Assembly: GCA_000424365.1 (NCBI GenBank)
Contig: AUJT01000022.1
Span: forward strand, 1-64,000
Direction of reading: 5' to 3'
Length of the DNA stretch: 64,000 nt
Source: Lachnospiraceae bacterium NK4A144
Lineage (GTDB): Bacteria > Bacillota > Clostridia > Lachnospirales > Lachnospiraceae
Shown here one piece after another: positions 1-64,000 of the stretch (position 1 is its first letter; each line of letters begins with the position of its first letter). Below the pieces are notes generated by a model that saw nothing but the letters and a program-made list of their open reading frames with translations, was not told the DNA's origin and did not search any database. The position numbers were made by a program, and so were the translations under genes.

Positions 1-46
1 TGATGTATTAGCAAAAAGGAGATGTAAGTACTCGTTTTTGAGTGCC

Positions 47-93
47 AAAAAGGGCTATCGCCCAGATGACTTAATCATCTAATGCGACAGCCC
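47..93 (-). terminator. Intrinsic terminator after the lipoprotein gene
   Basis: Read on the minus strand, a ten-base stem (GGGCTGTCGC with GCGATAGCCC, one G-U pair) encloses a second helix (AGATGA with TCATCT) and is followed by TTTTT. It lies 13 bases past the lipoprotein stop codon and ends the four-gene signalling operon. The remaining 46 bases to the window edge show nothing I can assign. Confidence 0.8.
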
Positions 94-106
94 CTCGCTT
101 TTTTTC

Positions 107-880
107 TTATTCCAATGGTATCTCTTTTGAACCATCACTTCTCTTTATATATAGAGACAATGGCTTTATATTTTCCGACTTTTCTTTGCTTATTTCAGCC
201 ACAAGCACAGCTTCTGCTGATTCATGTGAGCCAATCGGTGTTTCTAATGTCTGAAGATCATCCAACAATAACGTATTAAGAAAACTATGTTTCTCTCCAT
301 TTATTGAAAATCTGAATTCAGGCGAAAGATCCAACATATTGCAGTCAGCTTCAGTATCGCCCTCATTTGTGACGTCAAACTTAAGCACTAACAGCATATC
401 AGTTGAAGATGCAGGCTCTAATGAAAAAACGACAGAATCAGTCATTTCCGGAGGATAGCTGTCAACAATTTCATATCCTTTATATGAAACCGAAAATCCT
501 TTTAATCCTATCAGGTCTGCCAATTGGTCGATAGATGCAGTAGAATCACTATCTTTAACCGGTTCAGCACTTGTACCACCAGATGATCCCGACTGATCCT
601 CTTCAGTATTATCAGGTTCAGGATTTTCAACTTTTGTTTCAGCTTTTTCCTGCTTTTTTTGAGATTCCTCCATTTCTTTCTTCAATACTTCTGCCAACTG
701 CCTATCCGACATCTTTTTTAAGGAACTATTATAGTTAGCATTATGACTGGTTAATACATTCGAAGAATAATTAATTATCTTCTGTTCCTCTTCCTCTGTC
801 AGATTCAATGTCTGCTGTCCACATGCTGACAAAGTAATAACGCCAATACACAATATTGCAAGTAATCTTTTCCCTCTCAC
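107..880 (-). CDS. Putative lipoprotein of a two-component system operon
   Basis: A 257-residue exported lipoprotein of unknown function. I place the start at GTG 880, which has CAGGAGGGG five bases upstream. Longer frames would run into the end of the kinase gene. The N-terminus is a lipoprotein signal with lipobox L-S-A-C. An acidic, low-complexity linker rich in Glu, Lys, Ser and Pro follows. The C-terminal ~120 residues alternate hydrophobic strands in a way that resembles the Ig-like DUF4352/DUF5067 fold, but I cannot confirm this. It is the last gene of the operon, 17 bases after the kinase stop. By position it could be an extracytoplasmic partner or a target of the kinase; that is inference. 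Confidence 0.75.
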   Translation of the reverse strand: MRGKRLLAILCIGVITLSACGQQTLNLTEEEEQKIINYSSNVLTSHNANYNSSLKKMSDRQLAEVLKKEMEESQKKQEKAETKVENPEPDNTEEDQSGSSGGTSAEPVKDSDSTASIDQLADLIGLKGFSVSYKGYEIVDSYPPEMTDSVVFSLEPASSTDMLLVLKFDVTNEGDTEADCNMLDLSPEFRFSINGEKHSFLNTLLLDDLQTLETPIGSHESAEAVLVAEISKEKSENIKPLSLYIKRSDGSKEIPLE

Positions 881-897
881 AAGCCCCTCCTGATGTG

Positions 898-2523
898 TCA
901 GTCTTCCGTCGCTTCGCAATCAAGCTCAAACCAGAATTCAACTCCATTTTCATAGTTGATCACACCATAATCCCGATTTAATGCATTCATGATCGCCTTT
1001 ACAATAGAAAGACCGATTCCCGAACCTCCATACTCGCGGGTTCTTGCCTTATCCACCTTGTAAAATTTATCAAACAAGTGACCGATCGACTCCTCCGGAA
1101 TCGGATTTCCTGTATTAAATACTGAAATCCTGACTACTCCGTCAAGTTTCTGAAGTTTAACTTCAATCCTCTTTTCAGAAAAATCTCCATTTATTGCATC
1201 GGCAGGCTTCGCACAATAATGAATAGCGTTGCTGAAATAATTTGTAAACACTTCTTCCGTCTTGAATTCATCTGCCCATACATACAAAGGTCCATGATCA
1301 GTGAAATTGAGTAAAATATTGTTTTGCTCAAGTATAAGCTGATTTGACTGTACGCATCCTCTTATCAGTTCTACTACGTCAAAGCGCTCCATGGTAACCT
1401 CGTCTTCACCAAATTCAAGCTGATTTAGTGTCATGAGATTTTTTACGAGCTTGTTCATTTTGCACGCTTCATCAATGATCACATCGCAATAAAACTCGCG
1501 TCCTTCTTCATCATCATTAACATTATCTTTCAGTCCTTCTGCATATCCCTGAACCAACGCTATGGGTGTTTTCAACTCATGCGCAACATTTGATAAAAAT
1601 TCTAATCTCATATTATTGAGTTTTTCTTTATTCTCAATATCACGCTTTAACTCATTATTTGCAGTTTTTAGCTCGGAAATCGTTCTCTCCAGCCCTTCTG
1701 ACAATTCATTCATGTGCTGTCCCAAAAGAGCGATTTCATTTTGTCCGCCTCTGGTGTACTTTGCATCAAAATCAAGATGTGTCATTCTCTCCGATATGTC
1801 TGTAAGTTCCAATATCGGTTCTGTGATCTTCTTTGAGATAAACCAGATTATCACGCCTGCAAGAATCACCATAAAAAATCCTACATACGCCAAAAATCGA
1901 TTTGAAATCCCTGCACTTTCCCTAATGGAGTCCAACGTAGTACGTATGATTATGATATTTCCGTTTGACAGATTGCCCCACAGTTCAAGATAGCCCATTC
2001 CCATTCGCGGATCCTGTGATATCCTTACTTCATACTGGTCTGTCTTTGTTAAAAGCTGAGGTGCGGCAACGTGCACATTTGCTCCATCTTTGTTTCTTTC
2101 ACGACCGTCGCCAAACGCTTTGTTTTCACTTGGAAGCAATTTCTCCAGTCTTTCATCATCTATTCCAAACAGATGATCCATAAGTCTTCCGAGAAGAGCA
2201 TCACCCTCGCCAACATTACATATGACAGTTTCTAACGATGGTGTTACTACCGCAACATCCATATTTAGTGACGAACAAATGCGATAAAATTTTCGTTTTG
2301 ATGAAACATCTGCCATATCTTTGTCCGTGTCAAAAAGAACATCGATATTATTGTAACCATCAACCAGTTTATTTTGCTGTTCCATAAGATAATACTTCTG
2401 CAGAAATAAACTGTTTATTATCCAGTATATTGCCATTGTGACCGTCATCAGCACAATGAAAACAAACGCAAACTGTGTGCGGATAGAGTGCTGTGCCAGC
2501 GTTTTATTTTTTCCTGACTTCAT
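898..2523 (-). CDS. Membrane sensor histidine kinase (HAMP, HisKA, HATPase)
   Basis: A 541-residue transmembrane kinase that should autophosphorylate and pass phosphate to the adjacent OmpR-type regulator. Transmembrane segments lie near residues 17-40 and 209-231 and enclose a ~170-residue extracytoplasmic sensor. HAMP follows (~232-285), then HisKA with the phospho-accepting His315 in AHELKTP, then an ATPase domain with N box (N428/N432), G1 box (FNTGNPIP) and G2 box (GGSGIGLS). ATG 2523 is chosen because GAGG lies eight bases upstream, inside the regulator's end; a TTG nine bases earlier is too close to it. The signal sensed cannot be read from the sequence. The regulator stop and kinase start are five bases apart, consistent with translational coupling. 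Confidence 0.95.
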   Translation of the reverse strand: MKSGKNKTLAQHSIRTQFAFVFIVLMTVTMAIYWIINSLFLQKYYLMEQQNKLVDGYNNIDVLFDTDKDMADVSSKRKFYRICSSLNMDVAVVTPSLETVICNVGEGDALLGRLMDHLFGIDDERLEKLLPSENKAFGDGRERNKDGANVHVAAPQLLTKTDQYEVRISQDPRMGMGYLELWGNLSNGNIIIIRTTLDSIRESAGISNRFLAYVGFFMVILAGVIIWFISKKITEPILELTDISERMTHLDFDAKYTRGGQNEIALLGQHMNELSEGLERTISELKTANNELKRDIENKEKLNNMRLEFLSNVAHELKTPIALVQGYAEGLKDNVNDDEEGREFYCDVIIDEACKMNKLVKNLMTLNQLEFGEDEVTMERFDVVELIRGCVQSNQLILEQNNILLNFTDHGPLYVWADEFKTEEVFTNYFSNAIHYCAKPADAINGDFSEKRIEVKLQKLDGVVRISVFNTGNPIPEESIGHLFDKFYKVDKARTREYGGSGIGLSIVKAIMNALNRDYGVINYENGVEFWFELDCEATED

Positions 2524-2528
2524 ATGAA

Positions 2529-3203
2529 TCAAGCCTCAAACTTATATCCCATTCCCCAGATAGTCTTTATACACTCGCCTTTTTCACCCATTTTTGCCCG
2601 GAGTTTTTTTACATGAGTATCTATTGTCCTGGCATCACCAAAATAGTCATAGTTCCAAACATTATTAAGGATCTTTTCTCTTGAAAGAGCGATTCCCTGG
2701 TTTTTCATGAAATATGTTAGTAATTCAAATTCTTTGAAAGACAGTTCTACTTCATTCCCATCAATAGTAACTGAATGTGCTGACTCATCCAATATAATAC
2801 CGCCTAATTCTATTCTGTCCTCTGAATCCAGCACATTTGATCTGCGAAGGATAGCATCTACTCTTGCCACCAATATCTTAGGAGAAAACGGTTTTGATAT
2901 ATATTCATCTACTCCGAGATTAAATCCCTGCAGCTCGTCTCTTTCTTCCGCTTTTGCGGTAAGCATGATAATAGGAACTTTCGAATAATTTCTTATTTCC
3001 CGAACGACCTGCCAGCCATCCATTCGCGGCATCATTACATCAAGAATGATCAAAGAGATATCTTTTGTTTCAAAGAAGATATCTACGGCTTCTTGTCCAT
3101 CAGCGGCTTCTATGACCGTATAATTTTTCTTAACAAGGAAATCACTTACCAGTTTCCTCATTCTGCTTTCATCATCAACAACCAGTATTTTAATCTGATC
3201 CAT
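2529..3203 (-). CDS. OmpR/PhoB-family response regulator
   Basis: A 224-residue DNA-binding regulator, cognate to the kinase directly downstream. The receiver domain has the acidic pair D10/D11, phospho-acceptor D55 (LIILDVMMPRMDG), the switch Thr in MLTAK and the conserved Lys in ISKPF. The C-terminal winged helix contains the usual TIDTHVKKLRAKMG recognition region and ends GMGYKFEA. The start is ATG 3203 with AAGGAGG eight bases upstream; it overlaps the preceding gene by 14 bases. Kinase and regulator form a standard PhoR/PhoB-like pair; targets are unknown. Confidence 0.95.
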   Translation of the reverse strand: MDQIKILVVDDESRMRKLVSDFLVKKNYTVIEAADGQEAVDIFFETKDISLIILDVMMPRMDGWQVVREIRNYSKVPIIMLTAKAEERDELQGFNLGVDEYISKPFSPKILVARVDAILRRSNVLDSEDRIELGGIILDESAHSVTIDGNEVELSFKEFELLTYFMKNQGIALSREKILNNVWNYDYFGDARTIDTHVKKLRAKMGEKGECIKTIWGMGYKFEA

Positions 3204-3777
3204 CAGATTTTCCTCCTTCAATGCCAAGACTATCTTCTTTTTCTCTAACTGCCCTCTCTCTTTCCGTTAATTCCTGTTCCCATGTCGAATATCGGTTCTG
3301 CAGCGCAGTTTCGTAGTTTAAGATGTTTGGCTGATCCGAACTTAACGTAATTACAAGCATAGCAATTATCGCGATAACCAAGACAACATTTAAAGCCGCA
3401 GAAATAAAAAATCTATCCTTTAACACATCTTTCTTCTGCATAGGAATGACTTTTTTGGTCTGCTTATTCACATTATCAGCGCCTGTTTTGTCAAAAGACA
3501 TCATAAAGTTAAGCGGAAGCGGTGATACATCTTCCGGAACGATACTGGGATTTGAAAGAAGAAGTTCCTGAATATCTTTAAGGAAACGATATCCCGGAGG
3601 TGTACTGAATATACGCTTATTGATCAGTTTGTTATAGACTTTTAGAACACTTTCCGGATTACTCTTATCCAAATGCTCCTTAATGTACTCGATATTTTTT
3701 AACTCTTTTCTTGCATTTTCCGCGTCGCTTTTAGAATTAAAAAGATAACCATCCACAATCAGATCTTTATCGCTCAT
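3190..3777 (-). CDS. Hypothetical single-pass membrane protein, first gene of the signalling operon
   Basis: I do not recognise this 195-residue protein. It has a soluble, charged N-terminal ~130 residues (starting MSDKDLIVDGYLFNS), one hydrophobic helix (ALNVVLVIAIIAMLVITL) and a short C-terminal heptad-like segment rich in Glu and Arg that suggests a coiled coil. The start is ATG 3777, supported by GGAGGGGG four bases upstream. A longer frame would read through the promoter. Its 3' end overlaps the response regulator start by 14 bases, so it is co-translated with the signalling pair and may belong to the same pathway. Confidence 0.7.
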   Translation of the reverse strand: MSDKDLIVDGYLFNSKSDAENARKELKNIEYIKEHLDKSNPESVLKVYNKLINKRIFSTPPGYRFLKDIQELLLSNPSIVPEDVSPLPLNFMMSFDKTGADNVNKQTKKVIPMQKKDVLKDRFFISAALNVVLVIAIIAMLVITLSSDQPNILNYETALQNRYSTWEQELTERERAVREKEDSLGIEGGKSDGSD

Positions 3778-3814
3778 ATTGCCCCCTCCAGTTTCCCCGA
3801 CATGATTTAACACT

Positions 3815-3843
3815 ATTATAGGAAAAAGGATATTCTCTTTCAA
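3815..3843 (-). promoter_or_regulatory. Sigma-A type promoter of the two-component operon
   Basis: On the minus strand, TTGAAA-N17-TATAAT is a full consensus match, 38 bases upstream of the first operon start codon. Everything from here to the terminator at the left edge is tightly spaced and on one strand, so this probably drives all four genes. Confidence 0.8.
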
Positions 3844-4021
3844 GAATCAGACCACGGCTTTATATCTGTAGTCTACCAACATTAATCGCCAACTTCCAAT
3901 GAACTTTCTGTGTTCTTTTCATGCATGCTCAATGAAATGTTGTTTCTCTGTAACTATTTGTTGATTGCTATTATAAAACGATACGTGTAAAATCTCATTC
4001 AGTCGAAAGACACACATTAGT

Positions 4022-4051
4022 ATTCCTTAATACTGTCTTTGTATTAGGAAT
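4022..4051. promoter_or_regulatory. Inverted repeat upstream of the LysR gene
   Basis: ATTCCTTAATAC and GTATTAGGAAT form a dyad (one unpaired T) separated by seven bases. Symmetric sites of this kind upstream of a lysR gene are typical regulator targets. No U-run follows, so it is not an obvious terminator. Confidence 0.45.
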
Positions 4052-4063
4052 GATCCTCCCCTT

Positions 4064-4098
4064 TTGATATGTTTTTATGCCCCCATATAAAAACATAT
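4064..4098 (+). promoter_or_regulatory. Possible distal promoter inside a perfect 12-base inverted repeat
   Basis: TTGATA-N16-TATAAA (4064-4091) could be a promoter for the LysR gene. It is embedded in a perfect inverted repeat with arms ATATGTTTTTAT (4067-4078) and ATAAAAACATAT (4087-4098) separated by eight bases. A protein bound to this dyad would cover both promoter boxes. The assignment is inferred from sequence only. Confidence 0.4.
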
Positions 4099-4133
4099 AC
4101 TACTAATTTAACCCTTTAATATATACCCCTTTT

Positions 4134-4170
4134 AATCCCACAGGCTCGAATTTGCCCAGTGGGATTTTTT
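4134..4170 (+). terminator. Terminator-like hairpin just upstream of the LysR gene
   Basis: AATCCCAC (4134-4141) pairs with GTGGGATT (4159-4166) and is followed by TTTTTT. The T-run ends 16 bases before the LysR start codon. It would stop transcripts entering from upstream, acting either as an attenuator for the distal promoter or as an insulator for a proximal one. Confidence 0.6.
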
Positions 4171-4180
4171 ATATTAAAAT
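4152..4180 (+). promoter_or_regulatory. Predicted leaderless promoter of the LysR gene
   Basis: TTGCCC-N17-TAAAAT ends six bases before the ATG, so transcription would begin at or within a base of the start codon. This fits the absence of any Shine-Dalgarno sequence before that ATG. The -35 box lies within the preceding hairpin. Confidence 0.45.
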
Positions 4181-4186
4181 TATCGT

Positions 4187-5044
4187 ATGAATACGAGAAA
4201 TTTCAAATGCTTCCAAACCGTATACGAGGAAAAAAATCTGCAAAATGCAGCAAATAAACTATTTTTGTCTCCTCAGGGACTTAGCAAGATCATCAAAAGC
4301 CTTGAAGACGAGTGTGGAACTACTCTCTTTCTCAGAACAAAAGATGGATTTGTTCCAACCGAAAGCGGAAAGATATTTTATGAAAGATCAAAATTCATCT
4401 CAAAAAGTATTAATGAAATGTTTTCGGCTATCGAAACCGTTAGCGAACGTGAACGTCGATTCCAGGTCGGATTTGCTGCAGGCACTTTACGTGCCGTTGA
4501 TATCCGATCAATTGACACTTTCATGAAGTCCAATCCCGAATTCGTTTCGAGTTGGAATGAATATGATAACGAAACCATCCTTAATCGAGTTATTAACGAT
4601 AATATCAACTGTGGTCTTGTAGTTGGTAAACATACCGCCCCCGGTCTGATTTCAGAGCTGATAAAATCCGTAGAAATAGTTCTATACGTTTATAACGGGC
4701 ATCGCCTCTGGGACATGGATACGGTCAGCATTAATGAAATCAAAAATGAACCTCTGATTTCTATGAATGAGAATTATCATATTTACCACGATGTTCTTAA
4801 CGCATGCAGAACAAGTGATTTTTCTCCTGAGATCATTGCCAAAGTCGGTGATGGTGAAACCATACACTCCCTCGTCAAAAACAAAATAGGTATCGGCATT
4901 TCTCCTAAGTTTTTTCCTGATAGCGATGATATCAGAGCTATTCCTATAGAAGATGCCTACACTTGGGACGTCTACGGGGTTTACCTTGAAAATTCTCCGG
5001 ACGCACAGCTTGCACAACGGCTTTTTCAGGAAATCCGTTCGTAA
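4187..5044 (+). CDS. LysR-family transcriptional regulator
   Basis: A 285-residue LysR-type regulator. The N-terminal winged helix-turn-helix (FKCFQTVYEEKNLQNAANKL, then SPQGLSKIIKSLE) is typical of the family. The remainder is a two-lobe periplasmic-binding-like effector domain, whose ligand I cannot predict. The start is fixed by homology of the N-terminus, which normally begins within a few residues of the helix-turn-helix. There is no ribosome binding site upstream, unlike nearly every other gene in the window. It stands alone, with no divergent partner gene of obvious metabolic function, so its targets are unclear. Confidence 0.9.
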   Translation: MNTRNFKCFQTVYEEKNLQNAANKLFLSPQGLSKIIKSLEDECGTTLFLRTKDGFVPTESGKIFYERSKFISKSINEMFSAIETVSERERRFQVGFAAGTLRAVDIRSIDTFMKSNPEFVSSWNEYDNETILNRVINDNINCGLVVGKHTAPGLISELIKSVEIVLYVYNGHRLWDMDTVSINEIKNEPLISMNENYHIYHDVLNACRTSDFSPEIIAKVGDGETIHSLVKNKIGIGISPKFFPDSDDIRAIPIEDAYTWDVYGVYLENSPDAQLAQRLFQEIRS

Positions 5045-5058
5045 TTCAGAAAATTATA

Positions 5059-5087
5059 TTGATTTTTACGATTCATGGTTATATACT
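5059..5087 (+). promoter_or_regulatory. Promoter of ssrA
   Basis: TTGATT-N17-TATACT gives a start near 5094, about 47 bases upstream of the mature tmRNA 5' end. The precursor leader would be removed by RNase P. Confidence 0.65.
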
Positions 5088-5140
5088 ATGTTCTATATCT
5101 CAGTCAGGAAACCTGACAACCGTTTATACGGTACCAGTAC

Positions 5141-5485
5141 GGGGTAGTACTGGCTTCGACAGGGGTCTTGCAGCTGGAGAAGCTATCCGAAGGATGGTTG
5201 CGTTAAACTTCAAACTTAAATTTAAACGCAAACGATAATTACGCGTTAGCAGCAGCCTAAGCGCTTCTGCCGTTGGCCCGGTTCTACCCATGGTTCCGGT
5301 TCCCAACGTCATCATCATGGGAAACGACATTTGCAAAGCTTTGAGCTGATGGGCGTAATATGAAGCTACTGAAACCGTAAGACTGTGCTTCGCCGTGCGG
5401 CAGAGGGAATGTTAATAGAAGTACTATGATAGTAGAAGTACAGGGAATAGGCTTTTGGACACGGGTTCGACTCCCGTCTACTCCA
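5141..5485 (+). ncRNA. ssrA: Transfer-messenger RNA (tmRNA)
   Basis: A ~345-base one-piece tmRNA for trans-translation with SmpB. The 5' acceptor strand GGGGUAG pairs with 3' CUACUCC (one G-U pair), followed by discriminator A. The TψC arm is GGGTTCGACTCCC. The 5' end has the usual CTGGCTTCGACAGGG block. CCA is not encoded at the 3' end (CTA follows the discriminator), so it must be added. The internal reading frame runs 5228-5260. It is convergent with smpB rather than in the same direction, and the two share a terminator. Confidence 0.96.
5228..5260 (+). other. tmRNA proteolysis tag reading frame
   Basis: From resume codon GCA the frame reads ANDNYALAAA followed by TAA. The C-terminal ALAAA is the kind of degron recognised by ClpXP-type proteases. 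The ribosome adds the alanine charged on the tmRNA before this sequence. Confidence 0.9.
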
Positions 5486-5492
5486 CTAAAAC

Positions 5493-5550
5493 AAAAATCC
5501 CGAAAACACGCTTGAAGGTGCGTACCTTTAGCGGTTTTCGGGATTTTTTT
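5493..5550. terminator. Bidirectional terminator between ssrA and smpB
   Basis: A 15-base perfect stem (AAAAATCCCGAAAAC with GTTTTCGGGATTTTT) carries U-runs on either strand. It begins eight bases after the tmRNA 3' end and abuts the smpB stop codon, so it can end both convergent transcripts. Confidence 0.9.
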
Positions 5551-6025
5551 ATCCTCTGAACGACGCTTTGAATTCTTTTGCTGCTTCTCGCTGAGCGTCT
5601 TTCTTTGCTATGGATTCTCGTTTGTCGTAATTTTTCTTACCCTTTCCAAGTCCGATTTTTACCTTTACTCTTCCCTTTGTAAAGTAAACTTCTAACGGAA
5701 GGAGTGTGTAACCTTTTTCCTTGAGCTTCTGTTCGAATTTTAATATCTCGTTTTTATGTGCCAAAAGGCGTCTTGATCGAAGGGGATCCTTATTAAAGAT
5801 ATTTCCCTTTTCATATGGCGGGATATTCATTCCCTCTACCCAAAGCTCTCCATGACGTACAAATATGTATGCTTCTTTTATACTACAGTGCCCTGCTCGT
5901 ATAGACTTTACCTCTGTACCTGCAAGCTCGATACCTGTCTCGAGCTGATCTTCTATAAAGTAATCATAGAAAGCTTTTTTATTGTTAGCGATGAGCTTTC
6001 TGCCATCATTTTTATTTGCGGGCAT
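5549..6025 (-). CDS. smpB: SsrA-binding protein SmpB
   Basis: A 158-residue tmRNA partner that binds the tRNA-like domain and delivers it to stalled ribosomes. Family signatures are IANNKKAFYDYFIED, ELAGTEVKSIRAG, HGELWVEGMNI and PLEVYFTKGRVKVKIGLGKG. The basic C-terminal tail occupies the empty mRNA channel. The start has AAGGA upstream within the end of rnr, which it overlaps by 14 bases. The order rnr-smpB next to ssrA links three parts of trans-translation. Confidence 0.98.
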   Translation of the reverse strand: MPANKNDGRKLIANNKKAFYDYFIEDQLETGIELAGTEVKSIRAGHCSIKEAYIFVRHGELWVEGMNIPPYEKGNIFNKDPLRSRRLLAHKNEILKFEQKLKEKGYTLLPLEVYFTKGRVKVKIGLGKGKKNYDKRESIAKKDAQREAAKEFKASFRG

Positions 6026-8351
6026 ACTTCCTTTTATCCTTTCCCTTCTTATTTTTCTTTCCGGATTTTTTCTTATCTTTCTTTATTCTTTCAACTTTAT
6101 ACGGATGCTTTTTTTCGCTTTTTTGAGAACGTAATACTTCCCGAACATCATCTTCAACGTCCTGCATATAAGTATTGCGCATATTCTCTTCTATTAAGTA
6201 TACAGACTCAGTCCCAGCTATTGCAAAATCGATCTGCGCTAATTCCCTGTCTGCTCCAATGACAGTAACCTTCAACGGCTGGCCTAAACGGAATACATTT
6301 CCTGTAGTCTGTCCTTCTGCCTGAAAAAGAACTTCATTGTAAACATAGAAATCACCGGGTATATCAGATAATCGGATCATTCCCTCTATTGTATCCGGCA
6401 ATTCTACATAAATTCCCCACTTTGTTACTCCGGAAACGACACCATCAAAAGTTTCTCCTATATGGGCTTCCATATATTCAACTTTTTTCATCTTCTCCGT
6501 TTCACGTTCAGCTTCGTCTGCACGCCGTTCCATCTCACTGGAATGCTTTGCAACTTCCGACAGGATTTCTTCATAATGCTGCATACGCTGCTGATTCATA
6601 CGTCCACGAAGCTGATCCTTTATTATCCTATGAATCTGCAGATCAGGATAACGACGTATTGGTGATGTGAAATGGCAATAATATTGACACGCAAGGCCAA
6701 AATGACCGATCGGCTCCGTCGTATATCTTGCCTGTTTCATTGATCTAAGCACTAACCTGCTTATCAGAGCCTCTTCCGGCGCATCCTTAACATCTTCTAA
6801 TAGCTTTTGAAGTTCAAAAGGGCGAACCTCTTCTCTTGAGATCCTTATCTGATAACCAAGATTTGCGATAAAATCCCTCAAGGTGGTCATTTTTTCCATA
6901 TCAGGATTTTCGTGTGTTCTATACACAAACGGAATTTCTGTAAAGCAACACGTCTCAGCAACCGTTTCATTTGCGGCGAGCATAAAATCCTCTATGAGTT
7001 TCGTAGCTACATTTGCATAACGAGGTTGTACTCCGATCGGATGGCCCATTTCATCAAGAACGATACGTGCTTCCGGGAAATCGAAATCTATTGCGCCTCT
7101 CTTATGACGACGTGCTCTCAACAGTTTTGAAAGCTCGGCCATCTCCTGAAACATAGGGAACAGTTCTTTACATTCTTCCTTTAATTCTTCTGAGGCCGTT
7201 CCCTCCAAAAGATCCCTGACTTCAGTATACGACATCCTGCGGTCAACATTTATAACCGATTCACAGATCTCTGAATCAACAATTTTTCCATTTTGATCCA
7301 CCGTCATAAGGCAGGACAGTGTCAATCTGTCTTCTTTCTGATTCAATGAGCAGCTTCCATTACTCAAATCCTTTGGAAGCATAGGAATAACTCTGTCGGC
7401 AAGATATACACTTGTACCTCTTTTAAGAGCTTCCCGGTCAAGAGCAGATTTCTCCTGAACATAATTAGTTACATCTGCGATATGAACACCTAAATGATAT
7501 AATTCTCCCTCTTTCCAAAGGCTCACTGCATCATCCAGATCTTTTGCATCTTCACCGTCGATCGTAACCATCATAAGATCTCTCAGATCTTTTCTTCCGG
7601 CTCTGTCTGCTTCAGAAACAGGCTTTGCTACTCGTTCCGCCTGATCTAAAACATTCTGTGGAAATTCTTCAGGAATCTTATGTGACTTCACGATGGATTC
7701 TATATCTACACCAGGATCACCTTTTCGTCCGATTATCTCTATTATTTCGCCCTCTGGCTTATGATTTTCATCGCCGTAAGTGATAAAACGCACTACGACT
7801 TTCATATTCATCTCTGCACCGAGAGAACGTCCCTGCTGAACAAATACGTCTTTCCCGATCCTATCATCATCAGGAATGACAAAGCCATATGTGCCGTTTT
7901 TTCCTGCCGGCATATAAGTTCCCACGAGTTCTGTCAGTGCTCGCTGAACTATACGTACAACCTTGGCTTCTTCTCTATTTTTCCCTCTTTTATCAGCTGG
8001 TTTTATTGATGAAACTTCAACCAGATCTCCATTCATTGCTCCAAGAGAATTTTCACTTGATACAAAGAAGTCATTTTCGCGCCCCTCAACGATAACAAAT
8101 CCAAAATTACCTGCATGGGCCTCATAAGTTCCAATAAGAGTCTGTTCTCCGGGAAAAAGCTTTCCCTTTGTTCCGACTCTGATAGAACCTTCTGCCATCA
8201 TTTCTTCAAGAATGAGACGAAAAACTCTTTTATCACCCTTCGGTACCTGCATAAAAGCGCCGAGTTCCTTGACTTTCATCGGTGAATACAGTTCGCTGTT
8301 CATCAATTCCCGGATCAATTTCTTCTTTTCTTCTTTTTCTTCTAACTTCAT
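6012..8351 (-). CDS. rnr: Ribonuclease R
   Basis: A 779-residue processive 3'-5' exoribonuclease that degrades structured RNA, including messages released by tmRNA. Cold-shock-like domains precede the RNB catalytic domain, whose acidic cluster is DAKDLDDAVS. An S1 domain (near GETFDGVVSGVTKWGIYVEL) and a very basic Lys-rich tail follow. I start it at ATG 8351 with GGAGAAG upstream. A longer frame to 8414 would read through the secG terminator and adds no conserved sequence. Confidence 0.96.
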   Translation of the reverse strand: MKLEEKEEKKKLIRELMNSELYSPMKVKELGAFMQVPKGDKRVFRLILEEMMAEGSIRVGTKGKLFPGEQTLIGTYEAHAGNFGFVIVEGRENDFFVSSENSLGAMNGDLVEVSSIKPADKRGKNREEAKVVRIVQRALTELVGTYMPAGKNGTYGFVIPDDDRIGKDVFVQQGRSLGAEMNMKVVVRFITYGDENHKPEGEIIEIIGRKGDPGVDIESIVKSHKIPEEFPQNVLDQAERVAKPVSEADRAGRKDLRDLMMVTIDGEDAKDLDDAVSLWKEGELYHLGVHIADVTNYVQEKSALDREALKRGTSVYLADRVIPMLPKDLSNGSCSLNQKEDRLTLSCLMTVDQNGKIVDSEICESVINVDRRMSYTEVRDLLEGTASEELKEECKELFPMFQEMAELSKLLRARRHKRGAIDFDFPEARIVLDEMGHPIGVQPRYANVATKLIEDFMLAANETVAETCCFTEIPFVYRTHENPDMEKMTTLRDFIANLGYQIRISREEVRPFELQKLLEDVKDAPEEALISRLVLRSMKQARYTTEPIGHFGLACQYYCHFTSPIRRYPDLQIHRIIKDQLRGRMNQQRMQHYEEILSEVAKHSSEMERRADEAERETEKMKKVEYMEAHIGETFDGVVSGVTKWGIYVELPDTIEGMIRLSDIPGDFYVYNEVLFQAEGQTTGNVFRLGQPLKVTVIGADRELAQIDFAIAGTESVYLIEENMRNTYMQDVEDDVREVLRSQKSEKKHPYKVERIKKDKKKSGKKNKKGKDKRKYARK

Positions 8352-8380
8352 ATACTTCTCCACCGGTTCGAAGACCGGAT

Positions 8381-8422
8381 AAAACGACAAAACGCCCCAC
8401 TTGAAATACATCAAGTGAGGCG
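8381..8422 (-). terminator. Terminator between secG and rnr
   Basis: A twelve-base stem on the minus strand (CGCCTCACTTGA with TCAAGTGGGGCG, one G-U pair) is followed by TTTTGTCGTTTT. The interrupted U-run suggests partial read-through into rnr and smpB, since no separate promoter for rnr is evident. Confidence 0.65.
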
Positions 8423-8438
8423 CCGTAAACTCATATGA

Positions 8439-8669
8439 TCAAAACAGCTTCATATTGAGAAGAACAGAAAGGATAACGAAAAGAGCAGCCAGAACTCTGG
8501 TTCCCTTAACCATCATACCCTCCATAGAATGTCCTTTAATCTTTCCCCAATAGGAATCTGCCGCACCCTGAATCGCACCAAGACCTGCAGATTTACCTTC
8601 CTGCATCAGAACGATTGCTGTAAGCGCCACACAAATAAGCATAAATGCAACTGTAACAACGATTCTCAT
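8439..8669 (-). CDS. secG: Preprotein translocase subunit SecG
   Basis: A 76-residue inner-membrane protein with two hydrophobic helices (residues ~3-22 and ~56-74) joined by a Gly-rich loop with LMQEGKSAGLGAIQG, the family hallmark. It assists SecYEG-mediated export. AAGGAG lies six bases before the ATG. It sits between gpmI and rnr, a common clostridial arrangement. Confidence 0.93.
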   Translation of the reverse strand: MRIVVTVAFMLICVALTAIVLMQEGKSAGLGAIQGAADSYWGKIKGHSMEGMMVKGTRVLAALFVILSVLLNMKLF

Positions 8670-8727
8670 GGAAACTCCTTAACCTAACGGGTATCTCCCC
8701 CGAGTAATTCATATGCTAAACATCGAA

Positions 8728-8756
8728 ATATTATCACAATCCCGAAATAAATGCAA
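8728..8756 (-). promoter_or_regulatory. Promoter upstream of secG
   Basis: TTGCAT-N17-TAATAT on the minus strand in the 90-base gap between gpmI and secG. It would give secG-rnr-smpB expression independent of gpmI. Confidence 0.6.
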
Positions 8757-8759
8757 GTC

Positions 8760-10307
8760 TTATGCCTTCTTTACAAGAAGAGACTCTCCTGTCATTTCTG
8801 CCGGTTTCTCATAACCCATACACTCGATAAGTGTAGGAACGATATCGCAAAGCTTACCGTTCTCTTTAAGAGTGTATTCAGGATCATAATTCACAAGAAT
8901 GAACGGAACCGGATTTGTTGTATGTGCTGTATAAGGCTCACCTGTCTCATAATCAACAAGCTGCTCTGCATTACCATGATCAGCACAGATGAACATAACT
9001 CCGTCAACTTCTTTCAGTGCCTCGACAGCCTTTCCTACGCACTCATCAACAGTCTCTACTGCCTTGATAGCTGCTTCTTCAACACCTGTATGTCCAACCA
9101 TGTCAGGGTTTGCGAAGTTGATCACGATCACATCATATTTCTCAGAACGGATCGCATCACAAAGCTTATCACACACTTCCGGCGCGCTCATCTGAGGCTT
9201 CAGATCATATGTCGGAACATCCTTAGGGCTGTTTACGAGAACACGATCTTCTCCTTCATTCGGCTTTTCCACACCACCATTAAAGAAGAATGTTACGTGT
9301 GCATACTTCTCTGTTTCAGCGATTCTCGCCTGCTTCATATTATGTGCAGCGAGCCATTCACCGAATGTATTGGTAACTTCCTGCTTCTTGAACGCGATCT
9401 CCTTATTAGGAATAAGTGGATCATATTCTGTAAAGCATACAAAAGCAACATTCTTACGAGCGCCACGATCAAACTTGTCGAAATCATCATCGCAGAAGCA
9501 ATGTGTGATCTCACGCGCGCGGTCAGGACGGAAATTGAAGAATATGATAGAATCTCCGTCTGCGATAAGTGCAACAGGCTTGCCATCCTTCTTTACAGCA
9601 AAAGGAACTACAAATTCATCAGTAACATCCTGATCATAAGAAGCCTGGATACCTTCTACAGCACCTGCTGCCTCGTTTCCAAGACCTTCTGTCATGCAGC
9701 GATATGCCTTCTCAACACGATCGTAGTTATTGTCACGATCCATTGCATAATAACGACCAGCAACAGATGCAACCTCTCCTACTCCGATTTCCTTCATCTT
9801 TGCCTCAAGCTCAGCTACAAAATCCTTACCTGATGCAGGCGGTGTGTCACGTCCATCGAGGAAGCAGTGAACATAAACCTTTGTAAGTCCCTCTTTCTTT
9901 GCGAGCTCAAGAAGTCCATAGATATGTGAATTATGGCTATGAACACCACCATCAGAAACAAGACCGAATAAATGAAGAGCACTATCATTCTTTTTGCAGT
10001 TTTCTACTGCGCTCATCAGTGCTTCATTGCTAAAGAAATCGCCATCTTCAATGGACTTGGTGATTCGAGTAAGTTCCTGATAGATAATACGTCCGGCACC
10101 CATGTTCATGTGACCTACCTCAGAGTTACCCATCTGGCCATCCGGAAGTCCTACAGCAAGTCCACTGGCATATCCCTTAACATAAGGATATTCCTTCATA
10201 AGCTTATCCATTACCGGTGTCTTTGCCTCATATACAGCATTATGATCCTTTCTTTCATTAAGACCATAACCATCCATGATCAGAAGTACTGCTGGCTTTT
10301 TTCCCAT
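8760..10307 (-). CDS. gpmI: 2,3-bisphosphoglycerate-independent phosphoglycerate mutase
   Basis: A 515-residue manganese-dependent glycolytic enzyme interconverting 3- and 2-phosphoglycerate in the cytosol. It carries the metal-binding LLIMDGYG near the N-terminus, the catalytic serine in GNSEVGHMNMGAG, substrate residues in GRDTPPASG and GRYYAMDRDNN, and C-terminal metal ligands in NPDMVGHTG and CADHGNAEQ. Length is standard. AAGGAGC precedes the ATG. The other glycolytic genes that often accompany it (gap, pgk, tpiA, eno) are not in this window. Confidence 0.97.
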   Translation of the reverse strand: MGKKPAVLLIMDGYGLNERKDHNAVYEAKTPVMDKLMKEYPYVKGYASGLAVGLPDGQMGNSEVGHMNMGAGRIIYQELTRITKSIEDGDFFSNEALMSAVENCKKNDSALHLFGLVSDGGVHSHNSHIYGLLELAKKEGLTKVYVHCFLDGRDTPPASGKDFVAELEAKMKEIGVGEVASVAGRYYAMDRDNNYDRVEKAYRCMTEGLGNEAAGAVEGIQASYDQDVTDEFVVPFAVKKDGKPVALIADGDSIIFFNFRPDRAREITHCFCDDDFDKFDRGARKNVAFVCFTEYDPLIPNKEIAFKKQEVTNTFGEWLAAHNMKQARIAETEKYAHVTFFFNGGVEKPNEGEDRVLVNSPKDVPTYDLKPQMSAPEVCDKLCDAIRSEKYDVIVINFANPDMVGHTGVEEAAIKAVETVDECVGKAVEALKEVDGVMFICADHGNAEQLVDYETGEPYTAHTTNPVPFILVNYDPEYTLKENGKLCDIVPTLIECMGYEKPAEMTGESLLVKKA

Positions 10308-10346
10308 AATTTTGCTCCTTTGAAACTTTAGTAATACGCAGAAAAA

Positions 10347-11915
10347 TTAATTTTTTCCGCTTCCTTCATGATACTCTTTTTCTGTGTTGACATTCCAGAT
10401 AGCTGACTTATCTTTTTTACCTGACAGGATAGCATCTACTGTAAGGAAAGAAGTCATCATCGAATGATCTATATTGTTATATCGGTGCTGGCCGTTTCTT
10501 CCAACACAGTAAAGGTTTGAAAAGCTGTTTAAGTAGTCAACAACCTCATCTATTCTATCATAAGTGTCAAAATATGCGGGATATGCTTTTTTAACCCTTT
10601 CAACATGTGAATCGAGCACATCATCTGCACTATCGATCATGCCCATCTTGACCACTTCGCTGATAGCAAATCTTGTAAACTGCTCGTCTGTCAGGCTCCA
10701 AAGGCGATCGCCTTCATTTGCAAAATACTCAAGTCCTACCCAGACCGTATTTTTCAGATCCTTAACAAGATACGGAGACCAGTTATTATATATCTGAAAA
10801 CGTCCAAGTTTAACATTTCTGTCATGAACATAGACCCAGTTATCAGGAACAATGTTTCCGACAGTCCTTACCTTAGTCTTATTTTCAAGATTAAGCTTTG
10901 GAACGAGTATTCCAAGAGTCATATAATCGCGATAAGGAAGACCTGCAGCAACCTCAGCAATGCCTCGCGGAACATTGTTCATTCCTCCAACAAGATCCTT
11001 TATCGGCATGGATGAGATAACATAATCACCATCCATTGTCTGTTTCTCACCGTTGTGCTCATAATTCACACTCTTCGCTTCATGTGATTCAGGATCCACT
11101 GTGACTCCACACACTCTTGCATGGCGAAGAATAACACCACCCATTTTCTCTATATCAGAGGCTGTAACATCCCATAATTCTCCGGGGCCAAGTTTTGGAT
11201 ATGAGAACGATTCTATTAGTGATGTTTCAACATGCCGATTCTTTTTATTGGGAAGCATCTTTGAGAACACATCCTTGATAATGGCAACGATAGAAAGCCC
11301 TTTTACTCTCTGAGCGCCCCAGCTGGGATCAATGTCTCTCGGATGTCTGCCCCACAGATTTTCAGTGTAATGCTCAAAGAACATCGAATAAAGTTTTTTT
11401 CCAAATCTGTTTATATAAAAATCCTCAAGAGAATTTTCCGTTCTCTTATGAAATACAGAGAACATGTATGAAAATCCGACTTCGATCGTATTCTTAAGTC
11501 CCATATTTATAAAGGTCTCAGGTTTCAGACTGATCGGATAATCAAAAAATCTGGAATTAAAATAAATTCTGGAAATTCTGTTTCTGTTCAACATGACACG
11601 ATCTTCTTTTTCCGGATCCGGACCGCCTGCCTTAAGCGACTTCTTATTTCCAAGAATAATATCGTCGTAAGCAGGTTTTCCCTGCATAGGAAGCATCATT
11701 TCCCACCAGTCATTTACTCTTTTGACCTTGGAGAAAAACCGATGTCCACCCATATCCATACGGTTTCCCTTATAATTGACTGTTTTGGAAATACCTCCCA
11801 TGTCACCACTTTCTTCAAAGACAGTGACCTGATATTCTCCGCCGCCCCGCTTAAGAATGTCATATGCTGCTGTTAATCCGGCAGGACCGGCGCCGATGAT
11901 CAGAACCTTTTTCAT
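10347..11915 (-). CDS. FAD-dependent oxidoreductase, UDP-galactopyranose-mutase/amine-oxidase-like
   Basis: A 522-residue flavoprotein with an N-terminal FAD-binding Rossmann motif ([16 protein letters not shown]), the GGHRFF motif and a C-terminal [13 protein letters not shown] segment of the kind that contacts the flavin. The overall pattern fits the family annotated as protoporphyrinogen-oxidase-like or UDP-galactopyranose-mutase-like NAD(P)/FAD proteins, which in bacteria often act in glycan biosynthesis. The exact substrate cannot be told. It lies between rpe and gpmI on the same strand with gaps of about 38 bases, so co-transcription is likely. AAAGG precedes the ATG. Confidence 0.82.
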
Positions 11916-11953
11916 ATTACTAACCTTTCAAAATACGATTTTTGCCTTATTTA

Positions 11954-12613
11954 TCAAAGGCATTTTTCTTTGAGCACTCTCAGATTTTCTGCTGTATTTC
12001 CCTCAAAAACAGCCGATCCCATAACGAGAATATCTGCTCCGGCTTCTTTTACTATATCAATAGTCGATGAATTTATTCCTCCGTCAACCTGAATCGGTAT
12101 ATCAAGACCAAGTGCATTGATCCGTGATCTCATCTCACGTATTTTTTCTGTACTGCTCTCAATATATTTCTGACCGCCAAATCCCGGCTGAACTGTCATG
12201 ATGAGAACAAGATCCAGGCTTTTTAAGAGTTCATCAGAAATTGCAGAGACCGGTGTTTCAGGCTTAATGGAAAGGCCTGCCTTTTTCCCACAGTCATGGA
12301 TCATTGCTATTGCCGCCATAGCATCATCAACAGCTTCAAGATGTACTGTAATGCCGTCAGCTCCACATTCAGCCATTTCTTTGATGTAACGCTCAGGCTT
12401 TGTAACCATCATATGCACATCAAAAAAGATCTTTGCATTCTTACGTATGGATCTGATCACAGGCATTCCAAATGAAATACTTGGAACAAATACGCCATCC
12501 ATAACATCAACATGAAGCAGATCTGCTCCCCCAACTTCCACATCATGAATTTCTTTGCCCAGCTCATTAAAATCTGCTGACAGTATTGAAGGCGCGATCT
12601 TCACCTTTGCCAT
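11954..12613 (-). CDS. rpe: Ribulose-phosphate 3-epimerase
   Basis: A 219-residue TIM barrel of the pentose phosphate pathway, interconverting ribulose 5-phosphate and xylulose 5-phosphate. Motifs are IAPSILSADF, HVDVMDGVFVPSISFG, VHMMVTKPERY and MTVQPGFGGQ, including the metal-binding His and Asp residues. It follows rsgA as in Bacillus subtilis. GGAGG lies seven bases before the ATG. Confidence 0.97.
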   Translation of the reverse strand: MAKVKIAPSILSADFNELGKEIHDVEVGGADLLHVDVMDGVFVPSISFGMPVIRSIRKNAKIFFDVHMMVTKPERYIKEMAECGADGITVHLEAVDDAMAAIAMIHDCGKKAGLSIKPETPVSAISDELLKSLDLVLIMTVQPGFGGQKYIESSTEKIREMRSRINALGLDIPIQVDGGINSSTIDIVKEAGADILVMGSAVFEGNTAENLRVLKEKCL

Positions 12614-12650
12614 GTCCTGTTCCTCCCAAAACCAAAACTATATCTACAAA

Positions 12651-13565
12651 TCAGTATTTTTTTCTTTGTTTTAATTCTTCAAAAAACGACACATATGATT
12701 TATATCGTTCTTCCGAGAATTTACCATTTTCGAGGGCCTCACGTACCGCACAGTTAGGCTCATGAACGTGCACGCAACTATTAAAATAACAGTTTCCTCT
12801 GTATTCATCAAATTCCGGAAAGTATTTTTCCAGTTCTTCCGCCTCAAGATCCGGAAGCATTAACGAAGAAAAACCCGGTGTATCGATTATATAAGAATCA
12901 GGTGCGATCCTTAGTAATTCTACATGACGTGTTGTTTGTTTTCCTCTTCGGATCTTATGACTTATCTCGCCTGTTTCCATAGCCTGTTTACCGGATAACT
13001 CATTAACGATAGATGACTTTCCCACGCCTGACGGACCTGCAACAGTAGTCGTTTTTCCCTCAAGCATTTTTTTTAACTCATCTATACCTGATCCGTCGGA
13101 ACAGCTCGTAAAATGGATCGTTACTCCTGCATCACGATAGTTTTCCTTTAAGCGTTCCATTTCTTCATCATATGCCAGATCCTCTTTGTTAAAATTCAGA
13201 ATAACCGGCAGTGAGGAAACCTTCATAAGCAGCAAAAAGCGATCAAGCAGATCAGGTATCGGATCCGGATTTTTAACGGCAAATATTACCAATGCCTGAT
13301 CCACATTAGCTACTGAGGGTCTCACCAGCGAATTTTTCCTTGGTAAAAGTGCTGTGACATTACCCTCAACATCCTCTGTTTCCGTAAGTTCAAACTCAAC
13401 CCGGTCTCCAACCAGCGGTTTCATTCCATTTTTCCGGAAAACTCCGCGAGCCCTGCATTGATAGGTCGCTCCACCCGAAAGCGGAGCGACCGGAAGTACT
13501 TCATCATTATCAGGTATTACATAATAAAATCCTGCAAGCGACTTCAAAATTCTTCCGCGCGCCAT
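12651..13565 (-). CDS. rsgA: Ribosome small subunit-dependent GTPase A
   Basis: A 304-residue circularly permuted GTPase in late 30S assembly. An N-terminal OB fold is followed by G4 (NFNKEDL), the Walker A P-loop (AGPSGVGKSSIVN) and G3 (DTPGF) in the permuted order. A C-terminal zinc knuckle with C-x-x-x-x-C-x-H-x-x-x-x-x-C spacing (NCYFNSCVHVHEPNC) follows. GGAGG lies five bases upstream of the start. It begins nine bases after the prkC stop. Confidence 0.97.
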   Translation of the reverse strand: MARGRILKSLAGFYYVIPDNDEVLPVAPLSGGATYQCRARGVFRKNGMKPLVGDRVEFELTETEDVEGNVTALLPRKNSLVRPSVANVDQALVIFAVKNPDPIPDLLDRFLLLMKVSSLPVILNFNKEDLAYDEEMERLKENYRDAGVTIHFTSCSDGSGIDELKKMLEGKTTTVAGPSGVGKSSIVNELSGKQAMETGEISHKIRRGKQTTRHVELLRIAPDSYIIDTPGFSSLMLPDLEAEELEKYFPEFDEYRGNCYFNSCVHVHEPNCAVREALENGKFSEERYKSYVSFFEELKQRKKY

Positions 13566-13574
13566 GAAGCCTCC

Positions 13575-15848
13575 TTATTCTGCAGTAAATGTCAACGTCT
13601 GATTGACACTCTTCGGAACAGTTGTCGTATCCTGAACAATGTTTCCATTGTCATCCTCATATGCATTTCCTGTCTGAGTGACAGTGTAATTAACAGTAAG
13701 AACTCCGCTCGGTGCCGTTGTACCTGAAATAGTTATGGCTGCCGGGAATGAACTAACTGTCGCATTATATAAAACGGAATTATCGACAGATGATGTAACC
13801 GTAAGTGTTGCTGCTGTTCCCTGCACATATTCAGGTGGTGCGGATATACTGAATGTTCCGCCGTATTTTGCAGCTCCCTTACTTACAACAAAACTAACTG
13901 TAGTATTTCCATCTACTGTTGTTCCGGATGTAGGAGTCTGTGAAATAACGATTCCGGCTGCTATCGTGCTGCTATATTCCTCTGTTACTTCACCGAAAGA
14001 TATATCTGTAGCAGCAAGGGCAGCCTTTGCTGCGATCTCCGTTAATCCAACAAGATTAGGCACTGTTTTAGAAGCAGCAGCCTTACCTGTACTGATCACT
14101 ACAGTAACATCACTTCCACTACCCGCACTTGTTCCTGCGTCAGGTGACTGAGAAATAACTTTTCCCTCCGCAACTGTATCACTGGCAGCTTCTGTTTCCT
14201 TCATATTGAAGCCTGCCGCTTCTATAGCGACCTTTGCTTCTGCCTTAGATAATCCGGTAACATCCGGAATTGCTGATCCTTCGCTTCCCGAACTTACCGC
14301 AAGGATCACCGTGCTGCCTGATGGAATTTCAGTTCCCGCCTGCAGCGTATTTCCATCCTCATCAGCAACAGAGATTACTTTTCCCTTTTCAACACTGTCA
14401 GACGGAACATTTTCACTCGTAACAACAAATCCCTGTGCTGTGAGCTGCGTCTTTGCATCGGCAAAAACAAGTCCTGTTACATCCTTCAGAGTTACCTTTG
14501 CCCCCTGTTCTGTGGCTTCAGTAGGATCTGTAAGCTTATCTGAACTTTTGGATGTCAGCCCCTTAATCTTTCCGATAAGGACAATTATGATCACAACAAT
14601 TATGAGTGCAGCAACAACTCCAAGAACTGTCATTATTTTCTGAAGTCTCGGATCCATATCATCATCATCGTCATCTTCATCATCGTCGTCTTCAAAACGA
14701 CTGCGTTTATTAACTGCACGACGTGCTTTTCTACTTTCTTCCTCTTCTGCCGCACGTCTGGATCTTGCAGCCTTTTTCTTTCGATCCGGCTCGTCCTTTC
14801 GTGCTTTTTTGCGTTTCCTTACCGGCTCTTCATCATCATATTCATCTTCATCAGGCTCATCATCCCTGTCATAACGATCTTTACGCTTTGAAGAATATGC
14901 CTTAAGAATATCCTCATTAAGGTCTATTGAACCGGTTCCACGCCTTATATCCTTTGTTTCACGCTCAGTGACCATCTTGGTTGCACCGTTAAGTCCACCC
15001 ATTGGTATTCTCTGAACAAAGTTCTCATCCGGGGAAACCAGTGACTTCTTCAGATCTGTGATCAGATCAGTCATGGACGTATAACGTCTGTCAGGATTCT
15101 TTTCACAGCACTTGTAGATAATTTGCTGAACGCTTACCGGAACATCGTCAACATACACTCTTGGATCCGGAATAGGCTCCTGTATCTGTTTGATAGCTAT
15201 AGCAACAGTTGTCTCACCGTCAAACGGCACACGGCCTGTAACCATCTCAAAAAGTACTATACCGAGTGAATAAATATCACTCTTTTCATCGGAATATCCG
15301 CCTCTTGCCTGCTCAGGAGAAGTGTAATGAACGGATCCCATTACGTTTGAAGTAATAGTATCACTCGTTGCCGCACGAGCGATTCCGAAATCAGTAACTT
15401 TTACTTTTCCCTCTTTTGAAATAATGATATTCTGCGGCTTCACATCACGATGTATTACATGATTCATATGGGCCGTCTCGAGTCCCATTGAAACCTGAAT
15501 AGCAATACTGATAGCTTCCTTTACTGAGAGTCTCAGTTTCTTTTCTATGTAATGCTTTAAAGTGATGCCTTCAACAAATTCCATCACTATATAGTAAAGC
15601 CCGTATTCTTCACCAACATCGTATACGTTTACAATATTCGGATGAACCAGTCCGGCTGCAGACTGAGCCTCTGTCCGAAATTTTGCAACAAAGTTTTTAT
15701 TTTCGGAAAACTCATGCTTAAGGATCTTAACAGCGACAAAACGATTCAATTTATGATCCATTGCCTTGTAGACATCCGACATTCCGCCGGCACCTACTTT
15801 GCTGATAATCTCATATCGCTCTGCGAGCATCATTCCTTCTTTTACCAT
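13575..15848 (-). CDS. prkC: PASTA-domain serine/threonine kinase PrkC/Stk
   Basis: A 757-residue membrane kinase that senses peptidoglycan fragments. The kinase domain (about 10-275) has the P-loop region GAGGMSDVY, Lys41, the catalytic loop HRDVKPQN (Asp135) and DFG (153-155). A long charged juxtamembrane linker (about 320-400) alternates Asp/Glu and Arg/Lys runs. One transmembrane helix lies at ~405-426. Outside are three PASTA repeats (~451-519, 525-588, 594-657) and an extra ~100-residue beta-rich Ser/Thr C-terminal domain. The start is ATG 15848 with AGGAGC upstream. The phosphatase gene stp precedes it. Confidence 0.96.
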   Translation of the reverse strand: MVKEGMMLAERYEIISKVGAGGMSDVYKAMDHKLNRFVAVKILKHEFSENKNFVAKFRTEAQSAAGLVHPNIVNVYDVGEEYGLYYIVMEFVEGITLKHYIEKKLRLSVKEAISIAIQVSMGLETAHMNHVIHRDVKPQNIIISKEGKVKVTDFGIARAATSDTITSNVMGSVHYTSPEQARGGYSDEKSDIYSLGIVLFEMVTGRVPFDGETTVAIAIKQIQEPIPDPRVYVDDVPVSVQQIIYKCCEKNPDRRYTSMTDLITDLKKSLVSPDENFVQRIPMGGLNGATKMVTERETKDIRRGTGSIDLNEDILKAYSSKRKDRYDRDDEPDEDEYDDEEPVRKRKKARKDEPDRKKKAARSRRAAEEEESRKARRAVNKRSRFEDDDDEDDDDDDMDPRLQKIMTVLGVVAALIIVVIIIVLIGKIKGLTSKSSDKLTDPTEATEQGAKVTLKDVTGLVFADAKTQLTAQGFVVTSENVPSDSVEKGKVISVADEDGNTLQAGTEIPSGSTVILAVSSGSEGSAIPDVTGLSKAEAKVAIEAAGFNMKETEAASDTVAEGKVISQSPDAGTSAGSGSDVTVVISTGKAAASKTVPNLVGLTEIAAKAALAATDISFGEVTEEYSSTIAAGIVISQTPTSGTTVDGNTTVSFVVSKGAAKYGGTFSISAPPEYVQGTAATLTVTSSVDNSVLYNATVSSFPAAITISGTTAPSGVLTVNYTVTQTGNAYEDDNGNIVQDTTTVPKSVNQTLTFTAE

Positions 15849-15902
15849 TTATCTCAAGCTCCTAATATGAAAGCCACCTATCAAACGCTGACTTACGGAT
15901 TT

Positions 15903-16637
15903 TTAATATTCTATAAAAGGTTCTATCACAATTACACCAATGTTATCACGACCGCCGTTTTCATTGGCTGCATTGATCAACGCCTCTGTCTTGCTGACAA
16001 CATCTCCCTCACGATCCATGATCATTCTCATATCCTGATCTTCAACCATGTTGGATAATCCATCAGTGCACATAAGCACAGTATCCCCTTCCCGGAGTTT
16101 CAGATCAAAAAAATCAACTTTCAGATCTTCAACCGCGCCTATCGCTCTTGTGATTATATTTTTATCTGGATGAACTCTTGCTTCATACCGGTCTAATTTA
16201 CCTGCAAGAACCATTTCTTCTACCAATGAATGATCTCTGGTGATCTGAACAATATCATCATTTACCAGATAAAGTCGGCTGTCACCGACATTTGCGACAT
16301 AGAGATATCCATCCACTATTGTCGCTACAACAATGGTCGTTCCCATTCCTTCATAGTCTGGATTCTTCCGCGCTTCACGGATCAGTGCATGATTTGCTTT
16401 TTCAATCGCACTTCTTATGATTTTGATTGGATTATCTTGATCCGAACTGGTAATCTCACGAACGACAAACTTTGTCGTAAAAGAAGAAGCGTAATCGCCG
16501 GCATTATGACCACCCATGCCGTCGGCCACTATAAACAGATTCGGGAGTTTTCCGACCGATGTCTCAGACGTATAGACATAGTCCTGATTGACCTGTCTTT
16601 TTCTGCCCACGTCCGTAGCAGAAAATGTTTTCAGCAT
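15903..16637 (-). CDS. stp: PP2C-type serine/threonine phosphatase Stp/PrpC
   Basis: A 244-residue Mg/Mn-dependent phosphatase that reverses PrkC phosphorylation. Metal-binding motifs are DGMGGHNAGDYAS, GDSRLY, TDGLSNMV and GRDNIGVI. Size is normal for the stand-alone bacterial form. It overlaps the end of rlmN by seven bases and has GGAGG upstream. Confidence 0.96.
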   Translation of the reverse strand: MLKTFSATDVGRKRQVNQDYVYTSETSVGKLPNLFIVADGMGGHNAGDYASSFTTKFVVREITSSDQDNPIKIIRSAIEKANHALIREARKNPDYEGMGTTIVVATIVDGYLYVANVGDSRLYLVNDDIVQITRDHSLVEEMVLAGKLDRYEARVHPDKNIITRAIGAVEDLKVDFFDLKLREGDTVLMCTDGLSNMVEDQDMRMIMDREGDVVSKTEALINAANENGGRDNIGVIVIEPFIEY

Positions 16638-17677
16638 GAAACGTGTTCCTCCATGTGTTTCCTCCGGAGCTGCCCACAGGCGCCATCGATATCTTTCCCC
16701 ATTTCCCTTCTAATAGTAACATTAATTCTGTTTTTTTCAAGTTTCGATTTAAAGCGCTGAATCCGCTCTGCATCTGACCTTACGAAAGATCGCTCCTTGA
16801 TCGGATTTACAGGGATCAGATTCACGTGCGCATTAAGACCCGAAATAAGTGCTATCAGTTCTTCCGCTTCTGTATCAGAATCATTTTGTCCGGCAGTCAA
16901 AGCATACTCGAATGTGATCCTGCGTCCGGTCTTTTCAAAGTAATATTTGCAAGCCGGGATCACCTCAGAGAGAGAATACTTATTGGCTATAGGCATCAAT
17001 TTTCTTCTCTTTTCATCAGTCGGTGCATGGAGTGAAAGCGCAAGAGTTATTTCAAAGCCCTCGTCTGCAAGCCTGTACATCTGTGGGACAAGACCACAGG
17101 TACTTACTGTGATATGTCTGCCGCTGATATTTAAACCATTTTCATCGGTTATCATTCGGATAAACTTAACCAGATTATCATAATTATCCAACGGTTCACC
17201 GCTGCCCATGACAACTATATTGCTTACTCTGATTCCCATCTCACTCTGGATCTTATATACTTCATCCAGCATTTCTCCTGGGGTCAGAGAACGGACACAA
17301 CCATCAAGTGTTGACGCACAAAATCTGCATCCCATTTTACAGCCAACCTGCGATGAGATGCATACAGATGCCCAGTCCTTGTACTTCATCCATACACTTT
17401 CGATAACATTTCCATCATCTAAGCCGAACAAAAACTTTCTGGTTCCGTCTATCGCTGACACCTGAACATCTACTACCTCCAATGAAGTCATCGTAAATTC
17501 TTCTGCCAGTCTGCTTCTTAACCCTTTAGGAAGGTTTGTCATTTCATCAAGTGAGCGAGCAAGTTTAACATGCATCCAGTCATAGAGCTGACGTGCACGA
17601 AACTTTTTTTCTCCAAGTGATAAGATAACCTCTGTAAGTTCATCGATTGTCAGTGATTTAAGATCCCTTTTTGTCAT
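16631..17677 (-). CDS. rlmN: 23S rRNA/tRNA adenine-C2 methyltransferase
   Basis: A 348-residue radical-SAM enzyme that methylates A2503 of 23S rRNA and A37 of some tRNAs. The iron-sulfur motif is C-x3-C-x2-C in CKMGCRFCAS, SAM-binding features include GSGEPLDNYDN, and a C-terminal Cys in DGACGQL is the methyl-carrying residue. AAAGGA precedes the ATG. Confidence 0.96.
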   Translation of the reverse strand: MTKRDLKSLTIDELTEVILSLGEKKFRARQLYDWMHVKLARSLDEMTNLPKGLRSRLAEEFTMTSLEVVDVQVSAIDGTRKFLFGLDDGNVIESVWMKYKDWASVCISSQVGCKMGCRFCASTLDGCVRSLTPGEMLDEVYKIQSEMGIRVSNIVVMGSGEPLDNYDNLVKFIRMITDENGLNISGRHITVSTCGLVPQMYRLADEGFEITLALSLHAPTDEKRRKLMPIANKYSLSEVIPACKYYFEKTGRRITFEYALTAGQNDSDTEAEELIALISGLNAHVNLIPVNPIKERSFVRSDAERIQRFKSKLEKNRINVTIRREMGKDIDGACGQLRRKHMEEHVSC

Positions 17678-17703
17678 ATATTTCCTTTACTGTATCCAAA
17701 AGA

Positions 17704-19035
17704 TCATATCTTTCGGAATGAGGCTGCATAAAACCCATCCGGTCCGCCAGGCGAAGGCAGATACATCCTTTCGGCCTCAGGTATCAGACCAAGTTCATTT
17801 TCTATCCATCGTTTTTGATCTGTACTTTCTTCATGAGTGACCGTACATGTAGAAAAAACAAGCCTGCCGCCCTTTTTCAGATACGAAACAGAATTCTTTA
17901 ATATGCTTCTCTGAAGCTCAGCAAGAGCTGAGATATCTTCCGGTTTAACCCGGTATTTCAATTCATTTTTTCTGCCCATTACGCCCAGGCCGGAACATGG
18001 CAGATCGCAGATCAGTATATCTGCAGTGTTGTCAGACTCTTCGTCATGCACACATGCATCCATAACAACCGCATCAAGATTTTCAAGTCCCAAACGGTCT
18101 CGATTTTCAAGAATCCTGTCTATCTTTCTATCAGAAATATCTCGTGCTTCAACCGTTCCACGAGTTTTTAGTAATTCTGCAACATGACAGGATTTTCCTC
18201 CCGGTGCTGCACAAACATCGATCACATGGATAGTCCGAGGAAGATCGGACACATCTGCGGTAGCATTTATTTCCTGCGCATTTGAAAAATCACCAGATGC
18301 AAATTCCCCGACTGTCATTGAACTTAGATCCTGCACAGAGAAAAGTCCTTCAGAAAACTCAGGCATACGATCAATTGCTTCAAAATCCGAAACCTCAAAT
18401 GCTCCTCTGTGCTCCGGTATCTTCTTTACGCTAATACCACTTGAAATGAGCCTTTTTTCCAGTTCTTCCGGTTCTATCACCGCTGTGTTTGTACGTATAT
18501 AGACCGGTCTGCTTTCCAGTGATGCACGGAAAATATCTTCTGCCTTTTCAGATCCAAATTCCTGAATAAAACGTTCTGTGATCCACTTTGGCATTGAGTA
18601 CTTCACCGACAGATCAGATATGCTTTCCAGATCTATAGGATTTCTGATAATATTTCTCAGAATTCCATTAACGAAACCCGAAAGACCATTCATATGACGT
18701 TTGCGTACGAGCTTCACTGCCTCATTACAAACTGCGCTATGAGGCACATGTGTCATGAACATCAACTGAAAAACACCCATTCTGAGCACTTCTCGGATGA
18801 CAGGCTTCATTTTTGCCGTCTTAACGCGTGAAAAGCGGTCGATCACATAATCCAATGTGATCCGCCGCTCCAGCGTGCCTTCCGTAAGTTTTTTTATAAA
18901 CGCACGATCACGTGTATCGAGATATCCATATCGATCAAGCACCGATCGTATGTATTCACCTGCTTTAACCTCATCTTTTTCTGTTTCGATGAGAATATCC
19001 AAAGCAACTGCCCTGAGATTTATATTTTCAGTCAT
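17704..19035 (-). CDS. rsmB: 16S rRNA cytosine-C5 methyltransferase RsmB
   Basis: A 443-residue enzyme for m5C967 of 16S rRNA. The N-terminal NusB-like RNA-binding domain (about 1-130) precedes the methyltransferase domain with SAM-binding DVCAAPGGKS, a Cys in DLPCSGLGV and a second conserved Cys in FSTCTVTHEES. It overlaps the end of the upstream peptidase gene by eight bases. GGAGG lies 11 bases before the start. Confidence 0.95.
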   Translation of the reverse strand: MTENINLRAVALDILIETEKDEVKAGEYIRSVLDRYGYLDTRDRAFIKKLTEGTLERRITLDYVIDRFSRVKTAKMKPVIREVLRMGVFQLMFMTHVPHSAVCNEAVKLVRKRHMNGLSGFVNGILRNIIRNPIDLESISDLSVKYSMPKWITERFIQEFGSEKAEDIFRASLESRPVYIRTNTAVIEPEELEKRLISSGISVKKIPEHRGAFEVSDFEAIDRMPEFSEGLFSVQDLSSMTVGEFASGDFSNAQEINATADVSDLPRTIHVIDVCAAPGGKSCHVAELLKTRGTVEARDISDRKIDRILENRDRLGLENLDAVVMDACVHDEESDNTADILICDLPCSGLGVMGRKNELKYRVKPEDISALAELQRSILKNSVSYLKKGGRLVFSTCTVTHEESTDQKRWIENELGLIPEAERMYLPSPGGPDGFYAASFRKI

Positions 19036-19750
19036 CCCTTCTGTTTCCTCCGAAAAGAATAACGAGACGTAAAAGCTGAAGAGCTGATGCTGCCGCTGCC
19101 GCTACATAAGTAAGCGCCGCTGCTGTAAGAACCTCACGTGTCATTTTCAGTTCTTCCGGATAAAGTATCCGCTCCTGTTCCAAAATCGCCAACGCTCTGC
19201 GGCTTGCATTAAACTCTACAGGAAGTGTGACCAGCTGAAAAAGAACAGCAAACGAAAACAGCCATATTCCTATTGTTATGAGAGTCTGCCCAAATCCGCC
19301 TCTTGCAGCTCCGAGGAAAAAGCCGATCATAATAAGCGGAAAACTCACAGTCGATCCGAAATTTGCAACAGGAAGGATAGCTGCTCTAAGTGATAGAGGA
19401 AAATATCCTTCAGCATGCTGTAATGCGTGACCGCACTCATGCGCTGCTACACCTATCGATGCCACTGAACTGGACGCATATGTAGCATCAGAAAGGTTCA
19501 AAGTTTTATTTATCGGATTAAAGTTATCCGTAAGATTACCACCTATATGACGTACCTGTACATCAAGTATATTGTTTCTCCTAAGTATCTGAGACGCCGC
19601 CTCAGCACCGGAAATACCTGTTGATGAACGTACTCTCGAATACTTCTCAAACGTCGATTTAACCTTTGCTGATGCCGCCATAGACAAAATAAGTCCTATT
19701 AACACAAGAATATAGGTCGGATCAAACATCATATATGGACTAAAATACAT
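19028..19750 (-). CDS. YugP-family zinc membrane metallopeptidase
   Basis: A 240-residue membrane protein with the zinc protease motif HECGH (within AAHECGHALQHAEGYFPL). Hydrophobic helices lie at the N-terminus and after the motif (~130-155, 160-180 and near the C-terminus). It matches the neutral zinc metallopeptidase 2 family (YugP). Substrate unknown. GAGGAGG precedes the start. The 144-base gap upstream, to fmt, is AT-rich and contains a TATAAT at 19786-19791 with no convincing -35 box. Confidence 0.9.
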   Translation of the reverse strand: MYFSPYMMFDPTYILVLIGLILSMAASAKVKSTFEKYSRVRSSTGISGAEAASQILRRNNILDVQVRHIGGNLTDNFNPINKTLNLSDATYASSSVASIGVAAHECGHALQHAEGYFPLSLRAAILPVANFGSTVSFPLIMIGFFLGAARGGFGQTLITIGIWLFSFAVLFQLVTLPVEFNASRRALAILEQERILYPEELKMTREVLTAAALTYVAAAAASALQLLRLVILFGGNRRDD

Positions 19751-19894
19751 AGTAAATCCTCCTCAGAAGGAATTTTCGTATCAAAATTATATCTTTGCAG
19801 ATACGAATCTATTTTTATCAGACTATCACAAAAATCTGAATTATTTATGTATTAATTCATAAAACGTGATTAAATCAGTTTTTACATTTTTAAC

Positions 19895-20827
19895 TCACTG
19901 ACCTAGTGCTGTTCCCTTCTTTAACGGATGTCCAAGCAAAAAGTCATGTGTTGTCATTCTCTTTTTGCCATTTTTCTGCAAAGAAAGAACTTTAAGCTGA
20001 CCCTTACCGCAAGATACAGTAAAGTAATCCTTTGATACATCCGTGATCATGCCAGCATCACTTTCACTGTCTTCCTGCACAACTTCTGTCTCCCAAAGCT
20101 TAAGCATCTCACCATCAAGCTTTGTATATGCACTTGGCCAGGGATTAAGAGCTCTTACCAGACGTTCTATATTTTCAGCAGATTCAGAAAAATCAATCTG
20201 TCCAAGCTCCTTCTTTAACATCTTTGCATATGAAGAACAACTGTCGTCCTGCTTTACAGGCTTGATATTTCCCTCTTCTATCTCAGAAATCGTCTCAACA
20301 CAAAGAGAGGCTCCCGTTTCAGCAAGTTTATCAAAAAGAGAACCTCCTGTTTCTGTCGACAGGATAGGCACTTCTCTCTGAGTAAGGATATCTCCCGTAT
20401 CAAGTCCTTCATTCATCTGCATTATCGTTACACCGGTCTTTTCTTCGCCGTCGATTATCGACCACTGAATAGGTGCTGCACCACGATATTTAGGAAGAAG
20501 AGAAGCATGAACATTTATACATCCGTATTTAGGAAGTTCAAGAATTTCTTTTGATAAAATCTGTCCAAAAGCAGCAACTACGATAATATCAGGATTTTCT
20601 GCCCTGAGTCTCATAACTGCCTCATTCTCTTTAACCTTTTCTGGCTGAAAAACAGGTATATCATGTCTCAATGCACATTCTTTTACCGGAGGCATTGAAA
20701 CTGTTTTTCCACGTCCCTTTACACGATCAGGCTGTGTGACAACCAACGAAACCTCATGTCCTGCTTCTACCAGTGCATCTAATGTACCAACAGCAAAATC
20801 GGGTGTTCCCATAAAGATAATCTTCAT
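19895..20827 (-). CDS. fmt: Methionyl-tRNA formyltransferase
   Basis: A 310-residue enzyme that formylates initiator Met-tRNA using 10-formyl-tetrahydrofolate. Motifs are IIFMGTPDFAV, HASLLPKYRGAAPIQW (with the catalytic His and the SLLPKYRG loop) and GVTIMQMNEGLDTGD. I choose ATG 20827; a GTG nine bases earlier overlaps the def stop codon and cannot be excluded. Coupling with def is the standard arrangement. Confidence 0.95.
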   Translation of the reverse strand: MKIIFMGTPDFAVGTLDALVEAGHEVSLVVTQPDRVKGRGKTVSMPPVKECALRHDIPVFQPEKVKENEAVMRLRAENPDIIVVAAFGQILSKEILELPKYGCINVHASLLPKYRGAAPIQWSIIDGEEKTGVTIMQMNEGLDTGDILTQREVPILSTETGGSLFDKLAETGASLCVETISEIEEGNIKPVKQDDSCSSYAKMLKKELGQIDFSESAENIERLVRALNPWPSAYTKLDGEMLKLWETEVVQEDSESDAGMITDVSKDYFTVSCGKGQLKVLSLQKNGKKRMTTHDFLLGHPLKKGTALGQ

Positions 20828-20832
20828 GTATT

Positions 20833-21309
20833 TCACTCTTCCTCTTCAAGCTCATCATTGTCGTGAAGTTCGCCCTCTACCTTTTCTACATAAAGATGAC
20901 CTTCAAGATGGTCTACCTCATGGCAGATACAACGGGCAAGCAGCTCTGTTCCTTCAAGCTCAGACGGCTGCATGTTTTCATCAAGAAAAACAACTTTTGC
21001 ATAATTGGGACGTGTCACCATACCAAATTTTCCCGGAACGGAAAGACATCCTTCGCTTCCTGTCTGCTCTCCGCTTGTTTCGACGATCTTAGGATTGATA
21101 AGCACATGCGGATCATCTCCACAGTCGATAACAACAATATTTTTAAGTATTCCCACCTGAGGCGCCGCAAGACCTACTCCATTTGAATCATACAGAGTGT
21201 CAAACATATCACTTATAAGCTCTCTGATCCTCGGTGTCATTTCCTTTACATCCTTACACTTCTTATTAAGGATATCATCTCCGATTGTTCTGATCTGTCT
21301 TAATGCCAT
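20833..21309 (-). CDS. def: Peptide deformylase
   Basis: A 158-residue metalloenzyme removing formyl groups from nascent proteins, complementary to fmt. All three family motifs are present: GVGLAAPQVG, EGCLS (metal-binding Cys) and HEVDH (metal-binding His pair with catalytic Glu). The C-terminus carries an acidic tail (DNDELEEEE). Confidence 0.97.
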   Translation of the reverse strand: MALRQIRTIGDDILNKKCKDVKEMTPRIRELISDMFDTLYDSNGVGLAAPQVGILKNIVVIDCGDDPHVLINPKIVETSGEQTGSEGCLSVPGKFGMVTRPNYAKVVFLDENMQPSELEGTELLARCICHEVDHLEGHLYVEKVEGELHDNDELEEEE

Positions 21310-21336
21310 TCTTATTATTCCTCAATTACTTTCATT

Positions 21337-23559
21337 TTACATAGGATCAAAGTCAAACTGTACCTGAGTGCTTCCCGTAGGGTTTTCACGCCTCCAGTTT
21401 TCCAATATATCCTTATCATCTGCCAGCACTTCCATATCCGCATGTCTTATATAAAAAACATTGCGGTAGATATCTTTAATCTTCCATATGGAATCCTGTG
21501 CCGGTCCAATTACCATTCCGATGCCAAAGGATTTTACCACATTTGCCATATCGGATGCCATATCTTTACTACGATCCGGATCTTTGTCTTCAACAAGGAC
21601 CTTCAGCATATGTGATACCGGCGGATATCCCATAAGATTTCGATACCCTATTTCCTCAGCGTAAAAATCATTATAATCCTGACGTGCCGCTGCGGCAACA
21701 CTGTAATGTTCCGGAGAATATGTCTGTATCACAACTTCTCCCGGTCTGTCTGCTCTGCCGGCTCTTCCTGATGCCTGAGTTAAGAGCTGAAAAGTTCTCT
21801 CTCCCGCTCTGTAATCATTTGCATACAGCGATAAATCTGCCGCAAGAATACCAACTAATGTTACTTTCGGAAAATCATGACCTTTTACTATCATCTGCGT
21901 ACCGACAAGGATATCTGCCTCTTCATTTGAAAATGCCGATAAGATCTTTTCGTATCCGCCCTTCTCCTTAGTAGTATCAGCGTCCATCCTTAAAACACGG
22001 GCCTCAGGGAACAGTCCATGAACCATTTCTTCAACCTGCTCAGTTCCTGCTCTCATTCCTCCCACGTATTTTGAACCACAGTTAGGACATTTATGTATCA
22101 TAGGTGTCTCATATCCGCAGTAATGACACACCAGACGATTCCTGCCATGCAGTGAAAGAGATACATCGCAATGCGGGCATTTCATTACTTCGCCGCATTT
22201 TCTACAGCTGACAAATCCGGCAAAGCCTCTTCTGTTAAGGAAAAGCATGATCTGTTCTTTATTATTCAGACGTTCCCTTATCTTTGAACTCAGTACATCT
22301 GAAAACATACTGCGATTGCCCTTAATAAGTTCTTCTCTGAGATCTGCCACATAAACCGACGGAAGTCCTGTATCAGAAATCCTGTCTCTGATCTCGTAAA
22401 GACGGTATTCTCCTCGCTTTGCATGATAAAAAGAATCTACAGAAGGCGTTGCGCTTCCAAAAACCAACGCCGCATTTGCAAGTCTTGCCCTTTCAAGAGC
22501 AACCTCACGAGCATGATATTTAGGCATATTTTCTGCTTTATAACTGCCTTCATGCTCTTCATCGATTATTATAATTCCGAGATCCGGAAACGGTGTAAAT
22601 AATGCAGATCTAGGACCTATCATGATATCTATCTCACCGTCTTTCGCTCTGCAGAACTGATCATATCTTTCTCCCGCTGACAATTTGGAATGAAGATACG
22701 AAACTCTCGAGCCAAACCTGGCGCAAAACCTCATCACGGTCTGAAATGTCAGAGCAATTTCGGGGATAAGAACAATTGCCTGCTTCCCACTCTTAAGCAC
22801 TTCTGAGATCATTTCCATATAAACTTCCGTCTTACCGGAACCGGTCACACCAAATAGAAGCGATGGATCCCGTAAACCCATACGATAGTTTTTCACAAAG
22901 TCATCAACTATCGCCTGCTGGGTTGATGTCAGTTTGCACACTTTTTTTCGGGTATTTTCCGCAGTCCCGGGATTCCTGTAATCTCTTTCTACACTAAGAC
23001 GTACAAGTTTTTGTTCCTCAAACCTGTGTATCACTGCCGCGCTGACATTTAGCTTTTCTCTTAAAAGAGTGAGATCCATCTCACCGCAGGATGCCAGTGC
23101 AGACAAAAGTCTTGCCTGAGCAGTCCTGTGCTTTCTGTCACACTCTTCAGCAATTGATTCTGCCTCAGCAGGAGTGATCAGTAATTCGACCGTTTTCTTT
23201 TCCTTCGGACGTATTACTTTTTTTACCGGAAAAACAACACGAAGTGACTGTATCAGTGTCCCTCCATAATGTCGTTTCATCCATATAGCAAGCCTTATAA
23301 GCTGATCTTCCGCACCGGCCTCACCTATCCCAGATGAGAGCCCTATTATTTCCTTCATCTTCTCCGGCGGAAACTCAGCTTTATCAGTAATATTGATCAA
23401 GTATCCTTTTATGATACGATCAGCTTTTCCAAAAGGTATTTCTACTCTTGCGCCCAAATAAAGCTCGCCCCTTAGGGATTCCGGTATTTTGTACTGAAAA
23501 GGACGATCCAGTTTCTCATGTGAAATTTCAATGATAACATCTCCGTAAAGACCCTGCAT
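21337..23559 (-). CDS. priA: Primosomal replication restart helicase PriA
   Basis: A 740-residue superfamily 2 DNA helicase that reloads the replisome at stalled forks. The N-terminal DNA-binding region precedes Walker A (GVTGSGKTEVY), a DEEH box and SATPS. A zinc-binding region has paired cysteines (CRKCGEVMKCPHC, CHYCGYE, CPNCGS), followed by helicase motifs V/VI. AGGAG precedes the start. Neighbours murE and def lie 25-27 bases away. Confidence 0.97.
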   Translation of the reverse strand: MQGLYGDVIIEISHEKLDRPFQYKIPESLRGELYLGARVEIPFGKADRIIKGYLINITDKAEFPPEKMKEIIGLSSGIGEAGAEDQLIRLAIWMKRHYGGTLIQSLRVVFPVKKVIRPKEKKTVELLITPAEAESIAEECDRKHRTAQARLLSALASCGEMDLTLLREKLNVSAAVIHRFEEQKLVRLSVERDYRNPGTAENTRKKVCKLTSTQQAIVDDFVKNYRMGLRDPSLLFGVTGSGKTEVYMEMISEVLKSGKQAIVLIPEIALTFQTVMRFCARFGSRVSYLHSKLSAGERYDQFCRAKDGEIDIMIGPRSALFTPFPDLGIIIIDEEHEGSYKAENMPKYHAREVALERARLANAALVFGSATPSVDSFYHAKRGEYRLYEIRDRISDTGLPSVYVADLREELIKGNRSMFSDVLSSKIRERLNNKEQIMLFLNRRGFAGFVSCRKCGEVMKCPHCDVSLSLHGRNRLVCHYCGYETPMIHKCPNCGSKYVGGMRAGTEQVEEMVHGLFPEARVLRMDADTTKEKGGYEKILSAFSNEEADILVGTQMIVKGHDFPKVTLVGILAADLSLYANDYRAGERTFQLLTQASGRAGRADRPGEVVIQTYSPEHYSVAAAARQDYNDFYAEEIGYRNLMGYPPVSHMLKVLVEDKDPDRSKDMASDMANVVKSFGIGMVIGPAQDSIWKIKDIYRNVFYIRHADMEVLADDKDILENWRRENPTGSTQVQFDFDPM

Positions 23560-23584
23560 CAGACTCCTCTTTTATGGTAATCAA

Positions 23585-25063
23585 TTACTTTTCATCTTCT
23601 TGAAGGATTTCGTGGATCAAGACTCTCTCATCCATCGGATACTTTACTCCCTCGATTTCCTGATAATCCTCGTGACCTTTGCCTGCAAGGATTATGAGAT
23701 CCCCAGGCTGTCCATTATGTATCGCATAAGCGATCGCTTCTTTACGATCCTGTATCTTAATATATTTTCCTTCTGTTTTAAGGATTCCTGTCTCGATATC
23801 ATTCATAATATCAGCCGGTTCCTCAAAACGTGGATTATCCGAAGTTATGATAGTAAAGTCCGCAAGTTTTCCTGAAACCTCACCCATTTCATATCTGCGG
23901 AGTTTTGAACGATTTCCGCCACATCCAAAAACACATACCAGACGTCCCGGATCATATTCTCTTAAGGAAGTGAGAAGACTCTCCAGTGCCATCGCATTGT
24001 GTGCATAGTCGATTATAAGACTAAAGGAATCAGAAACCGGTACAGCCTCTATCCTTCCTCTTACATGAGCTGTCTTCAAAGCTGTCTTAAGCTGCTCATC
24101 TGACACATTAAAGTTCAGACATATAGCAGAAGCGCAAAGCGCATTATATACACTAAAGCTTCCTGGGGTTCCAACTTCCACATCCGGAATATCGTATGTT
24201 CCCTTTATATGGAACTTTACTCCAAGTTCACCGGGTGTCTTGATAAGTTCTGCATCTTCTGCACGAAGCTCTGCGTTTTCTTTGAGACCAAATGTGCGGA
24301 TCTCACAGGTATGATCCTTAAGCAGTTCTTCCGTATGAGGATCATCACTATTAACGATACCTACACGGCACTGCTTAAATAACAGTCCCTTACAGCGGAG
24401 ATAATCGGCAAAATCCTCATGTTCATTTGGACCAATATGGTCAGGCTCAATATTTGTAAATACACCGTAATCAAATACAAAACCCTGTGTCCTGTGAAGC
24501 ATCAGTGCCTGGCTGGAAACTTCCATTACAACCACATTGATACCTTCTTTTACCATCTCGGCAAATGTTTCCTGGAGAACATAGGACTCCGGTGTTGTAT
24601 TCTTTGCTGGTATATGTCTGTCACCTATTATGGTCTCAATAGTGCCGACAAGTCCTACATGATAACCTGCTTCTTCCAGCACTGCCTTTGTCAGATATGT
24701 AGTGGTTGTCTTTCCCTTTGTTCCTGTCACACCGATCACTGTAAGGTGATCTACAGGATGTCCAAACCACGCTGCAGAAACAAATGCCATTGCATAACGG
24801 GTATTTTCCACACGAATAACGATTGCATCAGATTCTCCCGGAATATCTACATCTTTTTCTGTCAGAAGCACTCTTGCACCCTTATCGACAACATCCGCCG
24901 CAAAATCATGACCATCAAAACGGGCTCCGGAAATACATATAAAAAGACATCCCGGTTCAACCTTTTTTGAATCATATACCACACTCGATATTTCTACTTC
25001 ATCAACATTTCCGCGAACAACCTTATATTCAAGTCCGCCAAGAAGTTCTTTCAGGGTCTTCAT
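23585..25063 (-). CDS. murE: UDP-MurNAc-tripeptide synthetase, meso-DAP type
   Basis: A 492-residue cytosolic Mur ligase adding the third stem-peptide amino acid. ATP-binding GVTGTKGKTTTTYL is intact. The DNPR motif in TSDNPRFEEP marks specificity for meso-diaminopimelate rather than lysine, known from the family. It is the only mur gene in the window and lies next to priA. GAGGAGG precedes the start. Confidence 0.96.
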   Translation of the reverse strand: MKTLKELLGGLEYKVVRGNVDEVEISSVVYDSKKVEPGCLFICISGARFDGHDFAADVVDKGARVLLTEKDVDIPGESDAIVIRVENTRYAMAFVSAAWFGHPVDHLTVIGVTGTKGKTTTTYLTKAVLEEAGYHVGLVGTIETIIGDRHIPAKNTTPESYVLQETFAEMVKEGINVVVMEVSSQALMLHRTQGFVFDYGVFTNIEPDHIGPNEHEDFADYLRCKGLLFKQCRVGIVNSDDPHTEELLKDHTCEIRTFGLKENAELRAEDAELIKTPGELGVKFHIKGTYDIPDVEVGTPGSFSVYNALCASAICLNFNVSDEQLKTALKTAHVRGRIEAVPVSDSFSLIIDYAHNAMALESLLTSLREYDPGRLVCVFGCGGNRSKLRRYEMGEVSGKLADFTIITSDNPRFEEPADIMNDIETGILKTEGKYIKIQDRKEAIAYAIHNGQPGDLIILAGKGHEDYQEIEGVKYPMDERVLIHEILQEDEK

Positions 25064-25142
25064 TACAAGCCTCCTCTAAACGCCGGTCTATATCCGATCC
25101 AATTTTTTCGTCATTCGAAAAAAAGTTCTTTCAAAACAATTT

Positions 25143-25151
25143 ATTATATCA
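25143..25151 (-). promoter_or_regulatory. Extended -10 promoter upstream of murE
   Basis: TGATATAAT on the minus strand is a consensus extended -10 element, about 80 bases before the murE start. The -35 region would fall in the T-rich tail of the thiolase terminator and is not distinctive. Confidence 0.45.
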
Positions 25152-25170
25152 CACAGCCTAAAAAATAAAA

Positions 25171-25223
25171 GAAAAAAAGAGTCCCGTAAAACCAAATGGA
25201 TCAACCATCTGACCTACGGGACT
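25171..25223 (-). terminator. Terminator of the thiolase gene
   Basis: Stem AGTCCCGTA with TACGGGACT on the minus strand, followed by CTTTTTTT. It lies 21 bases past the thiolase stop and separates it from murE. Confidence 0.85.
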
Positions 25224-25244
25224 TTTAACCTGATCTATATATAC

Positions 25245-26432
25245 TTATCTTTCAACTATAGCTGCAGCACCCATTCCGCCACCAACACAAAGTGTTGCGA
25301 GACCCTTATGGGCATCTCTCTTCTGCATCTCATAAAGAAGTGTTACAAGGATTCGTGTGCCTGAGCATCCTACCGGATGACCAAGAGCGATCGCTCCACC
25401 ATTTACATTTAAGACATCGCTTGAGAATCCAAGTTCTTTCTGAACTGCAACTGACTGAGCTGCAAAAGCCTCGTTTGCTTCGATCAGATCAAAATCGCTG
25501 ATCTGATATCCGGCCTTTGCCATTGTCTTTTTAGTTGCAGGAACAGGACCTATACCCATGATACGAGGGTCGCAGCCTGCAAGCTCACCTGCGATCCATG
25601 TTGCCATTGGTGTTACCCCGAGTTCTTTTGCCTTTTCCTCACTCATAACAACGATCGCTGCTGCTGCATCATTTATTCCTGATGCATTTCCTGCTGTTAC
25701 GAGTCCGCCATCTTTCTTAAATGCCGGACGAAGCTTTGAGAGACTCTCAGGAGTAACTCCCGCACGGGGACCCTCATCAGTATCAAATACGATAGTCTCC
25801 TTCTTCTTTTTAACCTCTACAGGAACGATCTCATCCTTAAATTTTCCGCTTTCGATAGCCTTTGCAGCTTTCTGCTGAGATGCTGCCGCAAACTCATCGA
25901 GCTCTTCACGTGTTAATTTCCACTGCTCACATATATTTTCTGCAGTGATACCCATATGATAATCATAAAATGCGTCTGTCAAAGCATCTTTTATCATAGA
26001 ATCCTGAATAGCTCCGGCACCTGCACCCATACGATATCCATATCGTCCGTTCGGAAGAAGGTAAGGTGCCATTGACATGTTCTCCATGCCGCCTGCAACT
26101 ATAATATCCGCATCTCCTGCGCCGATAAGCTTTGCAGCAAGATTTACGCAATGAAGACCTGAACCGCAAAGAACATTGATTGTTGTTGCCGGTACTTCCT
26201 CCGGTATTCCTGCATTAAATGCAGCCTGTCTTGCCGGGTTCTGTCCGAGTCCCGCCTGGATAACACAGCCCATGTAAACTTCATCTACCTGTTCCGGCTT
26301 AACACCTGATCTCTTTAACGCTTCTTTGATCACAACTGTTCCGAGAACCGGAGCCGGTGTAGTTGAAAGTGCACCACCCATTACACCTATTGCTGTTCTG
26401 CATGCTCCAGCGAGCACAACTTTTCTTGCCAT
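25245..26432 (-). CDS. thlA: Acetyl-CoA C-acetyltransferase (thiolase)
   Basis: A 395-residue thiolase condensing two acetyl-CoA, the first step toward butyrate in these bacteria. The nucleophilic Cys lies in [11 protein letters not shown]. The His and second Cys are in [14 protein letters not shown] and CVGGGMGAA. The start is ATG 26432 with GGAGG seven bases upstream; a longer in-frame extension (to 26492) is not conserved-looking. It has its own promoter and terminator, so it is a single-gene unit here. The other butyrate genes (crotonase, hbd, bcd-etf) are not in the window. Confidence 0.95.
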
Positions 26433-26533
26433 TAGAAATACCTCCATGTAATTTGAATTTGAAAAACAGGTTACCCTGGTCTCCGTCGTCACATGCGTGG
26501 CGTTCGTGCGGCCATATTGTTAAATCATTAACG

Positions 26534-26562
26534 ATGATAACACACTCACCCTGTAAAATCAA
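26534..26562 (-). promoter_or_regulatory. Promoter of the thiolase gene
   Basis: TTGATT-N17-TATCAT on the minus strand in the 284-base divergent gap with rqcH. It gives a leader of about 95 bases. Confidence 0.6.
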
Positions 26563-26630
26563 GGGAACCGCGCGTATACAACTCCCTCAACCATCAAAAA
26601 AACGAACATATTTCCATCAATATTTGGTTT

Positions 26631-26659
26631 TTGTAAATGTGACTTCGAGCGTGTATAAT
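26631..26659 (+). promoter_or_regulatory. Promoter of rqcH
   Basis: TTGTAA-N17-TATAAT, with the -10 box 57 bases upstream of the rqcH start codon. Confidence 0.7.
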
Positions 26660-26716
26660 ATTTCAATATGATTTTTCTGCGAACCGGCTGTAACTTACAG
26701 CAGAAAGGATTTACAT

Positions 26717-28477
26717 ATGGCATTTGACGGAATAACTACTGCCGCCATGGTCAGTGAGATCAGAAATCGAGCTGTCGGCGGACGTCTTTATAAAATCGCA
26801 CAGCCGGATCCCGATGCGATCCTGCTTACTATCAAAACAAACGACGGAAAAACTGACAGACTTATGATCTCTGCCAGTGCTTCACTTCCTTTTATTTACT
26901 ATACAGACGAAAACAAACCCAGTCCTATGGTTGCTCCCAATTTTTGTATGCTCTTGCGTAAGCATCTGCAAAATGGACGCATTACCGATGTTTCTCAGCC
27001 GGGACTGGAACGTATCATCAGGATCGGTGCTGAACATCTTGATGAAATGGGTGACCTGAAGCGAAAAGTCCTCGTTATAGAGCTAATGGGAAAATACAGT
27101 AATATCATCTTTACCGAAGAGGACAATACAGTCATCGACAGTATTAAACACATTTCGGCTGCGGTGAGTTCTGTCCGCACGGTTCTCCCCGGATCCGAAT
27201 ACTATATACCGATGACTCAGGATAAGCTTGATCCGACTTCCGATATTTCCTATGAAGCTTTTTCCTCTGCTGTACTTCATAAAGCGCAAAACATTATAAA
27301 AGCTCTTTACAATACATTTACAGGATTTTCACCGGTAGCCGCCAGCGAACTCTGTCACAGAGCAGGTCTCGACGGAAATGCATCGGTTGCATCAATGACT
27401 CCGGACGATACTGAACGCCTTTACTCATGCTTTAAGGCACTCATGGACGATATAAAAAACGAAAACTTCGATCCGGTGCTGATCTACGAAAAAGACGAAC
27501 CGCGTGAATTCGCTGCGATCCCTCTTTCCGAATACGATGACCTTGAATCAGAGCACCTTTCCAGCATGTCCGAAGTACTAAAAAGATACTATGCCGAGCG
27601 GGATGCTGTTACCCGTATACGCCAGAGATCTACTGATCTCCGCAAGATCGTATCTACAACTCTCGAACGTGCTGTAAAGAAATATGATATTCAGCAGAAA
27701 CAGTTAAGGGACACCCAGAAGAAGGATAAATTCAGAATCTACGGAGAAATGCTCAATACTTACGGATATTCTGCTTCTCCCGGAGATAAGAGTCTGACCT
27801 GTATAAACTATTATGATAATTCAGAAATAGTCATCCCCCTCGATCCGCAAAAAACAGCTCTCGAGAATGCACAGAAATACTTCGACCGTTACCAGAAATT
27901 AAAACGTACGGAAGAAGCTGTCAGCGCCCAGCTGATCGAAACCAAAAATGATATCGATCATCTTGAGTCTATTCAGAATTCTCTGGATATTGCAGAAAAC
28001 GAGGCGGATCTGAAAGATATAAGGCGTGAGCTTGCTGACTCAGGATACATAAAGAAACATGCATCCCGTAAGGGAAGCGGACGGACCGAGAGCAGTAAGC
28101 CGCTTCATTATATTTCAAGCGATGGCTACGATCTCTATGTTGGAAAAAACAATTATCAGAACGATCAGCTGACATTTAAGTTTGCTTCCGGAAATGACTG
28201 GTGGTTCCACTCAAAGAAATTCCCGGGTTCTCACGTAATCCTACGCGTCGGACAGGGAGATCCTGATAATCTTCCCGACCGGGTGTTTAATGAAGCCGGA
28301 GCTCTTGCAGCCTATTACAGCAAGGGACGCGGTCAGTCAAAAGTCGAGATCGACTATGTGAAAAAGAAAGAAGTTAAGAAGCCTGCCGGATCAAAACCCG
28401 GATTTGTTGTTTACTATACAAATTACTCTATGGCAATAGATTCCGACATCTCGGCTCTGAAACTGGTTAAGGAATAA
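26717..28477 (+). CDS. rqcH: Rqc2 homologue RqcH (NFACT/FbpA family)
   Basis: A 586-residue NFACT protein. Bacterial RqcH binds obstructed 50S subunits carrying peptidyl-tRNA and adds C-terminal alanine tails that mark the chain for degradation. The N-terminal NFACT-N domain begins MAFDGITTAAMVSEI. The middle is helical with coiled-coil segments (~290-440). The C-terminal NFACT-R domain has NDWWFHSKKFPGSHVILR. The older annotation is fibronectin-binding protein. AAAGGA precedes the start. With ssrA-smpB, the window encodes two independent rescue pathways. Confidence 0.93.
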   Translation: MAFDGITTAAMVSEIRNRAVGGRLYKIAQPDPDAILLTIKTNDGKTDRLMISASASLPFIYYTDENKPSPMVAPNFCMLLRKHLQNGRITDVSQPGLERIIRIGAEHLDEMGDLKRKVLVIELMGKYSNIIFTEEDNTVIDSIKHISAAVSSVRTVLPGSEYYIPMTQDKLDPTSDISYEAFSSAVLHKAQNIIKALYNTFTGFSPVAASELCHRAGLDGNASVASMTPDDTERLYSCFKALMDDIKNENFDPVLIYEKDEPREFAAIPLSEYDDLESEHLSSMSEVLKRYYAERDAVTRIRQRSTDLRKIVSTTLERAVKKYDIQQKQLRDTQKKDKFRIYGEMLNTYGYSASPGDKSLTCINYYDNSEIVIPLDPQKTALENAQKYFDRYQKLKRTEEAVSAQLIETKNDIDHLESIQNSLDIAENEADLKDIRRELADSGYIKKHASRKGSGRTESSKPLHYISSDGYDLYVGKNNYQNDQLTFKFASGNDWWFHSKKFPGSHVILRVGQGDPDNLPDRVFNEAGALAAYYSKGRGQSKVEIDYVKKKEVKKPAGSKPGFVVYYTNYSMAIDSDISALKLVKE

Positions 28478-28490
28478 GAAAAGATAAGAA

Positions 28491-28543
28491 AAAAAGCTGT
28501 GAAAGAAGTTTAGAGAAATCCTCAAACTCTTTCACAGCTTTTT
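28491..28543. terminator. Bidirectional terminator after rqcH
   Basis: AAAAAGCTGTGAAAGA pairs with TCTTTCACAGCTTTTT, giving U-runs in both directions. It serves rqcH on the plus strand and the small secreted protein gene (ending at 28547) on the minus strand. Confidence 0.9.
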
Positions 28544-28546
28544 AAT

Positions 28547-29065
28547 TTAGTCATTATCTGTTAACGGATATACACAGGTATACGGCCAATATTCTATTTG
28601 GTTTTCTTCCTCTGTATTACCTATGATGATCTGAAATTCAACTCCCTTTTTCTCTGCATTGGCTTTAAGCACTTCTTTTACTTTCGAAGCAATCTTTTCA
28701 TTAACTCCATGAAGCGCACGACTATCCATTGCTACAGCCGTAGACGGTATTTCCGCAAACATTTTAGCCTGCGGAAAGCAAAGGAGCGTCGTCTGCTCTT
28801 TATCATAAAGGCAGTAGCTAAACGAAGAAAAATTGGGGTTGCCATCTGCAACCTCTATGTACTTTAGCTGAATCTGATTTACAAAGGTATTATTTGCGAT
28901 CTTCTCAATATCTTCTCCAACATGAACACCTGTGATCATGTTATTCGGTCTGATCGAATGAGCATTGAGCACCGTCTGTTTCTCAGAGATCTCAGCCTGT
29001 GCTGTCACACTGAAAAACAATGTGAACAGCACGATCATCATGCAGATATAACATAATTTTTTCAT
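28547..29065 (-). CDS. Small secreted protein with a BspA-type leucine-rich-like unit
   Basis: A 172-residue protein with a clear signal peptide (hydrophobic core CMMIVLFTLFFSV, cleavage after AQA). The middle contains one stretch, VADGNPNFSSFSYCLYDKEQ then TTLLCFPQAK, that resembles a single repeat of the LRR_5/BspA surface protein family. The rest is unrecognised. Its start codon overlaps the glgA stop by four bases (ATGA), so it is translationally coupled to glycogen synthase. No functional link is known to me. Confidence 0.7.
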   Translation of the reverse strand: MKKLCYICMMIVLFTLFFSVTAQAEISEKQTVLNAHSIRPNNMITGVHVGEDIEKIANNTFVNQIQLKYIEVADGNPNFSSFSYCLYDKEQTTLLCFPQAKMFAEIPSTAVAMDSRALHGVNEKIASKVKEVLKANAEKKGVEFQIIIGNTEEENQIEYWPYTCVYPLTDND

Positions 29066-30507
29066 GGTCTCAGCCAGTCATACATATCCTGGTATTGCCG
29101 TGCTGATACTGCCCAAGAGAAATCCGCCGCCATATCACGATCTATGATCTTATTCCATTCACGTCTGTGATTAACGTAAACATTATGAGCATAATGGATC
29201 GCTCCCAGCATCTCATGCGCATTATAGTTAGTGAAGGAGAATCCTGTTCCTCTTCCTTCAAACTCATTATAAGGCTCGACAGTATCCTTCAGACCGCCTG
29301 TTTCACGAACGATCGGAACTGTGCCGTATCTCAGCGACATCAGCTGGCTCAGTCCGCAGGGTTCAAATAAACTCGGCATCAGGAACGCATCACATGATCC
29401 ATAGATCTTATGTGAAAGTTCTTCTGAATAGTAGATATTCGCACGAACCTTATCGTTGTACTTCCAGTCATAATGACGGAACATATTCTCGTACTGTTCC
29501 TCACCTGTACCAAGTACTACAAGCTGTATATCGTCATTACACAGCTCATCCATTACATAAGAAACAAGATCTAGTCCCTTCTGACCGGTAAGTCTTGAAA
29601 CAATACCTATCATAAAGGCATTGTCACTGCGATAAAGACCAAGCTGCTTCTGCAGAGCACGCTTATTCTTTATCTTTTCCTTGCGGAAATTCTTTGCATT
29701 GTACTTATGCTCCAGGAATGGATCTGTTTCCGGATTATACGTGCCGTAATCAATACCATTGACTATACCACGCAGATCATGCTCTCTGGCTCTCAAAAGA
29801 CCATCAAGCTTTTCACCGTAAAACTCAGTCTTGATTTCTTCTGCATATGTACTGCTCACAGTTGTGATCGCATCAGCATAAACAAGTCCACCCTTCAGGA
29901 CGTTTGCATCTTTATACGCTTCCAGTTTATCCGGTGCAAAATAGTAATCTGACAGACCCGAAAACTGCTGGATCGTTTCTACATCCCATGTTCCCTGGAA
30001 TTTAAGATTGTGGATCGTCAGAACTGTCTTGATACCTCTAAAGAAATCTCCAGCCTGAAAACTATCATGGATATAGACAGGTATCATAGCTGTCTGCCAG
30101 TCATGACAATGAATGATATCCGGTCTGAAATTGATAAGCGGCATTGCTGAAAGCGCTGCTCGTGAGAAGAAAATAAATCTTTCAAGATCCCACTTTGTAT
30201 CAGTCGTATATGCCGATTCACCGGAAAAATAGTACTCATTATCGATGAAATAGTATGTTACGCCATCCCACTGTGTCTTAAATATACCAACATAGACATT
30301 CTGTCCATTATACGGCATATAAAAATTTGTAACGTACTCAAGCATGTCTTTATATTTCTGATACATGCAATTATACTTTGGCATCATGACACGTACGTCG
30401 AAATAACGCTTATCGAAATTAGCCGGCAGTGATCCTACAACATCCGCCAATCCACCTGTTTTAATAAACGGAACAGCCTCAGATGCAACAAAAAGTACAT
30501 TTTTCAT
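29062..30507 (-). CDS. glgA: Glycogen synthase (ADP-glucose starch synthase type)
   Basis: A 481-residue GT5 glycosyltransferase that extends alpha-1,4-glucan from ADP-glucose. The N-terminus MKNVLFVASEAVPFIKTGGL has the KTGGL nucleotide-sugar motif. The C-terminal domain has PSLFEPCGLSQL and a second TGGL-type motif (RETGGLKDTV). A GGGGG run precedes the ATG. The glgB, glgC and glgP genes are not nearby. Confidence 0.95.
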   Translation of the reverse strand: MKNVLFVASEAVPFIKTGGLADVVGSLPANFDKRYFDVRVMMPKYNCMYQKYKDMLEYVTNFYMPYNGQNVYVGIFKTQWDGVTYYFIDNEYYFSGESAYTTDTKWDLERFIFFSRAALSAMPLINFRPDIIHCHDWQTAMIPVYIHDSFQAGDFFRGIKTVLTIHNLKFQGTWDVETIQQFSGLSDYYFAPDKLEAYKDANVLKGGLVYADAITTVSSTYAEEIKTEFYGEKLDGLLRAREHDLRGIVNGIDYGTYNPETDPFLEHKYNAKNFRKEKIKNKRALQKQLGLYRSDNAFMIGIVSRLTGQKGLDLVSYVMDELCNDDIQLVVLGTGEEQYENMFRHYDWKYNDKVRANIYYSEELSHKIYGSCDAFLMPSLFEPCGLSQLMSLRYGTVPIVRETGGLKDTVEPYNEFEGRGTGFSFTNYNAHEMLGAIHYAHNVYVNHRREWNKIIDRDMAADFSWAVSARQYQDMYDWLRP

Positions 30508-30591
30508 AATTCTACCCCCGAAATAGAAACCCCTTTTTCGGATTCCTGTTCTCTTTTAGAGAATACACAAACGCGTATATCCTCTTTTAAC

Positions 30592-30597
30592 ATTATA
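30592..30597 (-). promoter_or_regulatory. -10 element upstream of glgA
   Basis: TATAAT on the minus strand in the 102-base gap between recN and glgA. The expected -35 position (AGACTT) is poor and sits at the recN 3' end. Confidence 0.4.
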
Positions 30598-30609
30598 CAC
30601 CATTCGGGC

Positions 30610-32298
30610 TTATGAAGTCTTCTTTTTCGTTTTATCTGCTAATTCCTTCATTTCTTCTGCATTTTGACGCACAGTTTCCGTCATTTCTGCTCCGGAAAGC
30701 ATGCGGCCGAGCTCATCTATGATCTCTTCTCTCTGAAGTTCTCGAATACCTGTCAGCGTTCTTCCTTCCTCTACAGTCTTCTTTATAAGAAAATGATGGT
30801 CTGCCATCGCTGCTATCTGCGGAAGATGCGTAATGAGAATAACCTGATGACGCCCAGATAAACTTGCAAGACTCTCCGATACCTTTTGCGCAGTTCTGCC
30901 GCTTATACCTGTATCTATCTCATCAAATATCAACGTATCAATCTGATCTGTATCTGCAAGCACTGTTTTTAACGCGAGCATGACACGAGAAAGTTCTCCT
31001 CCGCTGGCAACATCTTTTAAGGCCTTTAGTGACTCACCCGGATTTGTTGAGATCATAAATTCGACATCATCCGCGCCATTTTCTGTATATCCATTTTCTG
31101 CGCTTCTCACGGCTATTTCAAACTGCACCGTCTCAAAATTGAGACCTATAAGTGCTTTTTTCATCCTACCGCCAAGTTCTGCCGCGTTTTTTCTTCTCTC
31201 AACCGTCAGTTCCTCTGCCGCACCGGAAAGCTCTTTTTCTGAGGCTGCCAGCTTTTTCTCCAGTTCTGCACGATATGCATCTGCATTTTCAAGCTGCTCA
31301 AGCTTCTTTTGTCTGATCTCGAGAGATTCCAGAATCTCAGGAATACTTTTCCCGTACTTCATTTTTAATTCATTGATACGATTTAATCGTTCGGTAACTT
31401 CATTATATTCCTCTTCAGAAAATGATAATCCTGAAAGATATGATTCCAGATCACGTCTTATATCCGAAAGAAGAGAATCCAGGTCATTCAGTTCCTGCAT
31501 AAGTCCTGATGCGTCTTTATCCAGATCTGCCGCTGCAGTAAAAGCACGTACAGCCCTTCCGATCATTTCTCCGGCAGCTTCATCTCCTCCAATGAGAGAA
31601 GATGCCTCTCCTGCCGCTTCCGCGATCTTTCTGGAGTTATTCATGAACGAAAATCTTTCTTCCAATAACTCATCTTCACCATCTTTTAGCGAAGCATCTT
31701 CTATCTCGCCGATCTCATAGCGGAGCAGATCGGCTTCTCTAAGTCTTTCCGATTCATCTGTGCAAATAGCCTTTAATTCATCACGTATAGACTTTACACA
31801 GTGATACTGCTTTCTGTAATTATCCAAAAGCTGTTCAGCTTTTTTTCCGGCATAGCGGTCAAGTATCAACAGGTGGTTCTTTTTGTAAAGAAGAGACTGA
31901 TGTTCATGCTGACCATGAATATCTATTAATATCCCGGATATTTCTCTTAAAAGAGATCCTGTTACAGTGACCCCGTTTATCTTTGCCGTTCCTCTTCCGC
32001 CACTGAATCTCCTTCGGATTATCACCAGACCATCGTCTTCCACAGGAATATCCAGATCACGGATCTTTTTGCGTTCTTCCTCCCTGTCCAACGCAAAAAC
32101 CAGCTCAACCTCAGCCGGTTTTTCAGGATCTCGCGCAATGTCAGCTCTCGCCTTACCACCGAGAGCAAGACTTACACTTCCGATCACAAGAGATTTTCCG
32201 GCTCCGGTCTCTCCCGAAAATACATTAAGACCTTCACCAAAGGTTACCTCTTCTTTTTCAATAAGTGCCAAATTATTCACACTTAAACTGATTAACAT
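30610..32298 (-). CDS. recN: DNA repair protein RecN
   Basis: A 562-residue SMC-like ATPase recruited to double-strand breaks. Walker A is FSGETGAGKSLVIG near the N-terminus. Coiled-coil arms occupy the middle (~150-380). The ABC signature ASGGELSRVMLALK and Walker B FDEIDTGISG lie near the C-terminus. AAGGAG precedes the ATG. It is last in the nusB-dxs-argR cluster but is separated from argR by a terminator and has its own LexA-like site. Confidence 0.97.
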   Translation of the reverse strand: MLISLSVNNLALIEKEEVTFGEGLNVFSGETGAGKSLVIGSVSLALGGKARADIARDPEKPAEVELVFALDREEERKKIRDLDIPVEDDGLVIIRRRFSGGRGTAKINGVTVTGSLLREISGILIDIHGQHEHQSLLYKKNHLLILDRYAGKKAEQLLDNYRKQYHCVKSIRDELKAICTDESERLREADLLRYEIGEIEDASLKDGEDELLEERFSFMNNSRKIAEAAGEASSLIGGDEAAGEMIGRAVRAFTAAADLDKDASGLMQELNDLDSLLSDIRRDLESYLSGLSFSEEEYNEVTERLNRINELKMKYGKSIPEILESLEIRQKKLEQLENADAYRAELEKKLAASEKELSGAAEELTVERRKNAAELGGRMKKALIGLNFETVQFEIAVRSAENGYTENGADDVEFMISTNPGESLKALKDVASGGELSRVMLALKTVLADTDQIDTLIFDEIDTGISGRTAQKVSESLASLSGRHQVILITHLPQIAAMADHHFLIKKTVEEGRTLTGIRELQREEIIDELGRMLSGAEMTETVRQNAEEMKELADKTKKKTS

Positions 32299-32338
32299 TA
32301 TATCTCCTTAACTCCCCGAAGCCCCGTATATTTGTTCT

Positions 32339-32352
32339 CAAACACTTGTTCG
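32339..32352 (-). promoter_or_regulatory. LexA (SOS/Cheo) box upstream of recN
   Basis: CGAACAAGTGTTTG on the minus strand fits the Gram-positive LexA operator pattern CGAAC-N4-GTTYG/C. It is about 40 bases upstream of the recN start codon and overlaps a possible -35 box (TTGCGA, 32350-32355). recN is a known SOS gene in Firmicutes, which supports the call. Confidence 0.72.
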
Positions 32353-32368
32353 CAAAAATAATAACATT

Positions 32369-32412
32369 AAAAGGAAGATCCTGCAATATATAAATTGCAA
32401 AATCTTCCTTTT
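32369..32412 (-). terminator. Terminator after argR
   Basis: AAAAGGAAGAT pairs with ATCTTCCTTTT, with an inner TGCAAT/ATTGCA helix, followed on the minus strand by TTTTAATGTTATTATTTTT. It isolates recN from the long upstream operon. Confidence 0.8.
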
Positions 32413-32436
32413 GTATTTTCACATATTATCTATGTC

Positions 32437-32883
32437 TCAAAACAGGTCTAAAACAACAGCACGTACATGCTCCGCTTCAAGAGATGTTTTGGCAACACAC
32501 ATTATTGTATCATCTCCTGCTATACTTCCGACAATTTCCGGCATCTTCATTGCATCGAGCGCCGCTGCAACAGCCATAGCCATTCCGCTGACCGTTTTTA
32601 TGACGATCATATTCTGTGCGGTATCAGCTGAAATGATTCCCTCTTTCATCACCCGTACATATTTCTTGCCGAGATCCTGATCTCCGTTCCTGCCTCGGAC
32701 ATATTTCTGATGTCCTTCCTGTCCCGGAACTTTTGCAAGATGCAATTCACGAATGTCTCTGGATACTGTAGCCTGTGTGACATCATACCCGGATTCGCGA
32801 AGCCTGTCTGCGAGTTCTTCCTGAGTTTCTATATTATACTTTTCGATCAATTCAATGATCTTTTCCTGTCGTTTCTGTTTCAA
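32437..32883 (-). CDS. argR: Arginine repressor ArgR/AhrC
   Basis: A 148-residue arginine-responsive regulator that acts as a hexamer. The N-terminal winged helix has TQEELADRLRESGYDVTQAT followed by VSRDIRELHLAK. The C-terminal oligomerisation and arginine-binding domain ends with SIAGDDTIMCVAKT, including the conserved Asp pair. The position between nadK and recN is conserved in Firmicutes. Confidence 0.96.
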   Translation of the reverse strand: MKQKRQEKIIELIEKYNIETQEELADRLRESGYDVTQATVSRDIRELHLAKVPGQEGHQKYVRGRNGDQDLGKKYVRVMKEGIISADTAQNMIVIKTVSGMAMAVAAALDAMKMPEIVGSIAGDDTIMCVAKTSLEAEHVRAVVLDLF

Positions 32884-32930
32884 TTTTACCCCTTCCGTTA
32901 ATTAAACCCTTTACGCCTTTTTTATCGGCA

Positions 32931-33767
32931 TCAGGAGCGGAATTTATTACTTAGCACGGAAAGAAAACTTCCCGGATTAATACGTATTATTCTAGTCACT
33001 TTTGCGGAACGACGAACATCCACTATATCACCCTTCTTCAGGTCCACCGGACTATGACCATCAAAGCATGCTACCGACCCACCTTCTTTGACAGATACAC
33101 TGACCGTATCATCCGCAGAAAGCACGATACTCCTCGTATTTAATGTATGCGGACAGATCGGTGTGATCACCATCATCCTGGCTCTGGGCTCGATTATAGG
33201 ACCTCCGGCAGACATGGAATATGCCGTAGAGCCTGTCGGTGTGCAGACTATTATCCCATCAGCTCTGAACGAACTTAGATACCGTCCGTTGACACTTACC
33301 TCATATTCACTCAGATGAAGTGTTCCCGACGCATGAAGCACAACGTCATTCAGTGCTCTTGACTCAGCCAGCAGTTTTCCCGTAGTATCACTGACCCGAC
33401 CGCAGAGCATCATTCGTTCCTCTATCTCAAATCTGCCATCTATAAGACGATCGAGCGAGTGTTCCAGACCATCAACCTCAACATCTGTAAGATAGCCAAG
33501 GGTACCTTGATTGACGCCGAGCATCGGAAGTCCTGTATCTACTATATCTCTCGCCGCCGCGATCAAGGTTCCGTCTCCGCCGATCACGATTATACATTCT
33601 GTTTCTTCCGGTATATGTGTGGAATCTGTATAATGACCGTCTTCCATAGGGCCGTCTGCAGATACATTAACAACGAGATCGTGCTGAACGAGATAATTTC
33701 GGATCCGATTTGTAACAGCCAGATTTCTGTCTCGATTACGATTAGTGATCACATAGAAGTTCCTCAT
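32931..33767 (-). CDS. nadK: NAD kinase
   Basis: A 278-residue ATP- or polyphosphate-dependent NAD kinase making NADP. Motifs are IVIGGDGTLIAAARD (GGDG), NQGTLGYLTDV and TPTGSTAYSMSAGGPI. GAGG lies seven bases before the ATG. It sits between tlyA and argR. Confidence 0.96.
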   Translation of the reverse strand: MRNFYVITNRNRDRNLAVTNRIRNYLVQHDLVVNVSADGPMEDGHYTDSTHIPEETECIIVIGGDGTLIAAARDIVDTGLPMLGVNQGTLGYLTDVEVDGLEHSLDRLIDGRFEIEERMMLCGRVSDTTGKLLAESRALNDVVLHASGTLHLSEYEVSVNGRYLSSFRADGIIVCTPTGSTAYSMSAGGPIIEPRARMMVITPICPHTLNTRSIVLSADDTVSVSVKEGGSVACFDGHSPVDLKKGDIVDVRRSAKVTRIIRINPGSFLSVLSNKFRS

Positions 33768-33783
33768 GTCAGTTCCTCATGTT

Positions 33784-34620
33784 CTATTTATCAAGCGAAT
33801 CATGTGCTGCTGCCACTGTACTACGGATTATTTCAGGATCCTTTTCAGGAAGTATCAATAAAGATGTATATTTCTCATTATCAGCATTCTTTGTAAGATA
33901 CATCAGATATTCGATATTTCCCTCCGGTCCTCTGATCGGTGAATATTCGAGTCCGACTATATTAAAACCATTTTCTCTGGCCATGTTCAGCGTATTTGTG
34001 ATCACTTCTTCATGAACTGCCGGATCACGAACAACGCCTTTTTTACCAACTTTATCCTTACCAGCCTCAAACTGCGGCTTAATAAGGCACACCATTTCTC
34101 CTTCTTCACTTAAGATAGGAAACGCTGCGGGTAAAATCTTTGAAAGTGAGATAAACGATACGTCACAGGACGCAAAATCCGGTCTGTCATCCAGATTCTC
34201 GGGTGTCAGATAACGAAAGTTCGTTTTTTCCATGCAAACAACTCTTTTGTCATTTCTAAGAGACCACGCCAGCTGACCGTACCCTACATCTATGGAATAA
34301 ACCTTAACTGCACCATTCTGAATCATACAGTCCGTGAAACCGCCTGTTGACGCACCTATATCCATACAGATCTTTCCATCGAGTTTCACATGAAATGATG
34401 CCATTGCTTTTTCAAGCTTAAGGCCGCCGCGACTCACATACTTTAATTTCTGACCTCTATGCTCTATATTGGCAGTTTCAGGAAAAGATGAACCGGGTTT
34501 ATCCTCTTTCTGTCCATCGACGTAGACTTCACCGCTCATTATATATGCTTTTGCCTGCTCTCTCGAAGGTGCGAGCCCTCTCTCGAAAAGCAGCACGTCC
34601 AGTCTCTTTTTCTGACTCAT
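33784..34620 (-). CDS. tlyA: TlyA-family rRNA 2'-O-methyltransferase
   Basis: A 278-residue protein with an N-terminal S4 RNA-binding domain (RLDVLLFERGLAPSREQAKA) and an FtsJ/RrmJ methyltransferase domain with SAM-binding DIGASTGGFTDC and GYGQLAWSLR. Members methylate riboses in 16S and/or 23S rRNA; older names call them hemolysins. The order dxs-tlyA is conserved in Firmicutes (YqxC in Bacillus). Confidence 0.94.
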   Translation of the reverse strand: MSQKKRLDVLLFERGLAPSREQAKAYIMSGEVYVDGQKEDKPGSSFPETANIEHRGQKLKYVSRGGLKLEKAMASFHVKLDGKICMDIGASTGGFTDCMIQNGAVKVYSIDVGYGQLAWSLRNDKRVVCMEKTNFRYLTPENLDDRPDFASCDVSFISLSKILPAAFPILSEEGEMVCLIKPQFEAGKDKVGKKGVVRDPAVHEEVITNTLNMARENGFNIVGLEYSPIRGPEGNIEYLMYLTKNADNEKYTSLLILPEKDPEIIRSTVAAAHDSLDK

Positions 34621-34662
34621 TCCTGTTCCTTTCCTCTATAAACACCGGATTAAATCGAATTT

Positions 34663-36522
34663 TTATTTCCTGATCTTATTCATTATCTTTTGGGTTATGG
34701 TATCCGCATCTATACCAACAACCTGTTTCAGTATATTCACGTTACCATGCTCTACATATGCATCCGGAAGCGTAACCGACATCATAGGGAATTCCGGATC
34801 TACACGATCAATAACTTCGCGTACTTTCTCGCCAAATCCACCTGATTTTACGTTTTCTTCCATGGTAACGATGAGGTTGCCTTTTTCCATGGCAGTGCTT
34901 ACCATTTTTTCATCTATAGGCTTCACAAAACGCGCATTTACAAGAGCACACGGGATTCCGTTTGCTTTCAGTGTTTCTCTGACCTGTACTGCTGTCTCTA
35001 CCATAGATCCCACAGCTAAAAGCTGAACGCCCTCTTCATCAAAAATGCGCTCTGATCTTCCGTAAACAATTTTTTCCCGATGCTCCTCAAGCCCATCATA
35101 AGCCTGACCTCTCGGGTATCTGATCGCAATAGGGCCATCAAAATCCACTGCAAATTTCATCATATCCGAAAGTTCCCACTTATTTTTGGGTGCCATGATA
35201 TGCATATTCGGAATCGATGAAAGGTAGGACAGGTCAAAGATTCCCTGATGAGTTTCACCGTCTGCCCCTACCAATCCTGCACGGTCTATGCAAAAGATCA
35301 CATGAAGATTCTGTATGCACACATCGTGCAGTATCTGGTCATATCCTCTTTGAAGGAATGATGAATATACCGCAAATACCGGTATCATTCCTCCTGCCGC
35401 AAGTCCCGCCGCAAAGGTTACTGCATGCTCCTCTGCAATACCTGTATCAAAAAATCTGTCAGGATAAAGATTCCTAAATCTTTTAAGACCGGTACCGTCA
35501 GGCATCGCCGCAGTTATTGCCACTACTCTGTCATTTCTGGCCGCAAGCTTTATCATGACTGTAGAAAAGATATCAGTCCAACCGGCTTTAGCTTTATTTT
35601 TAAGTGGAAGTCCTGTCTCTATATCAAATGGTTCTGTTCCATGAAAACGCGCAGGATGTCTCTCTGCCGGAGCATATCCCATACCTTTTTTTGTACATAC
35701 ATGGATCAGAACAGCATGATTTATCTTCTTTGCCTCTTCAATGAGTCTGACCATCTCACGGATATTGTGTCCATCTGCAGGACCAAGGTATGTTATACCC
35801 ATATCTTCAAAAAACATACCGGGTACAAAAAGCTGCTTTAAGGAGCTTTTATACCTCTTCAGGTGATCCACAACGGCCTGACCTCTGGGGATGCGTAATA
35901 GCTGTTTTTGAAGAGCCATCTTAAAGTCCTGATATCCTTCAGCTGTACGTATTCCCTGCAGATACTTTGAAATACCGCCAACATTCTCTGATATGGACAT
36001 ATTATTATCATTAAGGATAATGATAAAATTCGTCTCCAGCTTAGATGCATTATTAAGTGCCTCGTAAGCCATTCCGCCAGTCAAAGCACCGTCTCCGATA
36101 ACCGATACAACAGTACGCTTTTCATGGCGAAGATCTCTGGCCTTTACAAGACCGAGTCCTGCTGAAATTGATGTAGAACTGTGTCCTGTGTCAAAGGCAT
36201 CACATTCACTTTCAGATCTTTTAGGAAATCCTGATATTCCGCCATACTGTCTCAGTCCATCAAAATCTCCGCGCCTGCCTGTGAGGATCTTATGTGTATA
36301 AGACTGGTGTCCCACATCAAAAACGATCTTATCCTGCGGAAGATTCAACGCAAGATGAAGCGCCATGGTTAGTTCCACCGCGCCAAGATTTGATCCCAGA
36401 TGTCCGCCGCTCCTGCTGATCTTCTTTATGAGAAATGTCCGGATTTCCTGCGCGAGAAGCGCATACTCATCCGGGCTGACTTTTTTTATATCATTCGCCT
36501 GATTAATCCGATCAAGTATCAT
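34663..36522 (-). CDS. dxs: 1-deoxy-D-xylulose-5-phosphate synthase
   Basis: A 619-residue thiamine-diphosphate enzyme at the entry of the MEP isoprenoid pathway, joining pyruvate and glyceraldehyde 3-phosphate. It has VFDVGHQSYTHKIL, the ThDP/Mg motif GDGALTGGMAYEALN, and transketolase-like GIAEEHAVTFAAGLA. I choose ATG 36522 with AGGCGGA upstream; a TTG 18 bases earlier is the alternative. The next gene upstream, ispA, supplies a later step. Confidence 0.96.
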   Translation of the reverse strand: MILDRINQANDIKKVSPDEYALLAQEIRTFLIKKISRSGGHLGSNLGAVELTMALHLALNLPQDKIVFDVGHQSYTHKILTGRRGDFDGLRQYGGISGFPKRSESECDAFDTGHSSTSISAGLGLVKARDLRHEKRTVVSVIGDGALTGGMAYEALNNASKLETNFIIILNDNNMSISENVGGISKYLQGIRTAEGYQDFKMALQKQLLRIPRGQAVVDHLKRYKSSLKQLFVPGMFFEDMGITYLGPADGHNIREMVRLIEEAKKINHAVLIHVCTKKGMGYAPAERHPARFHGTEPFDIETGLPLKNKAKAGWTDIFSTVMIKLAARNDRVVAITAAMPDGTGLKRFRNLYPDRFFDTGIAEEHAVTFAAGLAAGGMIPVFAVYSSFLQRGYDQILHDVCIQNLHVIFCIDRAGLVGADGETHQGIFDLSYLSSIPNMHIMAPKNKWELSDMMKFAVDFDGPIAIRYPRGQAYDGLEEHREKIVYGRSERIFDEEGVQLLAVGSMVETAVQVRETLKANGIPCALVNARFVKPIDEKMVSTAMEKGNLIVTMEENVKSGGFGEKVREVIDRVDPEFPMMSVTLPDAYVEHGNVNILKQVVGIDADTITQKIMNKIRK

Positions 36523-36555
36523 CTTACATTCCGCCTGCAAACCAAAAATCTTTAA

Positions 36556-37458
36556 TTATTTCTGTCTTGTAACCAAACTTATCACAAGTTCTCTTAAAAA
36601 GCCATCAGACTCAGGCAGTTTATCCATTATAGCCAATGCACTTTCCGTCATGTCAGAAGCATCCTTTTTTGCATGTTCGATCCCCTTAAGAGTTACATAT
36701 GTCACTTTTCCATTTTCCGCATCAGAACCGACATGTTTTCCAAGGATCTTTTCATCACCTGTCACGTCAAGGATATCATCCTCTATCTGAAAAGCTACTC
36801 CAACATAGTGTCCTATATCTTCCAGCTTCTTTAATTCTTCATCAGAAACATTACATAAACAGCCGCCGATCATAAGCGCACTTTCCAAAAGACATGCTGT
36901 TTTCTTTTCATGAATATAGAGCAGTTCCTGCAGATCAAGTTTCCTGTTTCTTTCTTCTGCATCTACATCTGCCGATTGTCCTCCGAGCATACCGTTTATA
37001 CCGGCTTTGTCGGAAAGAATTTTGAGAGCCTTTATAATACTCTCAGTAGTTGTCTGACCCTTTTCTACTGAAAAAGCCTTTAACGCAGTTTCATATGCAA
37101 GGTTCAAAAGTCCGTCACCTGCAAGGGTAGCCATACCAGGACCATATACAGCATGAGTAGTTTTTCTTCCTCTCCTATACATATCATTGTCCATCGCCGG
37201 CAGATCATCATGAACCAGTGAATAATTATGGATCATCTCCAGTGCTGCCATAAACGGCTCAACTACCTGTTCTTTTCCACCATACATCTGATACACGGCA
37301 TACATAATAACAGGACGAAGATGTTTTCCTCCCGAAAGAGCTGAATAATTCATTGCTTCTGCAACTCTTACTTCATACCCTTTTTCTTCCGGAAGATATG
37401 ACTTTAATACCGACTCGGCAAAGTCTGCACGTCTTTTTAATTCTTCACTGAAAATCAT
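36556..37458 (-). CDS. ispA: Polyprenyl (farnesyl) diphosphate synthase
   Basis: A 300-residue all-helical prenyltransferase elongating allylic diphosphates with IPP. The first aspartate-rich motif is HDDLPAMDND; the second is FQIEDDILDVTGD. SGGKHLRP near the N-terminus binds diphosphate. The start is ATG 37458, with AGAGGGTGG upstream, overlapping xseB by 14 bases. An upstream in-frame ATG at 37476 has no ribosome binding site. Confidence 0.94.
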   Translation of the reverse strand: MIFSEELKRRADFAESVLKSYLPEEKGYEVRVAEAMNYSALSGGKHLRPVIMYAVYQMYGGKEQVVEPFMAALEMIHNYSLVHDDLPAMDNDMYRRGRKTTHAVYGPGMATLAGDGLLNLAYETALKAFSVEKGQTTTESIIKALKILSDKAGINGMLGGQSADVDAEERNRKLDLQELLYIHEKKTACLLESALMIGGCLCNVSDEELKKLEDIGHYVGVAFQIEDDILDVTGDEKILGKHVGSDAENGKVTYVTLKGIEHAKKDASDMTESALAIMDKLPESDGFLRELVISLVTRQK

Positions 37459-37672
37459 CCGTTCCACCCTCTTCATTTATGATCTGAACTTTCTTTTCGA
37501 CTTCATCGATCTTTCCGCTGACTTCTTTTAAAACCTTCATTCCTTTTTCGAATACGGCAAAAGACTCTTCGAGAGAAATATCATCGTCCGAAAGCTTTTT
37601 TAAGGAATCTTCCAAAAAAGTAAATCCTTCCTCAATGGACATTTCCTTATCTTTCTTCTGTCTTGGTGACAT
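37445..37672 (-). CDS. xseB: Exodeoxyribonuclease VII small subunit
   Basis: A 75-residue helical protein with the family pattern FTFLEDSLKKL-SLEESFAVFEKGMK. It pairs with XseA. The start is ATG 37672 with AAAGGTG upstream, overlapping the xseA end by 26 bases. Confidence 0.92.
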   Translation of the reverse strand: MSPRQKKDKEMSIEEGFTFLEDSLKKLSDDDISLEESFAVFEKGMKVLKEVSGKIDEVEKKVQIINEEGGTDDFQ

Positions 37673-38912
37673 CGGCAAACACCTTTCCGTTCTGTACATA
37701 GATCATGACCTCATCTCCCGGATGCACTTCATTCACATCCTTTAGAGGTCTGCCATTACCTAGTTCTGTAAAAGTATATCCACGACTCAATGTATTTAAA
37801 GGTGAAACTCCATTTAAGCGCTCAGCCAAGATCGCACGTCTTTCCTTAACTGCTCTAAGCTTTTCACCCATTCCGCCTGTAAGGCCATCTTCAAAACGAA
37901 CTTCCATCATATGATACTCCTGCAAAATACGTTCCATATGACGCTTAAGTTCTTTTCGATAATTGTCCACACGGATCTTTTTCTCTTTCAGACTTCCCTC
38001 CGGTGAAAAGCGCATAAAACCAGACAAAAGAGTATTATACTTTTCTCTTTTGCCTCTTAACTTGTTCATCATCAAAGCCGAAAGCTTATCCTTATATATT
38101 TCCAAAGCTCCCTGAAAAGCAGCGTAATCAAAAACAGCAAGTTCCGCCGCCGCACTTGGCGTCGGTGCTCTGAGGTCCGCTACCCAGTCAGCAATGGTCG
38201 TATCAGTTTCATGTCCTGTTCCGGAAATAACCGGTACCGGACAATCAAAAATGGCCCTGGCAACTATCTCTTCATTAAAAGCCCACAGATCCTCGATAGA
38301 TCCACCGCCTCTGCCAACGATGATCACATCAACATCTCTCTTCTGAAGCTCTTCTATCCCTAAAACTATCGACTCTGCTGCGCCATCCCCCTGAACCTTT
38401 GCAGGATAGAGAATGATCTGCAGATACGGATTTCTCCTCAACGAAACATTTATAATATCCCTGACAGCAGCACCGGTAGGTGCCGTCACTACTCCAAGCG
38501 TCCTTACGAATTTCGGGATTGGCTGTTTATACATCTCGTCAAACATTCCCATATCCGCAAGATCCTGTCGGAGTTTCTCATATTTTTCATATAGAAGACC
38601 TGAGCCTTCGCGGGAAATTCTTTTGGCATAGACCTGATACCGGCCATCACGCTCGTATACACCGATTCTGCCTGTGACGACCACCGACTGCCCTTCCTCC
38701 AAACAAAAATCCAGAGAAACGGCATCTGAGGCAAACATTACACCCGCGATCGCTGCTTTGCTGTCTTTTACCGTAAAGTATATATGCCCGGAAGAATGAT
38801 ACTTAACATTTGACAATTCTCCCTTTACACTGACACGCGAAAGCAGCATATCATCATCAAAAATACCACGGATGTATGAATTAACCTGACTGACTGAATA
38901 GACTTTCTCCAT
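37647..38912 (-). CDS. xseA: Exodeoxyribonuclease VII large subunit
   Basis: A 421-residue single-strand nuclease subunit. The N-terminal OB-fold (VSVKGELSNVKYHSSGHIYF) precedes the catalytic domain with VIIVGRGGGSIEDLWAFN and a conserved Asp-containing HETDTTIADWVADLRAPTP. A helical C-terminal region follows. The start codon overlaps the nusB stop by one base (TAATG). Confidence 0.96.
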   Translation of the reverse strand: MEKVYSVSQVNSYIRGIFDDDMLLSRVSVKGELSNVKYHSSGHIYFTVKDSKAAIAGVMFASDAVSLDFCLEEGQSVVVTGRIGVYERDGRYQVYAKRISREGSGLLYEKYEKLRQDLADMGMFDEMYKQPIPKFVRTLGVVTAPTGAAVRDIINVSLRRNPYLQIILYPAKVQGDGAAESIVLGIEELQKRDVDVIIVGRGGGSIEDLWAFNEEIVARAIFDCPVPVISGTGHETDTTIADWVADLRAPTPSAAAELAVFDYAAFQGALEIYKDKLSALMMNKLRGKREKYNTLLSGFMRFSPEGSLKEKKIRVDNYRKELKRHMERILQEYHMMEVRFEDGLTGGMGEKLRAVKERRAILAERLNGVSPLNTLSRGYTFTELGNGRPLKDVNEVHPGDEVMIYVQNGKVFADVTKTEER

Positions 38913-39313
38913 TAACCTACCAGTTTGGCAAGAACACCATTTACAAACGCAGGCGATCCATCCTGTCCATACTTTTTGGCAAGTTCAACCGCCTCATCAA
39001 TAGCAACTCCTGTCGGAACATCTTCATCATGTAAGATCTCATAAGCTGCAAGACGGATAAGAGCCAGTTCTACCTTTCCCATACGGGAAGTAGTCCATCC
39101 CTCTGCCTTCTCATTGATCTTTTCATCAAGTTCTGTAAGTTTGCCAAGGATATTCTTGAATTTAGTCTCAATGTATTCCTCTGAGGCATCGTCTGCGGGT
39201 TCCTCAAGGGATTCAAAATAAAGACGCATTGTTTCAGGCATCTCTTCAACTGAATTAAACTCAGTCATAAAAACCAATATAAAAATATGTTCTCTTAAAA
39301 GACTTCTCCTCAT
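38912..39313 (-). CDS. nusB: Transcription antitermination factor NusB
   Basis: A 133-residue all-helical protein acting with NusE/S10 on rRNA boxA. Recognised by its N-terminal RRSLLREHIFILVF and C-terminal IRLAAYEIL...GVAIDEAVELAKKYG...FVNGVLAKL pattern. It overlaps the end of the Asp23 gene by four bases. Confidence 0.95.
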   Translation of the reverse strand: MRRSLLREHIFILVFMTEFNSVEEMPETMRLYFESLEEPADDASEEYIETKFKNILGKLTELDEKINEKAEGWTTSRMGKVELALIRLAAYEILHDEDVPTGVAIDEAVELAKKYGQDGSPAFVNGVLAKLVG

Positions 39314-39699
39314 GCTGTGGTTCCTGCCTCCATCTGGATTCCGGCAACTCGGATATTAACATCCGCAACAGTAAGACCTGTCATTGTCTCGATAGAGCTT
39401 CTGACCTTTTCCTGTACCTTTCTGCTAACTTCCGGAATACTGTAACCATAACGAATGTGTACTGCAACATCTGCACGTACAACACCATTTACTACTTCTA
39501 CACGCACGCCCTTGTCGGCCTTCTTTACACCGACATAAGCCATGATATTTTTGCCAACACCGCCATGCATGGTTCCTACGCCGTCCACTTCCTGTGCAGC
39601 AAGCGCAGCAATAACTGCAACAACATCATCAGCAATTTTTACCTCTCCCTGAATACCGGTATTCAGAAGAGTAGCAGTTTCTCTTTTTTCATTTGCCAT
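39310..39699 (-). CDS. Asp23/Gls24 family envelope stress protein
   Basis: A 129-residue member of the Asp23/Gls24 family (YqhY-like), with GEVKIADDVVAVIAALAA and an HIRYGYSIPEVSRKVQ segment typical of it. It is the first gene of the nusB operon, as yqhY is in Bacillus. There YqhY has been tied to fatty-acid synthesis control; whether that holds here is unknown. The start is ATG 39699 with GAGAGGA upstream. Confidence 0.9.
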   Translation of the reverse strand: MANEKRETATLLNTGIQGEVKIADDVVAVIAALAAQEVDGVGTMHGGVGKNIMAYVGVKKADKGVRVEVVNGVVRADVAVHIRYGYSIPEVSRKVQEKVRSSIETMTGLTVADVNIRVAGIQMEAGTTA

Positions 39700-39756
39700 C
39701 TGTTCTTGTCCTCTCAATTCTACAGACGTTCCGATTTTTCCCTATTTCAAACTAAT

Positions 39757-39765
39757 ATTATATCA
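39757..39765 (-). promoter_or_regulatory. Extended -10 promoter of the asp23-nusB-dxs-argR operon
   Basis: TGATATAAT on the minus strand about 57 bases before the Asp23 start. The -35 box is weak. No terminator is evident between the upstream lipoprotein gene and this point. Confidence 0.55.
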
Positions 39766-39806
39766 AACTCCCTTACAAAAAGGAAGTTCGTTACTGTTCT
39801 CTCACT

Positions 39807-41141
39807 TCAGCTCTCTGCTCCAGCCGAGAAAGTCATTGTATTCTCCCTGTCATCACGAATATATTTCACGCTATCTGATTCCGGAAGGATTTCAAATATC
39901 TTTCTCTCATCAAATAGAGCCGAGCTCAGTTCCTGATATACATTACTGTCAGAACATCGGATAGTAAAATTGTCATCATCCTGTTTAGCCTCATATTCAA
40001 AAAGAGCCTTCAGACGATTAAAATCCGCAGTTGTAAAATAGCGGCCTTCTTTTACGTAATAATATTCGTCAAGTGCTGTGCAGTTTGGCAGCTTGACCGG
40101 ATTATTTATCGCATGTGTCCTGCGAAGTATATCTTCATTGCAGCCGAAATAATTATAGTTTGTATGTGGAGCAAGCGAACTGTCTTCCATCCGGTATGAT
40201 GCGTCTCCCCATGTGGTATCGACATAACATTCTGTGCCATCCATTCTTACAAGATTCCATGAATGGCTTTCTCCATCTGCAGTGCCGTAGACCACTGTAC
40301 AGAAAATCCCGAGCTTATCCAGCAAATATTTCGTAGCCATTGTATAGCCCTGGCAAACGCTCCGTCCGTTTAAGAATACCGATGAAATATTCTGATTATC
40401 CGGTGCTTCCAGACTGTAATCCGTATGATCGATTATCCATTGAAACACATATCTGACCTGCTCATATTCAGAGCCGTCCCTTGGACAATCCTTTAATGCA
40501 GCTTCTGCGACCTTTGCGATTTCCTTCTCCTTCATCTTTCTGACATCCGGAGACACATTATATTTTCCCGAAATCTCGATCTTGACCGGTACCCCGTTAC
40601 GTGTTGTTTCAGTAGTCCTGTATCCATCTACAAAAAACAGCTCCGGATGGTCCATCATCACCAGATTAAATACTCGGTCTATCACATCTGCATCAAGCGT
40701 AGAAAGCTCGGTATTATCGCTCATATTCAGAAAACAGTTATAGATTTCCAAATATACCTTTTTTTCATCCGCAGTTATTTTTGAAAAACAATATGCACGC
40801 TCATCTTTAGCCAGATCATCCAACGAGGGATTGTCCGATCCGGTTTCTTCACTGCCGCTCTCGTCAGCCTCCGTGCTTCCGATTTCATCAACAACGGGAT
40901 TTTCTTCAGTATGATCTGCATCTCCATCATTATCTGAAATGCTATTCATATCATCGTCACCAAAGAAAATATAATGTATCGGATCATCCGGCATCGCTTC
41001 ACGGATCTTATCCATGACATGTTCCAGCCGTTTCTGAACCGCACAACCGCTTAGAAGCACAGTACAAAGACATAAAAGAAGCGGCACGTGCAGAATTTTC
41101 TGCAGACGGCGCACTCTTCTTTTCTTACGATCAGAGTTCAC
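39807..41141 (-). CDS. Lipoprotein with transglutaminase-like domain
   Basis: A 444-residue exported protein. The signal peptide ends in lipobox L-S-G-C (TVLLSGCAVQ), followed by an acidic Ser/Glu/Asp linker. The C-terminal half carries the Cys-His-Asp set of the transglutaminase-like superfamily: SVCQGYT, GESHSWNLV and YVDTTWGD. Bacterial members are often cysteine peptidases or amidases acting on surface proteins; the activity here is not known. The start is GTG with GGAGG nine bases upstream. It ends the rel-hisS-aspS-prfC series. Confidence 0.85.
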   Translation of the reverse strand: MNSDRKKRRVRRLQKILHVPLLLCLCTVLLSGCAVQKRLEHVMDKIREAMPDDPIHYIFFGDDDMNSISDNDGDADHTEENPVVDEIGSTEADESGSEETGSDNPSLDDLAKDERAYCFSKITADEKKVYLEIYNCFLNMSDNTELSTLDADVIDRVFNLVMMDHPELFFVDGYRTTETTRNGVPVKIEISGKYNVSPDVRKMKEKEIAKVAEAALKDCPRDGSEYEQVRYVFQWIIDHTDYSLEAPDNQNISSVFLNGRSVCQGYTMATKYLLDKLGIFCTVVYGTADGESHSWNLVRMDGTECYVDTTWGDASYRMEDSSLAPHTNYNYFGCNEDILRRTHAINNPVKLPNCTALDEYYYVKEGRYFTTADFNRLKALFEYEAKQDDDNFTIRCSDSNVYQELSSALFDERKIFEILPESDSVKYIRDDRENTMTFSAGAES

Positions 41142-41159
41142 CTCGTGCCACCTCCGAAA

Positions 41160-42758
41160 TTATGCCTCGTTTTCGCTGTATTCTTCCAGTACAAGACCCT
41201 CATTACGGTCAAGAGTCATACCGATAGACCAACTGTTTACAAAGAGCAGAAGCGGTCTTCCCTTAAGATCGCGCACCTTCTTCATATCAGATGTACCTGT
41301 AATAGTATCGAGATCAATATCTCTGTCAGCGATCCAACGGATAAACTCATACGGAAGCTGATCAAGCTTAATCTCAACATTATACTCATTCTTAAGGCGG
41401 TACTGAAGAACTTCAAACTGCAGCACACCTACAACACCTACTATGATTTCTTCCATTCCGTAGTTTTCTTCCTGGAAGATCTGAATAGCACCTTCCTGAG
41501 CGATCTGCTCAATACCCTTTACGAACTGCTTACGTTTCATGGTATCGACCTGTCTGACTCTTGCAAAATGCTCCGGTGCAAATGTAGGGATTCCCGCATA
41601 CTTAAACTTGTCTCCGGGTGTACACAGTGTATCTCCGATGGAATAAATGCCCGGATCAAATACACCTATGATATCTCCTGCATATGCTTCACTTACTACA
41701 TGGCGTTCCTCAGCCATCATCTGCTGCGGCTGCATCAGGCGTACATTTTTTCCGCCCTGAACATGAAATACATCCATTCCCGCAGTAAATTTTCCGGAAC
41801 AGATTCTCATAAAAGCCACACGGTCACGATGTGCTTTGTTCATATTTGCCTGAATCTTAAATACAAACGCAGAAAAGCCCTTATCAACAGGATCGATCAC
41901 ACCTGTATCTGCCTTTCTCGGAAGCGGAGACGAAGTCATCTGAAGAAAATTATGAAGAAATATTTCCACGCCAAAGTTTGTCAGCGCTGAACCAAAGAAT
42001 ACAGGAGAAAGCTTACCTGCATTAACTTTTTCCTGATCAAATTCCTCACTTGCTCCATCGAGAAGCTCGATCTCGCTCAGAAGCTGTTTTCTGGCTTCCT
42101 CTCCGATCGCAGCAACAGAAGCAGCTTCATCGTCAAGAGAAATAACTGTTTCCGTTCCTTCCTTAGTTCCCTTCTGTGTATCGGCAAATTCAACAATATT
42201 TCTGTTTTTTCTGTCGTATACGCCCTTAAATTCCTTACCGGAACCAATAGGCCAGTTCACGGGACAGGTGGCGATTCCAAGCTCTTTTTCAATCTCGTCC
42301 AGGAGATCAAAGGTATCTCTCGCATCACGATCCATCTTATTGATGAATGTAAATACAGGTATACCTCGTCTGCCGCAAACTCTAAAAAGCTTTCGTGTCT
42401 GCGGCTCAACACCCTTTGCTCCATCGATTACCATTACGGCAGAATCTGCTGCCATAAGTGTACGGTATGTATCCTCCGAAAAGTCCTGATGTCCCGGTGT
42501 ATCAAGGATATTAATGCAGCAGCCATCAAATTCAAACTGAAGCACAGAACTTGTTACGGAAATACCTCTTTCCTTTTCGATATCCATCCAGTCAGATACC
42601 GCATGGCGCGCAGTTGCCTTACCCTTTACGGAACCTGCCAGATTGATCTGCCCTCCGTAGAGCAGAAACTTCTCTGTAAGAGTTGTCTTACCTGCATCCG
42701 GATGGGAAATAATGGCGAATGTTCGACGTTTATTGATCTCTTTTGCTAAATCGGACAA
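41160..42758 (-). CDS. prfC: Peptide chain release factor 3
   Basis: A 532-residue translational GTPase that recycles RF1/RF2. The P-loop is SHPDAGKTTLTE, G3 is DTPGHQDFSEDT, and G4 is NKMDRDARD. Elongation-factor-like domains II and III follow. The start appears to be TTG, with AAGGAG nine bases upstream and the normal N-terminus SDLAKEINKRRTFAIISHPD; no closer ATG fits. Confidence 0.96.
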   Translation of the reverse strand: MSDLAKEINKRRTFAIISHPDAGKTTLTEKFLLYGGQINLAGSVKGKATARHAVSDWMDIEKERGISVTSSVLQFEFDGCCINILDTPGHQDFSEDTYRTLMAADSAVMVIDGAKGVEPQTRKLFRVCGRRGIPVFTFINKMDRDARDTFDLLDEIEKELGIATCPVNWPIGSGKEFKGVYDRKNRNIVEFADTQKGTKEGTETVISLDDEAASVAAIGEEARKQLLSEIELLDGASEEFDQEKVNAGKLSPVFFGSALTNFGVEIFLHNFLQMTSSPLPRKADTGVIDPVDKGFSAFVFKIQANMNKAHRDRVAFMRICSGKFTAGMDVFHVQGGKNVRLMQPQQMMAEERHVVSEAYAGDIIGVFDPGIYSIGDTLCTPGDKFKYAGIPTFAPEHFARVRQVDTMKRKQFVKGIEQIAQEGAIQIFQEENYGMEEIIVGVVGVLQFEVLQYRLKNEYNVEIKLDQLPYEFIRWIADRDIDLDTITGTSDMKKVRDLKGRPLLLFVNSWSIGMTLDRNEGLVLEEYSENEA

Positions 42759-42777
42759 AACTGATTACTCCTTAAAA

Positions 42778-43146
42778 TTAAATCCAGTGCGCATCCATCG
42801 CCGCATCCCATTCAGGTTTACGTACAAAATACTGGCGATTAAGGCACTTAACTGCCATGAGTCTTCCCTCTTCCGTAAACGGAAAAGAGAAGCTCTGTTT
42901 TTTTTCATCTGGTGTTTTCTCGTAAGAATACGGCTCCGGCCATACACTGACCAGAAAAGTCGCATCCTTTGCCCATTCCTCCTCCGGAGAGTAAAAGACC
43001 TTTTTCAGCGGTTCCCTGGCTACCCGGTATCTCATACCCCGGTATGAGCCAAGAAACGCTTCTCCATAAAGATAATGAGTATATCCGTAAAGATCGGAGG
43101 CATGGATCACTTCTTTTTCATCTGACTTCTCAGACTCAACACTCAT
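42778..43146 (-). CDS. Hypothetical protein between aspS and prfC
   Basis: I do not recognise this 122-residue soluble protein. It is rich in Tyr, Trp and charged residues, has no signal peptide or membrane helix, and includes LYGYTHYLYGEAFLGSYRGM and VWPEPYSYEKTP. It starts two bases after the aspS stop and ends 19 bases before prfC, so it is expressed with translation genes. Confidence 0.75.
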   Translation of the reverse strand: MSVESEKSDEKEVIHASDLYGYTHYLYGEAFLGSYRGMRYRVAREPLKKVFYSPEEEWAKDATFLVSVWPEPYSYEKTPDEKKQSFSFPFTEEGRLMAVKCLNRQYFVRKPEWDAAMDAHWI

Positions 43147-43148
43147 GT

Positions 43149-44921
43149 TTATTCTTCTTCCTTATCATCGGCAACGATAGCGATATGAACATCGTCAAGC
43201 TGCTTCTGCTCTACTTCTGAAGGTGAGCCCATCATAAGATCCACTGCATTCTTGTTCATAGGGAACGGAATGATCTCACGGATTGATTCTTCTCCGGCAA
43301 TAAGCATTACCATACGGTCAACACCGGGAGCGATTCCTGCATGCGGCGGTGCTCCATAGCAGAACGCATTGTACATGGCAGGGAACTTCTTCTTAACATC
43401 TTCCTCACCAAGTCCTACAATACGGAACGCCTCAACCATGATCTCCGGATCATGATTACGTACAGCACCACTGGAAAGCTCGACACCATTACATACAAGA
43501 TCATACTGATAAGCCATGATAGTTAACGGGTCATCATTCTTAAGAGCTTCCACTCCGCCCTGCGGCATTGAGAACGGGTTATGGCAGAATTCAAGCTCAC
43601 CTGACTCCTCACCGATCTCATACATCGGGAAGTCAACGATCCAACAGAACTCATAGCAGTCTTTCTTCATGTGACCTTCTGCCTGAGGACCTACTGTCTT
43701 GATAATGACGCCTGCTGTCTTCTGTGCCTGGTTCTTCTTTCCGGCAGCCATAAATACACAGTCACCGCTCTTAAGACCAAGCTTCTCGGTAAGAGCTGCC
43801 TGTCTCTCTGTAAGAAACTTGCTGATACCGCCTGTGAAGGAACCATCCTCACCAACCTTAAACCAACATGCCTTGCTGCCGCTGACAACCTCAACATCTA
43901 CAAGGATCTTGTCGATAGCCTTACGTGCAAGCTTGCAGTCTGATACTCTGACAGCCTTGATCACGTTTCCTGCTGCAAACGGTCCAAATCCGCAGTCTGA
44001 AAGAACATCTGTAACATCCTCAGCAACGAGGTCGATACGAAGATCCGGCTTATCTGAACCGTATTTCTCAAGCGCATCGAGATACTTGATCCTGGTGAAC
44101 GGAGCTGTTGAAGCAGTCTTATATACGCCGTAACGCGCAAATACCGGAGGAAGTACTCTCTCAAGTACTGCAAATACATCTTCCTGAGATGCAAAGGACA
44201 TCTCCATATCAAGCTGATAGAACTCACCCGGAGAACGGTCTGCTCTGGCATCCTCGTCTCGGAAGCACGGAGCGATCTGGAAGTAACGGTCAAATCCGGA
44301 CGCCATCAGGATCTGCTTAAACTGCTGCGGAGCCTGTGGAAGCGCATAGAACTGACCCGGGTGAAGACGTGACGGTACAAGGTAATCACGCGCACCCTCA
44401 GGGCTTGAACATGTAAGGATCGGAGTTGTGATCTCCAGGAATCCTTCCTCTGTCATTGCACGACGAAGATCTGCAACAATATTTGCACGAAGCAGGATAT
44501 TATTCTTGACTGCAGGATTTCTGAGATCAAGATAACGATACTTAAGTCTTGTATTTTCATCTGCTTCCTTAGAACGATTGATCTCAAACGGAAGCTCATT
44601 GTAAATGCACTTTCCAAGTACAGTTATTTCTGACGGAACAACTTCGATCTCGCCTGTTGCCATATCTGTGTTCTTGCTTGAACGCTCGCGTACGACACCT
44701 GTAATCTGAAGAGTTGACTCGCAGTTCACACCACTGATCTTCTCCATCATCTCCTCTGTCTCGATCACTACCTGTGTCTTTCCGTAGAAATCACGGAGAA
44801 CAAGGAAACCGAGATTTTTGCTGACCTTACGGATATTTTCAAACCATCCGCAGAGAGTTACATTCTTTCCTGCATCGGAAAGACGAAGCTCGTTACAGTT
44901 ATGAGTTCTTGACTGAAACAT
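43149..44921 (-). CDS. aspS: Aspartate-tRNA ligase
   Basis: A 590-residue class II synthetase. The N-terminal OB anticodon-binding domain (VTLCGWFENIRKVSKNLGF) precedes the catalytic core with motif 2 (FRDEDARADRSPGEFYQLD), an inserted GAD domain (~285-420), and motif 3 (GVDRMVMLIAGEESIREI). Full bacterial length suggests the standard bacterial type, which can be discriminating or non-discriminating. AGAGGA precedes the ATG. Confidence 0.96.
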   Translation of the reverse strand: MFQSRTHNCNELRLSDAGKNVTLCGWFENIRKVSKNLGFLVLRDFYGKTQVVIETEEMMEKISGVNCESTLQITGVVRERSSKNTDMATGEIEVVPSEITVLGKCIYNELPFEINRSKEADENTRLKYRYLDLRNPAVKNNILLRANIVADLRRAMTEEGFLEITTPILTCSSPEGARDYLVPSRLHPGQFYALPQAPQQFKQILMASGFDRYFQIAPCFRDEDARADRSPGEFYQLDMEMSFASQEDVFAVLERVLPPVFARYGVYKTASTAPFTRIKYLDALEKYGSDKPDLRIDLVAEDVTDVLSDCGFGPFAAGNVIKAVRVSDCKLARKAIDKILVDVEVVSGSKACWFKVGEDGSFTGGISKFLTERQAALTEKLGLKSGDCVFMAAGKKNQAQKTAGVIIKTVGPQAEGHMKKDCYEFCWIVDFPMYEIGEESGELEFCHNPFSMPQGGVEALKNDDPLTIMAYQYDLVCNGVELSSGAVRNHDPEIMVEAFRIVGLGEEDVKKKFPAMYNAFCYGAPPHAGIAPGVDRMVMLIAGEESIREIIPFPMNKNAVDLMMGSPSEVEQKQLDDVHIAIVADDKEEE

Positions 44922-44952
44922 TTTTTTCCTCTTTCATCTTTGTAATTATGAT

Positions 44953-44988
44953 AAAAAGCTGTGGCAGCCTTAACTGTCTATTCAGCTG
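44953..44988 (-). terminator. Weak hairpin with T-run after hisS
   Basis: AGCTG and CAGCT enclose 21 bases, followed on the minus strand by TTTTT, immediately after the hisS stop. The stem is only five pairs, so termination before aspS is probably partial. Confidence 0.35.
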
Positions 44989-44989
44989 A

Positions 44990-46234
44990 TTAAGCGTAGA
45001 AATCTCTGATATCCGTATAGCCGGACTTCTCGAGATTGTCTTTCTGGAACTTCTTATTTTTCATCATCTGAGAAACAAGAACTGTTTTTCCTTCTGCACG
45101 AAGATCGGACGCTTCCTTCATGATCGCAGGAACACGGTCTGACGGCATCTTCTTGTCAATAAGGAATGCTACACGCTCTCCTGCTCTCGGAACACAGAAA
45201 TCATGGTCCAGAAGGATCGTTATGATTCTCTCAAATCCAATAGAGAATCCACATGCAGGAACGTTATTTCCGGTAAACTTTCCAACCATTCCGTCGTAAC
45301 GTCCGCCACCGGCGATAGATGAGCCAAACTCTGCGATCTCGATTTCAAAGATCGTTCCTGTATAGTAGGACATTCCGCGTACAAGTGTCGGATCAAATCT
45401 AACATCGAACTCTCCTGCCTTTGAAGCATTTACAGTGTCGATGATCGCCATAAGAGACTCTGCAGTTCCCTCTGGAAGAGCATCACCGAGAGTAGACTTA
45501 AGCTCTGCGATAGCATTACTGTCATTTCCAACTCTGAAAAGTGCGAGATAACGGTCAACATTTTTCTCCGCATATCCCTCTTTCAGAAGTTCTTCGCGCA
45601 CACCATCCTCTCCGATTTTGTCCATCTTGTCAAGGATAATGAATACTTTATCAAGATCCTCCTCCGGGAATCCGCAATGAAGTGCCATTGCACGGAGGAA
45701 TCTTCTATCTGAGATCCTTACTGTAAAGCCCTTGAAATCAAGCTTTGAAAGCAGTGTTGTTGTTGCGAGAACAAGCTCGATCTCGGCAAGATTTGTTGCA
45801 TCTCCGAGGATATCGATATCACACTGCATGAACTGTCTGAAACGCCCCTTCTGCGGACGATCGGCTCTGAACACATTTCCCATCTGAAGTGCCTTAAACG
45901 GAGAAGGAAGTTCATTCATGTGATTTGCGTAGTATCTTGAAAGGGGAAGTGTCAGATCGTATCTGAGTCCTGAATCTGCAAGATCTGAAGCATCTTTTGC
46001 TTCCTCAAGCTTCAGCTTCTCACCTCTCTTAAGAATCCTGAAGATCAATTTCTCATTCTCGCCGCCCTGATTGGAGCAAAGGTTCTCAATATGCTCTACA
46101 CACGGAGTTTCAATCTGTGTAAATCCAAATCTTCCATATGTCTCACGAACCTGTTCCATAACATAGTTCCTGATCTCCATCTCACGTGGAAGAATATCCT
46201 TCATTCCCGTAACCGGTTTCTTCAGTAGTGCCAT
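44990..46234 (-). CDS. hisS: Histidine-tRNA ligase
   Basis: A 414-residue class II synthetase. Motif 1 is FTQIETPCVEH; motif 2 is FRADRPQKGRFRQFMQCDID. The histidine-specific LVRGMSYYTGTIFEI and motif 3 (CGFSIGFERI) are present. The C-terminal anticodon domain is short and ends DIRDFYA. AAGGAG precedes the ATG. The leader before it carries a copy of the 42-base repeat but no T-box motif that I can see. Confidence 0.95.
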   Translation of the reverse strand: MALLKKPVTGMKDILPREMEIRNYVMEQVRETYGRFGFTQIETPCVEHIENLCSNQGGENEKLIFRILKRGEKLKLEEAKDASDLADSGLRYDLTLPLSRYYANHMNELPSPFKALQMGNVFRADRPQKGRFRQFMQCDIDILGDATNLAEIELVLATTTLLSKLDFKGFTVRISDRRFLRAMALHCGFPEEDLDKVFIILDKMDKIGEDGVREELLKEGYAEKNVDRYLALFRVGNDSNAIAELKSTLGDALPEGTAESLMAIIDTVNASKAGEFDVRFDPTLVRGMSYYTGTIFEIEIAEFGSSIAGGGRYDGMVGKFTGNNVPACGFSIGFERIITILLDHDFCVPRAGERVAFLIDKKMPSDRVPAIMKEASDLRAEGKTVLVSQMMKNKKFQKDNLEKSGYTDIRDFYA

Positions 46235-46304
46235 TTCTGTTCTCCTTAAACTTCTTTTATATCTGTATCTAACCTAAGTTTTTTAATCTATATATGTGCG
46301 ATAT

Positions 46305-46348
46305 TGTGCAAGCACAATCGGATTTTGACCTTTTGACCCTGACATCAT
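46305..46348 (-). repeat. Dispersed intergenic repeat, copy 1
   Basis: A 44-base match to the element also found at 59218-59261, with its invariant 42-base core shared with 63770-63811. It begins with TGTGCAAGCACA and contains TTTTGACC twice in tandem. On the minus strand it starts ten bases after the stop of the metallo-hydrolase gene and ends 70 bases before hisS. It can form a UGUG-CUUG-CACA hairpin in minus-strand RNA. Confidence 0.92.
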
Positions 46349-46358
46349 ACTATCTGAC

Positions 46359-47033
46359 TTACATACTAAACCACATATTCCACTTTTTCTCATTTCCGAC
46401 TGTGGTCTCTCCGCCATGTCCCGGAAGAATATACGTGTCATCCGGAAGTACAACTATTTTCTTCCTGATAGATTCCGTGAGTCTTGCAGATGATCCTGTC
46501 GGAAAATCAGTTCTGCCAACAGAACCTTCAAATACAGTATCTCCCGAGAAAAGCAGTTTTTCATCTTCTATATAATAGCAGCAGCTTCCCTCCGTATGTC
46601 CGGGAGTGTGGATACATTCTATCTGAAATCCTGCAAGTTCGATCTTCTCATGATCCGCCAGCCATATATCGGGTTTTACAGTCACCGGACCGTCTCCATA
46701 ACCCATTCCTGTGCCGGAGCAATTAAGCACCGAGTCCGAAAGCAACGCTCTTTCTTCACTACCTGCATATACGGAAACCGCATGAGCCGCGCCCTTCGGT
46801 ATTCCATAAGCATCATCCGACGCTCTTAAAAGTTCTGCAACACCGGTGATATGATCAAAATGTCCATGTGTCAGCATTACAGCGACAAGATGAAGGTCGT
46901 GTTCGACGACATTCTGAAATATCTTGTCACCCCTGTCACCGGGATCGAACACGACCGCTGTATGCTCCTCTTCGTTTTCCAAAATATAGCAATTTGTCTG
47001 GACCGGTCCTACTATCAGTCTTTGAAGACGCAT
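46359..47033 (-). CDS. MBL-fold metallo-hydrolase (YcbL/glyoxalase II-like)
   Basis: A 224-residue metallo-beta-lactamase-fold hydrolase. Metal ligands are in LTHGHFDH, HTPGHTEGSC and FSGDTVFEG, ending with a PGHGGETT motif. It resembles the short YcbL-like class, for which thioester hydrolysis is common; the substrate is not predictable. It sits 18 bases after rel. Confidence 0.92.
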   Translation of the reverse strand: MRLQRLIVGPVQTNCYILENEEEHTAVVFDPGDRGDKIFQNVVEHDLHLVAVMLTHGHFDHITGVAELLRASDDAYGIPKGAAHAVSVYAGSEERALLSDSVLNCSGTGMGYGDGPVTVKPDIWLADHEKIELAGFQIECIHTPGHTEGSCCYYIEDEKLLFSGDTVFEGSVGRTDFPTGSSARLTESIRKKIVVLPDDTYILPGHGGETTVGNEKKWNMWFSM

Positions 47034-47051
47034 AAGCTATCCTTTCCTAAC

Positions 47052-49322
47052 TCAGCCTGTGGTACGTTCAATATCCATAACGCCCTGGATCGCACGCAGC
47101 TTTGCTATGATTCCATTCAGTTCATCTGTATTATGAACATTGAATGAAACCGAAATAGTAGCGATATGCTGCTTATTTACACGCGAATTAACACCGACGA
47201 TGCCGATATTTCCCTCTGTAAAGAGCCTTGAAATATCAACCAAAAGCCCATTTCTGTTCGCAGCATAAATATAAATCTCTGCGAGATATTCTTCACCGGC
47301 TTTTTCACTCTTCTGCCACTCGGCTTCGATAAGACGACGCCTGTCCTCTTCGGACATGTTCATAATATTCACACAGTCTGTACGGTGAATGGAAACTCCT
47401 CTGCCTCGTGTAACGTATCCCACGATCTCATCTCCGGGAAGCGGGCCGCAGCATTTACTGAAATGCACGGATACATCAGTTATGCCCTTTACGATGATAC
47501 CTCCGCGGTTTCTTACGTTACTGGTCTTTTTAACAGATTCGTCCATTTCCGCAAGAGCTTCTGCATCCGTAAGCTTTCTACGGTGATCAGTCTCATATGC
47601 TTCACGCATACGATTAACGACCTGACCCTCTTTCAGCCCGCCATGACCGATAGCAGCATATACAGAATCAAAATCGCGGAAACCATATTTACGCATGACA
47701 ACTTCTTCGTATTCCGGCTTCATCAGATTTTCCTGATGGATACCGTGGCTCTTACAGTAAAAAGCAAAAGCCTCTTTTCCGCGAAGAATATTGTCTTCTT
47801 TTAGTTCATTCTTAAACCACTGATTGATCTTTGAACGTGCCTGAGTTGAACGAACGATCTTAAGCCAGTCACGGCTCGGACCTCTGGAGTTCTGACTCGT
47901 AATGATCTCGACTCTGTCTCCATTCTGGATAGCATAGTCAATATTAACGAGTTTTCCGTTAACTCTTGCTCCGACCATCTTATTTCCTACAGCTGAATGA
48001 ATGCTGTAAGCAAAGTCGATCGGTGTTGAACCTGCCGGCAGATTCTTAACATCGCCTGTTGGCGTAAATGCGTAAACATAATCAGAAAACAGGTTCAGAT
48101 CGCTCTTTAAGAGATCCATAAATTCCTTGTTATCTGAAAGATTTTTCTGCCATTCAAGGATCTGTCTGAGCCAGGAAAGCTTCTCTTCCTCATGTTCATC
48201 CGGATGTCTGCCGTCACTGGTCTCTTTGTACTTCCAGTGAGCTGCGATACCGAACTCAGCTGTCCTGTGCATGTCAAAGGTTCTTATCTGTATCTCAAAC
48301 GGTGTACCGTTTCTGCCAATAAGAGTCGTGTGGAGCGACTGATACATGTTTGCCTTTGGCATGGCAATATAATCCTTAAATCGTCCCGGTATCGGTTTAT
48401 ACATTTCGTGGATAACACCAAGAGCTGCATAACAGTCCTTTACCGAATTAACGATTATCCGTACCGCGAAAAGGTCATAGATCTGATCCAGCGTCTTATG
48501 CTGGTTGACCATCTTCTTATATATAGAAAAGAAATGCTTAACTCGACCGTTTACTTCTGCTTCAATCCCGGTCTCTTTAAGATTTCTACTGACTTCGTCA
48601 ACGATCTGAGCAACAAATGCTTCTCTCTCGCTCTTTCTCTGTGCGATCTGATTCTTAAGATCATGATAAAAATCAGGCTTCAGGTACTTAAGAGAAAGGT
48701 CATCAAGCTCGATCTTTATCTTGCTGATACCAAGTCTCTGTGCAATGGGAGAATATATATCAAGTGTCTCTCTCGCGATCTCCTTTTGCTTCTCTTCCGG
48801 CTGATATTGCAGAGTCCTCATATTATGCAGTCTATCTGCAAGCTTAATGATGATAACTCGTATATCCTTTGCCATGGCAAGGAACATCTTTCTTAAGTTA
48901 TCTGCCTGAAACTCTGCTTTATTTCCCTGATATTTAAGTTTGCTGAGCTTTGTAACACCATCCACGAGATGAGCAACATCTTCTCCAAACTCTCGTCTAA
49001 GGTCATCGACTGTCATCACAGTATCTTCAACTACATCATGAAGTAAACCTGCAACGATAGTTTCCTTATCAAGCTCCAGATCAGCCAATACAATAGCCGT
49101 ACAGAGCGGATGTATGATATACGGTTCTCCGCTCTTTCTAACCTGATCCTTATGGGCTTTCTCTGCTGTATGATAGCCCTTCTCGATCAACGATATATCA
49201 TCGGAAGGGTGATATTTGCGGACTCTTTCAATCAGATCTTTATAAAGCATTTCAGGCGTTGTGTAGTCCTGCACAGAATATAGTCTGCTGTTATCAAAAA
49301 CATTTTCGTCATGATCTGCCAT
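47052..49322 (-). CDS. relA: Bifunctional (p)ppGpp synthetase/hydrolase
   Basis: A 756-residue Rel enzyme controlling the stringent response. The N-terminal HD hydrolase domain looks intact (YIIHPLCTAIVLADL, GLLHDVVEDT). The synthetase domain (VKHFFSIYKKMVNQHKTLDQ, IYDLFAVRIIV), TGS domain (AFTPTGDVKNLPAGSTPIDF), zinc-finger-like CCGPLPGDEI region and C-terminal ACT domain follow. The start is ATG 49322 with GAGGTG upstream. Confidence 0.96.
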   Translation of the reverse strand: MADHDENVFDNSRLYSVQDYTTPEMLYKDLIERVRKYHPSDDISLIEKGYHTAEKAHKDQVRKSGEPYIIHPLCTAIVLADLELDKETIVAGLLHDVVEDTVMTVDDLRREFGEDVAHLVDGVTKLSKLKYQGNKAEFQADNLRKMFLAMAKDIRVIIIKLADRLHNMRTLQYQPEEKQKEIARETLDIYSPIAQRLGISKIKIELDDLSLKYLKPDFYHDLKNQIAQRKSEREAFVAQIVDEVSRNLKETGIEAEVNGRVKHFFSIYKKMVNQHKTLDQIYDLFAVRIIVNSVKDCYAALGVIHEMYKPIPGRFKDYIAMPKANMYQSLHTTLIGRNGTPFEIQIRTFDMHRTAEFGIAAHWKYKETSDGRHPDEHEEEKLSWLRQILEWQKNLSDNKEFMDLLKSDLNLFSDYVYAFTPTGDVKNLPAGSTPIDFAYSIHSAVGNKMVGARVNGKLVNIDYAIQNGDRVEIITSQNSRGPSRDWLKIVRSTQARSKINQWFKNELKEDNILRGKEAFAFYCKSHGIHQENLMKPEYEEVVMRKYGFRDFDSVYAAIGHGGLKEGQVVNRMREAYETDHRRKLTDAEALAEMDESVKKTSNVRNRGGIIVKGITDVSVHFSKCCGPLPGDEIVGYVTRGRGVSIHRTDCVNIMNMSEEDRRRLIEAEWQKSEKAGEEYLAEIYIYAANRNGLLVDISRLFTEGNIGIVGVNSRVNKQHIATISVSFNVHNTDELNGIIAKLRAIQGVMDIERTTG

Positions 49323-49358
49323 AAGAATCACCTCACTCTCCGTTTAAATATCGTTGAA

Positions 49359-49387
49359 ACCCCTGTGGAAATCCAATCCGCAGGGGT
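49359..49387 (-). other. Hairpin between thymidylate synthase and rel
   Basis: ACCCCTG pairs with CAGGGGT, with an inner GGA/TCC pair. On the minus strand only TTTC follows, so it is a poor terminator. It may be a structured rel leader or a partial terminator of the thymidylate synthase message. Confidence 0.35.
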
Positions 49388-49454
49388 ATCCATTTTTTGC
49401 TATAAAAGATTATAGCCACATAGCTAAAAAAATGCAATAAATAAGCCAGTCTCG

Positions 49455-50360
49455 TTAGATCGCTACCGGAATTTTTTCGTTAAAATCACTGTACTGATAA
49501 TTTTCCAAATGGAAAGAGTCCTTTGTAAACGCATAGAAATCATGAATAGTCTTATCTATAGTAAACTCAGGTGCAGGATACTGATCTGCCTCAATGAGCT
49601 TCTTTGCGATCTCAATATGTCTGTCATAAATATGGCAGTTTCCGATCATATGGATGAGTTCTCCGGGCTCATAGCCATATGCTGACGCAAAACTATATAC
49701 AAGCATGGCTGCCTGCACCGTATTCCAGTTATTGGCAGTGATCATATCCTGAGAACGCTGATTCAGAATTGCACTAAGCTTATTTCCCATTACGCAGAAA
49801 GTCATAGAATATGCGCAGGGAGAAAGTGCCATCTCAGAAAGATCATGATGATTGTACATATTTGTCATGATACGTCTGGAGGCAGGATCATTTACCAGCT
49901 GATAGATCACGCGGTCAACCTGGTCCATAAGACAGGTCCCCTCTTCCCAACGGATCGTTCTCTGATCTAATGTGTCTCCGAACGCCTTCTTCAAACCTTC
50001 CTCAGTAACATCTTTATACTTAGAAAGACATCCCATCTGATAGCCATATGCCTTACCGATAGTACCGTTTTCATCTGCCCATGCATCCCATACGTGAGAA
50101 CTCAGATCATGTACATCATTGCTCTTTTTCTGCCAGATCCATGAAACCTCATCCCACGCAGACTTCCAATAAGATCTCCTTACTGTCATTATCGGAAATT
50201 CTTTCTGAAGATCATATCTGTCACATACACCAAAAAGTGCGATCGTATGCGCCGGTGTTCCGTCCTCCCATTTAGGACGCACTTCAAGTCCCTCATCTGA
50301 AACACCATGTTCCAGAATATCCTTTACATTTTTTATAAAAAGCTTGTCAGCGTAGCTCAT
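49455..50360 (-). CDS. thyA: Thymidylate synthase (divergent ThyA family)
   Basis: A 301-residue folate-dependent enzyme making dTMP from dUMP. Recognisable elements are the phosphate-binding Arg pair (ASRRIMTNMYN), the nucleophile Cys in LSPCAYSMTF, QRSQD and the His/Tyr pair of NCHIYDRH. It departs from canonical ThyA in two places: the residue after the catalytic Cys is Ala rather than His, and the usual LGLPFN segment reads TANNWN, keeping only the Asn. ATG 50360 is chosen, with GAGG six bases upstream; ATG 50363 is adjacent. Confidence 0.87.
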   Translation of the reverse strand: MSYADKLFIKNVKDILEHGVSDEGLEVRPKWEDGTPAHTIALFGVCDRYDLQKEFPIMTVRRSYWKSAWDEVSWIWQKKSNDVHDLSSHVWDAWADENGTIGKAYGYQMGCLSKYKDVTEEGLKKAFGDTLDQRTIRWEEGTCLMDQVDRVIYQLVNDPASRRIMTNMYNHHDLSEMALSPCAYSMTFCVMGNKLSAILNQRSQDMITANNWNTVQAAMLVYSFASAYGYEPGELIHMIGNCHIYDRHIEIAKKLIEADQYPAPEFTIDKTIHDFYAFTKDSFHLENYQYSDFNEKIPVAI

Positions 50361-50430
50361 CATGTACCTCTTTCTTTTTAAAACACAGAAGGTATCTGTT
50401 CAGGTTCTTCACAGTTACCATAATCGGTTC

Positions 50431-50439
50431 ATTATAGCA
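50431..50439 (-). promoter_or_regulatory. Extended -10 promoter of the thymidylate synthase gene
   Basis: TGCTATAAT on the minus strand is a consensus extended -10. A TTGGAG 18 bases upstream could be the -35 box but overlaps the preceding terminator stem. Confidence 0.5.
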
Positions 50440-50444
50440 CACTA

Positions 50445-50480
50445 AACAAAAGAACTCCAAGGGTTTCAAAACCCTCGGAG
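50445..50480 (-). terminator. Terminator after the LamG/Big_2 gene
   Basis: CTCCGAGGGTTT pairs with AAACCCTTGGAG (one G-U pair) on the minus strand, followed by TTCTTTTGTTT. It closes the GH43-LamG operon. Confidence 0.85.
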
Positions 50481-50497
50481 CCTTTGCTATTTTTTAC

Positions 50498-53416
50498 TTA
50501 TTTTACACGTATCTTAACTGCAACCTTTTTGTTTCCGTATTCTACGGTTATCTTCGCACTTCCCTTGCTTATCGCAGTTACATTTCCCTCCTGATCAACT
50601 GATGCGACTTTTTCTTTGGAAGATTTATATGACTTTGCCTTTGAATATGTCACACCCGATATCAGGCTGTTTACATTAACTTTTTCGCCTGCAGCAATAA
50701 CAGTCTTTTTCCCTACAGGTTTTTCTGCATAGATGGTTATTTCTTTATACTCACCATTTTTACCAATTACTTCAAGAGTCACCGTTCCGGATTTCTTAAC
50801 CTTAACTTTTCCGTTCTTAGCAACACTTATGATCTTCTTTTCAGCTTTATCCAGCTTGTAGTTCTTTACTGAATAACTCATACTTACTTTATAGGTTGTT
50901 CCTGACATAAGAACTACAGAAGTATCACTGTCTGTGATGGTATTATTTGCAGGGGCAGACGGAGTAGTTTCTGTCTCCTTTTTATCCTCCGGTGCTGCAG
51001 GATCAGATGATTCCTTATCAACAACCTTTACTCTTGTCTCATAATCAATAGTAAATCCATCATAATCTGCTGTAACTGACACAGTAACATCAGCTGTTCC
51101 TGCCTTAAGCGCGGACACAGAGATGACTCCATCCTGCTCAGACACACTTAAAACACCTTTATCATCAGCGCTGACTTCAACCTTAGCTGCATTCAAAACT
51201 TTAGACGGAATTTCTGCCAGGACTTCTGTTTTACCAACTGTGATCTCTTTTTCTGCCGGGAAAAGAGAGTCGTCGATCGCAGCGAACGGATCCTTATAAA
51301 ATGCGTCCTGCTCAGACTGCATCAAAGCATTAATCGTTTTAACTGCGTTTTTGATCTCAGTCTGTGTACTTGCTTTCTCCGCAGCACTTACCGCATTCTG
51401 AAGTGCCGTATTTGAATCATATCCATCGCTGTTTTTTGCTTCGGTTATAAGAGGATCAATCTCTGACCGGTCAAGTTTTAAAACAGTCAGTTCAAATTTT
51501 TGTTCAGCCTTAAGGTTACCGCTTGAGCAGTATGCAGTAATAGTAACCTTTTTATCCTCAGACTTGTCATTAATGACCTTTCCTGACTCCGTGATAACCG
51601 CCGGATCTGAAGACGTCCATGTTACCTCATTCTCATTAACTTCCTGTGCAAGAGTCAGATCATACTGAACCTTATCCGAAGATGCATTTCTGCTTAAAAT
51701 CTCGTCCAGAGTAAGACTTTCTTCAAAATCCTTCTGGAAAGAGTTTGAAAACCTCTTCTGAATACTTTCAGCACTTTCTGCCCCATCAACTATTTTGAAA
51801 GAACTAACTGTTCCACGGAACAATCCATCGGCTTTCCAGCAGGACTTTGCAAGATATCCAAGTATGTTGTTTTTGCATCCGTTAGCTACGACATCTTCCA
51901 TGATACTGTATCCGGAATCAATGGTAGTTCCTATCTGCGCTCCATTAAGATAAAGCGACACTTTACCATTATCAAATACCATTACTGCAGTATATTCTTT
52001 GTCTGCTACTGTTGAGATTCCCGTATCAAGCAAAAGCTCATTACTATCATCTTTTATTCCACCTCTTAATGTGCTTCCGCCAAACGCAGGTGAAAGGAAA
52101 AGATAATTTGTTCCTGTTGACTTTGGATTCGATCCGAAATTAAAGAGCCATGCATTGTTTCCGCAATCTTCACTTCTGGTAAAAGTCGTTTCTATTGTAA
52201 ACTCTTCTTCGTTTTGCAGATCTTCCATTATAGAAACAGGGAGATTCAGGTAACCGTTTCCATCAAATACGAGTGCACCGTCTTCTACAGACAGTTCGCC
52301 GCCGATTTCAGCATCATTACCGTTTCCGGATTTATCTGCGATGACATTTCCATTTATTTCTGAAAAGTCCAGTTCTAGAGCTGTTTCCTTATTTACAGTC
52401 TCAGACTCAGAAGCAGTTACTGTTACGCTGATCGTCTCACTCTTTTCTACATTTCCTTTTTTTACGATTACTTTGACAGTTGCATTTCCTTCTTTAATTC
52501 CGCTGATCTTGCCTGTCTTGTCCACAAGAACTGTCTCCGGATCTGATGATTCATATGAAACCTCATAATCTCCAACACCGGAAGGAACCTTAAGTGTAAT
52601 GGTCTTACTCTTGTTTTCTGCCAATGTTATCTCTTTTGCAGAAACTTCAAATCCTTTTTCACTTAAAACATCTTCTCCGCTTTTTCCGCTGTAGATAGCC
52701 TGGATCTGTTCTGCCGTAAGCACTTCATCATAAATCCGTACATCATCGATCAATCCTTTGAACTCATTATCCCAGTTGCTGACTCCGAGAAGGATTCCCT
52801 GCTTTTCTCCGTCAAGTGCTGATGCCTCTTTTCCGTGTCCTATCAGCTCGCCATTGCAGTACGCTGATGTTTCTCCGCCTTCTGTCCCTGTGATCACGAT
52901 ATGTCTCCATGTGTTCTTCGCAGCGGCAAGAGTTGCAAAAGTATGCCAATCTACAACACCATTCTTATCTGACGCAGAGTTTGACCAGAATTTATATCCA
53001 CTTCCTTCACCGGACATAGCTACCCATTCCTCCGGGGCATTATATCCTAAAAATACGACCGGAGAATTTGTTTCAGGCGCTTCCGTTGCCTTTTCCCAAA
53101 ACGAAATCGTATAGTTACTGCCAATGTTTTTATCAGGCAATTCTATTCCGTAGTCACCGAGGAGTACTGCTTTATCTCCTTCTTCACCTGTATGTCCTTC
53201 TCCATATACGACTTCTCCGCTATAGGATTTTAATCCTGTTATTATGGGTTTTGCTCCCTCCGGAAGCTCACCATCAAAGTCGTACTGTGACTCAGCATCC
53301 GGTATTGCCAGATCAGACGCAGCTCTTGCGTCAATATTCATGCCCGGAACTCCGCTTGCTGCCATGGCGAATGCGAGAGTTGCCCCGAGAAACTTCTTAT
53401 ATTGAAATTTGCACAT
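50498..53416 (-). CDS. Large secreted protein with LamG-like and Big_2-type domains
   Basis: A 972-residue exported protein with signal peptide (cleavage near DARA-ASD). Two concanavalin-like LamG domains are apparent (~35-240, ending LIDDVRIYDEVLTAEQIQAI, and ~345-560, ending FKIVDGAESAESIQKRF). A Big_2-type domain (KLSGIKEGNATVKV-like pattern) lies between them. Bacterial Ig-like, FIVAR-like helical (~650-705) and further Ig-like domains follow, and the C-terminus has a last Big_2 unit (GNVTAISKGSAKITVEYG). No catalytic domain, LPXTG or C-terminal membrane anchor is visible. It is 73 bases downstream of the GH43 gene and probably binds carbohydrate. ATG 53416 has AGGAGAG upstream. Confidence 0.85.
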   Translation of the reverse strand: MCKFQYKKFLGATLAFAMAASGVPGMNIDARAASDLAIPDAESQYDFDGELPEGAKPIITGLKSYSGEVVYGEGHTGEEGDKAVLLGDYGIELPDKNIGSNYTISFWEKATEAPETNSPVVFLGYNAPEEWVAMSGEGSGYKFWSNSASDKNGVVDWHTFATLAAAKNTWRHIVITGTEGGETSAYCNGELIGHGKEASALDGEKQGILLGVSNWDNEFKGLIDDVRIYDEVLTAEQIQAIYSGKSGEDVLSEKGFEVSAKEITLAENKSKTITLKVPSGVGDYEVSYESSDPETVLVDKTGKISGIKEGNATVKVIVKKGNVEKSETISVTVTASESETVNKETALELDFSEINGNVIADKSGNGNDAEIGGELSVEDGALVFDGNGYLNLPVSIMEDLQNEEEFTIETTFTRSEDCGNNAWLFNFGSNPKSTGTNYLFLSPAFGGSTLRGGIKDDSNELLLDTGISTVADKEYTAVMVFDNGKVSLYLNGAQIGTTIDSGYSIMEDVVANGCKNNILGYLAKSCWKADGLFRGTVSSFKIVDGAESAESIQKRFSNSFQKDFEESLTLDEILSRNASSDKVQYDLTLAQEVNENEVTWTSSDPAVITESGKVINDKSEDKKVTITAYCSSGNLKAEQKFELTVLKLDRSEIDPLITEAKNSDGYDSNTALQNAVSAAEKASTQTEIKNAVKTINALMQSEQDAFYKDPFAAIDDSLFPAEKEITVGKTEVLAEIPSKVLNAAKVEVSADDKGVLSVSEQDGVISVSALKAGTADVTVSVTADYDGFTIDYETRVKVVDKESSDPAAPEDKKETETTPSAPANNTITDSDTSVVLMSGTTYKVSMSYSVKNYKLDKAEKKIISVAKNGKVKVKKSGTVTLEVIGKNGEYKEITIYAEKPVGKKTVIAAGEKVNVNSLISGVTYSKAKSYKSSKEKVASVDQEGNVTAISKGSAKITVEYGNKKVAVKIRVK

Positions 53417-53489
53417 CAATTCTCTCCTCATATAAACACTAATGATGTAAGGCTCAAAAGTAAATTTTGCCCCTTACTGATGTCCGTTT

Positions 53490-55325
53490 TTAATTCAGAA
53501 CACGTATCTGTACTGTTCCTGACTGTCCTTTGTATTCAGCCTTTAACTCATATGTACCGGCCTTTTTCATATTTACCGCAGATGTATCAACCTTAAGTCC
53601 TTCTGCACCGGAATAAATGATCTCCGTATTACCATACTCATCTACAACGGTTATTCTAAGGTCATCCGTTTTAAGACTATCCCCAACATTGTATGTACGA
53701 TCTGTCTTTCTTACAGTGATCGACGATACTTCATTTGCAATCTCAGAAGCTATGCTAAATGTGCAATCCGAAGCCTGAGGATTCTTCTCAACAGTAAGCT
53801 CGCCGTTTTTTGAAGTAAGGTAATATCCCGGATAAGCAACGCTCTCAAAGGTTGTTCCGTTTGCTACAGAACTATCGAAGCCTTTCAGTGTTCGGAATGT
53901 CATTCTCTTTGAATCCACTGTATATCCATCACTTGATGCCTTCTGGTAATCCTGACCCATAGAAACTGACATATCTTCATCTACCTGAAGCCACAATCCC
54001 GGCTTATTGTAGGATTCGATCGAAACATATGCATTATTATCTGTATCAGCCTTGCCGCTTTCTATTTCCCACATAGAATCTTCTGTAACAGAAGACTTCG
54101 CAGTACCAACCGTAACTTTTTTATATGGATACGCTGAATCATCAGTACTGTTTTTATATGTCTCATGCTTTATCAAAGCTCCGTTTGAATCTGCGATCGA
54201 GCTTGCCGTTCCTGTAAGACCTGTGGAATTTTCCTGAAGATATTCAATATTTCCATCTTCATCAAAGTGAAGTTCCTGGATGCAGACTACTCTTCTGAAA
54301 CCACTTCCCCACGGTAAAGATCCATTGTGATATACAAAATATGTCTTTCCCTTAAAATCTATTACTGCCATATGGTTTGTATTGCTCGTAGCAGTAGGCT
54401 CCATTACGAGACCGCCATAATCCCATTCTGCGTTCCATATATCATCAGTCGTTGCGTACGCCATCTGCTCACGCCAGTACATAGCGTAGAAAAGATAGTA
54501 CTTTCCATAGTAATTGCCATTTTTATCCTGTCTTCTGTAAAGCCAGGGTGCTTCAGCAAAATACCATCCATTCGGCATTCCTTTTATGGTCTGTCTCTCA
54601 ATATCACCGGATGCAAACGAAACTTTTCCATCACCATTTCGATCCTTGATGGACACCATATCTTCATTAAGTTCTGCGATATAGTGATTTGTATTTCCCC
54701 ATGCAAGATAGCGGTGTTCTTCTCCGTCGACAGTTTCAACCCATGCTGTAGGATCGATATCTTCCCAGCCTGCTCCTCCTCTGCCGGGATTTACAAAAGG
54801 TGTATCCGAGTCATATACGATCGGTTTAGATTCTGCTTTAAAAGGACCTGTAGGACTGTCGGAAACTGCTACACCTACACACTTTCCATACTTGGAAGTT
54901 TTTTCTTCCGCGCAGAAATATAAATAGTACTTGTCTTTATATTTCACTACCTGACTTGCCCACGCCGATGTACTATCTGCCCAGGGGACATCAGCGCACT
55001 CAAGGATCACGCCTTCATATTTAAAATTCTTCATATCTGTAGTCGAGTAGCATCGCCAATCGGGCATCACATAGCCATCCCCACTCGATGCATCATGACC
55101 TACATACAGATATACTGTATCTCCATCAACAAGTGCTGCAGGATCTCCTCCATACAAAATGTCTCCGGTATCATCAAATCCCAAAACAGGATTTCCTGTA
55201 TTGCTCTTATTTAAAACCTTTTCTGTGACAGTATCCGAGCTCTTGTCGGCGGCGATCACAGACCCTGCCAGAGATGTAACCGCCATAGCTGACGAAAGCA
55301 TCAGGACCAAAAGCTTTCTTCTCAT
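53490..55325 (-). CDS. Secreted GH43 glycosidase with AbfB-like and Ig-like domains
   Basis: A 611-residue exported hydrolase, probably an arabinofuranosidase, arabinanase or xylosidase. The signal peptide ends near VIAADK. The five-bladed GH43 domain (about 45-350) shows candidate general base Asp in YGGDPAALVDGD, pKa modulator Asp in EDIDPTAW and acid Glu in WYFAEAPWLYR. A beta-trefoil AbfB/CBM42-like domain (about 390-510; FRTLKGFDSS, YPGYYLTSKNG) and a C-terminal bacterial Ig-like domain (about 515-611) follow. GGGAG precedes the ATG. First gene of a two-gene operon with its own operator-like palindromes. Confidence 0.92.
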   Translation of the reverse strand: MRRKLLVLMLSSAMAVTSLAGSVIAADKSSDTVTEKVLNKSNTGNPVLGFDDTGDILYGGDPAALVDGDTVYLYVGHDASSGDGYVMPDWRCYSTTDMKNFKYEGVILECADVPWADSTSAWASQVVKYKDKYYLYFCAEEKTSKYGKCVGVAVSDSPTGPFKAESKPIVYDSDTPFVNPGRGGAGWEDIDPTAWVETVDGEEHRYLAWGNTNHYIAELNEDMVSIKDRNGDGKVSFASGDIERQTIKGMPNGWYFAEAPWLYRRQDKNGNYYGKYYLFYAMYWREQMAYATTDDIWNAEWDYGGLVMEPTATSNTNHMAVIDFKGKTYFVYHNGSLPWGSGFRRVVCIQELHFDEDGNIEYLQENSTGLTGTASSIADSNGALIKHETYKNSTDDSAYPYKKVTVGTAKSSVTEDSMWEIESGKADTDNNAYVSIESYNKPGLWLQVDEDMSVSMGQDYQKASSDGYTVDSKRMTFRTLKGFDSSVANGTTFESVAYPGYYLTSKNGELTVEKNPQASDCTFSIASEIANEVSSITVRKTDRTYNVGDSLKTDDLRITVVDEYGNTEIIYSGAEGLKVDTSAVNMKKAGTYELKAEYKGQSGTVQIRVLN

Positions 55326-55389
55326 ATAATTCTCCCTTCGATTTCACGTCATAATCCGGTTTGATTTCATCGGCCGCTGAAAAGTCCCG

Positions 55390-55403
55390 AATTTGTACAA
55401 ATT
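55390..55403. promoter_or_regulatory. Perfect 14-base palindrome over the GH43 promoter
   Basis: AATTTGTACAAATT is a perfect palindrome overlapping the 3' half of the predicted -10 box and the start site of the GH43 gene. Its TTGT...ACAA arms are typical of GntR-type sugar repressors such as AraR. A repressor bound here would block transcription. Confidence 0.6.
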
Positions 55404-55429
55404 TTATCAATCCGCCATTTATCGCACAA
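55401..55429 (-). promoter_or_regulatory. Promoter of the GH43-LamG operon
   Basis: TTGTGC-N17-TAAAAT on the minus strand, about 75 bases before the GH43 start codon. The leader is otherwise featureless. Confidence 0.6.
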
Positions 55430-55455
55430 TATTTTAAGCCAATGATTGTATATCT

Positions 55456-55471
55456 TTTTGTGCATACAAAA
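55456..55471. promoter_or_regulatory. Second TTTTGT/ACAAAA dyad upstream of GH43
   Basis: TTTTGTGCATACAAAA has perfect six-base arms and a four-base centre, about 66 bases upstream of the first palindrome (centre to centre). It resembles the AraR operator consensus as I recall it. Weaker TTGT...ACAA dyads occur at 55528-55537 and 55595-55607 in the same 393-base gap. Confidence 0.5.
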
Positions 55472-55647
55472 TTTCGATGTGAGATTTATATATATTTTTA
55501 AATATATTGTCCTATAGTTTTTGGTATTTGTAGACAATACATATTTATTTCATTTTTCCCATTTTTGCACATCATTTCTCAGCATTTTGTAAACTTGTAC
55601 ACGACAACTCAAAAATGGATATAATCACGTCCAATATAACGTTTTCC

Positions 55648-55675
55648 TTGAAATAAGATATTTTTTCTGTATAAT
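55648..55675 (+). promoter_or_regulatory. Promoter of the ABC-F gene
   Basis: TTGAAA-N16-TATAAT, with the -10 box 43 bases before the start codon. The rest of the divergent gap is AT-rich. Confidence 0.75.
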
Positions 55676-55718
55676 CAATAGGAGCTAAAACGAAAACAGT
55701 ATTAAATAAGGAGTTTCT

Positions 55719-57356
55719 ATGATAGAAGCAGTCGGCGTTACTTATCGTGTCGGCAAAAAGGCACTTTTTGAAGATGTAAATATTAAGTTCACAGAGGGAA
55801 ACTGCTACGGTATCATCGGTGCTAACGGTGCAGGAAAATCAACATTTCTGAAGATCCTTTCCGGTCAGCTCGAAACCACAAACGGTGATATCCATATCGG
55901 AAACGGTGAACGTCTCTCTTTCCTTGAGCAGGATCACTTCAAATACGATGAAAATGTAGTTCTTGATACGGTTATCGCAGGAAATCAGCGTCTCTTTGAT
56001 ATCATGAAAGAAAAGGACGCTATCTATGCAAAGGAAGATTTCTCTGACGAAGACGGTGTAAGAGCCGCAGAACTTGAGGGTGAATTTGCAGAATTAAACG
56101 GATGGGAAGCAGAGTCTGATGCAGAATCTCTTCTTAACGGTCTTGGAATCTCCTCTGAGCTTCATCATGAGGTAATGAAGAACCTCACAGGTTCCGATAA
56201 GGTCAAGGTTCTCCTTGCACGTGCTCTTTTCGGAAACCCGGACGTACTTCTCCTCGACGAGCCTACTAACCACCTTGATCTCGATGCTATCGAGTGGCTC
56301 GAGGACTTCCTCATTGATTTTGAAAATACAGTCATCGTTGTATCACACGACCGTTACTTCCTTAATAAGGTCTGCACTCATACAGCTGACATTGACTATG
56401 GAAAGATCCAGCTCTATGCCGGAAACTATGATTTCTGGTACGAGTCCAGCCAGCTCATGAAAAAGCAGCAGCAGGAAGCTAACAAAAAGAAGGAAGAAAA
56501 GATCAAAGAACTTCAGGAATTCATTTCCAGATTCTCTGCTAACGCTTCCAAGAGTAAGCAGGCTACAAGCCGTAAGAGAGCTCTCGAAAAGATCCAGCTC
56601 GACGATATCAAGCCTTCTTCCCGTAAGTATCCTTACGTTGACTTCCGTCCTGACAGAGAGATTGGAAACGAAGTACTTACTGTTGAAAACCTGAGCAAGA
56701 CTATTGATGGTGTAAAGGTTCTCGATAACATCAGCTTTGTCCTTAACAGAACTGACAAGGTTGCTTTTGTAGGTGCCAATGAGCAGGCTATTACTGTTCT
56801 CTTCCAGATCCTTATGGGCGAGATGGAGCCTGATGAAGGAAATTACAAGTGGGGCGTTACTACAAGCCAGGCTTACTTCCCGAAGGACAATACTAAGGAA
56901 TTTGACAACGATTACAACATTACTGAGTGGCTTACAGGCTATTCACCCGTTAAGGATGTAACTTATGTAAGAGGCTTCCTCGGACGTATGCTCTTCCCCG
57001 GTGAAGACGGTGTAAAGAAGGTTCGTGTCCTTTCCGGAGGAGAAAAGGTTCGTTGCCTTCTTTCAAAGATGATGATCTCAGGCGCTAACTGCCTCGTACT
57101 TGACGAGCCTACAAACCACCTCGACATGGAGTCCATCACAGCTCTGAATAACGGTCTCATCAAGTTCCAGGGTGTTGAGCTTTTCACCTGTCATGATCAC
57201 CAGTTTGTACAGACTACAGCAAACCGCATCATGGAGATCACTCCTGATGGCGGACTTATCGATAAGATCACAACTTACGATGAGTATCTTGCAAACAACG
57301 CTGCAGCTCGTAAGGCAACTGTATATACTGCAGATCTTGAGGACGACAATAACTAA
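55719..57356 (+). CDS. ABC-F family ATPase (YkpA/YbiT-like), one degenerate ATP site
   Basis: A 545-residue soluble protein with two fused nucleotide-binding domains and no membrane segment, typical of ribosome-associated ABC-F proteins. Domain 1 has Walker A GANGAGKST and Walker B VLLLDEPTNHLD, but its signature reads LTGSDKVK instead of LSGGQ. The linker (~245-300) is charged and helical. In domain 2, Walker A reads GANEQAITV, lacking the Lys, while its signature LSGGEKVR and Walker B LVLDEPTNHLD are intact. Lys is mostly AAG here, unlike neighbours, suggesting high expression. AAGGAG precedes the ATG. Confidence 0.92.
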   Translation: MIEAVGVTYRVGKKALFEDVNIKFTEGNCYGIIGANGAGKSTFLKILSGQLETTNGDIHIGNGERLSFLEQDHFKYDENVVLDTVIAGNQRLFDIMKEKDAIYAKEDFSDEDGVRAAELEGEFAELNGWEAESDAESLLNGLGISSELHHEVMKNLTGSDKVKVLLARALFGNPDVLLLDEPTNHLDLDAIEWLEDFLIDFENTVIVVSHDRYFLNKVCTHTADIDYGKIQLYAGNYDFWYESSQLMKKQQQEANKKKEEKIKELQEFISRFSANASKSKQATSRKRALEKIQLDDIKPSSRKYPYVDFRPDREIGNEVLTVENLSKTIDGVKVLDNISFVLNRTDKVAFVGANEQAITVLFQILMGEMEPDEGNYKWGVTTSQAYFPKDNTKEFDNDYNITEWLTGYSPVKDVTYVRGFLGRMLFPGEDGVKKVRVLSGGEKVRCLLSKMMISGANCLVLDEPTNHLDMESITALNNGLIKFQGVELFTCHDHQFVQTTANRIMEITPDGGLIDKITTYDEYLANNAAARKATVYTADLEDDNN

Positions 57357-57368
57357 TACAGAACTATA

Positions 57369-57411
57369 TGGGGCATGATCATTATGCAGATCATGTCCCA
57401 TTTATATTTTT
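57369..57411 (+). terminator. Terminator after the ABC-F gene
   Basis: TGGGGCATGATC pairs with GATCATGTCCCA (one G-U pair), followed by TTTATATTTTT, 12 bases past the stop codon. Confidence 0.8.
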
Positions 57412-57435
57412 GACCAACGAAAGGATGACAGTCGT

Positions 57436-58326
57436 ATGCTTTACGGAAATATGAGAGACGGCGTTACCGAACCGCCGGTTGATCTGCATGTTCATTCCAC
57501 TGCTTCGGACGGAACCTATACACCTTCCGAGCTGGTTGACTACGCAATAAAAAAGGGACTCGCCGCGATAGCACTTACAGATCACGATACCGTCGCAGGT
57601 CTACAAGAGATCAGAGACTATGCCGCATCACTGGAAAACGCTCCTGAGATCATAAACGGTATAGAATTATCAACCGATCTTAACGGTAAGGATATCCATA
57701 TCGTCGGTCTCTTTATCGATGAAACAGAGCCTGAATTTTTAAATAATCTGGAAGTTTTCAGAAATTCCCGCGATGTCAGAAACGAAAAAATGTGCAGAGG
57801 TCTCCGCGAAGGACTTCATATGGACATATCCTTTTCACAGCTGAAAGAAGCCTTTCCGGGCGCTGTCATCACCCGAGCCCATTATGCAAAATACATGCTG
57901 AAACATGGATATGTACAAAGCACCCAGGAGGCATTTGACCGATATATAGGTGACGGCTGTCCATACTTTGTCCCGCGTGAAAAAGTCACCCCTGTTGATG
58001 GGATAAGACTAATAAAAAAGGCTCACGGTATCCCCGTACTTGCGCATCCTCTTCTCTACGGGATGTCTCATGACAGGCTGGATTCTCTTGTAACTGACCT
58101 AAAAACAGAGGGACTTGCTGCCATGGAAACAATATATACCACTTTTTCAGCCGGCGAAACAAATGAAATGAAAGCAATGGCGGATGCACACGGTCTATTA
58201 TGGTCGGGAGGTTCTGATTTCCACGGAAGCAACAAAACCAACACCGATCTTGGTACAGGGCGCGGAAATCTTTTTATCCCGCTTTCCGTCCTTGAAAAGC
58301 TAAGAGATCATCATAAACATTGCTAA
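57436..58326 (+). CDS. PHP-domain phosphoesterase
   Basis: A 296-residue metal-dependent phosphoesterase of the polymerase/histidinol phosphatase family. Motifs are DLHVHSTASDG, ALTDHDTVAG, GIELSTD, a mid-protein PVLAHPL and GSDFHGS. It resembles the YciV/TrpH class that acts on 3',5'-bisphosphonucleosides or 5'-RNA ends; the exact substrate is inferred. AAAGGA lies ten bases before the ATG; an ATG 15 bases later is a possible alternative. Confidence 0.9.
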   Translation: MLYGNMRDGVTEPPVDLHVHSTASDGTYTPSELVDYAIKKGLAAIALTDHDTVAGLQEIRDYAASLENAPEIINGIELSTDLNGKDIHIVGLFIDETEPEFLNNLEVFRNSRDVRNEKMCRGLREGLHMDISFSQLKEAFPGAVITRAHYAKYMLKHGYVQSTQEAFDRYIGDGCPYFVPREKVTPVDGIRLIKKAHGIPVLAHPLLYGMSHDRLDSLVTDLKTEGLAAMETIYTTFSAGETNEMKAMADAHGLLWSGGSDFHGSNKTNTDLGTGRGNLFIPLSVLEKLRDHHKHC

Positions 58327-58346
58327 AACCAGGAGTTCTTAAAGAT

Positions 58347-59180
58347 ATGACTAACGACAGAAAATTTCTTTTTGTAGATTTGGACGAAACACTTCTAACC
58401 AGCGATAAACGCATAGATGGCACTGATCTCGAAGCGATAAATGAAATGCTGGATCAGGGGCACTGCTTTGCATTTGTAACAGGCCGTCCCTACCCTGACA
58501 CGATATGTATAGCAGAAAGATACCGTCTCGTCCGTGACGGCTTTTATATCGCAAGCTACAATGGCTCTCAGATCAATAATCCTGTTACGGGAGATGTCCT
58601 TTATGCCTCTCCTGTATCCATAAGTGATGTCCGGATGATCTTTGAAACCGCTGCCGAAAAAGACGTACACTGCCAGACCTACGACAGAAATTATGTGATC
58701 GCAACAGGCGGACAGGAAATACTGGATGCATATCTCAAGGGAAAAGTCATGGAACCTCTGATCGTTCCGACTATTGATGACGTGATAGATTCTCTCACAG
58801 CACCTCCTATGAAAGTTATCTGCATGGCTCTTGATGACCGCCCAAAGCTGCAGCGCTTTCGCGAGTATATAGAACCGCTCCTGCCTTCACGCTTAAATAC
58901 CTTTTTCTCAAGCGATAGGATTTTGGAGATCAGTGCATCCGATTCTTCTAAGGGAACAGGTCTTAAGCGACTCTGCGAGATAACAGGCATACCTGTTGCA
59001 AACTCCATCGGTGCAGGTGATGAAGAAAATGATCTTCCTCTCCTCAAAGCAGCAGGCTTAGGTGTAGCAATGGCTAACGCACGTGAAGAGGTAAAAAATG
59101 CCGCAGACGTCGTCACTGAACATGACAACAACCACGGCGGCATTGCTGAGATCATTTACAAATATATTCTTCAAGTATGA
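58347..59180 (+). CDS. Cof-type HAD-IIB phosphatase
   Basis: A 277-residue haloacid-dehalogenase-superfamily hydrolase with a C2B cap. Motif I is FVDLDETLLTSD, motif II Thr lies in FVTGRPYPD, motif III Lys in SSKGTGLKRL, and motif IV is IGAGDEENDLPLL. Substrates in this family are varied sugar phosphates or flavin precursors. The start is ATG 58347 with GGAG upstream, 20 bases after the PHP gene, so the two are probably co-transcribed. Confidence 0.9.
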   Translation: MTNDRKFLFVDLDETLLTSDKRIDGTDLEAINEMLDQGHCFAFVTGRPYPDTICIAERYRLVRDGFYIASYNGSQINNPVTGDVLYASPVSISDVRMIFETAAEKDVHCQTYDRNYVIATGGQEILDAYLKGKVMEPLIVPTIDDVIDSLTAPPMKVICMALDDRPKLQRFREYIEPLLPSRLNTFFSSDRILEISASDSSKGTGLKRLCEITGIPVANSIGAGDEENDLPLLKAAGLGVAMANAREEVKNAADVVTEHDNNHGGIAEIIYKYILQV

Positions 59181-59184
59181 TGAT

Positions 59185-59261
59185 ATGATGTCAGGGTCCC
59201 AAGGTCTCAATCCTCTTTGTGCAAGCACAATCGGATTTTGACCTTTTGACCCTGACATCAT
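59185..59261. repeat. Dispersed intergenic repeat, copy 2, in 77-base palindromic form
   Basis: The right half (59218-59261) is identical to copy 1. The left half (59185-59222) is a diverged inverted partner: 14 outer bases (ATGATGTCAGGGTC) match exactly, and about 30 of 37 positions match overall with one indel. The whole element fills the 104-base gap between convergent genes, starting four bases after the Cof-type gene stop. It can fold into a long hairpin on either strand. No good U-run follows. Confidence 0.92.
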
Positions 59262-59284
59262 GATATTCAAACTAACTTTGACAT

Positions 59285-59932
59285 TTAAAGAAACTTCTCC
59301 ACTTCATCCGGGGTAGTAACGATCGCATCCGGGTGAAGTTCCTCAAGCTCTGCTCTGTCCCGAAATCCCCAGAGAACACCGATAGTAAACATACCGGCAG
59401 ATATTCCGGTCTTCATATCTGTATTTGTGTCACCAAGGTACAGACATTCAGAGGGATCTACTCCAAATTCCTTAGCAGCCATCAGCGCCATATCCGGAGC
59501 CGGTTTCTTGGGAATACCTTCTTTCTGCCCGATCACAAGGTCAAAAGTCCCAGCAGGATAAACTGCGTCTGCAACCTTTACCGACTTTGCGTGAGGCTTA
59601 TTGGAACAAACCGCGATCTTCATCCCCTTAGCTTTCATCTTTTCGATAAGCTCAGGTACTCCCTTGCAGGGTGTCACATGATAGAGACACCCTTCCTCAA
59701 ATTCTTCCAGATACCGTGCATATACTTTCTGTATGATGTCCTCATCAGAAACACCATGGATCTTCATCACACGCCGTATCTGAGTTTCTGCGCCATCACC
59801 TACAATAGTCTTAAATCTTTCCAGCTCTATTTCAGGATAACCAAACTCTTTTAATACCGTGTTGGTAGTATGTGCGATCGACTCCAAAGAGTCTGTAATG
59901 GTTCCATCCATATCAAAGAGTGCTGCCTTCAT
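59285..59932 (-). CDS. HAD-IA phosphatase, phosphoglycolate phosphatase-like
   Basis: A 215-residue HAD hydrolase. Motif I is LFDMDGTITDS, motif II Ser lies in VCSNKPHAKS, motif III Lys in GIPKKPAPDM, and motif IV is YLGDTNTDM. It fits the Gph/PpaX class; PpaX-type enzymes hydrolyse pyrophosphate, and with ppk directly upstream either activity is plausible. GGAGGAAGGA precedes the ATG, which overlaps the ppk end by 20 bases. Confidence 0.9.
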   Translation of the reverse strand: MKAALFDMDGTITDSLESIAHTTNTVLKEFGYPEIELERFKTIVGDGAETQIRRVMKIHGVSDEDIIQKVYARYLEEFEEGCLYHVTPCKGVPELIEKMKAKGMKIAVCSNKPHAKSVKVADAVYPAGTFDLVIGQKEGIPKKPAPDMALMAAKEFGVDPSECLYLGDTNTDMKTGISAGMFTIGVLWGFRDRAELEELHPDAIVTTPDEVEKFL

Positions 59933-62183
59933 TTCCTTCCTCCCTTGGTGCTTTCTCCGGAATGAACACTCTTTCAGAGATCACATCTTTCTTTTTATTA
60001 GCATTTTCCTTCGCTTCCTTGCAGAAGTATTTTTGAGAGTTAAGCGGTTTCTTTCCTCTCTTATCAATCTTTATGTAGTCTCCGTTCGGCTGGAGCATAT
60101 GAGCTTTTGTATTATCATCAAGTTCTACCTGCAGGAAGTGGCGAAGATCTTCCTTAAGTTCTTCCCGTTCCACCGGAAACATGATCTCTACACGGCGATC
60201 CAGATTACGCGGCATCCAGTCCGCTGAACCCATGTAAAATTCATCATTTCCCTCATTGTAAAACCAGAATATGCGGCTGTGTTCAAGGAAAAATCCTACA
60301 ATAGAACATACTGTAATATTTTCGGATACTCCCGGTATGCCGACTTTAAGACAGCATATACCGCGAACTATCAGGTCTATTTTTACACCCGCTGCCGATG
60401 CCTTGTAAAGAGCCTCTATAATATCAGGATCACAAACAGAATTCATCTTTGCTACGATGTGCGCTTCTCTGCCGTGCCGGGCATTCTCTGCCTCACGACC
60501 TATGAGATATATAAATCTGTCCTTAAGCCAAAGAGGGGCAAGCGACAGCTTATTCCATGTAGCAGGCTCAGAATAACCTGACAGCATATTGAAAACCGCT
60601 GTTGCATCCTCTCCTATAGGCTCAGAGCAGGTAAACAGTCCCATATCCGTGTAAAACTTCGCAGTCGTATCGTTGTAATTACCTGTTCCGAGATGAACAT
60701 ATCTGCGGATACCCTCCTCTTCACGACGTACCACAAGCGCTATCTTTGAATGAGTCTTTAATCCTACCAGACCGTATATTACATGACAGCCGGCTTTTTC
60801 AAGAGTCTTTGCCCAGTTGATATTATGCTCCTCATCAAAACGGGCTTTCAGCTCCACAAGTACAGAAACCTGCTTACCGTTTTCTGCAGCATAAGCAAGC
60901 GCCGCGATGATAGGAGAATTACCGCTCACTCTGTAGAGCGTCATCTTGATCGCCAAAACATCCTTATCTCTGGCAGCTGTACGGATAAAATCAACTACCG
61001 GTTCAAAAGATTCATACGGGTGCTGCAGAAGGATATCTCCCTTCCTTATCTGCTCAAAAATATTCTCCTCAGGATTCATATATTTCGGAGACTGTGGAGT
61101 CCATCCCTTTATCTTCAGACTTTCAAATCCCGGAAGTCCTGCGACCTTTGACAGGAATGTAAGATCGAGCGGTCCGTTGATATAATATGTTTCCGCGTCA
61201 TCAACCTGAAACTCATCCCGAAGGAGCCTTAAGAGATTTCTATCCATGCTTTCTTCTACGTCAAGCCGGATAACTTCTCCCCACTGACGTCTCTTAAGCT
61301 GCCTCTCGATCTCTTTCAGGAGATCCTCTGCCTCATCTTCATCGATCGTCAGATCCGCATTTCTCATGATCCGGAAAGGATGCGCACATACGATATTGTA
61401 ATTTAAGAATAACCGGTCAATATTTCTCTCGATCAGTTCTTCAAGAAGTATTACCGTATAATTATCATCAGTTGCCGGTATCCGGACTATCCTCGGCAAA
61501 ACATCAGGAACCTGAACAAGCGCAAACTCAGGCTTATCATTATTATTTTCTTTATCTTCTTTATCTTCTTTTGTTTTTCCGCCTGAACGGTTTCTCAAAG
61601 AATGGGCTGCATCCTTAGGATAAACCAGCGCACCGATATTTAAGGATTTATTTCTGACAAGCGGAAACGGCCTCGATGAATCCACTGCCATAGGAGTGAG
61701 AACAGGATAAACATGTTCCTCGAAATATCTGTCAACATATTCTTCCTGTTCCGGCACCAGATCTTCGTGATGAGTCACCACAGTGATCCCATTCTGTTTA
61801 AGAAGTGGAAGTATCGAGCGATTATATGTAGAATACTGGAGATTTACAAAATCATGCGTCACACCATTAAGCGCACCTAACTGCTGCGCTGCCGTCATAC
61901 CTGCAATATCCTTCTTCGTATATTCCACATTTACCATGTCCTTAAGAGATGCGACACGTACCATAAAAAATTCATCGAGATTAGACGCAGTAATTCCCAG
62001 CATCTTTACTCTTTCAAAAAGCGGAAGAGTCTTGTCCCTCGCCTCCGAAAGCACTCTCTCATTAAATTTTATCCATGATAATTCTCTGTTTGTATAATAC
62101 TTAGGTGACCTAAAGTCTATCTTCTGCGTTTCCCTTTTTCCACCCTTTTTATCTGTCTTACGACCTGCTTTAGAATCTATCAT
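59913..62183 (-). CDS. ppk1: Polyphosphate kinase 1
   Basis: A 756-residue enzyme making inorganic polyphosphate from ATP. The N-terminal domain has RELSWIKFNERVLSEA. The catalytic C-terminal domains contain the histidine motifs LKTHSKIALV and VHLGTGNYNDTTAKFYTD. A Lys/Asp/Asn-rich insertion (near residues 200-215) is low complexity. GGAGGG precedes the ATG. It is followed by a HAD phosphatase and preceded by ppx. Confidence 0.96.
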   Translation of the reverse strand: MIDSKAGRKTDKKGGKRETQKIDFRSPKYYTNRELSWIKFNERVLSEARDKTLPLFERVKMLGITASNLDEFFMVRVASLKDMVNVEYTKKDIAGMTAAQQLGALNGVTHDFVNLQYSTYNRSILPLLKQNGITVVTHHEDLVPEQEEYVDRYFEEHVYPVLTPMAVDSSRPFPLVRNKSLNIGALVYPKDAAHSLRNRSGGKTKEDKEDKENNNDKPEFALVQVPDVLPRIVRIPATDDNYTVILLEELIERNIDRLFLNYNIVCAHPFRIMRNADLTIDEDEAEDLLKEIERQLKRRQWGEVIRLDVEESMDRNLLRLLRDEFQVDDAETYYINGPLDLTFLSKVAGLPGFESLKIKGWTPQSPKYMNPEENIFEQIRKGDILLQHPYESFEPVVDFIRTAARDKDVLAIKMTLYRVSGNSPIIAALAYAAENGKQVSVLVELKARFDEEHNINWAKTLEKAGCHVIYGLVGLKTHSKIALVVRREEEGIRRYVHLGTGNYNDTTAKFYTDMGLFTCSEPIGEDATAVFNMLSGYSEPATWNKLSLAPLWLKDRFIYLIGREAENARHGREAHIVAKMNSVCDPDIIEALYKASAAGVKIDLIVRGICCLKVGIPGVSENITVCSIVGFFLEHSRIFWFYNEGNDEFYMGSADWMPRNLDRRVEIMFPVEREELKEDLRHFLQVELDDNTKAHMLQPNGDYIKIDKRGKKPLNSQKYFCKEAKENANKKKDVISERVFIPEKAPREEGNEGSTL

Positions 62184-62202
62184 TCGAATATCCCTCCATA
62201 CT

Positions 62203-63741
62203 CTATAAAAAGACCCCTTTTGTCCTCATAACCGGTCTGATTCCGAACACTTCTTCAAACATAGGTATTTCTTCTTCAAAAAGCCCTTTTTCAAGAGAAA
62301 GATCTTCCCTTGTATCGATCGTAATGATCAAAGACTTATCCTTCAGTGATGCTTTCACCTCATTATATTTTTTCTTAGGAGAACGAGCCAGTCCTACTGC
62401 TACACGGAGCATAGCGGTAAGCTTAGTCACCATAAGAAGACTCTTTTCATCAAAATCATTATCTTCAAGAGCCTCATAATATATTTCCTTTGGATAAGAA
62501 TTAAGAACGACCGTTGCTACTATTTCGCGTTCCAGATGAGACAGTCCTATGATCTCTGTCCCCATTATGATGCTGTAGGATGCTTCCGCAGAATCCGACA
62601 TCGAAACAAAACGTCCGACATCCCTGAGCCTTGCCGCGAGCTGGAGTAACAGTCTCCCTCTCTTGTCCATTCCATGAAGTTTTTTCATGCTGTCAAAAAT
62701 AGCCATGGAACAAAGAACCATCTGATCTCCGAGAACCTGGCTTCCCTGATACCTGAGAGATATATTCTCCGCACATGAAATAATATCTTCCTCAAAGTTA
62801 TGATCAGACTTAACAAACTTATTTTTTTCTGCATAGTCATAAGCTATGCCGTCAGACAGCGTTACTCCCGGAATCCAAAGTCTCTCTGCACCCGTCACAC
62901 GTATCATATACTTGATAAGGGTCGCTGACGGCATAAGAAGCGAAGCATTCTCTCTCGGTATCCCCAGCTCTCTGGAAATCTGGGCAGGCGACATCGATCT
63001 CAGTACATCTACAAATTTCACATACTGATCTCCCGTAACCTGATTTATAAGGCCATGCTTATTCCCGATCTTCTGGATGATATACGGCAGATAATCATCG
63101 ATCACGACGATATTCTGGATATCGATGTTATTTAGATATAGTTTCTTGAATGAATGCAGTTCGTTTGCGATGAGTTCTGACAACAATCTATCGTAGTTCC
63201 CTGTAGTCGGTTCCAGCGAATTAAGAGTAGTCCTGAGCCTCAGGATTCCAAGTCGCAGATTTACTGTTGTTATAAGATGTGAATTGGAAAACAGTGAAAC
63301 CTGTGTACTTCCCCCTCCTATATCTATAAATGCCGTCCCTCTGTCTATTATGTGATCAAACTGCTCACTTTTTAGAGCTACGGATTTATAATCTAAAAAT
63401 CTCTGCTCAGAATTACTGAGCGGAGATACATTTATCCCTGTACGGAGACGTATCTGATCTAAAATAACCGAAGTATTTTCCGTTTCTCTGATCGCAGATG
63501 TACCGTAAGCCCGGTAAGAATCAACTTTATAAGCATTCATGATCTCGTGATAACCCTTAAGTATCTCACAGAGCTCATCCATTCTTTCATAACTGATCTT
63601 TCCGGTATTGTAGGTATCCGTTCCGATCTCAACCCTGTGACGCACATAGTCGACCTCACGGACACCTCTCTTCTGAGAAAGCTCAAATATCTTCATGCCT
63701 ATTTCATATGAACCAACGTCTATCGCCGCAAATAGTTTCAT
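62203..63741 (-). CDS. ppx: Ppx/GppA-type exopolyphosphatase
   Basis: A 512-residue enzyme degrading polyphosphate or hydrolysing pppGpp. The N-terminal ASKHA fold has AAIDVGSYEIGMKIFEL and AFIDIGGGSTQVSLF. The C-terminal third resembles the HD-type helical domain of long Ppx proteins (RLRDVGRF, SYSIIMGTEIIGLSHLER). The start is ATG 63741, with AAGGGGA upstream; an open frame continues upstream through the repeat but lacks family sequence. The 19-base gap to ppk1 indicates an operon. Confidence 0.93.
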   Translation of the reverse strand: MKLFAAIDVGSYEIGMKIFELSQKRGVREVDYVRHRVEIGTDTYNTGKISYERMDELCEILKGYHEIMNAYKVDSYRAYGTSAIRETENTSVILDQIRLRTGINVSPLSNSEQRFLDYKSVALKSEQFDHIIDRGTAFIDIGGGSTQVSLFSNSHLITTVNLRLGILRLRTTLNSLEPTTGNYDRLLSELIANELHSFKKLYLNNIDIQNIVVIDDYLPYIIQKIGNKHGLINQVTGDQYVKFVDVLRSMSPAQISRELGIPRENASLLMPSATLIKYMIRVTGAERLWIPGVTLSDGIAYDYAEKNKFVKSDHNFEEDIISCAENISLRYQGSQVLGDQMVLCSMAIFDSMKKLHGMDKRGRLLLQLAARLRDVGRFVSMSDSAEASYSIIMGTEIIGLSHLEREIVATVVLNSYPKEIYYEALEDNDFDEKSLLMVTKLTAMLRVAVGLARSPKKKYNEVKASLKDKSLIITIDTREDLSLEKGLFEEEIPMFEEVFGIRPVMRTKGVFL

Positions 63742-63769
63742 ACACAATCCCCTTTTGTATCTAAACCCC

Positions 63770-63811
63770 TGTGCAAGCACAATCGGATTTTGACCTTTTG
63801 ACCCTGACATC
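63770..63811 (-). repeat. Dispersed intergenic repeat, copy 3
   Basis: The 42-base core, identical to copies 1 and 2, lies between the DUF815-type gene and ppx. On the minus strand it begins 15 bases after the upstream stop codon, and ppx starts 28 bases beyond its end. There is no inverted partner. Confidence 0.92.
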
Positions 63812-63826
63812 TTCAGATTATTTACG

Positions 63827-64000
63827 TCAATTTTTTGTACCAAGCAGATAATCAATAAACTGCTCTGCTGTCCTGCCGCTCATTCCGCCGTGAGAAAGCT
63901 CCCACTTATTTGCCTCAAGGAGAAGTTCCTTCTCAGGCATATTTACGCCGCGCCTTTCAGCTATGGTCTTTACGATCGTTTCAAATTCCTTTTTCATAGG
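63827..64000 (-). CDS. C-terminus of a DUF815-family AAA+ ATPase (partial)
   Basis: The last 57 residues of a protein whose start lies beyond the window. The sequence includes IAERRGVNMPEKEL and ends KWELSHGGMSGRTAEQFIDY, then LLGTKN. The S-G-R-x-A-x-Q-F-I pattern matches what I recall of the C-terminus of DUF815 ATPases. The Walker motifs are outside the window, so the call is tentative. Confidence 0.55.
   Translation of the reverse strand, partial: PMKKEFETIVKTIAERRGVNMPEKELLLEANKWELSHGGMSGRTAEQFIDYLLGTKN

Follow-up and report, generated by a model that had tools for sequence, protein, structure and literature searches.

A 42-base intergenic repeat in Lachnospiraceae bacterium NK4A144 as a probable remnant of a MITE with a Clostridiales-1 RNA body

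Results

Three degraded copies of a 42-base sequence

The window analysed here is a stretch of 64,000 nucleotides at the start of contig 19 of the Lachnospiraceae bacterium NK4A144 genome (4.09 Mb in 68 contigs). The sequence TGTGCAAGCACAATCGGATTTTGACCTTTTGACCCTGACATC occurs in it three times, exactly and on the plus strand, at 46305-46346, 59218-59259 and 63770-63811; these copies and the genes that neighbour them are listed in Table 1. The 42-base identity of the three places, which had been pointed out in the initial annotation, is confirmed, and no match to the 42-mer was found in 100 dinucleotide shuffles. With our own open reading frame calls, the 42-mer lies 12, 25 and 15 bases from the end of a minus-strand gene, on the 5′ side of the RNA. 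These distances agree with the 10, 23 and 15 bases given earlier; the first two values are compatible with ours because slightly longer core ends had been used for those copies.

Table 1. Coordinates of the three copies, their flanking duplications and the neighbouring genes in the window (P1-P4 are the helices of the RF01699 consensus)
Feature	Positions	Strand	Description and basis
Histidyl-tRNA synthetase-like protein	44990..46234	-	Pfam PF13393; downstream neighbour of copy 1
Clostridiales-1 remnant (copy 1)	46305..46346	-	Only P1 5′ strand, P2 rising arm and apical loop; exact 42-mer, comparison with full copies, Rfam structure
Metallo-beta-lactamase-fold protein	46359..47033	-	Pfam PF00753; upstream neighbour of copy 1
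HAD-like hydrolase	58320..59180	+	Pfam PF08282; copy 2's convergent neighbour; the target-site duplication reaches its stop codon
Left target-site duplication ATGATAT	59180..59186	.	Read directly; its first base is the final A of the 58320-59180 TGA stop
73-bp Clostridiales-1 derivative (copy 2)	59187..59259	-	P1 and P2 complete, P3 and P4 cleanly absent; folds as a single long hairpin
Right target-site duplication ATGATAT	59260..59266	.	Read directly
HAD hydrolase	59285..59932	-	Pfam PF13419; upstream neighbour of copy 2 on the element strand
Ppx/GppA phosphatase	62203..63741	-	Pfam PF02541; downstream neighbour of copy 3; start at 63741 is the analysts' choice
Clostridiales-1 remnant (copy 3)	63770..63811	-	Same kind as copy 1; first seven bases TGTGCAA also in the element-free orthologous site of a relative

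All three window copies are degraded. The second is a 73-bp near-palindrome with a fold z-score of -10; its minus strand (59186-59260) scores 46 bits with cmscan against a gathering threshold of 48, with 89 model positions skipped (P3, P4 and their linkers), and its plus strand scores lower, at 24 bits. An Rfam scan of the whole window at the gathering threshold returned a tmRNA as the sole match, with no window copy reaching the RF01699 cut-off. In the first copy P3, P4 and the other end of the element are gone.

The 42-mer as part of a larger element

Across the genome the 42-mer was found 63 times within three mismatches, 40 times exactly, and the reversed pattern used as a control gave no match in the whole genome. 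Probably 61 of these are separate copies, because two at contig ends repeat 112 bases of another copy identically, and these two were dropped. In many copies the sequence continues beyond the 42-mer, which forms one extremity of a larger element that is commonly 190 bp long. Sorted by their flanks, the 61 copies comprise 26 elements of 190 bp, nine 157-bp cores without the outer second end, eight full forms of 143-399 bp, seven short forms (five of the type at 59187, one of 81 bp and one of 90 bp) and 11 that fit no class. Five of the last group break near the 42-mer as judged by eye (L006, L025, L027, L045 and L061), and the other six are contig-end or diverged copies missed by the pattern. 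At one locus (L031), next to a stretch of N, two copies overlap and have their flanks in common.

Full copies match the Clostridiales-1 RNA family (RF01699) over the whole model at 110-143 bits (gathering threshold 48) in all 11 loci scanned, from this and other genomes. The RNA strand of these copies starts with GATGTCAGGG and corresponds to the minus strand in the window. The RF01699 consensus has four helices: P1, the closing stem; P2, a long hairpin tipped by GCUUGC; and the hairpins P3 and P4. The 42-mer covers the 5′ strand of P1 and, from P2, the rising arm and the tip. It is thus the 5′ part of the Clostridiales-1 RNA and not a unit in its own right, as the initial annotation had treated it. 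Among 48 genomes of the genus, 41 have RF01699 matches above the cut-off and 43 have any match, while 14 control genomes gave none; one genome holds at least 46 matches (46 scored among 136 candidates).

This orphan motif dates from Weinberg et al. (2010; PMC2864571), whose table gives it as a likely RNA that is not cis-regulatory, found in Clostridiales and the human gut; the words 'mobile', 'transposable' and 'inverted repeat' are missing from the main text. A 2024 review of prokaryotic MITEs (PMC10969869) likewise lacks the stems clostrid, butyrivibrio, lachnospir, rfam and is1182. No description of Clostridiales-1 as a transposable element was found in the literature searched. The RNA family has been known since 2010; its mobility, ends, duplications and IS1182 partner are added here.

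Ends, target-site duplications and empty sites

The termini of the 190-bp copies, GATGTCAGGGTCAAAAG and GATGTAAGGGTCAAAAG, are oppositely oriented and form imperfect inverted repeats of 17 bp; the element forms of 81-399 bp carry no transposase open reading frame. Direct duplications of 6-8 bp, with one base of slack, flank 24 of the 34 copies in this genome that have both ends and flanks, compared with a mean of 1.3 and a maximum of 7 in 2000 shuffles, and the other ten have none. Since duplications flank them, the copies are insertions. Read in the RNA sense the duplications are asymmetric, roughly TTWNNAT.

One clean empty site was found (L046), where TAAGTAT-element-TAAGTAT in this genome faces a single TAGGTAT in a relative (G009). 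At a second site (L001/L205) the relative MC2017 keeps a short remnant and is not a clean empty site. At the site of window copy 2, G009 has a single ATGATA-like target copy; its full-length element, which lies on the same strand at a distance of about 16 bp, was rejected as an ortholog of the window copy and is an independent insertion. An in-place inversion at L024/L073 was rejected in the same manner, as this genome and G009 acquired their copies independently, about 18 bp from each other and oppositely oriented. Bare palindromes of 36-37 bp are the shortest forms encountered, and some RF01699 copies in other genomes have a different P1 sequence and no visible duplication.

With terminal inverted repeats, target-site duplications, an empty site and an autonomous partner with the same ends outside this genome (described below), the repeat is a MITE. 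A small mobile repeat of the MITE kind that had recently spread was among the initial suggestions, and the ends, the 24 duplications and the empty site bear this out. A search of a plasmid collection with the full element gave no match. A long-end MITE of genome G182 matched one of 61 genomes, with no transposon recognised, and eighteen more stretches around solitary ends likewise yielded no recognisable paired transposon. Among viral contigs, 28 carry the 17-mer, with no second end in the stretches examined.

The origin of the truncated copies can be read at the 63770 site, where the element-free relative G009 has CCCCTGTGCAAAAGC and the window reads CCCCTGTGCAAGCACAATC. The join therefore lies within TGTGCAA, which is common to the host and the P2 tip. 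L045 shows a second truncation at a microhomology: the host sequence there reads CGTGCAA, and the element is complete in the relative KH1P17. In the copy at 46305 the break falls on the same base as at 63770.

A candidate IS1182-type partner

A pattern scan for paired ends in named genomes returned at least 99 stretches, among which one pair had exact ends: a 1714-bp element of Lachnospiraceae ABMPRH_263_2 (L266) that encodes a 522-residue transposase and whose contig stops at the element end, leaving the right flank unseen. The transposase contains DUF772 (PF05598, E 1.1e-10) and DDE_Tnp_1_6 (PF13751, E 1.4e-10) domains. Its best NCBIfam match is IS1182 (NF033551, E 3.3e-38) at 131.8 bits, below the equivalog cut-off of 270, and it therefore belongs to a distant IS1182 subgroup or a relative. 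Within the genus of the window, a homologue with 58% identity on contig 39 of G029 has such ends and a 7-bp duplication, ATATAAT.

Homologues at E < 1e-100 were found in 12 of the 397 family genomes searched. Seven further homologues are 58-65% identical; six of these (L312-L316 and L323) have GATGTTGGGGTCAAAAG-like ends on both sides and the seventh (L318), on a short contig, has one on one side, with one to four letters changed in some and several in L312 and L313. Among homologues of 45-53% identity the ends differ more. L303 has the ends GATTAGGGTGTCAAAAG, a diverged form of the pattern on both sides, with the duplication CTATAAG; L319 has a more diverged pattern on both sides, and L320-L322 have it on one side. 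The homologue in the genome under study (C15:91692-93197, 50% identity, the only one at E below 1e-20) ends in GAGTCGCCCGACAAATG and, like its near-twin in G015 and L317, has quite different ends. A partial homologue in G003 (54%) gave no end.

The genome under study yielded no transposase with matching ends at E below 1e-20, although one may be missed because the assembly is in 68 contigs. As matching IS1182 ends occur in the same genus and in other Lachnospiraceae, mobilisation in trans is likely. We infer that an IS1182-type transposase would have moved the element, from a source that lies outside this assembly or has been lost.

Orientation and position relative to genes

Among the 61 copies surveyed in this genome, those that lie between co-directional genes are 29 sense and nine antisense (p 0.002). 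Twelve other genomes of the genus contributed 60 copies, hand-picked among the best matches listed for their spread over genomes, and the corresponding ratio is 25:8 (p 0.005). The pooled ratio of 54:17 becomes 51:16 (p 2e-5) after shared insertions are collapsed, namely the L031 pair, three copies at groEL (probably one ancestral insertion) and L019/L372 (one insertion). Within 30 nt of a stop codon, 18 copies of this genome are sense and four antisense by hand count (p 0.004), the open reading frame entering the element without a stop in two of the 18 (L040 and L045); beyond 30 nt the bias is weak (11:5, p 0.21). Relative to the upstream gene alone, the ratio is 39:18 in this genome and 30:30 in the 12 other genomes. 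The gene calls are longest-open-reading-frame heuristics and not annotation.

At the four sites outside groEL that are shared between relatives, the element is inverted at two (L032/L337 and L045/L335) and agrees in orientation at two (L019/L372 and L040/L070), and orientation is therefore not strictly held. The fixed orientation noted for the three window copies is correct for them, but genome-wide the orientation is biased and not fixed. The 3′-UTR role suggested for the repeat fares similarly: it is partly supported, since the copies are mostly sense and often lie just after stops, but the even upstream-gene ratio in the other genomes speaks against it. A check for random orientation and position, which the initial annotation had put forward as a test, left the 3′-UTR tendency standing.

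Some housekeeping genes have a copy directly at their end. In G027, G365 and G006 the copy begins at the groEL stop codon, which is part of P1, and between these three species the arm sequences have changed with the pairing kept. A nusG gene (L376) and a BMC-domain gene (L361) likewise have a copy that adjoins their stop codon. Together with the 18:4 ratio close to stops, these cases favour a genuine element for the regulation or processing of mRNA 3′ ends, under host selection and with mobility as its mode of spread, and the groEL copies as adopted 3′ UTRs. However, only three of the 30 groEL loci scanned have a copy at that place, to which one remnant seen by eye (L382) can be added; a match in L402 lies elsewhere in the locus, and L381, L385 and L386, of the same group of 95%-identical GroEL proteins, have no match. 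Moreover, the three window copies are degraded with no obvious consequence, and the groEL copy scanned shows no terminator pattern. We consider this explanation somewhat unlikely. A role as an intrinsic terminator is unsupported: neither of the two copies scanned for the pattern, a full one and one at groEL, showed a canonical terminator.

Conservation of the RNA fold

The P1-P4 fold is supported by covariation: in 30 diverged sequences from across genera, two-sided compensatory change is present in 41 of the 45 predicted pairs. The sense strand has 47 G-U against 9 A-C cells (29 to 9 without one column), and 22 unpaired columns of the alignment are at least 90% identical. The same fold is formed by very different sequences across the genus and family. 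The invariance of the 42-mer that was remarked upon initially reflects recent copying, and in that respect the suggestion of a recent spread holds.

The G-U excess and the conserved unpaired columns point to RNA rather than DNA. Taken together with the larger number of sense copies and the compensatory changes, the tolerance of G-U on the sense strand suggests that selection probably acts on the RNA of the element. The opposing view is that the fold matters as DNA only, as a cruciform or hairpin for the transposase or for replication, and that the sense bias arises from asymmetric targets near stops. The TTWNNAT-like duplications, the bare palindromes, the coincidence of P1 with the transposon ends and the opposite orientation at two of the four shared sites, which suggests flipping at the DNA level, are all consistent with it. 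Against it stand the preference for G-U over A-C and the conserved unpaired columns, which are as non-canonical contacts in an RNA would give; the minimal palindromes, in turn, have no P3 or P4, so that these hairpins are probably dispensable for movement. On balance, a role confined to DNA is unlikely.

A family of trans-acting sRNA genes would fit the Rfam type label ('Gene; sRNA') and the compact, strongly conserved fold, but the number of matches within one genome, the duplications that mark the copies as insertions and a promoter scan of one full copy, in which nothing rose above chance, make it very improbable.

Discussion

Taken together, the data suggest, with a probability that we put at about 0.7, that the 42-mers are remnants of a high-copy MITE with a Clostridiales-1 body, which is mobilised in trans by an IS1182-type transposase, is probably selected as RNA and decays by deletion. 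Most likely the element is a selfish MITE with a putative RNA fold that lets the host tolerate insertions behind stop codons or benefit from them.

The proposed mechanism starts from the match between the MITE ends GATGTCAGGGTCAAAAG and GATGTAAGGGTCAAAAG and those of an IS1182-family subgroup. A transposase of this type, presumed to act in trans and from a presumed source, would insert the element into AT-rich targets of 7-8 bp. Many of the landings lie directly behind stop codons. In the sense orientation, a copy there would form a compact P1-P4 domain within transcripts that read through from the gene upstream. This putative domain may protect or insulate the 3′ end of the mRNA, which would render the insertion harmless or mildly useful. 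Old copies would then decay by deletions, some of them between (T)GTGCAA of the P2 loop and the same letters in the host, and the 42-mer would be left.

A bolder version of this picture can be put forward tentatively, with the odds somewhat against it. The element would be a mobile RNA module in which P1 serves both as the transposon ends and as the closing stem, and which, once behind a stop codon, provides a ready-made 3′-UTR domain that is selected as RNA. Such a module would be able to invert where it stands, to exchange its ends for those of another transposase type and to be adopted at genes such as groEL, whose stop codon belongs to P1.

Of the 'REP/MITE kind' that had been proposed at the outset, the MITE part stands and the REP part does not: a REP/BIME-type repeat moved by a RAYT (Y1 tyrosine) transposase would agree with high-copy, short intergenic palindromes and with a 270-residue Y1_Tnp protein of RAYT size in this genome, but the 3.3-kb locus of that gene, the one examined among five Y1_Tnp hits, contains no repeat end, and Y1 transposases would not be expected to produce duplications of 7-8 bp with terminal inverted repeats, so that this origin was rejected as scarcely credible.

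The preferred reading, a MITE with an RNA body, gives an orphan Rfam family a natural history that includes a named type of transposase. It makes the question of what the Clostridiales-1 RNA does testable: is it moved by IS1182-type transposases, and does its fold affect the 3′ ends or the stability of mRNA? It also provides an example of bases that belong at once to an RNA structure and to the ends of a transposon, and that may be under selection in both capacities. The abundant near-identical copies may, in addition, explain contig breaks and non-coding RNA annotations in Lachnospiraceae genomes.

Several known systems can be compared with the repeat. Its full copies and the Clostridiales-1 RNA are described by the same covariance model over its full length. 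REP/BIME repeats with RAYT are also palindromic, intergenic and often located behind genes, but their transposase is of a different class and they are not known to have such duplications. The bcr1 and other bcr repeats of the Bacillus cereus group resemble it by description: as presented in PMC3446304, bcr1-3 are MITE-like, the repeats lie in UTRs and between operon genes, 84 of 165 and 62 of 155 bcr copies are transcribed in two strains, and among bcr1-3 a correlation with mRNA decay is reported for bcr3 only; unlike the present element, they have no transposase assigned to them in that account. A parallel in mobility is with IS1182-family transposons and their MITEs, such as the 160- and 169-bp MITEs linked to the IS1182 element ISMac2 in Methanosarcina acetivorans described in PMC3852290. 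The ends, the 7-bp duplications and the transposase with DUF772 and DDE_Tnp_1_6 domains are alike, whereas the body of the element described here is a conserved four-helix RNA and not an internal deletion of the insertion sequence.

Size and orientation of the Clostridiales-1 element

Forms of the Clostridiales-1 element measuring 344-399 bp occur at L008, L009, L024, L047 and L052, where an additional module of 150-210 bp (GGTTACTGTTCACTCGCTTCC...), judged by eye to contain many inverted repeats, separates the core from the second end. The smallest forms seen are bare palindromes of 36-37 bp (L120, L125, L241, L253, L270 and L275), which consist of two element ends placed back to back. At L032/L337, and likewise at L045/L335, the element has opposite orientations at one insertion site between two related genomes. 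This difference could result from inversion in place or from repeated insertion into one target.

Solitary ends, related transposons and variant P1 stems

The 17-base terminal repeat of the element is present in 28 viral contigs (L168-L195), with no paired ends in the stretches of these contigs that were examined. At L090 an end, GATGTAAGGGTCAAAAG, lies immediately 5' of an ATG and provides a putative ribosome-binding site, AAAAGGAGG.

The insertion point of an IS1182-type transposon in the NK4A144 genome (L300; ends GAGTCGCCCGACAAATG) directly adjoins a Clostridiales-1-like end. A distinct MITE of 315 bp with long ends, GATGTTRGGGTCAAAAGGTCGCAAA, was found in genome G182. At L376, approximately 1.1 kb separates two differing RF01699 copies, and the second of them abuts the stop codon of nusG.

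Table. Coordinates of individual features, including the tmRNA gene of the window
Feature	Sequence	Position	Strand
tmRNA gene (Rfam RF00023 match)	Window	5141-5488	+
First RF01699 copy	L376	204-365	
Second RF01699 copy	L376	1501-1659	
IS1182-type transposon	L300 (NK4A144 contig 15; coordinates of the whole locus)	90600-93293	
Distinct MITE	L137	2046-2360	
End preceding ATG	L090	1501-1530	

Numerous Clostridiales-1 copies in genomes G027 and G006 carry a different closing stem P1, GATTAAAGCGCCAAAAG (L324-L332, L308, L362, L363 and L367). This variant perhaps corresponds to the ends used by a further transposase subgroup (cf. the lone end GATTTAAGCGTCAAAAG at L320, an IS1182 transposase homologue locus).
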